From the NCBI GenBank assembly GCA_029883265.1, contig JAOUJM010000015.1, forward strand, positions 1 through 41,920: DNA of 41,920 nucleotides, written 5' to 3'. The stretch comes from Gammaproteobacteria bacterium (GTDB lineage Bacteria; Pseudomonadota; Gammaproteobacteria; S012-40). The position numbers and the translations under genes were made by a program. Below, one piece after another: positions 1 through 41,920 of the stretch (positions within the stretch are counted from its first letter, which is position 1; each line of letters starts with the position of its first letter). Below the pieces are notes generated by a model, which searched no databases, was not told where the DNA came from, and saw only the letters and a list, made by a program, of their open reading frames with translations.

Positions 1-10
1 ATATAATTTA

Positions 11-217
11 GTGATGAAAAATATGAATGATATTCCGCATATTGGTGACGGATTGACACGCAAAGAGCGAGTGGTTATTTATTGTTTGTTTCAAGCGCAG
101 CAAGAACTCAACAAACAAAACGTACCAACAGCTATGTTATACGGACGTGTGATTGAATATGTCGATATGAGTGTCGACGAACTACAAATGATATTACAGA
201 AATTAATGGGCCGTTAA
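11..217 (+). CDS. small conserved-looking hypothetical protein, possibly 5' partial
   Basis: This encodes about 68 residues if read from GTG 11, with in-frame ATGs at 14 and 23. No stop codon lies upstream in frame before the window edge and no Shine-Dalgarno sequence is visible, so the gene could begin outside the window. The product is soluble, with no signal peptide or membrane segment. It has a basic N-terminal part (TRKERVVIY) followed by the stretch VPTAMLYGRVIEYVDMS and a helical C-terminus, which looks like a folded small helical protein rather than random translation. I do not recognise a function. The TAA stop is followed by a 223-base gap before the next gene. Confidence 0.5.
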   Translation: MMKNMNDIPHIGDGLTRKERVVIYCLFQAQQELNKQNVPTAMLYGRVIEYVDMSVDELQMILQKLMGR

Positions 218-391
218 CGCCTGGTAATGTAGAACGACTAGCAGGAATTGCACGAAGCCGCCCAATAATTACTATTGACCCGTATTAAAAAATCGGACAG
301 GATAAGCACTCAGACAGCACGTTGTTGCATTCTTGCCTTTTAAGAAATTTCTGCTTAGTCTTCCCACACAAATAAATATAATTTTAATTCG

Positions 392-410
392 AACTACAAG
401 GAATGTAGTT
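392..410. promoter_or_regulatory. inverted repeat upstream of the DsrE-like gene
   Basis: AACTACA and TGTAGTT form a perfect 7-bp inverted repeat around AGGAA, ending 30 bases before the chosen start at 441. It is AT-rich and has no following T-tract, so an operator or mRNA leader hairpin is more likely than a terminator. The function is inferred from position only. Confidence 0.3.
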
Positions 411-440
411 AGCATAAAAAAATACCCAGGGAGGGGGAAT

Positions 441-1067
441 ATGTGGGGTTTGCGTTCGACTAAACTGTTACCCATAATTTTTGTTTGTGCCTGTATGGCT
501 ACAGCCGATGATCAATCCGAGTTAGCGCTTTCTGATAATGCATTATCAACTGCTGTATTAATTAATCACGTCGATGATGATGACTGTCCGATGGGATTGA
601 TTTCAGGTTTGCCATTGGATGATGAGTTTGGCCCAGGTACCCAAGCGATAACGCGCTGTTTACAAAAAAAACCAATCAAGGTTGTCTATCAGCTTAATCA
701 AAGTTGTACCACTAGTGATTGTGCTAAAGCATATGGTTTGGGCAATATTAAAAATGCGCTTGACGATTATGAAATTACCCATGGACTGTCTTCGTCACAA
801 ATCGATTTAAATATCATTATGTATAGCAAAGCTTATCGCTTAGTGCTTGATAATGATGCAACCGAAGTTTTTACTGAAAGCAATCCGTTTCAAGCCCAAG
901 TGGAAGCATTGTTAACACGTGGGGCAAAGATCTATTTTTGCCAAAATACAGCGCGTAATAAAGGAATTGTTACAGCCAACCTAATTCCTGGCATTCGCTA
1001 TGTGACCGCTGGAGTGACTGCGATCGCAGACTTTCAATTATTAGGCTTCGCTGTTGTCATGCCTTAA
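441..1067 (+). CDS. exported DsrE/DsrF-like sulfur-relay family protein
   Basis: This 208-residue protein starts at ATG 441, just after a purine-rich GGGAGGGGGA ribosome-binding site; a longer frame opening at 333 lacks one. Residues 5-22 form a hydrophobic export signal, so the protein should be periplasmic. The C-terminal half shows the DsrE-like fold pattern: a predicted strand with IIMYSKAYRLVL near 125-136, a helix over NPFQAQVEALLTRGAKIYFCQNT (149-170) carrying Cys167, and the ending VTAGVTAIADFQLLGFAVV. DsrE-family proteins handle sulfur through conserved cysteines; Cys167 is the best candidate here, and Cys73, Cys89 and Cys94 are further cysteines. Exported DsrE-like proteins of unknown substrate are common in proteobacteria. 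The pseudogene that follows belongs to a family seen in sulfur oxidation, which suggests a former sulfur-related pair (inference). Confidence 0.75.
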   Translation: MWGLRSTKLLPIIFVCACMATADDQSELALSDNALSTAVLINHVDDDDCPMGLISGLPLDDEFGPGTQAITRCLQKKPIKVVYQLNQSCTTSDCAKAYGLGNIKNALDDYEITHGLSSSQIDLNIIMYSKAYRLVLDNDATEVFTESNPFQAQVEALLTRGAKIYFCQNTARNKGIVTANLIPGIRYVTAGVTAIADFQLLGFAVVMP

Positions 1068-1118
1068 TCGGTAATGCTTATACAAACGTAGTGAAGAAGT
1101 GAAGATGTGAGAAAATTA

Positions 1119-2079
1119 ATGAAAATTAGCACATGGATTGTACTTGTCTTATGTTGTTTGGCCGCATGTGAAAAAACACCAGATTCTATTCCCCAAATAA
1201 AAAACACCATGGAAACAGCACCAATCCTGCAACTTAATAATGATGAATCCGAGCTAGTTGTTATCCACTGAGGCGATTTTCATGGTGACTTGGAACCACA
1301 TATGAATTTGCGTAGTGATAGCAACGCAATGCTCGAAGGTGGCTTGGCACGAATTTATACATGAATCGCAGAACTAAAAGCACGTTATCCTAATAATGAT
1401 ATTGATTTTCATACCGGCGACACAATTACTGGGAGTGTGGAAGCAATATTTACTTGTGGGCAGACCTTGGTTGACGTGGTGAACCGTTTTGGGGTGGAAA
1501 CTTTGTGCTGGGTAATTGGGAATTTGGGTTTTGCAGCTAACGTTTTGTTGAATTGTTTGCAAGTGATTCAGCGATAGCCAATTGGAACACATTCGCTACA
1601 AATGTTTATTACACTTCTAACCTGCCTTGATTGAAGGTGGAGGACATGCTTTTATTGCGGATGCTTTCCGTGTTATGACCGGCGCGCAATTGGGAGCCAT
1701 ACAAGGTTTTGTTTACACCAAAACCGATGGTGATGGTGGAGATTATATAACATACGCTTCTTATTTTTTTTCGGATAATCCCCCCATGGTTAATCGTATT
1801 GCTATCGATAAAGCGAAACACGATAGTGTAAAAGTATTAGTTCGAGATTCAGCGGGCGCATTAAAACTCGTGTCACCAAGTGAGGTGGCGAGTGAAAATG
1901 TAGTCGGTGTGGTGGATGTGATAGTTGCGTATATACAAAGTTTACCCAATCAAACTTTTACAGCGAACAATACCCCATTTCCGCGACTCAATATCACACA
2001 AGCCTTGCCTGACACGACAAGCGTGCTCGGTTTTCCGGTCATTGAGCCGGTCTTTGGTATGAATCCTTTGCGTTATTAA
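1119..2079 (+). pseudogene. decayed SoxB/5'-nucleotidase-type metallophosphoesterase lipoprotein
   Basis: Fragments of one protein occur in all three frames. Frame one (ATG 1119, or GTG 1107) has a lipoprotein signal ending in CCLAAC, then VVIH-stop-GDFHGDLEPH and, after a second stop, the metal-binding-type block FHTGDTITGS. A shift near 1510 gives GNWEFGF, then a stop, then SDSAIANWNTFATNVYYTSNLP. A third frame gives IEGGGHAFIADAFRVMTGAQLGAI and the C-terminal domain to 2079. The order matches the metallophosphatase plus 5'-nucleotidase C-terminal architecture of SoxB-like proteins. At least 200 residues between the two domains are missing, and another piece is missing after GAIQGF. The in-frame stops at 1270-1272 and 1362-1364, two frameshifts and the deletions make it non-functional. 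Confidence 0.85.
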
Positions 2080-2523
2080 TAGTTAAAGGAATTCAGAAAG
2101 TGGATTAAAGTTTTTTTGCAAGCGAATCGTAGAGCATGAGCAAAGTAAGAATGAGCTTAATATTTTCGCTATTTTAAAATCACAAAAGCGATGTCAGCCA
2201 ATTGGTTTTTGTCGATTATACAACTGTTTTTGACGCTGTCAGTTTAGTTTGTATCAATTGTTCCAGTGATCTAAGGTAGTAATTACAGCAATTTACTACC
2301 TTAGTGTTATATACAGTGCTAAGATTAAACGAATATTCTTTGCTACCAGCTTTTACATTATAATGCAAATGAGTCGTGGTTATTTTGCGTAATTGGGTTG
2401 TGAATAGTAGCCATAAAAGTCATCAGTCCAGCCATGTTAGCAAAGACATTAAATATTGAGAGTCTATGTGCCAAACTTGGTCGGCGTCAAACATATTGCT
2501 GCAAGTCAATGAGGAAACTAAAC
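2080..2523. other. intergenic region with one strong hairpin
   Basis: These 444 bases lie between the pseudogene and the fibrinogen-like gene. I see no coding pattern. The only clear structure is the inverted repeat at 2271-2304. The promoter and leader of the downstream gene presumably lie in the last 200 bases; GAGGA at 2511-2515 is its ribosome-binding site. Confidence 0.6.
2271..2304. repeat. perfect 12-bp inverted repeat (hairpin)
   Basis: CTAAGGTAGTAA and TTACTACCTTAG are exact complements separated by ten bases. No run of T follows on either strand, so it is not a standard intrinsic terminator. It could be a transcript-end hairpin for the decayed gene, a regulator site, or a remnant of a palindromic mobile repeat. 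No second copy was noticed in the window. Confidence 0.7.
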
Positions 2524-3486
2524 ATGAAAAACATTTCACTATTATTAAGCATGATGGTAGTTGCTAGTCTTGCCAGTGCAGCTCCGCTCAGTATTCCGCA
2601 TAGTTTCGAAGCAGGTAAAACAGCGGTAGCAAATGACGTGAATGATAATTTTATTGCTATTGAAAATAAAGTTAATGAATTGGACCTTAGTGTGGATGCA
2701 CTTTCGCAAAGCAAGAGTGTCGGTAAGTCGGCAGAAAATCCAGGCGCTAGTTGTAATCAATTAAAAAATGGCAATACTAGTTTGACTAGTGGTATCTACT
2801 GGTTAAAAACACCCGCAGCATTGGATTCATTTCGTGTCTATTGTGATATGAGTACCGATGGTGGTGGTTGGACCTTAGTGTGGAGTAATTTGCGTGGAGG
2901 CTCTGCAAAAGTTTTTACAAAGCTTGCTTGGGGAGCTGCGATCAACACCTTACCACGTTATAAAGGTGAACCCAGCAAAGACTTGGAGTCGTTTGAAGTA
3001 TATACCGGTTTAAAACACTGGACACTTTTAGCACCCACTGGTGAGTTGCGCTATGCCTGGAGTTTTGATTATGGCGAAGGCATCAGCCAACACTATCGCG
3101 TTCCTTTTGCCCTTGATGCTGACAATAACTACACCATCACTTTTGAGCAAAGCAATGGTATAGGTTCGTCCGTACCTGGAATTGTATTGTCTTCCAACGG
3201 CTTGCCGTTTAGTACTTATGACAATGATAATGATTTATCCGCTAGCCATTGTGCGCGTGCCTATAGCGATGCCCCTTGGTGGTATGGTGCGTGCTGGAGT
3301 GGCAGTATCATTGGTGGGGGTGAATGGGGAGGTACATTTGCAAATGGTGGAGGAATTAGCAACGGCACTACGAATATTGTCGATGTTGTTGGGTATGTGA
3401 ACGCCGCATATTGGGTGGGTAGTATCGCTAGCTGGGGAACAGTTGATGGTGCCGGCGGTGGTAATGGATGGATATTTGTACGTTGA
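2524..3486 (+). CDS. secreted fibrinogen-like (YCDxxxxGGGWTL) domain protein
   Basis: This 320-residue protein starts at ATG 2524, eight bases after GAGGA; an upstream in-frame extension to 2434 has no ribosome-binding site. Residues 1-19 are a signal peptide ending ASA. Residues 38-60 look like a short amphipathic coiled coil (VNDNFIAIENKVNELDLSV). From residue 72 there is a fibrinogen C-terminal-like domain: PGASCNQLK, SGIYWLK, then the hallmark YCDMSTDGGGWTLVW at 106-120, and a C-terminal Gly/Trp-rich part ending GGGNGWIFVR. Such domains bind glycans or acetyl groups in animals, and bacterial relatives are extracellular with mostly unknown ligands. It is monocistronic and isolated from other surface genes. 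A lectin or adhesin role is an inference. Confidence 0.8.
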   Translation: MKNISLLLSMMVVASLASAAPLSIPHSFEAGKTAVANDVNDNFIAIENKVNELDLSVDALSQSKSVGKSAENPGASCNQLKNGNTSLTSGIYWLKTPAALDSFRVYCDMSTDGGGWTLVWSNLRGGSAKVFTKLAWGAAINTLPRYKGEPSKDLESFEVYTGLKHWTLLAPTGELRYAWSFDYGEGISQHYRVPFALDADNNYTITFEQSNGIGSSVPGIVLSSNGLPFSTYDNDNDLSASHCARAYSDAPWWYGACWSGSIIGGGEWGGTFANGGGISNGTTNIVDVVGYVNAAYWVGSIASWGTVDGAGGGNGWIFVR

Positions 3487-3566
3487 CGTTTTCGTTTGTG
3501 GACAAGGAATTTATAGTGGTTCCATGTCAATGCTTGTTAAGCGTGGATTTTATATCGCTGGATTTT

Positions 3567-4718
3567 CTATAGTAAAACTGAATTTACTGGCCGCCTCGGT
3601 GTATGCGGAATCTCGCTGGCATAACCCAATCGCACCAACATTTGCACGGTTTCACCTGAATTAATATTCAATCGCTCATAAAACTTGGCTTTTAATTCAG
3701 CCATGTCAGCATACTCTTCTAATATTTGGCTCATGGGGTGTTGCGCTACATTGAGCGAAGTTGTGAGTAAGTTTAATCGCTCGTATAAACGTCCTGCAAG
3801 TACCTGGTCTAGGCGTGTATTGGTTTTGCTTGTGATCCAAGCAAATGCTTGTGTGGAAGCCGCTTGTCGCTCAGTTAAATTAACCGCTTGTTCAGCAAAC
3901 TTGGAATCATCGGCCTTGGCTTTTTCTCGGGAAATAAAAAAACGCTCAATCATCCATTTCATTAATCCAGTTTTGCCTGTTTGAGCGATGGATAAACCAT
4001 CACGGTATTTTTCTATTTCATCATTATTGAAGCGAAACATTCGAATCGTTTCCAAATCACGTTGCTGCTTGCTGACCTCAATCGTCATTGCTTGAGTGAG
4101 CATTGGCGGTAAGTATTGCAAGAGATGTTTGTCATTTGAAACTGTTAAATTTAAATCATCATTAGTTGAAAGCGTGGCAATGCTTTGTATATGTTCATTC
4201 GATAGTGGCGTATTACTATATATTCGTTTATTACTTGAGCGAGCAACAATATGCTTAAATAGTCTATCTACTTGAGTATTTTTATTTTCCAGTAAATTAA
4301 AACGAGCGACTGCTTTGTTTTCAATTGTATTGTTTGCATACTCACCTTCAGGAAAATAATTCACTTGCATATGGTAGCCAAATGCTTGAGCTGCAATATC
4401 TAAATTCTCAATAAAGCTTCCCTGGGAAATATGAATTTGTCGCGCCGGCGGATCCGTTTCGGGTAACAAGCGATCCTGATCCACAAACAAACTAAATTGT
4501 TGTTTTGCTTCCAATTTGATCAGCCAGGGCTGAGTATTATGTGCACTTGGTGCAAGCATGGCGTAGGCAAGCAATTTTAAACGTATATCTTCGAATTTGG
4601 ACAAATCGTCCAACCAAAATTCTTGCGCGAGCACCGCATCGCTCATTGTTAGGAACGGTGGTAAGAAAAACGCACCACCACTGAAACCCATGACACGAAT
4701 AAAATCCCGACGTTTCAT
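3567..4718 (-). CDS. Tat-exported Acg-family nitroreductase-like flavoprotein
   Basis: This 383-residue protein has a strong AAGGAG site seven bases before its ATG. The N-terminus MKRRDFIRVMGFSGGAFF is a twin-arginine signal (RRDFIR) with hydrophobic residues to about 31, so the folded flavoprotein would be exported. The core has the pattern of the Acg/nitroreductase group: LLAYAMLAPSAHNTQPW near 49-65, LFVDQDRLLPETDPPARQ near 77-94, then SQGSFIENLDIAAQAFGY, and a C-terminal VQMLVRLGYASEIPHTPRRP containing the usual P-x-x-P-R-R-P ending. The family binds FMN; the substrate is unknown. A REP-like hairpin lies 28 bases upstream of the start, inside the likely promoter or leader. Gene order gives no pathway clue. 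Confidence 0.8.
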   Translation of the reverse strand: MKRRDFIRVMGFSGGAFFLPPFLTMSDAVLAQEFWLDDLSKFEDIRLKLLAYAMLAPSAHNTQPWLIKLEAKQQFSLFVDQDRLLPETDPPARQIHISQGSFIENLDIAAQAFGYHMQVNYFPEGEYANNTIENKAVARFNLLENKNTQVDRLFKHIVARSSNKRIYSNTPLSNEHIQSIATLSTNDDLNLTVSNDKHLLQYLPPMLTQAMTIEVSKQQRDLETIRMFRFNNDEIEKYRDGLSIAQTGKTGLMKWMIERFFISREKAKADDSKFAEQAVNLTERQAASTQAFAWITSKTNTRLDQVLAGRLYERLNLLTTSLNVAQHPMSQILEEYADMAELKAKFYERLNINSGETVQMLVRLGYASEIPHTPRRPVNSVLL

Positions 4719-4746
4719 AGAAATACTCCTTATCTATTAATGTTTT

Positions 4747-4757
4747 GGGTCGGACCC
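4747..4757 (+). repeat. REP-like hairpin, copy 1
   Basis: GGGTCGGACCC folds as a 5-bp GGGTC/GACCC stem with one central base and is preceded by TTT. It lies between the Acg-type gene and the RAYT gene. It matches copies 2 and 3 at 5739 and 7193 in reverse orientation. Confidence 0.7.
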
Positions 4758-4932
4758 GCACAAGAGCTTGATTATACAGCAAATCTCTATTATATATGAG
4801 GTGAAAACAGCCTTATCTAGTCTTTTTTAAGTTTATTATTAGTTTTTTAGAATTAGTTTGTCAGCTAGATTATTGACCCGTGGTTTTTTCTAAGGCAAAG
4901 TTTTTTTAAACAAAAAACAAAGAGAAAAGAAT

Positions 4933-5670
4933 ATGCCGCGCGCAAATCGATACTTTATTCCCGGCCATGTTTGGCACTTGACGCAACGTTGTCATCAACA
5001 GCAATTTCTTTTGAGATATGCACACAATCGCCAGCGTTGGATTGATTGGTTATATGAAGCCAAGAAGCGTTTTGGTTTATCAGTGCTTAACTATGTTGTG
5101 ACCTCAAACCACATACATTTGCTTGTTCGTGATACCGGCTCTAATCGTATTCAAAAAAGCATGCAACTCATCGCCGGACGCACGGCGCAAGAATATAATC
5201 AACATCACTCAAGAAAAGGGGCTTTCTGGGAGGACCGCTATCATGCAACCGCAATTGAAACCGAAGTGTATTTGTTGCGTTGTATGGCTTATATTGATTT
5301 GAATATGGTACGAGCCGGTGTTGTTGCTCATCCTAGTGAATGGTTGCATGGTGGTTTTCAACAAATTGCACATCCAACAAAACAGTCTCATATTATAGAT
5401 CAAGCTGCATTAAATGAACTTGCTGGTGTTAAGTATTTTAACAAATTTCAAATTATATATTTGTCATATTTGGAGGATTGCATTAATTCGCGCGTATTTA
5501 TGAAGCGCGATGAATGCTTTAGCAATAGCCTAGCGATCGGTTCAAATGCATTTTTAAAACGTGTTAAACAGCAAATGGGCGCTTCTGCAATGTATCGGGA
5601 AATCAATAAAGTGGAGAGTGGTTTCAGCTTGCGGGAACCTACGACGTTTTATAATCAAAATATTCAATAA
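4933..5670 (+). CDS. REP-associated tyrosine transposase (Y1 HUH family)
   Basis: This 245-residue protein has the expected Y1/IS200-like layout. It opens with ARxRYxxPGHxWHLTQRC-type residues at 3-20, carries the HUH pair HIH at 60-62 in NYVVTSNHIHLLV, and has the probable catalytic Tyr88 in AQEYNQ. The family-typical block FWEDRYHATAIETEVYLLRCMAYIDLNMVRAGVV spans about 99-131. Members of this family (RAYTs) cut and join single-stranded REP hairpins through a 5'-phosphotyrosine link. The gene is intact, so it may still be active. It begins with ATG after AGAGAAAAGA and is monocistronic. The matching REP-like hairpins on both sides strongly support the assignment. Confidence 0.9.
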   Translation: MPRANRYFIPGHVWHLTQRCHQQQFLLRYAHNRQRWIDWLYEAKKRFGLSVLNYVVTSNHIHLLVRDTGSNRIQKSMQLIAGRTAQEYNQHHSRKGAFWEDRYHATAIETEVYLLRCMAYIDLNMVRAGVVAHPSEWLHGGFQQIAHPTKQSHIIDQAALNELAGVKYFNKFQIIYLSYLEDCINSRVFMKRDECFSNSLAIGSNAFLKRVKQQMGASAMYREINKVESGFSLREPTTFYNQNIQ

Positions 5671-5995
5671 AAAATCACACTTTAAGCTTTATAATTTCCT
5701 TATTTAAGTGGAATTTTATATTTAACAACGGGTTATGTGGGTCCGACCCAAAGTGTTAATATTCTAGAGGTATTTTCGGTTAAACGCGAATCTGGCATTG
5801 AAATTGTACAAATCCTTTAATTGTTATTAGAGGAAGAAAGAAGCTTAATAACTCAATGAAGAAGTTTGTACTATGGCTAGGAACGCGGACATCTACTTGA
5901 TTTCAAGATTATCCGTGAAACATGCTCACATATCATTCAATAATCTTCAATTTTGTTTGTTGTAACAACCTGAGTAGAAACGATGAGCGGAATAC
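5671..5995. other. intergenic region after the transposase
   Basis: These 325 bases contain REP-like copy 2 (5739-5752). The remainder is AT-rich with no convincing coding frame or terminator. The last 20 bases carry a weak GAGCGGA site for the acyltransferase start. Confidence 0.55.
5739..5749 (-). repeat. REP-like hairpin, copy 2
   Basis: GGGTCCGACCC followed by AAA is the reverse complement of copy 1. It lies 68 bases after the transposase stop and forms the right border of the RAYT module. Confidence 0.7.
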
Positions 5996-6982
5996 ATGCA
6001 ACAACCAACAAATGATATTGCCATTATTCATTTTCTACGGGGAATAGCATCGCTTAGTGTTTGCTGGTTTCATTTTACTAATGGACGCCCGGATTTTTTA
6101 CCAATCGATAATACCGTCAAAATGACGGGTGCCTATGGTTGGTTGGGTGTTGAAATATTTTTTATTATTTCCGGATTTATTATTCCTTACACACTTTATT
6201 GCAATAACTATCATATCAGCAGATTCAAAGGATTTATGATTAAGCGGATTGTCCGTATCGAGCCAGCGTATCTTGCATCCATCATTTTAGTCATAATCCT
6301 GGGATACTTGTCGACGCTTTCTCCTTATTATAAGGGAGAAGCATTTAATGTTGATTTAAAATCTCTAGTGTTACATCTATTTTATTTGAACGCATTTTTT
6401 TCCGAGCCATGGTTGAATGTGGTGTTCTGGACCTTAGCGATTGAGTTTCAATATTATTTATTTATTGCCATAGTATTCCCGTTGCTTGTTCACAATCGTT
6501 TATTGTATCGCGTGATTACTACACTCGCGTTACTTGGGTTATCAAAATTGATTCCACAAACTTATCTATTTTTCCACTATTTGCCACTATTTTTGGTTGG
6601 TATTGTTTGTTTTCAGTTTCGATGTGGTTTAGCCGGTAGAAACGAGTCGTTTTCCCTAGGATTGATTTGCATTGCAACCTGCCAAGTTTTTGCACCTTAT
6701 ATCATGCCTATACTAGCGCTTGTTGTAGCCTTGATGATTTTATATGTGAAAATATCCTATAATCGTTTTTTTTGGTTAGGTACGGTTTCTTATTCGCTGT
6801 ATTTAATCCATGTTCCAATAGGTGGCCGTGTAATAAATCTATCTACTAATTTCGTAGAGGCTGAGTGGGCTCGTGTTTTGATTTGTTTTATCACACTTGC
6901 AATATGTGTTTTTGCTGCTTCGCTATTTTACCTATTAATTGAAAAACCAACACAACAACTCTCAAGGAAAATCGCATACTAG
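5996..6982 (+). CDS. acyltransferase-3 (OafA/NodX-type) membrane protein
   Basis: This 328-residue polytopic inner-membrane protein has an acyltransferase-3 profile. The N-terminal helix IHFLRGIASLSVCWFHF (11-27) carries the conserved Arg15 and His26. Next come GWLGVEIFFIISGFIIPY (48-65) and the basic loop KRIVRIEPAY (83-92), which matches the family RxxRIxPxY motif. Further hydrophobic segments continue to the C-terminus, about ten in all. Family members transfer acetyl or other acyl groups to surface polysaccharides or peptidoglycan. No glycan gene is nearby, so the acceptor is unknown. Start ATG 5996 is the first in frame and has only a weak ribosome-binding site. Confidence 0.85.
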   Translation: MQQPTNDIAIIHFLRGIASLSVCWFHFTNGRPDFLPIDNTVKMTGAYGWLGVEIFFIISGFIIPYTLYCNNYHISRFKGFMIKRIVRIEPAYLASIILVIILGYLSTLSPYYKGEAFNVDLKSLVLHLFYLNAFFSEPWLNVVFWTLAIEFQYYLFIAIVFPLLVHNRLLYRVITTLALLGLSKLIPQTYLFFHYLPLFLVGIVCFQFRCGLAGRNESFSLGLICIATCQVFAPYIMPILALVVALMILYVKISYNRFFWLGTVSYSLYLIHVPIGGRVINLSTNFVEAEWARVLICFITLAICVFAASLFYLLIEKPTQQLSRKIAY

Positions 6983-7320
6983 ATTAAGTTTCTATTCATT
7001 CAAGCCAGTGAAAAAGTTTACCAGCGAGTACATATCAAAAAATATTTCCCATAAATTCTTCATTGCGATATTTATGAAATGATCATTACTTATAGAGTCT
7101 AGCATGGTTGTTTTGCAACTGGATTTTATGCTTCTAGTAGCTTTAAAGATTATCTTTGCGGTCATAGGTTCTATGAAAACAACGACTTAGCAGGGTCCGA
7201 CCCAAAGGTGTGATAAAAGTGAGTTTTTGGTAAAGCTTGCTTAAAGTTTTTAAATGTTGTCTGTAACTTGTTTGGTCATCGGGTTGAACTTCCACGTCAT
7301 CATCTCAGCGAAAATAGACC
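6983..7320. other. intergenic region with a solo REP-like copy
   Basis: These 338 bases separate the acyltransferase and the convergent end of the T6SS cargo operon. Apart from the REP-like hairpin at 7193-7206 I see no gene and no intrinsic terminator for either side. Confidence 0.55.
7193..7206 (-). repeat. REP-like hairpin, solo copy 3
   Basis: GGGTCCGACCCAAA is identical to the core of copy 2 and inverted relative to copy 1, but about 1.4 kb away from the transposase module. The bases after it (GGTGTGAT) differ from copy 2, so only the hairpin core is shared. This is the expected picture for a REP dispersed by a RAYT. Confidence 0.7.
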
Positions 7321-8280
7321 TCATGGAAAATTCAGATAAATTGGTGCTAAGCGTTTTCCATCGACCATTGCAAATGCGATAACTTTTTCATCAGGTTTCA
7401 CATCCGGTAAAAACGTTTTCAAAGGAATATCAAATTGAATACCCGGGTGATCTTTTACGAATAACGTAGTCCATGCCGGTTGCTGCTGACTGATGGAAAA
7501 GACAATCAAAGAAATGCGATTACTCGCAGCACTACCACTAAGAACAGTGCCTTCGTAAGTTTGCTTAAATGCAAGCTGGTTACTCGCTGATGAAATCGGG
7601 TGCATGTGATTAATGGGAGCTGTTATGTTATAGAGAATTGAGTCTTGCTGATCTCCTTGTTCCTGGCGTTTGTCTGCGCTGGCAACTTTACTAATGATAT
7701 CTTCTAAAAAAGCAAAGACATCATAAGTATCTTCGGCACTACCAAGCCCAAGATGGCGCTTTAAGTCAACATTGAAGAACGTGCTATGAGATATACCCTT
7801 TGTTGACGGGCCAGTAGGCCCGTGTTTGACAACAGTTGGTTTACCTTTGTTGCCAAGATAACGTGCCGGGATATCATCATTTGCCACTAAATTCTGAATA
7901 TGTACATGTCCAGAAGAACGCGCCACAGCAACGATATAAATTGGTGAAGGTAGTTTTTGTGAATAGTGCCCAGCGAGGTCAACGTTTATGTTGTAATAAC
8001 CATGTACAAGCAGGGAGGGTTCCTCGTCATTAGTTGGTGCTATCAAATTTAGCTTTATAATATTAGCGGGCTCTTTTTTTGGAGAATTGATATGCTCTTT
8101 GATAGAGATTATATCGGTATCTAACATGGTAACTCCTTTTGGTTGCATGCGATTGTTCTCAGCACATGCATTATTAGGTATCAAGATAATAAAACATAGG
8201 ATCGCAAAAAATGTATTCTGCTTTGGCCGACGTATTGGCAAGGTGCGGTAAGTCACATTGCGCAAATCAAATTTGATCAT
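7321..8280 (-). CDS. T6SS-cargo operon partner, possible immunity or accessory protein
   Basis: This protein has 319 residues from the ATG that immediately follows the metalloprotease stop (TAG-ATG), so translation is probably coupled. Residues 17-41 look like a signal peptide (basic RRPK, hydrophobic FFAILCFIILI, then NACA before ENN), which would place the product in the periplasm. A second in-frame ATG at 8127 (residue 52, MLDTDII) has a textbook AAGGAG five bases away and would give a 268-residue cytosolic form. No family is recognised; the body is rich in beta-strand-like segments. Being last in an effector operon with an export signal, it could be the immunity protein against a periplasm-acting protease. 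That role is an inference from position. Confidence 0.6.
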   Translation of the reverse strand: MIKFDLRNVTYRTLPIRRPKQNTFFAILCFIILIPNNACAENNRMQPKGVTMLDTDIISIKEHINSPKKEPANIIKLNLIAPTNDEEPSLLVHGYYNINVDLAGHYSQKLPSPIYIVAVARSSGHVHIQNLVANDDIPARYLGNKGKPTVVKHGPTGPSTKGISHSTFFNVDLKRHLGLGSAEDTYDVFAFLEDIISKVASADKRQEQGDQQDSILYNITAPINHMHPISSASNQLAFKQTYEGTVLSGSAASNRISLIVFSISQQQPAWTTLFVKDHPGIQFDIPLKTFLPDVKPDEKVIAFAMVDGKRLAPIYLNFP

Positions 8281-11226
8281 CTAAAACTCGGCTCTTGCGT
8301 CTGCTTTAAGTGAAAATAGATTACGCGCGCGCATCATAAGTTTGCATCTCGGGCAATACTCCTGAGTCATCTTAAATTGATACCAAACCACACAATTATC
8401 GTTCAAACCATCACAATGTGGGCCAACACCATAACCGCCTTTGCCGCGTGCACTGCGTTCTCCATTACGTTCGGAATAAAAGTTGGGATTTTCAGAATTA
8501 TCATAGTCAGGTTGAAACTTAGCGGCTAAGCCAACATAGTGACCAATTTCGTGTAGAAATGTATGGCTCGCGGAATCCTTGGCGTTCTCTGTTGCGTGAT
8601 CGGGCTCCCGAGTGTCCATGCAAACCACGACCGCTTCACCCCAACTTAATCCAGAAGAGGATTTCTCTTGTTTGTATTTAAATTCGATGCTCGCATTGGC
8701 TAGCATATCGTTTGCCTTCGCTTCACCATCCGAGGTCTTGATTTGCTCCCAAAGTTCATCGACATCGAGGTGGAGTTTAAATTCAAAATCTCCAGTTTGT
8801 TCAATCGTTGTTTTATTGGTGAGTTCATAGTCATTACCATCATAGCTCAATTTCATGTGGACCAACCAGTCTGCTTTGTTTGTAATATTACGAAATCGAA
8901 TATAGGGCAATGTCCACATTATTTGTTTAAATGTCGGGTTGCCCAAGTCAAAAGAGTCTTCTTCGCTGCCTTTATCGCCCCGTCCATTAATCAAACAAAG
9001 ATACATAGTGCGTTCCGGCGCAGCACCGCCAAGTGCCGCTTTCGCCCAATTCAATACATGAGGCTGTGCAATTTCGTAGTCTTTTTCAACAGGGGCTAAA
9101 GAACGTTCGAGTTTTATTCCAACTGCAGATGTTTTTGATTCCAAAGCGCCTTGGTCAAAGCGATCTAAATAAGACGCACCAGACCAACGCTTCATTGCTA
9201 CTACTCGGAAGAAGACTCGGCGCCAAACTTCAAGCCAATCCTTGGAATGTGCAGGTTTGTATTTTCCAAGATCACTATGTTCCTCAATGTAGCGAGCATG
9301 GTGCACATCGCTGAGTATGTAAGCGCCAATTTTAAATTTATGTAATCCCATTTGTGGTGCTTGCAAGGTTTCAATCTTGGCTTTGCCGTTCTCATCCGTT
9401 TTCACGGACATGTGCAGCAATTTTTTGGGGTCGTCTTTGTCGATCGGTTTTATGGTTTGCTTTAGTCTGCCAATTTTGGTCTGCTTAAACTCATCGGGTA
9501 AATCAGTAATTGCGTAATTATCCTTGTGCTCCACAATACTAAAAAACACTTCCAAGTCTTTTAATTTAGGTTCGATTTCCGCAGTGACTTCGGCTTTACG
9601 TTTGCCGCTGACGGATTTTAATGTGCGTGCATCATTGGCGATGTTAATGAAAACTTTATTGCCGTCTTCAACATATTTTTCGCCTGCGCCGTCGTTATCG
9701 ACATCGCATTTAATTTCTTTGATTTTACAAATAGTGAAGCTTCCCCAGTCGGCATCCCATTTTTCTGTTTTATCAGGCCCGCCTTTTTCGCGGTCGATGC
9801 CTAGACTTAGGCGAATACCGCGCCAGCCGTCGCAAATGCCTGAACCTTCAACCCAAAAAGTTTGTTGTTTGGCTTTGGCGTCCGCGAGTGTAATTTTATG
9901 GGGTAGAGTTTGATTGCTGCCTTGTGTTTCGGCATCGAAAACTTTAATGGACCCCGAACGTTTTTTGCCTTTTTTATCTGCATCGGCAGTGTTAAGGACT
10001 AACTTGTAATCTTTAGCGGCATCGGGCCAATGAGCAGCATTCGCTTTTTCGATAACGATTTTAGCGCGCGCATGATGCCCGTCTTTTTGTATATGCAGCA
10101 CACGGCCCGTACCGATTCGTTCCGCATCACTCATTTCCTTTTGTTCAAGGTTTAGGTTTTTTAGCTGGTCCCAATAGGTAGTGAGGTCGGCAACGTCGGG
10201 TTCCACTGCTAAATTGATATCATTTTTCTTGAAATCGAAAAGCTTCAGTTTTAAATCGACACAGCCAAGTTCACCTTCAGCAGGCTTGTCGACAACAATT
10301 GTGTCATCATCGGGTGGGTCGAGTTTTAGTTGGATTTTGAATTTTCCAGCCGTTTTTCCTCGCAACCAAAGTTTTAGCGGTTCGCTACCACTGAGTTTGT
10401 CAAAATCAATTTTACCATTCGCATCAAATTTTGTTGTGCATTCTGCATCGGAGTAGACATCCGCATTTGCTGGCGTAAGTATTAGTTGGCCTTTACCTTT
10501 ATAGGCAGGATTATCGGCCGTTTGTAAAGCGCTGAGTTCGATGCGGCTAGCATCGCTGAATATATGTTGTTCCGCCTCGGCGGCGGCTGAACCAGCCAGC
10601 GAATCATTTTTGCGTTGTTTTTTACTTAAATCTTTTTCACGCAATACTATTAAATGTTCCGCTTTGATAAATGCAGAGACTCGATTGCTGGATTCAATGG
10701 TAATGGATTTCGACAATGCCTGTTCGACCGTGATGCCGCTTTTTGATGAGGCATTTAATTTAAGTTCAACTTTGCAGTTTCCGGCTTCTTCGGCGCGTAT
10801 ATAACAGGAAACCCCTTGTTTTAACGAATGGTTGGGAATGCTGAGACTGCCGCCTTGTAATTCAATAGGGGTGGTGCAATCTTTATCTTGCCATAGTGTG
10901 ACCTTAGCACCACTGAGTTTTAGTTCGCCGTCTTGCTCATAAGCATTGCCGCAATTGGTTTCAGAAAATTTTATTTTTGCTTCGGCAACAAAAGCAGCGT
11001 CGAAATCTTTGGGGGGGAAATGATGAATATCTTCGCTTATGGTTTTGCGCTCAGCCGGTAGAGCAATGATTTTGGCTTGTTTAAGTGTGAGTATCGGAGT
11101 GACGGTGTTGACAAGCGACGCGGGACATTTTTCCTGCCCTGAATCTTCAGCGGGTACCGATGCTGCAGGTTTGCTTTCAATGGTTTGGGTCTGCGAATTT
11201 AGATTGGATTTTTTCTTTTTACTCAT
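8281..11226 (-). CDS. predicted T6SS cargo effector with C-terminal zinc metalloprotease
   Basis: This 981-residue protein has its ATG overlapping the previous stop (ATGAGTAA); a longer frame to 11385 would run into that gene and is rejected. The N-terminus is lysine-rich with no signal peptide, as expected for T6SS cargo. Residues 80-350 contain two Ig-like beta modules with similar features (AKIKF..., SRIEL..., each followed by an acidic D-C-T-T segment). The C-terminus has HEIGH at 892-896 (bases 8539-8553) within FLHEIGHYVGL, a zinc-protease HExxH. GGYGVGPHCDG, CVVW and CPRCK follow; GPHC could supply the third ligand. This C-terminal arrangement resembles metallopeptidase domains of other T6SS effectors as I recall them. 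The target would be a periplasmic or cytosolic protein of a rival cell (inference). Confidence 0.7.
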   Translation of the reverse strand: MSKKKKSNLNSQTQTIESKPAASVPAEDSGQEKCPASLVNTVTPILTLKQAKIIALPAERKTISEDIHHFPPKDFDAAFVAEAKIKFSETNCGNAYEQDGELKLSGAKVTLWQDKDCTTPIELQGGSLSIPNHSLKQGVSCYIRAEEAGNCKVELKLNASSKSGITVEQALSKSITIESSNRVSAFIKAEHLIVLREKDLSKKQRKNDSLAGSAAAEAEQHIFSDASRIELSALQTADNPAYKGKGQLILTPANADVYSDAECTTKFDANGKIDFDKLSGSEPLKLWLRGKTAGKFKIQLKLDPPDDDTIVVDKPAEGELGCVDLKLKLFDFKKNDINLAVEPDVADLTTYWDQLKNLNLEQKEMSDAERIGTGRVLHIQKDGHHARAKIVIEKANAAHWPDAAKDYKLVLNTADADKKGKKRSGSIKVFDAETQGSNQTLPHKITLADAKAKQQTFWVEGSGICDGWRGIRLSLGIDREKGGPDKTEKWDADWGSFTICKIKEIKCDVDNDGAGEKYVEDGNKVFINIANDARTLKSVSGKRKAEVTAEIEPKLKDLEVFFSIVEHKDNYAITDLPDEFKQTKIGRLKQTIKPIDKDDPKKLLHMSVKTDENGKAKIETLQAPQMGLHKFKIGAYILSDVHHARYIEEHSDLGKYKPAHSKDWLEVWRRVFFRVVAMKRWSGASYLDRFDQGALESKTSAVGIKLERSLAPVEKDYEIAQPHVLNWAKAALGGAAPERTMYLCLINGRGDKGSEEDSFDLGNPTFKQIMWTLPYIRFRNITNKADWLVHMKLSYDGNDYELTNKTTIEQTGDFEFKLHLDVDELWEQIKTSDGEAKANDMLANASIEFKYKQEKSSSGLSWGEAVVVCMDTREPDHATENAKDSASHTFLHEIGHYVGLAAKFQPDYDNSENPNFYSERNGERSARGKGGYGVGPHCDGLNDNCVVWYQFKMTQEYCPRCKLMMRARNLFSLKADARAEF

Positions 11227-11998
11227 CGTCTGCTCCGGCCTGAACATCATCACGCAAGGCGATTTCAATATAATTTTGGGTTGCAAAAAATAGATTCTGA
11301 ATTTTAGATTCTGGTGTGGCGAAATTATCGCACAAGATTTTCCCAAGCCAAGGATAAAGTGGGTCTTCGTGAACAAAACTGCCAAGAAACAACATTATGC
11401 TAGAAAGCAGTCCGATTCCTTTTCCTGTATCCATTAAGTGATGCTGGGCCACTAGTGATGCATGTTTGATTAGATCGCTTAAACTTTCTTTAGTTTGATA
11501 GGCGACTTTCTCTGGATAAAGCCATTGTAAAAAATCGAGCAATTGAATGTTAAAGTCCTGCTTGCTAGAATCTGGAACGTCCGAAAGGGCAGTATGTTTG
11601 GCGCGGATGAGGGCTGCGATTAACAATTGATTTTCATCACCTGCGGTTTTTTCAATGTAATCTAGGCAATGACTCCAGGCTCGTGAAATACGCGTTGATT
11701 CTTGCGTGAACTCATTCTTCAAATGTGCGCCCAGCCATTCAATTTGTGGATCATCAAAGCAACGCGTACCTAGCATATAAGTCATGCTGACAAAATAAAA
11801 TATGGATTTTTGTTGTTGGAAGCCTAGGGATTCGGCATTGTTTAAAATACGCTGGCAAATTTCCAGACTGGCGGTAGCGCCTAGTTCTTCATGCTCGCGT
11901 GCAAAAAATGTTTTTACATACTCGACTAGTTCAGATTCAAAGTGCGCACGTGGCAGTCTTGATAATTGGTCATAGGTGTGTGGGCGAAAATTTAGCAT
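11219..11998 (-). CDS. alpha-helical T6SS cargo-associated protein
   Basis: This 259-residue, mostly helical, soluble protein has the pattern of a small family often coded beside DUF4123 chaperones: an opening FRPHTYDQLSRL...FESELVEYVKTFF, then a central IFYFVSMTYMLGTRCFDDPQIEWLG. The family role is not established; an adaptor for loading cargo on the T6SS spike is a reasonable guess. There is a C-terminal extension of roughly 100 residues ending in an acidic tail. The start lies 22 bases after the DUF4123 stop with AAAGAGT upstream, and the stop overlaps the effector start by eight bases, so the three are translated from one mRNA. Confidence 0.6.
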   Translation of the reverse strand: MLNFRPHTYDQLSRLPRAHFESELVEYVKTFFAREHEELGATASLEICQRILNNAESLGFQQQKSIFYFVSMTYMLGTRCFDDPQIEWLGAHLKNEFTQESTRISRAWSHCLDYIEKTAGDENQLLIAALIRAKHTALSDVPDSSKQDFNIQLLDFLQWLYPEKVAYQTKESLSDLIKHASLVAQHHLMDTGKGIGLLSSIMLFLGSFVHEDPLYPWLGKILCDNFATPESKIQNLFFATQNYIEIALRDDVQAGADDE

Positions 11999-12020
11999 GT
12001 AAGTTTGTACTCTTTATTAT

Positions 12021-12539
12021 CTACACTGGTTCAGTCAATTCATTATCGTGTGAAAGCAAGGACTGCTTGTTAATACAAAGCATTTTATCTTTTAAAAAGT
12101 AATGGTGCAGGCAAGCGTCCTCTGGATCATGTAGCCAAAACGCCGTGATAGGACCAAATATCTGAGTGAGTTCTTTGTCATCACAGACAGGCAAGAGTTT
12201 ACGCAGTACGCGTGGATCATAATAACGGAAGAACATTTTTTTACGATCTTGCGCACGCGCATATAAAATCTCACGGCAATGTTCGAGTAAAATTTCATAA
12301 TCATAATGCGAGGTGAAAAAAATACACCAATGTTTTGCTGCACCTTCTTCAAACAAGGCACGGTAAAGCAATCGGTCAGGGTAAAGCTGAACTAAATAAG
12401 GAGCGACAGTAGTGATTTCATCGTCCTCATGCACATCAATCAAGCAAGTATGGCGACAGGCTGAGCGACTAATGGCGGCATGTAAACGACGGTCACGCGC
12501 ACAATCGACTAATGCATAGATGGCATGAGACTCGCTCAT
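12021..12539 (-). CDS. DUF4123 T6SS effector chaperone
   Basis: This 172-residue protein shows the DUF4123 pattern: an N-terminal AIYALVDCARDRRLHAAI, a middle section with HYDYEILLEHCREIL, and the signature FFRYYDPRVLRKLLPV followed by QIFGPITAFWLHD. DUF4123 proteins (for example the Tap-1/TEC group in Vibrio) bind specific effectors and load them onto VgrG or PAAR. Here the obvious client is the metalloprotease two genes downstream. The ATG overlaps the preceding stop as ATGA. No VgrG or PAAR gene lies in the window, so the spike partner must be coded elsewhere. Confidence 0.8.
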   Translation of the reverse strand: MSESHAIYALVDCARDRRLHAAISRSACRHTCLIDVHEDDEITTVAPYLVQLYPDRLLYRALFEEGAAKHWCIFFTSHYDYEILLEHCREILYARAQDRKKMFFRYYDPRVLRKLLPVCDDKELTQIFGPITAFWLHDPEDACLHHYFLKDKMLCINKQSLLSHDNELTEPV

Positions 12540-13039
12540 GAGGACTTTCTCGAATTTTGTTTTGCGGCTTTTTCACAAACCTCACAGAAGGGGGAACCCT
12601 TTTCAGATGCAGCACGCAAAGTTTTAACTTGAGATACTTCATCGGGTTGTGGCCCCAGCGCTTCTTCTTCTGCGGCAACGGCTTTTGCTGGGCGGGGACG
12701 TCTGGGGGGAGGGGTTGACGCGAGTGTACTTGGTGCGGGTGCAGAACCACCGCCACCACTGGGTGCTTCAAAGCGGCTAATCAGAATTCGTTGTTGCCGT
12801 AACTGATCACTTAAATGATAACAAAGCATATTGTCACTATGTAAGTCTGCAACATAGTGCTGTGTGTGTGAACGAATGAAGTCTATTAGCCAGGACTTTT
12901 CTCTTAGCTGATAAACAATTTCCCTCGCTAGACTATCTGCGTCAAAGTCTTCAATACCGAGTATGCTGCCCGCGTTTGGCAAACTCAAACCATCGGTTAA
13001 AGCGATTTCACCAACGCTGGTTACAAAGTGGTTTTGCAT
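12536..13039 (-). CDS. first gene of the T6SS cargo operon, Pro-rich protein with Cys motif
   Basis: This 167-residue protein has no signal peptide. Residues 1-93 form an alpha/beta-looking domain (IALTDGLSLPNAGSILGIEDF, then SLAREIVYQLREKSWLIDFIRSH). A Gly/Pro/Ala-rich linker follows, with PPPRRPRPAKAV. The end is GSPFCEVCEKAAK, a CxxC-type motif that I associate with T6SS spike-linked proteins (recollection, not checked). No PAAR signature is evident. As the leader of the operon it could be a spike-docking or adaptor component for the effector. Its own function is unknown. The divergent tgt gene starts 208 bases away, so the operon promoter must lie in that gap. Confidence 0.55.
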   Translation of the reverse strand: MQNHFVTSVGEIALTDGLSLPNAGSILGIEDFDADSLAREIVYQLREKSWLIDFIRSHTQHYVADLHSDNMLCYHLSDQLRQQRILISRFEAPSGGGGSAPAPSTLASTPPPRRPRPAKAVAAEEEALGPQPDEVSQVKTLRAASEKGSPFCEVCEKAAKQNSRKSS

Positions 13040-13199
13040 GATTCTGTTCCATCGATCCCCCTCCCAGGCGAAACATTATAGATTTATTGGGAGAGATTGC
13101 TATACAACAAAAGTATCAATTCTCTGTGACGTAAATTGATTCGAATCGTGTTTCTGGGTGGACGATAGAGTAGAGTGATTAAGCAACTTCGTTCGATAA

Positions 13200-14360
<1,161 letters not shown>

Positions 14361-14406
14361 TAATAGCGCCCTTTCAAGTTCTTCATATATATAAAGGAAT
14401 GATTGC

Positions 14407-14742
14407 ATGAGTTTTTTCATATCTGACGCCATGGCAGAAGGTGGCGCGGCAGCCGGTCAAGCCGGTGGTAGTTTGGCGGGCATGATCCCCTTATTGCTGA
14501 TTTTCGTTATTATGTACTTCTTATTGATTCGCCCTCAGGTGAAACGCGCCAAGGAGCATAAGAAACTCACTGAGAGCATCGCCAAAGGCGATGAAGTGGT
14601 CACCAGTGGTGGCATTCTTGGTAAAGTGGCTGATGCCGGCGAATCGTTTATTACACTAGAAGTTGCGGATAATTTAACAATAAAAGTGCAAAGACATGCC
14701 GTGGCATCCCTAGTGCCTAAGGGTACAATCAAATCTGCTTAA
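14407..14742 (+). CDS. yajC: Sec translocon accessory protein YajC
   Basis: This 111-residue small membrane protein has a strong AAAGGAA site before ATG. A single transmembrane helix spans about 22-42 (GMIPLLLIFVIMYFLLIRPQ), and the family motif RPQVKRAKEHKKL follows directly. Then comes the compact cytosolic part KGDEVVTSGGILGKV. YajC joins SecDF to stabilise the SecYEG translocon. Gene order tgt-yajC-secD is conserved in proteobacteria. Confidence 0.95.
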   Translation: MSFFISDAMAEGGAAAGQAGGSLAGMIPLLLIFVIMYFLLIRPQVKRAKEHKKLTESIAKGDEVVTSGGILGKVADAGESFITLEVADNLTIKVQRHAVASLVPKGTIKSA

Positions 14743-14748
14743 TGCTTT

Positions 14749-14779
14749 CGACCGCTTCAACGCGGTCGTTTGTTTTTTT
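14749..14779 (+). terminator. intrinsic terminator after yajC
   Basis: CGACCGC and GCGGTCG form a 7-bp GC-rich stem with a six-base loop, followed at once by TTTGTTTTTTT. It lies seven bases after the yajC stop and 128 bases before secD, so secDF would need partial read-through or its own promoter in 14780-14890. Confidence 0.85.
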
Positions 14780-14906
14780 GCTTGCGAGTGAAGGCTTGCT
14801 TTTTTTAGCCTTAACCCCAAGTTTAAGCAGATTAGCTGCACGCTAAGCAAAAACCGGCGCAACACTGGAAAACAACAGCAATAGAATTACCAAAAGGACG
14901 CAGTCA

Positions 14907-16784
14907 ATGAATCGCTATCCCTTGTGGAAATATCTCATCATTATATTCGTTATCGCGATTGGTGCTTTATACGCTTTACCAAATCTTTATGGCGAAGATC
15001 CAGCCGTGCAAGTTTCGGCACCGCCGCGTGGGGCTAAGATCGATACCCAAGTGATGAAAAAAGTTGAAGCTTTATTAGAACGACGTGGAATCGAAGCAAA
15101 ATCCATGAGCTTGACCGAACGTGGTTTATTGGTGCGTTTCAAAAATACGGAATCACAAATACAAGCACAAGATGAAATCCGCGATTTATTAAGTTCACGT
15201 GGTTATATTACGGCATTGAATTTAGCACCTTCGACGCCAGAATGGTTATCTGACTTGGGTGCGTTGCCTATGTATCTAGGGTTGGATTTGCGTGGGGGTG
15301 TACATTTCTTAATGGAAGTGGATATGGATGCCGCGATTGCTGCGTCGATTGAACGTTATCGTGGGGATTTTCGCAGCCTCATGCGCGATAACAAGATACG
15401 TTATCTTAGTGTCAGCAACGAAGGTAGCGTGACTGAAGGTAATGCCCATGTGGAAGTGCGTTTTCGTGATGCTGATAAACGTGAGCTAGCGCGTAAATTA
15501 TTGCGCAAAGAATTCCCTGACTTAGTTTATACGGAAGCACAAGATGAAAAATATTTCTATCTACGTGGGGCTATTTCCGAAAACGAAATTCGTGAAACTC
15601 AAAAATTTGCCTTGCAGCAAAATATTACCACCTTACGCAATCGTGTGAATGAACTTGGTGTTGCTGAGCCAGTGATACAACAACAAGGCGTGGATCGCAT
15701 TGTTGTGCAACTGCCCGGCGTGCAAGATACCGCTCGTGCGAAAGAAATATTAGGCGCAACTGCAACCTTGGAATTTCGCATGGTGGCCGAAGAGCATAGT
15801 GCTGCGGCGGCAGCCAAAGGTCGCATACCTCCTGGCACTAAGTTATACCATGAACGCAATGGCACACCACAATTGTTGCAAAAACAAGTAATGATTACCG
15901 GTGATTATATTGTTGATGCGTCATCGGGTATTGATCAGCAATCCGGTGGTCCTGCGGTATTTATTTCCTTGGATAGCAAAGGCGGACGAATTTTTCTTAA
16001 CGCCACCAAAGAAAATGTTGGCAAACTCATGGCCGTGGTTTTTATTGAACAAAAAACCGAATACAAAAAAATTGGTGGCGAGACGGTTAAGAGTAAACGC
16101 AAAGTCGAAGAAGTCATTAATGTTGCCCGCATTCGCGAACGTTTAGGCAGCCGTTTTCAAATTACTGGATTGGATAGCACTGACGAAGCTCGCGATCTGG
16201 CCTTGTTGCTTCGTGCCGGCGCATTGGCAGCGCCGATTGATATTGTCGAAGAACGCACAGTTGGTCCGAGTCTGGGTCAAGACAATATCGATCAGGGATT
16301 TGCTTCGGTTATTATCGGATTTGTTTTGGTACTCGCGTTTATGGCGGTGTATTACATGGGATTTGGTCTGGTTGCTAATGTAGCTTTGGCGCTAAACTTA
16401 GTGTTGATCGTCGCCGTGTTATCAATTATGCAAGCGACGCTAACTTTGCCTGGTATTGCGGGCATCGTATTAACCGTGGGTATGGCGGTCGATGCTAACG
16501 TACTTATTTTCGAACGCATACGTGAAGAACTGCGTGCCGGCGTTTCACCGCAACAAGCGATTGATCAAGGATATGGCAAAGCATTTATGACCATCGCCGA
16601 TGCCAATGTGACCACCTTAATTGCCGCAATCGTTTTGTTTGCTATGGGTTCTGGACCAATTAAAGGATTTGCGATTACATTATCCATTGGAATTTTAACC
16701 TCAATGTTCACCGCTATCGTGGGTACGCGCGGTGTAATCAATTTGATTTACGGTGGACGTAGAGTGAAAAAACTTTCAATTTAG
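14907..16784 (+). CDS. secD: protein translocase subunit SecD
   Basis: This 625-residue inner-membrane RND-like protein uses the proton motive force to pull proteins out of SecYEG on the periplasmic side. TM1 spans about residues 8-26. MYLGLDLRGGVHFLMEVDM follows the first periplasmic segment and contains the conserved LGLDLRGG. The large P1 domain covers about 120-440. The C-terminal five-helix block starts near 470 and includes the D-x-N motif GMAVDANVLIFERIREEL, key for proton coupling. ATG follows AAAAGGACG. The length is close to the E. coli protein (615). Confidence 0.97.
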   Translation: MNRYPLWKYLIIIFVIAIGALYALPNLYGEDPAVQVSAPPRGAKIDTQVMKKVEALLERRGIEAKSMSLTERGLLVRFKNTESQIQAQDEIRDLLSSRGYITALNLAPSTPEWLSDLGALPMYLGLDLRGGVHFLMEVDMDAAIAASIERYRGDFRSLMRDNKIRYLSVSNEGSVTEGNAHVEVRFRDADKRELARKLLRKEFPDLVYTEAQDEKYFYLRGAISENEIRETQKFALQQNITTLRNRVNELGVAEPVIQQQGVDRIVVQLPGVQDTARAKEILGATATLEFRMVAEEHSAAAAAKGRIPPGTKLYHERNGTPQLLQKQVMITGDYIVDASSGIDQQSGGPAVFISLDSKGGRIFLNATKENVGKLMAVVFIEQKTEYKKIGGETVKSKRKVEEVINVARIRERLGSRFQITGLDSTDEARDLALLLRAGALAAPIDIVEERTVGPSLGQDNIDQGFASVIIGFVLVLAFMAVYYMGFGLVANVALALNLVLIVAVLSIMQATLTLPGIAGIVLTVGMAVDANVLIFERIREELRAGVSPQQAIDQGYGKAFMTIADANVTTLIAAIVLFAMGSGPIKGFAITLSIGILTSMFTAIVGTRGVINLIYGGRRVKKLSI

Positions 16785-16807
16785 TGGCGACGATTTAGGA
16801 GAATAAC

Positions 16808-17746
16808 ATGGAAATTTTGAAGAAAGTCCCTACGATCGATTTTATGAAACATGCCAAAGTCGCCATGGGCATTTCGGCTGTGATCTTAATTGGTTGTATT
16901 ATTTCAATTGGTGTACGTGGATTAAATCTCGGAATTGATTTCACTGGGGGTACGTTGATTGAAGTCGGTTATCAAGAGTCGGCAGACTTGAGCAAAGTGC
17001 GTTCATCCTTAGCGCAAAATGGATTTGATGACGCCGTCGTGCAACATTTTGGCACTGCTAAAGATGTGCTGGTGAGGATTGCGCCGCGAGAAGGTGTCAG
17101 TAGTGCGGACTTGAGCACACAAATGTTGAATATCTTAAAAAACACGTCTGACTCTGCTGTGGAAATGCGTCGTGTTGAGTTCGTTGGACCACAGATCGGT
17201 GACGAGTTGGTGGAAAAAGGTGGGCTAGCCATGCTCACGGCCTTGGGCTGTATTTTAATTTATGTGTGGATTCGATTTGAAAAACGCTTTTCGGTAGGTT
17301 CCATTGCTGCCTTGGTGCATGATGTTATTTTTACAATCGGTATGTTTTCCATTCTCGATATTGAATTTGATTTGACCGTACTTGCGGCCGTACTAGCGGT
17401 TATCGGTTATTCGCTCAATGACACCATCGTGGTGTTTGATCGGGTCAGGGAAAACTTCCGAAAAATGCGCAAAGGTACACCGACTGAGGTGATTAATACA
17501 TCGATCAACCAGACTTTGGCCCGTACCTTAATGACCTCATTAACGACTTTATTGGTGCTAGCCGCGTTATTTATTTTTGGCGGTGCCTTGATTCATGCTT
17601 TTGCCACGGCATTAATTATAGGCGTCATCGTTGGAACTTATTCATCAATATTCATTGCTAGTGCAACAACTTTAATGCTCGGCGTGACTAAACAAGACTT
17701 AATGCCACCGGAAAAAGAAGGTGCGGATGAGCAGCCAATTATTTAA
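16808..17746 (+). CDS. secF: protein translocase subunit SecF
   Basis: This 312-residue partner of SecD begins 23 bases after the secD stop with a good TTAGGAGAA site. TM1 lies near residues 18-38, followed by LGIDFTGGTLIEVGY, the P4 periplasmic domain, then helices 2-6 with SIAALVHDVIFTIG and AVIGYSLNDTIVVFDRVREN (conserved SLNDT-VVFDR). The C-terminus is acidic. A terminator follows 23 bases later and closes the operon. Confidence 0.97.
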   Translation: MEILKKVPTIDFMKHAKVAMGISAVILIGCIISIGVRGLNLGIDFTGGTLIEVGYQESADLSKVRSSLAQNGFDDAVVQHFGTAKDVLVRIAPREGVSSADLSTQMLNILKNTSDSAVEMRRVEFVGPQIGDELVEKGGLAMLTALGCILIYVWIRFEKRFSVGSIAALVHDVIFTIGMFSILDIEFDLTVLAAVLAVIGYSLNDTIVVFDRVRENFRKMRKGTPTEVINTSINQTLARTLMTSLTTLLVLAALFIFGGALIHAFATALIIGVIVGTYSSIFIASATTLMLGVTKQDLMPPEKEGADEQPII

Positions 17747-17769
17747 AACCAGTCCTTAAGAAAATAGAT

Positions 17770-17800
17770 ATGCCGGTTAATTGCCGGCATTTTTATTTTC
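17770..17800 (+). terminator. intrinsic terminator after secF
   Basis: ATGCCGG and CCGGCAT pair around a seven-base loop and are followed by TTTTTATTTT. The position just beyond the secF stop fits the end of the sec operon. Confidence 0.85.
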
Positions 17801-18072
17801 ACTTACGAGTGATTTGTCACGACGATAAACCATATGAAGTCTTCCTATGCATTAATCAATGCTGCTGTATTTTTCAAAAACAAGCAAATCATAGCCATTT
17901 TTGGTCGTCAAAAATATGTCATTCACAAATTCTTGAGTAAATTATACAATTAAGCTTGCAGGCACTCACTTTATGGTCTGTAATTGTACTTGGGGAAGTA
18001 TTATTGTCGGGGATGAACATGTTTGGCTGTTGTAGTTGCTAAACAGGTTCACATATAACAAGGAGTTTATTC
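17801..18072 (+). promoter_or_regulatory. promoter/leader region of the pilus operon
   Basis: These 272 AT-rich bases lie between the sec terminator and the first pilus gene. They contain a perfect 7-bp inverted repeat ATTTTTG/CAAAAAT around GTCGT at 17897-17915, a plausible regulator site. I do not see a clear -35/-10 pair that I would defend. AAGGAG at 18060-18065 is the ribosome-binding site. Confidence 0.4.
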
Positions 18073-18555
18073 ATGGACAGACGTCTCTTCGCTGTGCCAG
18101 TTCTAGCATCAAGTCTTTTATTACCACTATCAGCTCAAGCTCAAGTTTCCACCACTATGGATATTATGGCCACAGTGGCGTCCGCTTGCACAGTTGAAAC
18201 CACGCCGATTGATTTTGGTATTTATGATGGTACAGAGTCCAGCACGACAGGCACTATTGCAGTCACCTGTAACCAGGGCGTTGCTTACAAAGTTGGTTTG
18301 AATTCAGGTATGCATTATGACGGTGCTAACCGTGCCATGGCCAATAGTGTCGGCGATCCTTTATTGTATCGTTTAACTTATATTGGCAATGATTGGGGTG
18401 ATAATTTGGTCACAGATACCTATCCAGCCGATGCAGTCGATGGTTTAGGTGCGGGTTCACCTACAACTTATACTGTCGACGCTCAAGTCTGGAGTAACCA
18501 GCCAGCACCTCCAGGGGTTTACACCGATACCGTTACGGTAACTGTTGCGTTCTAA
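18073..18555 (+). CDS. spore coat U-type pilin, main subunit of an archaic chaperone-usher pilus
   Basis: This 160-residue secreted protein has signal peptide 1-23 (LLLPLSAQA). The mature part is a single SCPU domain: VASACTVETTPIDFGIYDGT, a conserved Cys pair (Cys39 and Cys65), and the C-terminal strand PPGVYTDTVTVTVAF typical of SCPU pilins. These proteins assemble by donor-strand exchange into Csu-like fibres used for attachment and biofilm. It is first in the operon with a strong ribosome-binding site, and a stable hairpin follows, both usual for the most abundant subunit. Confidence 0.88.
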   Translation: MDRRLFAVPVLASSLLLPLSAQAQVSTTMDIMATVASACTVETTPIDFGIYDGTESSTTGTIAVTCNQGVAYKVGLNSGMHYDGANRAMANSVGDPLLYRLTYIGNDWGDNLVTDTYPADAVDGLGAGSPTTYTVDAQVWSNQPAPPGVYTDTVTVTVAF

Positions 18556-18564
18556 TGGTTTTCT

Positions 18565-18598
18565 TGCACCGGTTGGGTTAAACGCCCGACCGGGCGCA
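18565..18598 (+). promoter_or_regulatory. intercistronic hairpin between pilin and chaperone genes
   Basis: CCGGTTGGG (18569-18577) can pair with CCCGACCGG (18585-18593), with one G-T wobble, around a seven-base loop. TGC/GCA flanks extend the stem. There is no T-tract. Such a structure after the first pilin gene could protect the upstream mRNA or partly stop transcription, favouring pilin over chaperone and usher. The effect is inferred. Confidence 0.55.
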
Positions 18599-18634
18599 TG
18601 CTAATAATAATATTGAATTCATGTGGGGGACGCT

Positions 18635-19411
18635 GTGTTGCTTTTTCGCACCAGTCTAATTCTTGTGCTATTGATGTTTGTATCCACTTTCGTGCATGCC
18701 AGTACGTTCAAAGTTCATCCCTTACGTTTTCAATTTGATGGTGAAAAAAAATCGGATGTTCTGAAGCTTACCAATACCAGTGATAATGCGGTCACAGTGC
18801 AGTTGGAAAGTGTGAAGTGGGCACAAGATAGTGCGGGCAATGATTTATACGAACCCACGCAAGACATCATTTTTTTTCCAAAAATAGTCACATTGGAAAA
18901 AGATCAACAACGCATAGTGCGTATCGGTTATCGCGGTGAACCCGCTTTAAAGCATGAAAAGTTTTATCGACTGTTCGCGCAAGAGTTACCTGGACAAGGG
19001 CAAAAACAAGGCGCATTGAATTTCTCGTTTCGATTCAGTATGCCCATTTTCATAAAAGCAAAACAACAACAGCCAAAACACAAAATTACTCGTACCAGTG
19101 TGAGAAACGGCGCGATCCATGTCACCATGGAAAACACAGGCAATAGTCACTATTTAGTAAAGAAAATATTTGCAGTGGCTCAAGATCAGTCACAAACGGA
19201 TTTATCGACGGTGGAAACCAGCGGTTGGTATATATTGCCGGGTGTCGAACGGACATTTACTATTCCATTGCAAGAAGCCGACTGCCGAGCAGCCAAACAA
19301 TATCTATTAGCCGTGCAAGCCGGCAAAAAAACTTTACATTCCCAAACAAGCATTGATGCTGAGCAATGTAAAGCGATTGCACGTAAGAAAACACAGGTTG
19401 CAGGTCCTTAA
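18635..19411 (+). CDS. periplasmic PapD-like pilus chaperone
   Basis: This 258-residue protein starts at GTG 18635, which follows GGGGGA closely; GTG 18623 is an alternative adding four residues. Signal peptide 1-22 ends FVHA. The N-terminal immunoglobulin-like domain has VHPLRFQFDGEKKSDVLKLTNTSDNAVTVQLE, then IIFFPKIVTLEKDQQRIVRIGYR, the G1-strand region characteristic of pilus chaperones. A C-terminal domain follows. It binds SCPU subunits in the periplasm and hands them to the usher 15 bases downstream. Of the Csu-type (archaic) class, judged by its partners. Confidence 0.9.
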   Translation: MLLFRTSLILVLLMFVSTFVHASTFKVHPLRFQFDGEKKSDVLKLTNTSDNAVTVQLESVKWAQDSAGNDLYEPTQDIIFFPKIVTLEKDQQRIVRIGYRGEPALKHEKFYRLFAQELPGQGQKQGALNFSFRFSMPIFIKAKQQQPKHKITRTSVRNGAIHVTMENTGNSHYLVKKIFAVAQDQSQTDLSTVETSGWYILPGVERTFTIPLQEADCRAAKQYLLAVQAGKKTLHSQTSIDAEQCKAIARKKTQVAGP

Positions 19412-19426
19412 CCATGGTGATTATTG

Positions 19427-21775
19427 ATGACACGTTTTGCTATACCTGTTGTTGTCGTTTTATTGGTATTACTGCCAACACTTGTTTGTGCAGATAAGCA
19501 AGATTTGGAAATCCCACTAAAAATTTTACTCAATCAGGAAGATAAAGGTGAATATTTCGTACTTTTGGCCAAAGACGAAGATATTTTAATTCGTGCCGAT
19601 GATATTGAACGACTAGGTATTCGAGCGGTTAATACTGCTGTGCATGTCAAACACACCGCCTACGTATCCCTAAAACGTTTACGTCCTCAAGTGAGTTATA
19701 GTGTCAATGAAAGCAGTTTGTCCTTGCAACTTTCAGTTGACCCGCATTTACTAAACAAAACAGTTGTGAGTGCGACGCCGCAAACAAAATCAAATAATCT
19801 TTTTGGTATTGATTCAGCATTTCTGAATTATAGTTTTCCTCAAAACGGTGCAAGTGGGCAAGCCTATAGCCAACCGAAAATTCCTTTGGAAGCCGTGGTA
19901 AATGCACATGGATTCTTATTGCGTAGCCAGTTTTATTATACGCAAATTGACGGTGCAAGTTTTTGGTCGAGAACCATGTCGAATATAACTCGCGATATTC
20001 CAAATAAATTACTACGACTTACACTGGGTGACGTTGCGGTGAGTAGTGGTGAATTGGGCAGTAGTGGTATTTACGCGGGTTTGAATATTAGTCGGGTATT
20101 TTCTTTGTCGCCGTACTTTGCACAATACCCTGGGCTCGATGTGAGTGGTTTATTAGAAACCAGTTCCACGGTCGATGTTTATGTGAATAATGTGTTGGTG
20201 CGTTCAGAGCGCTTGCCTGCGGGTCAATTTGAAATTAACGACTTACCAAATGTCTATGGCTCGGGCGAAGCATTTTTAAAAATAACCGATGTGTTTGGGC
20301 GCGAACGTGTGCTTGGTGTACCGTATTATGTGTCGAATCGTTTGTTAAAAAAAAATGTGCATGAATATTCGTATACCATTGGTTTCAAACAACAGAATTT
20401 GAATAATGAAGTCGTTGGTGCAAATTGGGATGTGGGTTATAAAACAAGTCACCCCACCGTAATGGCATTTCACCGTTTTGGATTTCGTCGCTGGTTAACT
20501 CTGGGCTTGCGTGGTGAAGCCGATCCTGATTTGCAAAACCTTGGGCCTATGTTGAATGTTTTGATAAGTCGTAAAGGCGAATTGAGCGCCGGTGTGGCCA
20601 TTAGTCGAAGTGCGGCTAAAAGCGCTAAAGCTGCTTATGCGCGCTATTACTATACATCAAAATTTTTCCATTTACGCTCGGATATTTCCTATTTTGATGA
20701 AAATTATGCGCACCATAATTTACCACCGGGTGTGGTTCGCACCAAACAATCACAAAATGTTGGCGCTGGTTTACATGGTCTAAAACTAGGTTCGATATCA
20801 TTTAATTATAATGAAACACAATACCATCGCGAAACGGCTTCTCAGCGATTAAGTGTGGTGTTGAGTACGCGCATTGGTCGTTTAACCTCCCTATTATTGC
20901 GAGCAACTCAGATGCAAACAGCGGGTGTGTTTTCCAATTCAATGTTGTTAAGTTTACACACCAGTTTGGGTAGACGTGCCGCTGCAAATGCAAGCTACAC
21001 TCAGGATGAAGATCACTTCAATCAGAATTTTTATATTCATGAAACCGCGCCTGCGGGTCGTGGCATCGGTTATCGGTTACGTTTGGGTGAAACCGAACAA
21101 ACTAAAAATAATGGCGACTGGGTGGGCGATGCGTCCTTACGCGTCAAAAATAAGTTTGCACTCATTTCCAGTGATGTGACTAAGGCTGTCGGTTACAAAT
21201 CCTATCAAACCAGTATTTCCGGTAGCTTGGCTTTTGTTGACAATGAATTCTTTTTAACACAACCTATACGGGATAGCTTCGCTTTGGTTAAAGCCGGGCA
21301 GTTGGACGATATCCAAGTATTCTACAATAATGAACCTATGGGACGCACGCAAAAGGGTCGTTTGATTATTCCCAATTTAACCTCTTATGCGAAGAACAGT
21401 TTGTCGATAGACGCCAGTGCGCTTCCTGTCAATATGAGTTTGCACAACGATAGACAAACAATTTCACCTAGTTTTCGCAGTGGTGGTGTCGCGGAATTTG
21501 AGTTAGAAAAATTTCAAGGGTTTGTTGGGCATATTTATTTTCGCCAGGGTATGCAGCGGAAACCAGCTGACTACGCCGAATATCGCATCAAGACCGCTCA
21601 AGGTTCAATTGATTCGATTGTTGGTTTACGTGGTGAAATTTATTTAGAAAATTTACATCCGGGAAGTTATGCTGGCAAACTCTTTTATAAAGGTGAACAG
21701 TGCGATTTTGAAATCAATGTACCACAAAGTGAGGAATTACAAGTTGAGTTGGAGGATGTCTATTGTGAAATATAG
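19427..21775 (+). CDS. outer-membrane pilus usher
   Basis: This 782-residue protein starts at ATG 19427 (an in-frame TTG precedes it), seven bases after GGTGA. Signal peptide 1-22 ends LVCA. An N-terminal chaperone-binding domain is followed by a 24-strand-type beta-barrel region, interrupted by a plug-like segment with SSTVDVYVNNVLVRSERLPAGQFEINDLP near 245-275, a strong usher signature. The C-terminal region has SYAGKLFYKGEQCDFEINVP, the typical end with a late cysteine. It forms the secretion pore and assembly platform for the SCPU fibre. The next gene overlaps its last 11 bases. Confidence 0.93.
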   Translation: MTRFAIPVVVVLLVLLPTLVCADKQDLEIPLKILLNQEDKGEYFVLLAKDEDILIRADDIERLGIRAVNTAVHVKHTAYVSLKRLRPQVSYSVNESSLSLQLSVDPHLLNKTVVSATPQTKSNNLFGIDSAFLNYSFPQNGASGQAYSQPKIPLEAVVNAHGFLLRSQFYYTQIDGASFWSRTMSNITRDIPNKLLRLTLGDVAVSSGELGSSGIYAGLNISRVFSLSPYFAQYPGLDVSGLLETSSTVDVYVNNVLVRSERLPAGQFEINDLPNVYGSGEAFLKITDVFGRERVLGVPYYVSNRLLKKNVHEYSYTIGFKQQNLNNEVVGANWDVGYKTSHPTVMAFHRFGFRRWLTLGLRGEADPDLQNLGPMLNVLISRKGELSAGVAISRSAAKSAKAAYARYYYTSKFFHLRSDISYFDENYAHHNLPPGVVRTKQSQNVGAGLHGLKLGSISFNYNETQYHRETASQRLSVVLSTRIGRLTSLLLRATQMQTAGVFSNSMLLSLHTSLGRRAAANASYTQDEDHFNQNFYIHETAPAGRGIGYRLRLGETEQTKNNGDWVGDASLRVKNKFALISSDVTKAVGYKSYQTSISGSLAFVDNEFFLTQPIRDSFALVKAGQLDDIQVFYNNEPMGRTQKGRLIIPNLTSYAKNSLSIDASALPVNMSLHNDRQTISPSFRSGGVAEFELEKFQGFVGHIYFRQGMQRKPADYAEYRIKTAQGSIDSIVGLRGEIYLENLHPGSYAGKLFYKGEQCDFEINVPQSEELQVELEDVYCEI

Positions 21776-22211
21776 TCGAGTCTTTTGTTTCTTGCTTGTA
21801 TTCACACCTGCGTTGTCTTGGGGTAATTGTTTAGTCACGGGATTAAGTTTGAGTTTCGGCACTTATGAACCTTTTGTTGCTATTCCGAGCGATAGTAATG
21901 GTTTGGTAGAAGTGTTGTGTGACTTGAATTTATCCTATCAGGTAACACTTGATGCGGGTTTGAATAGTCAGGGCTCTGTGATTACACGACAGCTTCGCGA
22001 TGCGAGTGGCAATAGCAGTTTACTTTACAATCTTTATCTTGATCCAAGTTTCACTCTAATTTGGGGTACTGGTGAAGCGGGTAGTGAAGTGTTTAATGGA
22101 ATTGGTGGTGGCAGTAGTATGCAAATCCCAGTGTATGGACGCATTCCTGGTCGGCAGAATGTGGCACCCGGTGTTTATACGGACAATGTCGTAATCACGG
22201 TGGCTTGGTAA
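21765..22211 (+). CDS. second spore coat U-type subunit, probable tip or adaptor pilin
   Basis: This 148-residue protein starts at GTG 21765, nine bases after GGAGG; ATG 21756 touches that site and is less likely. Signal peptide MKYSRVFCFLLVFTPALSWG is followed by the SCPU pattern NCLVTGLSLSFGTYEPF and ends with APGVYTDNVVITVAW. It is shorter and clearly diverged from the first subunit. Its last position in the operon, translationally coupled to the usher, matches tip subunits of Csu-like systems, though a single domain is smaller than the two-domain CsuE adhesin. Confidence 0.82.
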   Translation: MKYSRVFCFLLVFTPALSWGNCLVTGLSLSFGTYEPFVAIPSDSNGLVEVLCDLNLSYQVTLDAGLNSQGSVITRQLRDASGNSSLLYNLYLDPSFTLIWGTGEAGSEVFNGIGGGSSMQIPVYGRIPGRQNVAPGVYTDNVVITVAW

Positions 22212-22231
22212 GCTTAACGAATGTTTTGTTG

Positions 22232-24901
22232 CTAGCTAGCTCGCTTTAAGTGAAGTTGAATCCATTGTTCGAGTTCCGGGATTGGCAAAGGACGGGATAG
22301 CAGAAAACCTTGAACAAAATCACAATGGTGTTGGACCAGAAACTGTAGTTGTTGCTCGGTTTCGATTCCTTCTGCAACAATATCAATTTTAAGATGTCGG
22401 CATAACTCAATAATTGTATTTACAATGGCTCTGTCTTGTTGGTTGTCGGGGATTTCGACGAGAAAAGATCGATCAATTTTTAGAATATCAACCGGGAATC
22501 GTTTTAAATAATTCAATGAGGAATAACCGGTTCCAAAATCATCGATGGCTATTTTAATGCCTAGGGAGCGAATGGCATGTAATTTTTCAATATTTTGCTC
22601 CAAATCATCTAATAAAACAGACTCGGTGATTTCAATTTCTAGTAAGTCTTTTTGATTGCCCAAGGCGTTAGTCACATCAGTGATGTGTTGAACAAATTGT
22701 GGGTCTTTGAACTGACGCCCGGAAACATTGATGCTGACACCGATTGTTGCGTGATAGCTATCGCGCCACTCAATAATTTGTTGGGCTGCAGCATTGATAA
22801 CCCAGGTGCCGATGTCGAGGATAATCCCACTTTCCTCTGCAATGGGAATAAAGTCCAATGGTGAAATCAAGCCTTTGATTGGATGCCGCCAGCGAATAAG
22901 CGCTTCGACATGACGAATTTCTTGGCTTTTGGTGTCCAATTGCGGCTGGTACCACAATTCAAATTGATTCTCATTCACCGCAATGCGCAAATCATTTTCT
23001 AACTCCATGCGTCTAAAAGCTTTCTCGTTCATGTCCTGAGTATAAAACTGGTAACGCGCTTTGCCCTTCTCCTTGGCTTCATACATCGCGGTATCTGCAT
23101 TTTTGATTAAAATTTCAATCGAAGTGCCGTCGATGGGATAGGTGGTAATGCCAATGCTGACATTGTTAAACAACTTGTGCTGTTCGATGTCGAAACTTTG
23201 ATCGAGCACTAGCAGTATTTTGTTAGCAATATTGGCTAATTGCTCCTGATGAGCAAAATCTTCGATAATGACTGTGTATTCGTCGCCGCCAATTCTGCAA
23301 ACCGTATCACTCTCACGTAAAACACCTTTTACTCGCAAAGCTATTTGTTGCAGTAAAGTGTCACCACAAGAGTGTCCTAGTGTATCATTTACTTTTTTAA
23401 AGTTATCGACATCGATGAACATAAGTCCGACTAATTTGTTTTGATGGTGGGCTATTTCGATGGCATGTTGTAAACGATCTTTAAATAAATTTCGATTGGG
23501 TAAGCCAGTAATGTCATCATAATTAGCTAAACGGAGCAAACGTTCTTGAGCTTGCTTGCGATCACTAATGTCGAGAATGATCGCGACGAAGACTTGTGGG
23601 TCTTCCGAGCGAGCCAATTGAAGATTGATTTCTACTGGATAAGTTGTGCCGTCTTTTCGTTGATGATTTGTTTCAAACTGTAAAAGTTCTTGCTCACCTG
23701 AATACAGCGGCCCTAGTAAATTAATAAATTGCTCGCGTTCATATTCGGGTTTTATATCATAAGGTGTTAATTGTAAAAGTTCATCCATTGTGTAGCCGAG
23801 ATTCTGTTGGGCACCTTTGTTGACAACTTCAAACTTTAAGTCACTGGAATTGAAAATATAGATTTCATTTGATGAATTATCCAGAATTTGACCAAAACGA
23901 ATTTCTAAATTATTGGCTTGTTTGTGTACCATATATTGCTTGTATAGAAACAGAAAGACCAAACCATTGATGCAAGCAATAGCAATAAATGTGACGACAT
24001 TGAGAAAAGAAAAGTTAATACGCTTATCAACGTCAATCATAAAGCGTTGCCCTTTGTTGCCGACAGGTTCGCTTAATTTCAAATGACGTAAAGTGAAGCC
24101 ATCATTGTGTTGGTTATTAACATAAAACTGGAAGTGGTTGCTGGCTTCATTAATTGGTTTCAGTTTAATCTTTGATGTTTGGATAATGGGATTGTTGCTA
24201 GGCAATAAAAAATCAACTTTTACGAGTACAGAAATGAGCTTCTCTGGTAATTGTATTTTGGATTGATTTTTGTCAACACTTGACCAAATAGGTAAAAATA
24301 CGATGTATGCTTTACCGCCTTCGACCAGTTCAAAAATAGCCGATGCAGCAATTTCATTGGTTTGAATGCTTTGCTCGATAGCGGGTTTAAGGTGTGGAAT
24401 CGAATACACATCAAGACCATAAATATCCATGGTGCTTGGGTCACTTGGATATAAATAAGTGATAGGGTAATGTATATCTTTAGCCTTTAAATCTTCCCAT
24501 TGGCGGGTGCCGTTATAAGAAAAACTTTTAACTTTATATTTTTGGTTTAACAAATTTGAATAGCGTTTCTCAAAGTCACTCACTTGTGCATGATTGACCC
24601 GTTGCTGTATTTCTAACATGTATAGTTGTGGACTGGACTCAAATATTTGTTGTGCAAAATTATTTAGTGATTGCGTGCTGGTTTGTGGGTTTTGTGATAA
24701 ATAGGCGCGAACACTGGTTAATACAAGTTCGTTGACACGGGTCTTTTCTTGAATACTATTGATCAAGGTATTCGTTTGAGATTTAAACCGTTCTTGCTCA
24801 GTTCTAAGTTCAGCTTGTATATAAATAGAAAACAAAAATAAGGTGAGCAATATATAAATGGCAAAAGAAATAAATAGATTGAGTCGTTTGTGATGCGCCA
24901 A
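22232..24901 (-). CDS. CHASE-PAS-GGDEF-EAL c-di-GMP turnover protein
   Basis: This 889-residue inner-membrane sensor has TM1 at 9-29, a periplasmic CHASE-like ligand domain at about 45-260, TM2 at 299-320, a PAS domain at about 337-447, GGDEF at about 455-615 and EAL at about 635-885. The cyclase motif is GGDEY (538-542), with an inhibitory RxxD site, RESD, at 529-532. The phosphodiesterase keeps EAL at 666-668, EITES at 757-761 and DDFGTGYSSL at 787-796. Both activities therefore look possible. CHASE domains often sense small molecules; the ligand is unknown. It converges on the pilus operon with only 20 bases between stops, so it may set c-di-GMP for surface attachment (inference). Confidence 0.93.
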   Translation of the reverse strand: MAHHKRLNLFISFAIYILLTLFLFSIYIQAELRTEQERFKSQTNTLINSIQEKTRVNELVLTSVRAYLSQNPQTSTQSLNNFAQQIFESSPQLYMLEIQQRVNHAQVSDFEKRYSNLLNQKYKVKSFSYNGTRQWEDLKAKDIHYPITYLYPSDPSTMDIYGLDVYSIPHLKPAIEQSIQTNEIAASAIFELVEGGKAYIVFLPIWSSVDKNQSKIQLPEKLISVLVKVDFLLPSNNPIIQTSKIKLKPINEASNHFQFYVNNQHNDGFTLRHLKLSEPVGNKGQRFMIDVDKRINFSFLNVVTFIAIACINGLVFLFLYKQYMVHKQANNLEIRFGQILDNSSNEIYIFNSSDLKFEVVNKGAQQNLGYTMDELLQLTPYDIKPEYEREQFINLLGPLYSGEQELLQFETNHQRKDGTTYPVEINLQLARSEDPQVFVAIILDISDRKQAQERLLRLANYDDITGLPNRNLFKDRLQHAIEIAHHQNKLVGLMFIDVDNFKKVNDTLGHSCGDTLLQQIALRVKGVLRESDTVCRIGGDEYTVIIEDFAHQEQLANIANKILLVLDQSFDIEQHKLFNNVSIGITTYPIDGTSIEILIKNADTAMYEAKEKGKARYQFYTQDMNEKAFRRMELENDLRIAVNENQFELWYQPQLDTKSQEIRHVEALIRWRHPIKGLISPLDFIPIAEESGIILDIGTWVINAAAQQIIEWRDSYHATIGVSINVSGRQFKDPQFVQHITDVTNALGNQKDLLEIEITESVLLDDLEQNIEKLHAIRSLGIKIAIDDFGTGYSSLNYLKRFPVDILKIDRSFLVEIPDNQQDRAIVNTIIELCRHLKIDIVAEGIETEQQLQFLVQHHCDFVQGFLLSRPLPIPELEQWIQLHLKRAS

Positions 24902-25068
24902 AACGTCTAGCCTTAAACTGAATATACGGTTAGGAATAACATTAATTATAGTGAAACTATAGTAGTGCTAACACTTTGTAATATATCGTTTAAAGTTTGG
25001 TATAAGTTTAGGCTTATGTCTAGTTTTGATAAGGTTGATGTGTGGTTTTGTTTTTGTTTGAAGGGGGT

Positions 25069-25098
25069 AGGGGGAAGATTATTTAAAACCCTCCCCCT
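25069..25098. repeat. GC-rich inverted repeat after the beta-propeller gene
   Basis: AGGGGGA (25069-25075) and TCCCCCT (25092-25098) are exact complements with a 16-base loop. It lies 13 bases beyond the minus-strand beta-propeller stop. No T-tract follows, so at best it is a weak or factor-assisted transcript end. Confidence 0.4.
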
Positions 25099-25110
25099 CT
25101 TAATGGCGTT

Positions 25111-27285
25111 CTATTGCGGTCCGGTAACTTGCTCTGGCGCTAGCCATTCGGCAGACCAAAGGTCGCTGTTATTGACAAAATAAATTTGATTGTCGGTAAT
25201 GATGCTGCGTGGAGACTGTAGATACATGTAGCGTAGCGTTGAGCCAGTATCCGCTTGAGCGATTTTTAGAAAACCATCATTGACTAAAGTGGCCCCGGCA
25301 GTACTTTCTACGTTTTGGTTGATGGTCAGTAGTTGGGTGCCGGAATAACTCCAAGCGTAGTGAGTAGCAGCAGTGGGTAAACGATTATACAAATAGGGTT
25401 CACCGTCATGCACATTCATAGGAATACTGATTCGTTGTCGACCATCGCCTAAATCAAGAATGCTAAACGCATGATGATCCCAGGCCACTAAACTATTGCT
25501 GCCACGCTTACCAATTTCAACACTATTGATTAAAGTCGGGTTGGTTTTATCGCTTATATTGAATAAACCGATTTTGATACCTTGGTACCATGCAGTATTA
25601 TTTTCAACGATTGCGTTTTTACCAACGCCTAATAAATAATTATCACCGATGGGATGCAGATAATCTGAAAAACCTGGAATTTCTAATTCGCCTTCAATAA
25701 AGGGATTGAGTGCATCCGCTAGATTAATTACATAAAGCGGATCAACCTTTTGGAAGGTGACAACATATGCTGAATCGTTAAAAAAGCGTACGCTATAAAT
25801 ATTCTCGCCAGGTTTACCAATGGGTTCGGGATGTGCGCTATTGGGTAGTTGGCTAATGATTTGTAAGCCCGTTAAACTGCCTCCATTAGAATCCGCTAGA
25901 ATGTAAAGTTTATGTTCTTGTTCACCCCACCTGTTATCTTTATATTGGCTGGTGATGACCCGTAGTTTCTGATCTTTCTCACTAAAGCGGAAAAAGCTTT
26001 GACTACCCCAACCTGTCAGGCCAGGTACCCGTGCCGATGATTTATAGTTGAGCGCCGCGTCACGTATGTCAAATTTGTGAATGATAGTATTGTTTCTCGG
26101 CAAACCAATATCAGCGACTGGATCAAGAAAATAAAAAAATTCACCACGGGTTAGATAAATTGATTCAGTACTGACATAGACTTCCTGGCTGGCATCAAAT
26201 GTACAAGCGAATTTGCTGTTATTCAAATCATCAATCGTTAGTGCTGCTATCGTGACTAGATTGGGAGCATAGACGCTAGCATCTGAGCTTTCAGTCGGAA
26301 TAAAACAATCGCCCGGTAGAACCATGGGTGTAGCGACATCGTCAATCCACGTAGTGGGCAAAATTGATGAACTGACAATATTGTCAATAATGGTTTGATT
26401 ACTTCTTCGATCCAACTCAGAGTTTGCTGCTTCAATTAGACCTGGAATCCAAATATTTTTCTGTGAAACAAGATAGAGTTGGTTACCGATCATGCGGCTT
26501 GCACTACTATAGCCCTGCATCTCAAATTTCCAAAGCAAGCTGGGCGCTGTTGCTACTGAAACATCATAATTCAGCACCAGGCTATGTTCATAATTATAGG
26601 GATAAGCTACATTAGTCGATGCAACAGACGCAACAACGATGAGACGTTTATTTGTGCCGGTGTTATTTGCATTTCGCAAATAGATGCCTTTGACATAATT
26701 AGTATGTTCAGGCAATGTAATTACCGCCACTTCTGCCGCACCCACGGCGTTTGCATTTTTTTGCATAATGCGGATTTCCCAGGGTTCACTATAGACCGGC
26801 GTCCCAGGTGCAAACATAGGTTCGTCGCTGACCACTCTGGCGACGCTTGAATTAACGGCAACATCGAGTTGAGCGTAGGCATATTGTCCTTGTTTGACAA
26901 TATAAATATGAGAATCATCACTTTTAACTAAATCCGCTTCGTCCACGCCTTGTTCGATTAAGTTAGTGCCACTGGATGTGTTGGGAGCAGCGCTTGTTGT
27001 ATCAGCAGCACCAGCTGCGGGTGCGGTCGTAAATTCGGCCGTGTCTGCAAATCCGAGACGTGGTTGATTTGCTTGATTTGCTAATAGTTTCACAAAATAA
27101 TCTTTTAAGGCGGTTTCAAATACCTCGTTGGAACCGGCCTTTTTTAATTCAGTTGTATTAGTGGGTGGTGCTAATGTGTTGTCATCCGCCACTGGCTCCT
27201 CGTTTGTAAAGCTTGTACAAGCCGAGAAAAAGGTAAGCGTTAATAAACCGAGTATAAGGATCAGGTGTTGGTTGCTTGATGTCAT
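25111..27285 (-). CDS. beta-propeller domain lipoprotein
   Basis: This 724-residue protein starts at ATG 27285, just after GGAGGGAG; a 12-residue upstream extension would run through the palindrome and is rejected. Residues 1-22 are a lipoprotein signal with FFSAC and the lipid-bearing Cys23, then a low-complexity linker. EQGVDEADLVKSDDSHIYIV (111-130) is the hallmark start of the secreted beta-propeller family (Beta_propel, GVDEADxVK). Repeated beta-sheet blades follow, such as NSAYVVTFQKVDPLYVINLADALNPFIEGELEIPGFSDYLHPIGDNYLLGVG in the second half (split here only by description). The biochemical role of the family is not known. It has an upstream palindrome matching those of the DUF6502 cluster, so it may belong to the same regulon. 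Confidence 0.85.
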   Translation of the reverse strand: MTSSNQHLILILGLLTLTFFSACTSFTNEEPVADDNTLAPPTNTTELKKAGSNEVFETALKDYFVKLLANQANQPRLGFADTAEFTTAPAAGAADTTSAAPNTSSGTNLIEQGVDEADLVKSDDSHIYIVKQGQYAYAQLDVAVNSSVARVVSDEPMFAPGTPVYSEPWEIRIMQKNANAVGAAEVAVITLPEHTNYVKGIYLRNANNTGTNKRLIVVASVASTNVAYPYNYEHSLVLNYDVSVATAPSLLWKFEMQGYSSASRMIGNQLYLVSQKNIWIPGLIEAANSELDRRSNQTIIDNIVSSSILPTTWIDDVATPMVLPGDCFIPTESSDASVYAPNLVTIAALTIDDLNNSKFACTFDASQEVYVSTESIYLTRGEFFYFLDPVADIGLPRNNTIIHKFDIRDAALNYKSSARVPGLTGWGSQSFFRFSEKDQKLRVITSQYKDNRWGEQEHKLYILADSNGGSLTGLQIISQLPNSAHPEPIGKPGENIYSVRFFNDSAYVVTFQKVDPLYVINLADALNPFIEGELEIPGFSDYLHPIGDNYLLGVGKNAIVENNTAWYQGIKIGLFNISDKTNPTLINSVEIGKRGSNSLVAWDHHAFSILDLGDGRQRISIPMNVHDGEPYLYNRLPTAATHYAWSYSGTQLLTINQNVESTAGATLVNDGFLKIAQADTGSTLRYMYLQSPRSIITDNQIYFVNNSDLWSAEWLAPEQVTGPQ

Positions 27286-27305
27286 GAGTTCTCCCTCCGT
27301 GAAAA

Positions 27306-27320
27306 TGGGAAAAATTCCCA
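27306..27320. promoter_or_regulatory. GGGAA palindrome, site A
   Basis: GGGAA-AAA-TTCCC with flanking T/A is a perfect 6-bp-arm palindrome. It begins 21 bases upstream of the beta-propeller start and lies in the 123-base divergent gap shared with the outer-membrane barrel gene. The same gap also holds ACACT-TTT-AGTGT at 27357-27369. It is a candidate binding site for the DUF6502 proteins. Confidence 0.55.
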
Positions 27321-27408
27321 TATTTATAAGTTAGGGTATGCAGACTAGGATGTCAAACACTTTTAGTGTATGTTGCCCACCAAGAGCCCCATTTAAGATA
27401 GGTTGAGC

Positions 27409-28152
27409 GTGCAAGTAATTGAAAAACTATTGAAAGTATTTTTTCTAATATTGCTTTGCTGTGCGCCTGCGCAAGCCGGTATCAACCACAGGATCAACAG
27501 TGGGTATTTTTATAGCGAAGGTGACTATGGATATAAAAAAATAACCTATTTGCACTATGTTCCTGTTAGTTACTTATACCACCTGGGAAGGCATCGCCTA
27601 GGACTGGGTACAGGCTGGTTGCACATTCGTGGTCCAAGTCTCGAAGGTGTGTTGACACGACCCAGCGCTTACTCTGAAGGTCTAGCAGATACATATATTC
27701 GTTATCAATATCGGCGATTGTTACAACATCGGCGGGTGCTAGTGGAATTAAAAACTCAAATTAAAATTCCGACGGCAGATAGCAAGCGAGGTTTGGGTAC
27801 GGGTAAGTATGATGCGGATATGCGCCTGGCCTATCGTCATTTTCTGCGTTTTTTTTGGCTATCGGCACAAGCAAAATACAAATGGCGGCAAGATTTGACG
27901 ACGATTGAATTAAAAGAAACCTGGGGTGTCGATGCAGGTTTCATATACGCCTGGAGTCCTGGGTTTAGTACGATGCTGCAAGCGCAGTTCGAACAAGCGC
28001 ATACAGCTTTTGGTGAAAATAAGAAAAATATTATTCTGTTAAACAGCTTAAAGTTGGCTCGACCACTAAGTTTGAGTATTTATATAAGTAAAGGCTTTAG
28101 CTTGTCCAGTCCTCAATGGAGTAGTGGTTTGCAAACGACGCTGTCTTGGTAA
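27409..28152 (+). CDS. predicted outer-membrane beta-barrel protein
   Basis: This 247-residue protein is best started at GTG 27409, six bases after AGATAGG; TTG 27403 is the alternative. The signal peptide ends CAPAQA. The mature chain alternates polar and hydrophobic residues in short strands (YLHYVPVSYLYHL, HRLGLGTGWLHI, DTYIRYQYRRLL, VLVELKTQIKIP) and ends in aromatic LSW, typical of barrels folded by Bam. The KIPTADSKRGLGTGKYDADMRL segment recalls the MetA-pathway/transporter-like barrel group. The cargo is unknown. It diverges from the beta-propeller gene and converges on the small acidic gene with a 5-base gap. Confidence 0.7.
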   Translation: MQVIEKLLKVFFLILLCCAPAQAGINHRINSGYFYSEGDYGYKKITYLHYVPVSYLYHLGRHRLGLGTGWLHIRGPSLEGVLTRPSAYSEGLADTYIRYQYRRLLQHRRVLVELKTQIKIPTADSKRGLGTGKYDADMRLAYRHFLRFFWLSAQAKYKWRQDLTTIELKETWGVDAGFIYAWSPGFSTMLQAQFEQAHTAFGENKKNIILLNSLKLARPLSLSIYISKGFSLSSPQWSSGLQTTLSW

Positions 28153-28157
28153 CAGCC

Positions 28158-28433
28158 TCAGTTGGCAGGGCCTCCAATCTGTGACTCGGTCTGGTCAATC
28201 ATGTCTAAGGGCAGCGTAATTTCCGGAGTAATATCGGCTGGAAGTTCCGGATCAGGAATATTATCGATGATTTCTGGTAAATCCGGTGTTTCAATAAAAG
28301 CTTCTGGAATAGGCCCATTGCGACCCGTACCCGCAATTCCACTTTGATCAGGTTCTTTCGATTCACTGTGAGCGTTTGCATACACTAAGCATAGGCTTAA
28401 CACGGCAATAAATAGGCTGGTCTTAGTTCTCAT
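28158..28433 (-). CDS. small acidic Pro-rich exported protein with GxxGTG motif
   Basis: This 91-residue protein has signal peptide 1-21 (LFIAVLSLCLVYANA). The mature part carries GIAGTG at 32-37 and then an acidic, proline-rich tail (PDLPEIIDNIPDPELPADITPEITLPLD) with no hydrophobic core, so it is probably disordered. Its start overlaps the end of DUF6502 copy 1 by 11 bases, so the pair is translationally coupled. A GxxGTG sequence also occurs near the mature N-terminus of the DUF5666 protein at 29338 and of the 1176-residue lipoprotein. The function is unknown. Confidence 0.65.
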   Translation of the reverse strand: MRTKTSLFIAVLSLCLVYANAHSESKEPDQSGIAGTGRNGPIPEAFIETPDLPEIIDNIPDPELPADITPEITLPLDMIDQTESQIGGPAN

Positions 28434-29268
28434 GGTTTTGGCTCGAATGGTTAGGGCTTTGTTGACTATAAAAAAAACTGCCTAAGTGAATGCGATAGTT
28501 TGATTGTTCGCTGGATTTGTCCTGTTTTTGTAATTCTCTTGCGGTTTTGTTCAAATTTTTTAAAACATTCATATTTTCTTTTTCGGCTAGCTTTTGTAAT
28601 TGTTTGACCGACTGTTCTGATAGATTGTTGCAATAGACAAAACGATCAAAATGCTGTGGCTGGGGATTGAGAATATTCTCACTACTGGCGGCCATGTGTT
28701 GCTCCAAGGTTTGGCCAAAAAAATAGGCTTTGTCTTCAAAATTATTCACGGGTAAAAAGGCATCTGTTTTTAAATGTAATTTGTCTTTGTCATCAATACT
28801 GATTATGTTGATACGTAACCATTCGTCTAACAAAGTACGCGAGCGCATATCTTGTTTGGTCACAGCTTCAACCAAGGTTTCAAAACTAGGTTCGCCAGAA
28901 GAGGCCAGGCGAAACAGTGGCTTGGGCTTGCCATTTTTAAAACAATAATCGGTATTGGATATCCAAGTGGAGAGCACTTGGGCGCTAACAGATGCTGATT
29001 TTCCAGATTGCTCATTATGGTTGGGTGGTACTTGCCGTAATCGACGAATATCTTTCCGATGGACCCCGGTCAGAACATTGATGCGGCTATCGGTGAGTTT
29101 TTTATTTTCAACTTGAAAATCCTGCTGCGCCACATCCACGTATAGTTGTTTGAGTAAATCACTCATGAATGGGTAACTGATCTGTAGGCGAATGAGTAGC
29201 TTAACCAAAGGGCGTAGCAATTGGCGTAGGGCGTTTATAATAATGCGGTTGTCAGGATGCTCGGCCAT
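28423..29268 (-). CDS. DUF6502-type predicted transcriptional regulator, copy 1
   Basis: This 281-residue soluble protein has an N-terminal helical region with LRQLLRPLVKLLIRLQISYPFM (14-35), LYVDVAQQDF, then a likely helix-turn-helix at 59-80 (LTDSRINVLTGVHRKDIRRLRQV). The C-terminal half contains FGQTLEQHMAAS and FDRFVYCNNLSEQSVKQLQKLAEK, shared in pattern with copies 2 and 3. DNA binding is predicted from the HTH; no member is characterised to my knowledge. No Shine-Dalgarno precedes the ATG; instead the GGGAA palindrome ends nine bases upstream, which fits autoregulation. It is coupled to the small acidic gene downstream. Confidence 0.75.
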   Translation of the reverse strand: MAEHPDNRIIINALRQLLRPLVKLLIRLQISYPFMSDLLKQLYVDVAQQDFQVENKKLTDSRINVLTGVHRKDIRRLRQVPPNHNEQSGKSASVSAQVLSTWISNTDYCFKNGKPKPLFRLASSGEPSFETLVEAVTKQDMRSRTLLDEWLRINIISIDDKDKLHLKTDAFLPVNNFEDKAYFFGQTLEQHMAASSENILNPQPQHFDRFVYCNNLSEQSVKQLQKLAEKENMNVLKNLNKTARELQKQDKSSEQSNYRIHLGSFFYSQQSPNHSSQNHEN

Positions 29269-29277
29269 GGTGTCTAC

Positions 29278-29300
29278 AATGAGGGAATATTTCCCTCATT
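29278..29300. promoter_or_regulatory. GGGAA palindrome, site B
   Basis: The arms AATGAGGGAA and TTCCCTCATT are perfect 10-bp complements around TAT, the longest palindrome of the set. It lies directly upstream of DUF6502 copy 1 and 38 bases after the stop of the DUF5666 gene. It could be an operator, or an RNA hairpin covering the initiation region. Confidence 0.6.
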
Positions 29301-29337
29301 GTAGGGTGGCCGCTATTTGAAATCAAGCGTTGACGAA

Positions 29338-30798
29338 TTAGTTGATGCTTGTGGCAATCAATTCACCGTTAATTCCGAGAATGATTTCCACATGGTCATC
29401 CACGCTGAGGCTTGCAGAAAAACTCGGGTTTACACTGGTGTCAATTACGATGCCTGATATTTCTATCGTGTTACCGCTATCAGTTGAGGCTGTTGAGACC
29501 CGTCCATCGAGTTCCTCACTTTGACCCTGCTCATAGTTTTTACGTACCAATCGGGTCACCACAAAATGATTTCGTATCGGATCTTTATAAGCCTGGATCT
29601 CAAGACGTTGCTGAGTGCCGGTCAGTTTGTCCAAGCTGGATAGATTGAAATATTGATCGGGGCTTCCATTAACACTATCTGTTTCGTCTTTTAATATCGT
29701 ACTTGGTAATACATGGAAAGCAATGCCTAATACTGTAACAATAGGATCACTACTATTGCTTAAATCTACGGATTGTAAATAGGCTGCAACTTCAAGATTA
29801 CTCGCTTGAAAAATTTCAATGTCAGCGGCAACTAACAAACCATCACTATTATAGGTACCCTCGACTTCGACTTTTACGCCAGTAGTCGTTAATAACATTG
29901 CAGTTGTGAGTACGCTATCACTGGCGATTACGGTTTGTCCATTGACGCCAAAGCGATCAGTAGTAAAAATAGTGGTAATAACGCCTTCTAATTCGGCAGA
30001 AACACCGCTAGTTCCTGTGACTTCTTTTTTATCGATGTTGATTAATTTTATTTTGCTAGCTAGCAAAACAGCACCACTAAAGCCTACTTCACTTTTGATA
30101 TCGACATAATAATTGTCTTGAACTAAATTATTGGGTAAGTCGATTAACTCGACCGAACTATCGGCGTAGTTAATTTCTTGGCTGCCAATAAAAAATGTTT
30201 TATTGGTCGTGTTTGCCATTGAGGCAACCCCTTTTAATTCCAAACTTTCAGTGCCACTATAAGTCGGAGCTTTAATATTGAGCCAAGTGGCATAAATCGA
30301 ACCTAATCCATTGGAATAACCGCTAACTTCGATGACATTGTTATTCACAATTAAGTCAGCAGACGCAACACCCTGCAAAATAGTATCAGCCATAATATGA
30401 ACGCTTTGTCCCATGACATCCAGTGTGCCGGTGCCATCGACATCGATGTTTACATTATTCACAACACCTTCCAGTTCATCATCAAATTCAATCAAACTGG
30501 CATTACCATTTAAGCCGTCAACATTTTTGGAACCTCGCACGTTGACAAACATGCCGACGCTGAGCTGTGATTCGGCGGCGCTTACGCCATCTAGGGATAC
30601 CGAGCTATTGGTGGTTTGAAATTCTACACCGTTCACAAACACACTGCCAAAGCCGGTGATTTGTCCACTGGCGACAATTGGGTCGGGTGTGCTGGAGCTA
30701 TCATCTTGTCCAGTTCCGGATTCGCCGCCACCGGCACAAGCGAATAAACTGAAACAAGTGCCAATGACTAATACCGCGTGTAATTTTGAAAACAACAT
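29338..30798 (-). CDS. DUF5666 repeat lipoprotein, copy 1
   Basis: This 486-residue protein has a lipoprotein signal (CFSLFAC, Cys21), then GESGTG at 25-30. The body consists of repeated OB-like beta modules of 60-80 residues. The first is SGQITGFGSVFVNGVEFQTTNSSVSLDG; later ones begin LEGVVNN, LKGVASMA, LEGVITT, VAAYLQSVDL and LDGRVST. These match DUF5666 repeats, whose function is unknown. It is paralogous to the protein at 31683. The start lies three bases after the stop of DUF6502 copy 2 with GGAG overlapping that stop, so the two are one translational unit. The location should be the outer or inner membrane periplasmic face. Confidence 0.8.
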   Translation of the reverse strand: MLFSKLHAVLVIGTCFSLFACAGGGESGTGQDDSSSTPDPIVASGQITGFGSVFVNGVEFQTTNSSVSLDGVSAAESQLSVGMFVNVRGSKNVDGLNGNASLIEFDDELEGVVNNVNIDVDGTGTLDVMGQSVHIMADTILQGVASADLIVNNNVIEVSGYSNGLGSIYATWLNIKAPTYSGTESLELKGVASMANTTNKTFFIGSQEINYADSSVELIDLPNNLVQDNYYVDIKSEVGFSGAVLLASKIKLINIDKKEVTGTSGVSAELEGVITTIFTTDRFGVNGQTVIASDSVLTTAMLLTTTGVKVEVEGTYNSDGLLVAADIEIFQASNLEVAAYLQSVDLSNSSDPIVTVLGIAFHVLPSTILKDETDSVNGSPDQYFNLSSLDKLTGTQQRLEIQAYKDPIRNHFVVTRLVRKNYEQGQSEELDGRVSTASTDSGNTIEISGIVIDTSVNPSFSASLSVDDHVEIILGINGELIATSIN

Positions 30799-30801
30799 AT
30801 T

Positions 30802-31626
30802 TTACTCCGCATCAGGGTCTTCGAAATAATACAAACCAATACCAGCTGCGATTTTTTCATGACCACCTACTGCTGGGTTAACATCCCGATCATACTGCGC
30901 CATTGTTTTATCGGCTTGTTCTAGAAAAGCTTGTCCTTGTTTTTCGACAAATTCTAAAATGATGGGAATTGATTCTGCAGGCAAGTTGTCATAATAAACT
31001 TTGCGTTGGAAAAATGCTGGTTTTTGCTTTTGATAAATATTGCGATCAATCGTGTTGACCAAACCTGCCACATCACGTCCAAGAATTTTTAACTTTTCCA
31101 ATTCACTGTGTGCAGGCACATAGGCGCGTTCTAAAAGACGGATTTTGCCATTGTCGAGTTGAGTAACCACACCAACTTTTAGTAAGTCGTCGAGTATCGC
31201 GCGTGGCGTCATATCACCACTATGGGATTTGACAAGTTGGCAAAAGGAAATATCTGTGTCATCGAAGTCTAAATCACGGGTTAAGCCGTTTCCGTTCTGA
31301 TAGTCTGCATCATGTACCCAGTGATAAACAATGCGCGCTGCGCGTTGATGATTTTCCAAACTGAGTAAATGCAATTGTGCGTCGATTTTTCGTAGGCGTG
31401 CCACTTCTTTGCGTTGTATGCCGGTGATAGTTGCAATGCGTGTGTCGGTTTGTTTCTTGTTGTCAAGTTTGAATTCGTCGGCGGCGACATCGACATAAGC
31501 TTTTTTAGCAATATCAGAAAAAACCGCGAAAGCCAGACCATTACGAAGCAACAGTCTTACCAGCGGTTTGAGTAAACGATAAATCGCTGTTTGCAATATT
31601 TGTTGTTGTTTATCGTTACTGCCCAT
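30802..31626 (-). CDS. DUF6502-type predicted transcriptional regulator, copy 2
   Basis: This 274-residue protein shows the family layout clearly: IYRLLKPLVRLLLRNGLAFAVF (15-36), KKAYVDVAADEFKLDNKKQ (41-59), and a helix-turn-helix-like TDTRIATITGIQRKEVARLRK at 60-80. Further on are SHSGDMTPRAILDDLLKVGVV and FFQRKVYYDNLPAESIPIILEF. Copies 1 and 3 have the same blocks. The start has AGCAGG upstream. A terminator-like hairpin separates it from the DUF5666 gene upstream, and the downstream DUF5666 gene is almost fused. No GGGAA palindrome precedes this copy, unlike the other two. Confidence 0.75.
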   Translation of the reverse strand: MGSNDKQQQILQTAIYRLLKPLVRLLLRNGLAFAVFSDIAKKAYVDVAADEFKLDNKKQTDTRIATITGIQRKEVARLRKIDAQLHLLSLENHQRAARIVYHWVHDADYQNGNGLTRDLDFDDTDISFCQLVKSHSGDMTPRAILDDLLKVGVVTQLDNGKIRLLERAYVPAHSELEKLKILGRDVAGLVNTIDRNIYQKQKPAFFQRKVYYDNLPAESIPIILEFVEKQGQAFLEQADKTMAQYDRDVNPAVGGHEKIAAGIGLYYFEDPDAE

Positions 31627-31641
31627 GTTTGTTTACCTGCT

Positions 31642-31671
31642 TAAAAAGGGTGACCAGCGTTGCTGGCCACC
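31642..31671 (-). terminator. intrinsic terminator between DUF5666 copy 2 and DUF6502 copy 2
   Basis: On the minus strand GGTGGCCAGC pairs with GCTGGTCACC (one G-T wobble) around AAC, followed by CTTTTT. It lies 11 bases after the DUF5666 stop and 15 bases before the DUF6502 start. It would make expression of the downstream pair depend on read-through, unless a promoter overlaps it. Confidence 0.75.
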
Positions 31672-31682
31672 AAGCCGCTTTT

Positions 31683-33095
31683 TTATTGCACTGTTATGTT
31701 AGTTGCCACCATGGCGCCTGATGTAAAGTCGATTTCCACTTCGACTTTGTCACCCACATTCATAGCTGGAGGTGTGATGCCACTCATATCAATACTCAGA
31801 CCGTAGATCATCAGGGTGGGACCATTGATTACTTCAACATCGCCTTCCAGCAATTGTGATGTACCGGGGTTGTTCTCACGCTCAAGTTTTGTAGCGATCA
31901 ACAAACCACTATCGTCACGATAAAAGTCCACTTCAATCCAATCACTGGATAAACTATTGCTAGCACTTAGATCATCAATATTGAAATAACGCTCAGGTAC
32001 TAGGCCGTCGGCATTACGTTTATCCATTAGAATGGTTGAATTATTCACATGAATAGTTTGGCCTAAGATGCTAATAGTTTTTGCACTCAAATCCACTGAG
32101 TTCACATAACCTTGCATGTCAACTTCACTATCTTGACCCATGTCAATTTCTTTTACCGTTAAACGGCCATTAGCGTCTTGATAGGCGTGAATTTTTACCA
32201 TTTGGCCTACGCTTAACACTGCCAAATCTTTCAATGCATCTTCCACTAACACCATCGGCATACCGTTAAACGATGCACTATCGGCACCCACGGCGGTAAT
32301 CATGCCTTCGACTTCAATTTCTTCATCACCTTCGAAATCCATGTCACGGTCACCATCACCTTCGATTTCAACTTTGGTAGCCATTAACAGATTTGCTGCA
32401 GGTGCTGCATCGGATTTAACTTCAACATACAATCCATCGACCGCTGCACCATTTGGTAATCCTTCTAAGGTGGCGCCTGAATAGTCGACTTCCAGTGCAC
32501 CTAGGAAAAAACGTGATGTGGCGGAGTTGTGATTGCTGATAACGCCTTTTAATTCGACTTCATCACCAATGCCCAAGGCTTCTTTCTTTAGTTCAACACG
32601 GGTTGCGAATATATTGCCTGCACCGTCACTAAAGCCGCTGATTTCAACAATGTGTCCACTCAGTATTTGATCTAATGAGGTGACCGTCGCAACTTTGGAT
32701 TCAAAAATCGTTGTTGCTGACGTTGTTACGATTTGACCCATAACCGTTAGGCTAGCGTTAATTGCTAGGTTATTAGCTGTCACAACACCTTCAATTTCAT
32801 CGGCAAATTCAATCGTTGTTGCGTTGCCAGTAGTGCCATCCGGGTTTACTTCACCTTTTAGGCTAACAACCATGCCCACGGCAAGATCGCTTTCGCTACC
32901 GCTGGCTCCATCTAAAGAAAAGCTTGCGTTAGTGGTTTCATACTCCACACCATTAACATAGACACTGCCAAAACCCGTGATAATACCCGACGTGGTTTTC
33001 GCGACGGTTGTGGTTACTGGATCATTTGAGCAAGCCGTGCTTGCAAGTGCCAGAGACACTGCTAATGCGCTTGCGCTGAGTTTGAAATAAGTCAT
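31683..33095 (-). CDS. DUF5666 repeat protein, copy 2
   Basis: This 470-residue protein starts at ATG 33095, eight bases after GAGG; ATG 33101 sits too close to that site. The signal sequence ends LASTAC, a fair lipoprotein box with Cys22. The repeated beta modules begin SGIITGFGSVYVNGVEYETTNASFSLDG, IEGVVTANN, LKGVISNHN, VEGMITAVG, MQGYVNSVDL and LEGDVEVING, in the same order as copy 1, so the two arose by duplication. An acidic insert (DGDRDMDFEGDEEIEVE) near the middle may bind cations. Unlike copy 1 it lacks the GxxGTG motif. The function is unknown. It is preceded by palindrome site C and followed by a terminator. Confidence 0.8.
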   Translation of the reverse strand: MTYFKLSASALAVSLALASTACSNDPVTTTVAKTTSGIITGFGSVYVNGVEYETTNASFSLDGASGSESDLAVGMVVSLKGEVNPDGTTGNATTIEFADEIEGVVTANNLAINASLTVMGQIVTTSATTIFESKVATVTSLDQILSGHIVEISGFSDGAGNIFATRVELKKEALGIGDEVELKGVISNHNSATSRFFLGALEVDYSGATLEGLPNGAAVDGLYVEVKSDAAPAANLLMATKVEIEGDGDRDMDFEGDEEIEVEGMITAVGADSASFNGMPMVLVEDALKDLAVLSVGQMVKIHAYQDANGRLTVKEIDMGQDSEVDMQGYVNSVDLSAKTISILGQTIHVNNSTILMDKRNADGLVPERYFNIDDLSASNSLSSDWIEVDFYRDDSGLLIATKLERENNPGTSQLLEGDVEVINGPTLMIYGLSIDMSGITPPAMNVGDKVEVEIDFTSGAMVATNITVQ

Positions 33096-33154
33096 AGCCA
33101 TTACCTCGTTTTAAATACAAAGAGAAGGTTGAATGCCTTCCGCTTTTGTCTTAT

Positions 33155-33172
33155 TTGGGAATAATTTCCCAA
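33155..33172. promoter_or_regulatory. GGGAA palindrome, site C
   Basis: The 7-bp arms TTGGGAA and TTCCCAA pair around TAAT. The site lies about 60 bases upstream of the DUF5666 copy 2 start, a normal promoter or operator distance. Confidence 0.55.
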
Positions 33173-33349
33173 TTACAAACTGACCGCTTTATTTATCGGA
33201 GAAGTTAAGGTTTTCTTTAGATGTTTATTTTTGTTACAAAGCAATAACTTATGGATTTTTCTTAATTGAAAGGGTTGCATCCGGAGGTGGTAATCTGGAA
33301 ATATAACTCAATGTTTAACCGATTATAATCAATGAAAATTATCAAAAAA

Positions 33350-33363
33350 GGGAAAAATATCCC
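33350..33363. promoter_or_regulatory. GGGAA-type palindrome, site D (imperfect)
   Basis: GGGAA-AAAT-ATCCC differs at one position from the GGGAA-N4-TTCCC form. It is 41 bases from site E (start to start), close to four helical turns, so two dimers could bind one face of the DNA. Confidence 0.45.
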
Positions 33364-33390
33364 GTAAGAATATTTACAGTGAATAAAAAC

Positions 33391-33404
33391 GGGACTATTA
33401 TCCC
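33391..33404. promoter_or_regulatory. GGGA-type palindrome, site E (imperfect)
   Basis: GGGAC-TATT-ATCCC ends four bases before the ATG of DUF6502 copy 3. It occupies the place where a ribosome-binding site would be expected. It is a candidate autoregulatory operator or translational element. Confidence 0.45.
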
Positions 33405-33408
33405 TTTT

Positions 33409-34224
33409 ATGAAAAACATCAGCCCAATACTTAGCAAAGCCATTATTCATCTACTCAAACCAATTGTGCGGATTATGCTTCGATATGACATCACCCATGG
33501 CGAATTTGTCGCTTTGGCAAAACGTGCTTATATCGAAACTGCCGCGACGCATTATCAAATTGAGGGCCGTAAACAGACGTATTCGCGTATTGCGGTGATC
33601 ACGGGTCTGAATCGTAAAGAGGTGGTGCGCTTATCACAGCTTGACGATGACGTGCCGCCTGTTGGCAAGCAAGCCTTGAATCGCGCTGCACGGGTGATTT
33701 CTGGTTGGACACGTGATCCTGATTTTTTAAATGAGCAACAGCAAGCAAAAGACTTGGTTCTACGCGGCAGTGACGATAGTTTTGAGGCATTGGCTGGGCG
33801 TTATAGCGGCGATATAACCGGTCGCGCTATTCTCGATGAATTGTTGCGAGTAGGTGCAGTTACAAAAATTGATAAGCAGACAGTGCGTTTGAATAATGAG
33901 GCATATATTCCTCAAGACAACGATGTCTCAAAAATTGAAGTAGGTGCGCGTTGCATTAGCGATTTAAGCAAAACCGTTGCACATAATTTGGAAGCACCCG
34001 TCAGTGAAGCCTATTTTCAACGTCAGGTCAGTTATCGTGATATGCCGTCGCATATCGTCAAAGAATTTCATGCGTTTAGCAAACAGCGCTGCGTAGATCT
34101 GGTGCGTGAATGTGATCAGTGGTTAGCTCAGCGAAAACAGTTTATGCAAGTAGATGATGATGAGCAAACCCATCGGGTTGGTTTGGGAATCTATTTTTTT
34201 GAAAATAAAACAGATGAGGAATAA
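33409..34224 (+). CDS. DUF6502-type predicted transcriptional regulator, copy 3
   Basis: This 271-residue protein is started at ATG 33409, because MKNISPILSKAIIHLLKPIVRIML aligns with the N-termini of copies 1 and 2. A GTG frame from 33379 would translate the palindrome. The HTH-like segment is QTYSRIAVITGLNRKEVVRLSQL (56-78). SGDITGRAILDELLRVGAV and YFQRQVSYRDMPSHIVKEF match copy 2 closely. No Shine-Dalgarno is visible before the start. The large beta-helix lipoprotein begins four bases after its stop, so each DUF6502 copy is directly followed by an exported protein. Confidence 0.75.
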   Translation: MKNISPILSKAIIHLLKPIVRIMLRYDITHGEFVALAKRAYIETAATHYQIEGRKQTYSRIAVITGLNRKEVVRLSQLDDDVPPVGKQALNRAARVISGWTRDPDFLNEQQQAKDLVLRGSDDSFEALAGRYSGDITGRAILDELLRVGAVTKIDKQTVRLNNEAYIPQDNDVSKIEVGARCISDLSKTVAHNLEAPVSEAYFQRQVSYRDMPSHIVKEFHAFSKQRCVDLVRECDQWLAQRKQFMQVDDDEQTHRVGLGIYFFENKTDEE

Positions 34225-34228
34225 AACA

Positions 34229-37200
34229 ATGGACGGTTTAAAAAAAATTAAACAACAACTCCTCACACTTTGCTTAAGCATCAGTTTGATGGCCTGTGGA
34301 AGTGGAGGTGAAGGGGGTGACGACGGCGTGATTGGCACCGGTCAGGTGAGTGGAACAGTAGCGGTTGGTAAAGCGCTAGCGAATACAAGCGTAGAAATAA
34401 GAGGTCGTCAAGGCAAACGGACACAGGCGCAGACGAATGTGCAAGGTTTTTATCAAATTGATGTAAAGGATTTCCAAGCACCGTTTTTGATCCGCGTAAA
34501 AAACCAAGAAAAGGAATTGTATAGTATTGCGAATAACCCTGGCACTGCAAATGTGCATCCGTTGAGTGATCTGGTGGTGCGCAACTGGTTTGCTTTTCAG
34601 CAACTAAATATAAAAACATTGTTTGAACAATCGGGTGAGTTGGCTCAAGTACCCAGTGCTGATGATATTGAAGCTTTGGTTGCAGCACTACAAGCAATTC
34701 TGAAACTGGCTTACGCTGAATTTGCGGTGCCTGAACAGTTTCATTTTGTGACTTCGGCGTTTAATGCCGATCAAACAGGTTTTGATCGCTTATTGGATTT
34801 TACGTTTATTCACATGCAGGCCAATGTGTTGCAATTAGGTCTTCAAGACCCGGATACAGGTTTGCCAGGAAATCTATTATCGGGCTTCAATCTGGCTCAT
34901 CCGTTAAATCATAACGATAGTGTCATACCTTCCGTTCCACAGCAGGTAACGGCATTGGCCGCCAGCACTAGCAGTAACTTAATTGTGTGGGACCAGGCAA
35001 ATGACAATCTTGGTATTGCTGGCTATATCGTGTTTCGTGATAATGTGGAAGTCGCTCGAGTACCCGTGCCGGTTTTTCGTGATGTAGGTTTGCAAAGCAG
35101 CACGCAATATTGTTATCGTATTCAAGCGATTGATGCTGCAGGCAATCAATCAAACAAATCGAATAAAGCGTGTACTGAAACTTTGGGGATATTGGATAAT
35201 ACAAAACCTGCTGCACCTATTGATATAGTTTTTAATCAAATTTCTCATCAACAATTGAGTTTGAGCTGGACACCTTCCAACGATAGTGATGTGTTGTCCT
35301 ATCATGTTTATCGCAAGGAAACCAGTCAACCCGCAAGTAAAATTGTTGTCACGCCATACTCTCTGTTCGTGGACAAGTTTTTAAAGCCGGCCACTGAATA
35401 TTGTTACCAGGTTAGCGCCATGGATGCCGCCGGCAATGAATCGCCATTGAGTTCATCTTCATGTGCAAGTACCACCAGTCAGGCGGTCGACGATGTGATC
35501 GCACCCTATAGTTACGCTTTGCCTGTCGGCGGCACTTATGCCAAAGCGCAAACCGTAAGCTTGGCTTGTGAAGATAATTCGGGTTTATTGTGTGCTGCGA
35601 TTTATTACACGCTCGATGGTAGTGAACCGACAAGCTCCTCCACTCAATACGCTGGACCTATTCGCATTAGCACGGATAGTGTTTTACGTTTTTTTGCTGA
35701 AGATCAGGCCGGTAATTATCAAGCAGTGCAAAACCAAACCTATACGATTGATGTTAACGCTGCAGCCAAACAATCGCTGATTAGTTTTACTGCGTCTACG
35801 TATAATGTAGGTGAACACGATGCTGCAGTGGCGCTCACGGTTCAGCGTACGGGTAACACTGACGAAGTTATACGTGTGGATTATTGGACCGAAGAAGATA
35901 GTGCCTTAGTGGTTTATGATTTTAGTGAAAAACATGGACAGCTATTTTGGGATCGTGGTGATAGTAGCAATAAAACTATTTATATTCCCATCAAAGCTGA
36001 TATGAATGATGAACAAAGTGAGCAATTCAACGTAGTCTTAGCAAATGTGTCAGTGTATGGCGAACTGGGTACTCATCGTAGTGCACAGGTGATCATTAAC
36101 AATCAGAACTGTAGCAATCAATTGCAAAGCGGCAGTTATTCTGAAGATTTAGTCGTGCCTGCAGGTTGTTCATTTGTTGATGGTGGGATTACCATAACAA
36201 GCAATTACAATATCAATTTTGCACCAGGGGCGAGTTTAATCTTTCATGACGGAGATGGTTTGCGCATAGAGACTGGAGCATCGATCACCGCCGATGGTAC
36301 GCAAGCACAACCAATTTTGTTAACGAGTGTGAGTCAATTGGCCGGTTATTGGGATGGCGTGACCTTGATAAACTCAAATGACTTAAAAAATAGCTTGCGC
36401 TATGTGACCATTGAATATGCCGGACAGGCTGGTCTGGGTAATGCGAATTTAACTTTATATGGTTCCTCACCCGGTAACTATTTGCAAATGCACAAGGTAA
36501 ACTTAAGTGATAGTCAAGGATACGGTTTGTATGTATCCGAGAATAGTCGGCTAGTGAATTTCTCGCAAAACAATTTCAAACGAAATACCTTGGGCGCAAT
36601 TCAAATGGCAGCCAATGATGTTTCCCAATTGGATGAAGCAAGTGATTATCGTGGCAATATGCTTGACTATATTGTTGTGACCAACGGACGTCGTGTGACC
36701 AACACACAAACGTGGCCAAAAACCAATGCTGCGTATTTTGTTGACGGTTTAGAGATTGCTAATGCAAATCTGACAATAAGCCCGGGATCAACTTTGGTGT
36801 TTGAACACGATACCCAGTTACGAGTCGATAGTGATGCAGCGCTCACTGCACAAGCGAACGTAGATAAACCAATTGTTTTTACATCGGAAGATGGATACGC
36901 GGGGGATTGGGGTGGTATTCGATTTCTCTCATCCAATAGCCCAAATAATATTTTAGATTATGTTATCGTAGAGTATGCCGGTGGTGCGGTTGGCAATGGT
37001 TCGGGAGCGATTGTGACCTATGGGGCCAGTAGTACGCCACAACGTTTACGTATGAGTAATAGCATCGTGCGACATAGTGCAAGTTTTGCATTAGATGCTG
37101 CCGCAGGTGCAAATTTGAGTCAGTTTGCTAATAATCAATTCACGAACAACGCAAAGTCCGCCCGTGTGCATGTGAATGCGGTTCATTATTTGGATAAAGC

Positions 37201-37759
37201 GAGTGATTACACGGGTAACACCATTGATCGAATTGAGATTGTCGATAATCGACTCGATCAAGCACAAACCTGGAAGCATCTCAATGTTTCTTATGAAATT
37301 AGCAATGTTAATCTTCATGCTGACCTAATCATTGAGGCGGGTGCTACAATTTATGTGAATCAGGGCGGACGTATTCAAGTTACGGACGGCGTTTCATTGA
37401 ATGCAGTGGGGACTGTTGCTGCACCTATTTCGTTTCTGGGGCTAGTCGAAGAGCCCGGTTCCTGGGATGGATTTGATTTTGTTTTTTCTGAACGAACATC
37501 AAATAAACTGATACATACGATTATTGATCATGCAGGTGCATCCTTGAATTCCGGTGGTAATTTCGCTCCGGCCGCTATTGTATTATATGGATCAAGCAGT
37601 AGTCCTTCTAAAGTTGAAGTTAGTGGGACGATTGTTCGCAATCCAGCAGGTCATGGTATTTGGGTGAGTGACGGATCAAGCCTGGTGTTAGATGAAATTA
37701 ATGCCAATACGTTTGAAAATATCCCGGTTGGCGCACAAAATATTGTATATGCGCCTTAA
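34229..37759 (+). CDS. large multidomain surface lipoprotein (FN3, chitobiase-like, Calx-beta, beta-helix)
   Basis: This 1176-residue protein starts at ATG 34229, seven bases after GAGGAA, which overlaps the preceding stop region. The signal ends SLMAC (Cys23), followed by a Gly-rich spacer with GVIGTG (33-38). Domains in order: carboxypeptidase-regulatory-like module (about 40-95), a helical region (105-205), two fibronectin-III domains (about 235-318 and 327-416), a chitobiase/hexosaminidase C-terminal-like module with YYTLDGSEPTSSSTQYAGPI (425-508), a Calx-beta-like domain (515-625), then three repeated right-handed beta-helix modules (about 640-810, 820-1000, 1010-1176). Each helix module ends with YGSS/YGAS and a segment on displaced neighbours. 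No catalytic residues are obvious. Adhesion or polysaccharide binding is the likely role. Confidence 0.8.
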   Translation: MDGLKKIKQQLLTLCLSISLMACGSGGEGGDDGVIGTGQVSGTVAVGKALANTSVEIRGRQGKRTQAQTNVQGFYQIDVKDFQAPFLIRVKNQEKELYSIANNPGTANVHPLSDLVVRNWFAFQQLNIKTLFEQSGELAQVPSADDIEALVAALQAILKLAYAEFAVPEQFHFVTSAFNADQTGFDRLLDFTFIHMQANVLQLGLQDPDTGLPGNLLSGFNLAHPLNHNDSVIPSVPQQVTALAASTSSNLIVWDQANDNLGIAGYIVFRDNVEVARVPVPVFRDVGLQSSTQYCYRIQAIDAAGNQSNKSNKACTETLGILDNTKPAAPIDIVFNQISHQQLSLSWTPSNDSDVLSYHVYRKETSQPASKIVVTPYSLFVDKFLKPATEYCYQVSAMDAAGNESPLSSSSCASTTSQAVDDVIAPYSYALPVGGTYAKAQTVSLACEDNSGLLCAAIYYTLDGSEPTSSSTQYAGPIRISTDSVLRFFAEDQAGNYQAVQNQTYTIDVNAAAKQSLISFTASTYNVGEHDAAVALTVQRTGNTDEVIRVDYWTEEDSALVVYDFSEKHGQLFWDRGDSSNKTIYIPIKADMNDEQSEQFNVVLANVSVYGELGTHRSAQVIINNQNCSNQLQSGSYSEDLVVPAGCSFVDGGITITSNYNINFAPGASLIFHDGDGLRIETGASITADGTQAQPILLTSVSQLAGYWDGVTLINSNDLKNSLRYVTIEYAGQAGLGNANLTLYGSSPGNYLQMHKVNLSDSQGYGLYVSENSRLVNFSQNNFKRNTLGAIQMAANDVSQLDEASDYRGNMLDYIVVTNGRRVTNTQTWPKTNAAYFVDGLEIANANLTISPGSTLVFEHDTQLRVDSDAALTAQANVDKPIVFTSEDGYAGDWGGIRFLSSNSPNNILDYVIVEYAGGAVGNGSGAIVTYGASSTPQRLRMSNSIVRHSASFALDAAAGANLSQFANNQFTNNAKSARVHVNAVHYLDKASDYTGNTIDRIEIVDNRLDQAQTWKHLNVSYEISNVNLHADLIIEAGATIYVNQGGRIQVTDGVSLNAVGTVAAPISFLGLVEEPGSWDGFDFVFSERTSNKLIHTIIDHAGASLNSGGNFAPAAIVLYGSSSSPSKVEVSGTIVRNPAGHGIWVSDGSSLVLDEINANTFENIPVGAQNIVYAP

Positions 37760-37765
37760 GAAAAA

Positions 37766-37797
37766 GAGCCGCATCAGGTAAAACTGTTGCGGCTTTC
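37766..37797. terminator. bidirectional intrinsic terminator
   Basis: AGCCGCA (37767-37773) and TGCGGCT (37788-37794) form a stem. On the minus strand it is followed by CTTTTTCTT and on the plus strand by TTTCTC. It sits between the convergent ends of the large lipoprotein gene and the LytTR regulator and probably serves both. Confidence 0.8.
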
Positions 37798-37800
37798 TCA

Positions 37801-38550
37801 TTACATTTGTTTAAATAAATGCGCATAAGCGCGTGATACGCTTAGTTGATGGGGATGGTTTCTAATGCTTAGAATATAGCGTCCATCTAATGTGCGTTTA
37901 GCGCTTTGCAAATGTTGAACATTAATGATGACCGAACGATGGATACGCCAGAAATTTTTCACTGCTAGACTTGTCTCCAGCTCTTTTAATGGTGTTCGAA
38001 TTAAGAATTCTTTGTCGCGAGTAAATACACTGGTGTATTTATCTCCGGATTTAAAATAGGCGATGTCGTCGACATGAATTAATTGCACATCATTCCCGAT
38101 AAGAACGCGTATCCATTGCAATGACTCTTCGTTTTTTTGGCTGTTTAGTAGCTGTTGCAGTAAGCTGGATAAATCCATGTTGTTACTAATTGACTGATGA
38201 TTGCTGTTCTTCAGTCGTGCGATGGTGTGCTGTAAACGCTCATCGCTAACGGGTTTAAGTAGATAGTCAATGGCATGATGCTCAAAAGCCTCGACAGCGT
38301 ATTGATCAAATGCGGTTACAAAAACAATTCGGGTGTGTGGCTGAACGGTTTGTGCGACTTGCAGACCATTCAAGCCTGGCATACGAATATCCAAAAATAC
38401 AATATCTGGTTGATGTTGATGTATCATTTTGACGGCATCAAGCCCATTCGCGGCGATTGAACAGATGTTTAAATCTGGCCATAAGTGACTCAAACGTTGT
38501 TGTAAAAATTCACTTAATGGTTTTTCATCGTCAGCGATTAATGCTTTCAT
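37801..38550 (-). CDS. LytTR-family response regulator
   Basis: This 249-residue protein has a receiver domain at 1-120 with acidic pocket DDE (7-9), phospho-acceptor Asp54 in IVFLDIRMPG, and YLLKPVSDERL with the conserved Lys. The C-terminal LytTR DNA-binding domain spans about 145-249 (VQLIHVDDIAYFKSGDKYTSVFT, FWRIHRSVIINVQHL). LytTR regulators bind DNA through beta strands and usually pair with LytS/YehU-type kinases; that kinase overlaps this gene by four bases. It is last in an operon with envelope export genes, which are likely targets. Confidence 0.93.
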   Translation of the reverse strand: MKALIADDEKPLSEFLQQRLSHLWPDLNICSIAANGLDAVKMIHQHQPDIVFLDIRMPGLNGLQVAQTVQPHTRIVFVTAFDQYAVEAFEHHAIDYLLKPVSDERLQHTIARLKNSNHQSISNNMDLSSLLQQLLNSQKNEESLQWIRVLIGNDVQLIHVDDIAYFKSGDKYTSVFTRDKEFLIRTPLKELETSLAVKNFWRIHRSVIINVQHLQSAKRTLDGRYILSIRNHPHQLSVSRAYAHLFKQM

Positions 38551-39593
38551 AGCTGCTCCTGGATCGGTAGTTCTAAATAAACAGAAACCCCGCCTTGAGG
38601 CTTACTGCGTATTTCACATTTATGATGTTCTGGGTATAACGATTTTAATCGTTGACGAATATTGTTTAAGCCAACGCCAGATTTGTTGGCTGCCTTAAGA
38701 CCTAATCCATCGTCCTCGACCAAAATACATAAATTTTGTGCCTCCTGTTTTAGCTGAATGCGTATATGGCCGCCTTCGACTTTGGGTTCCAAACCGTGTT
38801 GAATTGCATTTTCCACCAAAGGTTGAATTAATAATGGTGGAAGGGCGAATCGTAATAATGATTTGTCCACATCAAAGCTGAATTGCAAACGCTGCTCCAT
38901 GCGTAATTGCATGATGCGCAAATACGCGTGTAATAAATCTAATTCATCGGCAACAGTGGTTTGTGTTTCGCGGGTCCTTAATAGTGCTGTGCGAAGATAT
39001 TGATTGAGTTTATCAAGCATTTCACTGGCTTTGCTGCTGTCGCTATCAATCAAGCTGCGGATAGTGGCAAGTGTATTAAATAAAAAATGAGGTTCAATCT
39101 GCGCTTGAATTAATTTCAATTTAGCTTCACTTAATGATTTTTCTTTTTCTAAGTGAATAATTTGTTGTTGCTGTAATTGGGTTTGCATATGGCTTAACTG
39201 AATGCGCGAGAAGAAATAATAGGAAATGATGACGCCGAAGAATAAGCCAATGCTGACGGGCTGGATTAGATAGCGTTTGTCAAACGTGATCAGCGGCTGA
39301 TCGCCAACACTCATAATAGTGAGGGCAATGCCTGCACCCATAATCGAACCAATGATAATTGATATAATGGTAACGGGTACGACCGGCCAAGCTAAGCGGT
39401 TGATTAAATAAATCGCTGACAAATTGCTAAGGATGAAAATACTAAAACCTATGCAATGAGAGAAGATCAAATTGACAAGTAAATCGCCATCAGTGAGTGT
39501 CAATAATAACGCAATCAGGGTGTTAAAAATAAACACCAATGCTAATTGTTTTGCTAACACACCGAGGGTATATTGTTTTTGAATAATCGACAT
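38547..39593 (-). CDS. LytS/YehU-type sensor histidine kinase
   Basis: This 348-residue inner-membrane kinase has four predicted transmembrane segments in 18-128 with short loops and no large sensor domain. A coiled linker follows (LSHMQTQLQQQQIIHLEKEKSLSEAKLK), then the His_kinase motif AQIEPHFLFNTL with phospho-acceptor His169. The ATPase part has an N box PLVENAIQHGLEP and glycine boxes VEDDGLGL and GVGLNNIRQRL. It starts four bases after the barrel gene stop and overlaps the response regulator by ATGA. The signal may be membrane or lipoprotein state, judged by neighbours (inference). Confidence 0.92.
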   Translation of the reverse strand: MSIIQKQYTLGVLAKQLALVFIFNTLIALLLTLTDGDLLVNLIFSHCIGFSIFILSNLSAIYLINRLAWPVVPVTIISIIIGSIMGAGIALTIMSVGDQPLITFDKRYLIQPVSIGLFFGVIISYYFFSRIQLSHMQTQLQQQQIIHLEKEKSLSEAKLKLIQAQIEPHFLFNTLATIRSLIDSDSSKASEMLDKLNQYLRTALLRTRETQTTVADELDLLHAYLRIMQLRMEQRLQFSFDVDKSLLRFALPPLLIQPLVENAIQHGLEPKVEGGHIRIQLKQEAQNLCILVEDDGLGLKAANKSGVGLNNIRQRLKSLYPEHHKCEIRSKPQGGVSVYLELPIQEQL

Positions 39594-39597
39594 GGGA

Positions 39598-40824
39598 CTA
39601 GAATACCTTAGTCAGTTCCATTCCAGCAAGTATTGAGGCGCGCATGGGTGCCTGTTTGAAACTTGAATAGTTTGCACCGCTCCATTGTCGATGCATAGCA
39701 TAGAGTTTTAAATATTGATTAATTTGATAATTAAGGGAGATTTGAAGTAGTGTGCCTGCGTCTTGCAAGGAGCGAATAATCAGGAATTCGAATAACCAAT
39801 CTTCAGGCTCATAGCTGAGGCGTAACATGGCGTTGTTTTGTAGCATAGGGAAGCGTTGGTAAAATCGTGAGTTCCATCGAATGTGCCCATAGACAGCATC
39901 GCTTGGGGCTCCGAGTTCGAGTAGATGTTGCTGTTGTTGCGTCAACTGTCTTAAATGATGCCATTCTTTTTTAGTATAGCCTTGGGCGTTATGCCAAAGT
40001 TCAAAAATAAAGCCAATATTATTTTGATGTGTCCAGTTGAAACCCAGCAGAATTTGCTCTCCATGGGAGAAGAACTGTTCATTGAATGGATCATAAGCTG
40101 ATAACAATTCAGCGCTAGCTTTACGCAGCTGTTTGGAATATCTGAATAGATGAGTCGCGGCGAAATGGACTTCTAAACTGTGACTAACGGTGCTGGATAA
40201 ACCGAATCCCAGACTGTCGAGTTGATTCTGCTCGGATTGTATATAGCTGTAAAAATCGCTGCCAAGTATGGTACTGAAGAATCGAACATGCATTAGATCG
40301 GGGTTTAAAGTCTGGCTTGAATCTTTTAACTCCGACTTGTTAAAAGCGATAAAGGACAGGCTGCTTTGGGGGAAATAATAATCCATGTTGATCAGCTTAC
40401 GCCCTGCTAAAGGACTATTACGAATTTGTAATCGTGCTTCTTGTTGAATAACGTCTAGTGGACGGAAGCCATAACCCACGCCCCAGGCCATCACTTTTTT
40501 TCCGATACTGAAATCAAAATTTGCCACGCCGAAATCATAATACAACTCGTTGAGCTTATCGCGGCTTAGGTTGAATTTGGATTGATTGCCGGTTGAATGA
40601 AACACAGAATAATTGAATGTTAAACCTTTCCATGTATTTACTACGCCTAGTTGTTGCGACAAACGATCATTTGCAACAATAGCATTCGTTTCAGGTAAAC
40701 TAAAAATACTTTGTGTGTTGATTCGATTATGTTGGTAAAATCCAGCATAGAATAGTTCCACAGCATACACTGGTAGTGAAACCAAGTGGAGCGAGAAAAG
40801 AAATAGGCAATACAATGTACGCAT
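39598..40824 (-). CDS. outer-membrane beta-barrel protein of the export operon
   Basis: This 408-residue protein starts at ATG 40824, one base after the preceding stop; the longer frame to 40941 overlaps that gene. The signal peptide ends SLPVYA. The chain is rich in amphipathic strands (FNYSVFHSTGNQ, WLFEFLIIRSL, YLKLYAMHRQW) and ends in VF, with a final aromatic as in Bam substrates. MAWGVGYGFRPLDVIQQEARLQIR in the first third resembles barrels that accompany LolA-like/FtsX export modules. It probably forms the outer-membrane part of that pathway. The family name is not certain. Confidence 0.7.
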   Translation of the reverse strand: MRTLYCLFLFSLHLVSLPVYAVELFYAGFYQHNRINTQSIFSLPETNAIVANDRLSQQLGVVNTWKGLTFNYSVFHSTGNQSKFNLSRDKLNELYYDFGVANFDFSIGKKVMAWGVGYGFRPLDVIQQEARLQIRNSPLAGRKLINMDYYFPQSSLSFIAFNKSELKDSSQTLNPDLMHVRFFSTILGSDFYSYIQSEQNQLDSLGFGLSSTVSHSLEVHFAATHLFRYSKQLRKASAELLSAYDPFNEQFFSHGEQILLGFNWTHQNNIGFIFELWHNAQGYTKKEWHHLRQLTQQQQHLLELGAPSDAVYGHIRWNSRFYQRFPMLQNNAMLRLSYEPEDWLFEFLIIRSLQDAGTLLQISLNYQINQYLKLYAMHRQWSGANYSSFKQAPMRASILAGMELTKVF

Positions 40825-40825
40825 A

Positions 40826-41560
40826 TTATTCAACCGGATTGCGCAATAGATATTGCACATTAAAAAATTTATCTGGAAACTGCGTTTGCTCGATTGCGGT
40901 ATAACGTATGCGTGTGACCTGTGTCGGGTTAATGCTATCAAGCAATGTCATGCCCGTCACCAATGGCTGCTGATTGATGCTACCGATGTGGTAATAAGCT
41001 TCTTTTGCTAATTTCCCAGATTGTAAAAAAAGTTTTGCATGCAAGGGTTGGCCCGTGGTTTTATCAACAAATAACAGAATTCGTGTATAGGTGCTGAAGG
41101 CGTGTTTTGCTTGTAGTTCCAGAATATGCGCCGGCTTGTTTTCAAATAAAGAAGTCTCTTTCAGCTCGGCATTGTAGTCCTCATGCCACGTCATATTGGC
41201 TATATCACCAGTGGAGGCGTCACCTAATAATTTTTGCATAGGGGTAATGCGTATGGCACGTTTGCTTTTGGCTAAAAACAAGTGAAAATCGTCTTTGATC
41301 ATTAAGACTTTCTGTCCTAATTGATCTTCACTTTTAAATAGGACCAATGAACGCCGGCCGGGTTTGCTATAGACTAAATATTCTCGTGATCGGATGAGTT
41401 GCCCATTTTTGTATAAATCAACAAAAACGTTAACTCTGCTGCTGTCCGCGCTTAAACGAAAAGCATCGGCTTTTTGCAGCCATTGCTTAGCGCTAGTTGC
41501 GTAACTTTGATTATAGTGGCTTAATAATAAGGTGAAGATTAGGAAGATAAGTTTATACAT
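40826..41560 (-). CDS. LolA-like outer-membrane lipoprotein-sorting protein
   Basis: This 244-residue periplasmic protein has signal peptide 1-21 (FLIFTLLLSHYNQSYA). The mature part has the pattern of the LolA-like outer-membrane lipoprotein-sorting family: ADAFRLSADSSRVNVFVDLYKNGQLIRSREYLVY, then SLVLFKSEDQLGQKVLMIKDDFHLFLAKSKRAIRITPMQKLLGDASTGDIANMTWHEDY described here in two parts, and a half-barrel-like C-terminus. Relatives carry lipids or lipoproteins across the periplasm. It overlaps the upstream permease gene by eight bases. With the permease and barrel it would form an inner-to-outer-membrane route. Confidence 0.85.
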   Translation of the reverse strand: MYKLIFLIFTLLLSHYNQSYATSAKQWLQKADAFRLSADSSRVNVFVDLYKNGQLIRSREYLVYSKPGRRSLVLFKSEDQLGQKVLMIKDDFHLFLAKSKRAIRITPMQKLLGDASTGDIANMTWHEDYNAELKETSLFENKPAHILELQAKHAFSTYTRILLFVDKTTGQPLHAKLFLQSGKLAKEAYYHIGSINQQPLVTGMTLLDSINPTQVTRIRYTAIEQTQFPDKFFNVQYLLRNPVE

Positions 41561-41920
41561 GGGTCAAGGCCTCGATAATGGGTTTGTTTATGCCTTTGCG
41601 TGCTGTTAAAAATGCACCCAGTATTATTACAATAACCAGTGCCGCGCTGGTTTTTAAATACATAGGAAGCGAAAAAGCAATACTTAAAGGATAACCTTGC
41701 GTCATGCCGGGTGGCGGTGGCATTATGAATTCAGCGAACTGTAAATAGACCGTTAATCCACCCGTGATAAGCATGCCACTGCATGCTCCCATGAGGCCAA
41801 GTAAGGCAGCTTCGAGTACGAAAATACTGAGTAATTCAGACTGAAACGTTCCCATGGCTGACAAGCTGCCAATTTCCCGAGTACGTTCCATAATTGCCAT
41901 CGACAACGTATTAATGACAG
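41553..41920 (-). CDS. FtsX/MacB-type ABC transporter permease, C-terminal part (cut by window edge)
   Basis: At least 122 codons are open from the window edge; no start is present within the window, so the gene is 5' partial. Upstream in-frame residues VINTL join SMAIMERTREIGSLSAMGT, the conserved cytosolic motif that precedes the last three helices in MacB/LolC-type permeases. Two or three hydrophobic segments follow (LEAALLGLMGACSGMLITGGL and AALVIVIILGAFL). It is the membrane subunit that couples ATP hydrolysis to lipoprotein or substrate extraction. The ATPase is expected further upstream, outside the window. Confidence 0.88.
   Translation of the reverse strand, partial: VINTLSMAIMERTREIGSLSAMGTFQSELLSIFVLEAALLGLMGACSGMLITGGLTVYLQFAEFIMPPPPGMTQGYPLSIAFSLPMYLKTSAALVIVIILGAFLTARKGINKPIIEALTHV

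Follow-up and report, generated by a model that had tools for sequence, protein, structure and literature searches.

Within the window, by which we mean the whole 41,920-base stretch of DNA analysed here, is a cluster comprising three DUF6502 genes, two genes for DUF5666 lipoprotein-like proteins, one for a large fn3/CHB_HEX lipoprotein-like protein and one for a β-propeller protein, as identified by Pfam search. All three DUF6502 proteins pass the curated cut-off of that family (PF20112, 27 bits), with scores of 110, 235 and 206 bits. Copy 1 (281 aa; 28423..29268, minus strand; E 9e-32) belongs to a clade referred to here as N5, after the 5-bp spacer of its predicted operators, and its nearest relatives are all N5. 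Copy 2 (274 aa; 30802..31626, minus strand; E 7e-70), whose nearest relatives are all N6, and copy 3 (271 aa; 33409..34224, plus strand; E 5e-61) belong to the N6 clade, with a 6-bp spacer.

Flanking copy 2 on the same strand are the two DUF5666 genes (PF18914): copy 1 (29338..30798, minus strand) and copy 2 (31683..33101, minus strand), the latter standing first in an operon with DUF6502 copy 2. Following DUF6502 copy 3, and likely co-transcribed with it, is the gene for the large surface lipoprotein-like protein (34232..37759, plus strand), in which the Pfam search recognizes fn3, CHB_HEX_C and Calx-beta domains. The secreted β-propeller protein (PF09826; 25111..27285, minus strand) is a predicted target of an N5-type regulator. 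Adjoining its gene is one for a CHASE-PAS-GGDEF-EAL protein (22232-24901).

Five palindromes, described here as predicted operator sites and given without strand, lie among these genes. Site 1 (GGGAAAAATTCCC, 27307..27319) is located ~21 bp upstream of the β-propeller gene (ATG 27285), and site 2 (GGGAATATTTCCC, 29283-29295), which forms the middle of a perfect dyad of 31 bp (CTACAATGAGGGAATATTTCCCTCATTGTAG, 29274..29304), 14 bp before DUF6502 copy 1 (ATG 29268). Upstream of the DUF5666 copy 2–DUF6502 copy 2 operon is site 3 (GGGAATAATTTCCC, 33157..33170), about 55 bp from the DUF5666 start (ATG 33101). Site 4 (GGGAAAAATATCCC, 33350..33363) and site 5 (GGGACTATTATCCC, 33391..33404) lie about 45 and about 4 bp upstream of the start of DUF6502 copy 3, for which ATG 33409 is likelier than the mechanically listed GTG 33379; relative to the copy 3 promoter, site 4 precedes the −35 box and site 5 contains the −10 box. 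Tandem sites of this kind recur at other loci. The spacer between GGGA and TCCC measures 5 bp in sites 1 and 2, and 6 bp in sites 3, 4 and 5.

A pattern search of the whole window for GGGA-N5/6-TCCC returned exactly these five matches (dinucleotide shuffles: mean 0.75, maximum 4). The original prediction, of five palindromes at these coordinates and none elsewhere in the 41.9 kb, therefore held, as did its count of three perfect sites and two with one or two mismatches: the GGGAA/TTCCC arms are perfect in three sites, with one mismatch in site 4 and two in site 5. Its range of 4 to 61 bases upstream of the genes did not, and is replaced by the distances given above (about 21, 14, 55, 45 and 4 bp), measured from the likeliest start codons.

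The motif upstream of DUF6502 genes and their partners

For a comparison across genomes, homologues of DUF6502 were drawn from the window genome's order, class and phylum, as well as from named genomes; 177 non-redundant genes came with upstream DNA. Every inverted repeat with arms of 4 or 5 bases and a spacer of 0–12 was then enumerated in the 220 bp upstream of these genes, without use of the predicted motif. The three top-ranking dyads are TGGG-N8-CCCA (54 genes against 0.3 expected from shuffles), GGGA-N6-TCCC (60 genes against 0.7) and GGGA-N5-TCCC (40 genes against 0.6). An exact site is present ≤200 bp upstream of 93 of the 177 genes, and a one-mismatch site upstream of 30 more. Site density is 2.96 per kb upstream of DUF6502 genes and 0.060 per kb elsewhere in the same loci, a ratio of 49. 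The sites are not confined to Gammaproteobacteria, occurring also in Nitrospirota (L041–L043); the Nitrospirota loci carry, in addition, exact GGGA-N6-TCCC matches kilobases from the DUF6502 gene (L041:256-269, L043:3467-3480 and L043:3697-3710).

Sites also precede the partner genes. In operons with DUF5666 first and DUF6502 second, a site lies before DUF5666 in all 13 fetched cases, and likewise in the DUF5666-first operons of the window and of locus L093. The β-propeller gene is preceded by an N5 site in all five testable genomes of the family (G000, G002, G005, G008 and G009). The original prediction had named three computational tests, namely enrichment of the motif upstream of DUF6502 genes across genomes, sites upstream of DUF5666 genes and sites upstream of β-propeller genes, and each was passed, the first both by the 49-fold ratio and by rank in an unbiased dyad search. 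What it had named as a refutation, occurrence at background frequency across the genome, holds outside DUF6502 loci and not upstream of DUF6502: the motif is found 1.07 times per Mb in DUF6502-bearing genomes and 0.85 times per Mb in others, an excess of about 0.2 per Mb, and away from DUF6502 loci it is near background. We therefore reject the motif as the mark of a large regulon, the genome-wide excess being only about 0.7 site per genome.

No recognized site was found nearby or, where looked at, upstream of the operon for 60 of the 177 DUF6502 genes. Some of these genes are operonic, with promoters farther off than the DNA fetched, and some may have divergent operators (AGGA-N6-TCCT, loci L031 and L047). 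The canonical site was not found at the DUF6502 copies of Rhizobium plasmids. On Rhizobium megaplasmids (L300 and L301), a DUF6502–DUF5666 pair is located directly behind flagellar hook-protein genes. DUF6502 occurs in 74 plasmid records, and a search of viral contigs and phages found none. Within the class of the window genome, 99 of 369 sampled genomes (about a quarter) carry the family.

Spacer classes, promoter anatomy and the operator reading

Going beyond the original prediction, the two spacer classes are paired with two protein clades. All 93 genes (93 of 93; permuted mean 49) share their spacer length (5 or 6) with the gene of the closest DUF6502 protein, and the match persists when only neighbours of <40% identity are allowed. 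At one position of the recognition helix, 35 of 35 N5-clade proteins have His, whereas 57 of 58 N6-clade proteins have Ser, Thr or Asn. As N5 and N6 represent one ancient clade split, the 93 matches are not 93 independent events. Several genomes of the family, including that of the window, carry both clades, each gene having its own clade's operator: in the window, site 2 (N5) is paired with copy 1, site 3 (N6) with the copy 2 operon, and sites 4 and 5 (N6) with copy 3. One base pair of operator spacing is predicted to keep paralogues in one cell apart.

These palindromes are very likely to be operators through which DUF6502 regulators control their own genes. The motif, its position, its overlap with promoters, the spacer–clade match and its recurrence at partner genes are shown by computation; binding, repression and dimerization are inferred, there being no binding or expression data. 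An alternative is that a third, unlinked regulator reads the sites and controls the DUF6502, DUF5666 and β-propeller genes jointly, in favour of which are the lack of direct proof of DUF6502 binding and the presence of sites at the partner genes as well. We consider this unlikely, as the motif tracks DUF6502 genes across distant taxa, and the spacer tracks the DUF6502 clade and differs between paralogues in one genome, which would not be expected of a single third protein.

Also beyond what was originally predicted is the usual location of N6 operators, on the −10 box of a sigma-70 promoter. Alignment on the palindrome of the 38 N6 genes whose ATG follows it by 2–5 nt shows a TTGACA peak and, after a gap of exactly 17 bp, a TATAAT-like hexamer within the palindrome. 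The ATG follows the −10 box by about 7 nt, at the expected transcription start, and leaderless mRNA is therefore predicted for these N6 genes; that many N6 promoters give leaderless mRNA, with the operator on the −10 box, is inferred from sequence alone. The promoter of DUF6502 copy 3 (33373..33401, plus strand) has the same architecture as these 38 homologous promoters, with a −35 box TTTACA (33373-33378), a 17-bp spacer and a −10 box TATTAT (33396-33401) inside site 5. Its ATG (33409) sits 7 nt past the −10 box, and the copy 3 mRNA is therefore also predicted to be leaderless. For DUF6502 copy 1, a putative sigma-70-like promoter can be read from the DNA (29298..29326, minus strand; −35 TTGATT 29326-29321, 17-bp spacer, −10 TACAAT 29303-29298); as its boxes are just upstream of site 2, that site is inferred to cover the expected start point.

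This anatomy bears on a second alternative, in which the palindromes act as hairpins in RNA (attenuators or terminators) or are dyads that arose by chance in AT-rich promoters. Site 2, as a 31-bp dyad, could indeed fold into a strong hairpin. In the leaderless N6 promoters, however, the palindrome would lie upstream of the start point and remain untranscribed, and the absence of the operator from the transcript argues against an RNA device. It is moreover the bases that are conserved, not symmetry alone, and shuffles give fewer than 1 gene where 60 and 40 are observed. We regard this explanation as very unlikely.

In the operator reading, DUF6502 proteins would be sequence-specific DNA-binding regulators, probably dimers, contacting the GGG half-sites, with each paralogue reading its own operator: GGGA-N5-TCCC for the copy-1-like clade and GGGA-N6-TCCC for the copy-2/3-like clade. 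Many sites cover the −10 box or start point of promoters driving DUF6502 and a co-transcribed surface lipoprotein (DUF5666 or fn3-type), and N5 sites are present also before a nearby β-propeller gene. Binding would shut RNA polymerase out, and this autorepression would keep the regulator and the co-transcribed surface protein low until some signal, itself inferred, relieves it. The preference for repression over activation rests on site position alone. The regulon would be small and local, because DUF6502-bearing genomes hold only so slight an excess of sites per Mb over other genomes.

An autoregulating repressor is expected to have a conserved operator within its own core promoter; both the upstream dyad search and the promoter alignment show one for DUF6502. 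In TetR- and MarR-type repressors, too, a local operator overlaps the core of the promoter from which the regulator itself is expressed. DUF6502 proteins differ from these classical autoregulating HTH repressors (TetR, MarR and similar) in that they match no PDB sequence and have no confident Pfam hit to those families; the Pfam entry for DUF6502 carries no HTH annotation, and weak HTH matches occur in single members only. The original proposal, that the palindromes are candidate operators of an uncharacterized regulator family, is supported by the computational tests, binding by purified protein remaining an inference. No mention of DUF6502 was found in the 5.39 million open-access papers searched, a search that leaves most subscription papers outside its coverage, and the family is so far without a described function. 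On the present reading it gains a probable role and a DNA code.

Resemblance of DUF6502 models to HetR

Foldseek was used to search the PDB with AlphaFold2 models of copy 3 (pLDDT 89) and copy 1 (pLDDT 91), proteins of different clades whose input alignments were largely distinct. Occupying ranks 1–3 for copy 3 is HetR (E 7.4e-4, probability 1.00), with the next protein at E 0.27. For copy 1, HetR is at rank 1 (E 0.015, probability 0.97) and the Anabaena HetR–DNA complex at ranks 5 and 6. Fold matches of MarR-type proteins to the models are weaker than those of HetR. The HetR entries compared are 4izz, 4j00, 3qod and 4yrv. The alignments span the whole length of both DUF6502 models, but the best TM-scores are only 0.31–0.36, possibly because HetR is an intertwined dimer.

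HetR is the cyanobacterial regulator of the heterocyst, a nitrogen-fixing cell; it combines an N-terminal HTH domain with flap and hood domains, and the latter two have been described as novel folds (PMC4649674). Its DNA site must contain an inverted GGG repeat, 5′-GGGN5CCC, and its own gene is among its targets (PMC4649674, PMC4192349). DUF6502 operators have the same GGG half-site but a wider spacing (GGG-N7-CCC or GGG-N8-CCC, against GGG-N5-CCC), such that the criterion for a HetR operator is not met. The proteins, of 271–281 aa, are similar in length to HetR (299 aa), and their partner genes differ from those of HetR. Membership of the HetR family would also entail release from DNA by a PatS-type RGSGR peptide, and no peptide of that type is known for DUF6502.

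Sequence homology of DUF6502 to HetR is rejected, as profile–profile and HMM comparisons, made with the PDB sequences of HetR as query, score at chance. HetR hits PF03574 and PF18460 (Peptidase_S48 and HetR_C), whereas the window DUF6502 proteins hit PF20112 only. HetR_C was not found in seven DUF6502-bearing genomes, in a search without a positive control, and no HetR relatives were found in viral, phage and plasmid collections, hence no richer HetR profile was available. The terms searched for a HetR family or HetR-like proteins were absent from the open-access literature, most subscription papers again being outside coverage. A HetR-like fold for DUF6502 is thus a possibility suggested by the models, plausible and not established, and we do not claim membership of HetR.

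The resemblance raises a third alternative, that DUF6502 binds the sites yet acts chiefly as an activator, the role of HetR at several promoters. In its favour, HetR, the best structural match, activates its targets (PMC4649674), some N5 sites are 50–180 bp upstream of the start codon, and site 4 is upstream of a −35 box. Against it, the −10 box itself falls inside many N6 sites, a position at which bound protein should exclude polymerase. Activation is accordingly judged unlikely, and autorepression remains the preferred reading.

A bolder reading is that DUF6502 is a widespread HetR-like family outside cyanobacteria, made up of distant homologues of the heterocyst master regulator that control surface lipoprotein operons through GGG-inverted-repeat operators with paralogue-specifying spacing. 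We lean slightly against it on present evidence. The findings point, by fold and half-site, to a relative of HetR, through which the evolutionary origin of heterocyst control could become accessible to testing.

Matches elsewhere in the source genome

Genome-wide motif statistics rest on pattern searches. In the 5.27-Mb source genome, GGGA-N5/6-TCCC has 33 matches, against 20 for a reversed control; five of the 33 fall into a 6.1-kb part of the window, and most of the remainder are within open reading frames.

A fourth DUF6502 gene of this genome, also a member of PF20112, is located on contig C313 (locus L031), with a paralogue of the fn3 lipoprotein gene after it. Preceding it are two related palindromes, ACAGGAAAATATTCC and ACAGGAATATATTCCTG (L031:1300-1465), of which the one at the −10 box has the core AGGA-N6-TCCT. 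In the recognition helix of the encoded protein, Leu replaces the usual Arg (GLHLKEV). The R-to-L change in the L031/L047 group accompanies an AGGA..TCCT operator, a correspondence that comes from a single clade and is suggestive only.

On contig C281, an intergenic N6 site (GGGAAAATATTCCC, L020:4935-4948) is found 52–74 bp upstream of a gene for a stand-alone DUF5666 lipoprotein of 531 aa. With no DUF6502 gene seen adjacent, this is likely to be an unlinked target in the window genome. The match GGGAGTAACTCCC on contig C67 (L005:1501-1513) was rejected as a DUF6502 site: it precedes genes for a MerR-type regulator and a copper ATPase, and is probably the operator of a copper regulator. A DUF1800-like gene near a site on contig C147 proved uninformative as a conserved target, the protein of the window genome being missed by the DUF1800 model and relatives mostly lacking it. 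A further match, GGGAATAAAATCCC (L016:5028-5041, contig C154), has a ferredoxin/FAD oxidoreductase gene on one side and, on the other, genes encoding a membrane protein and a multihaem cytochrome.
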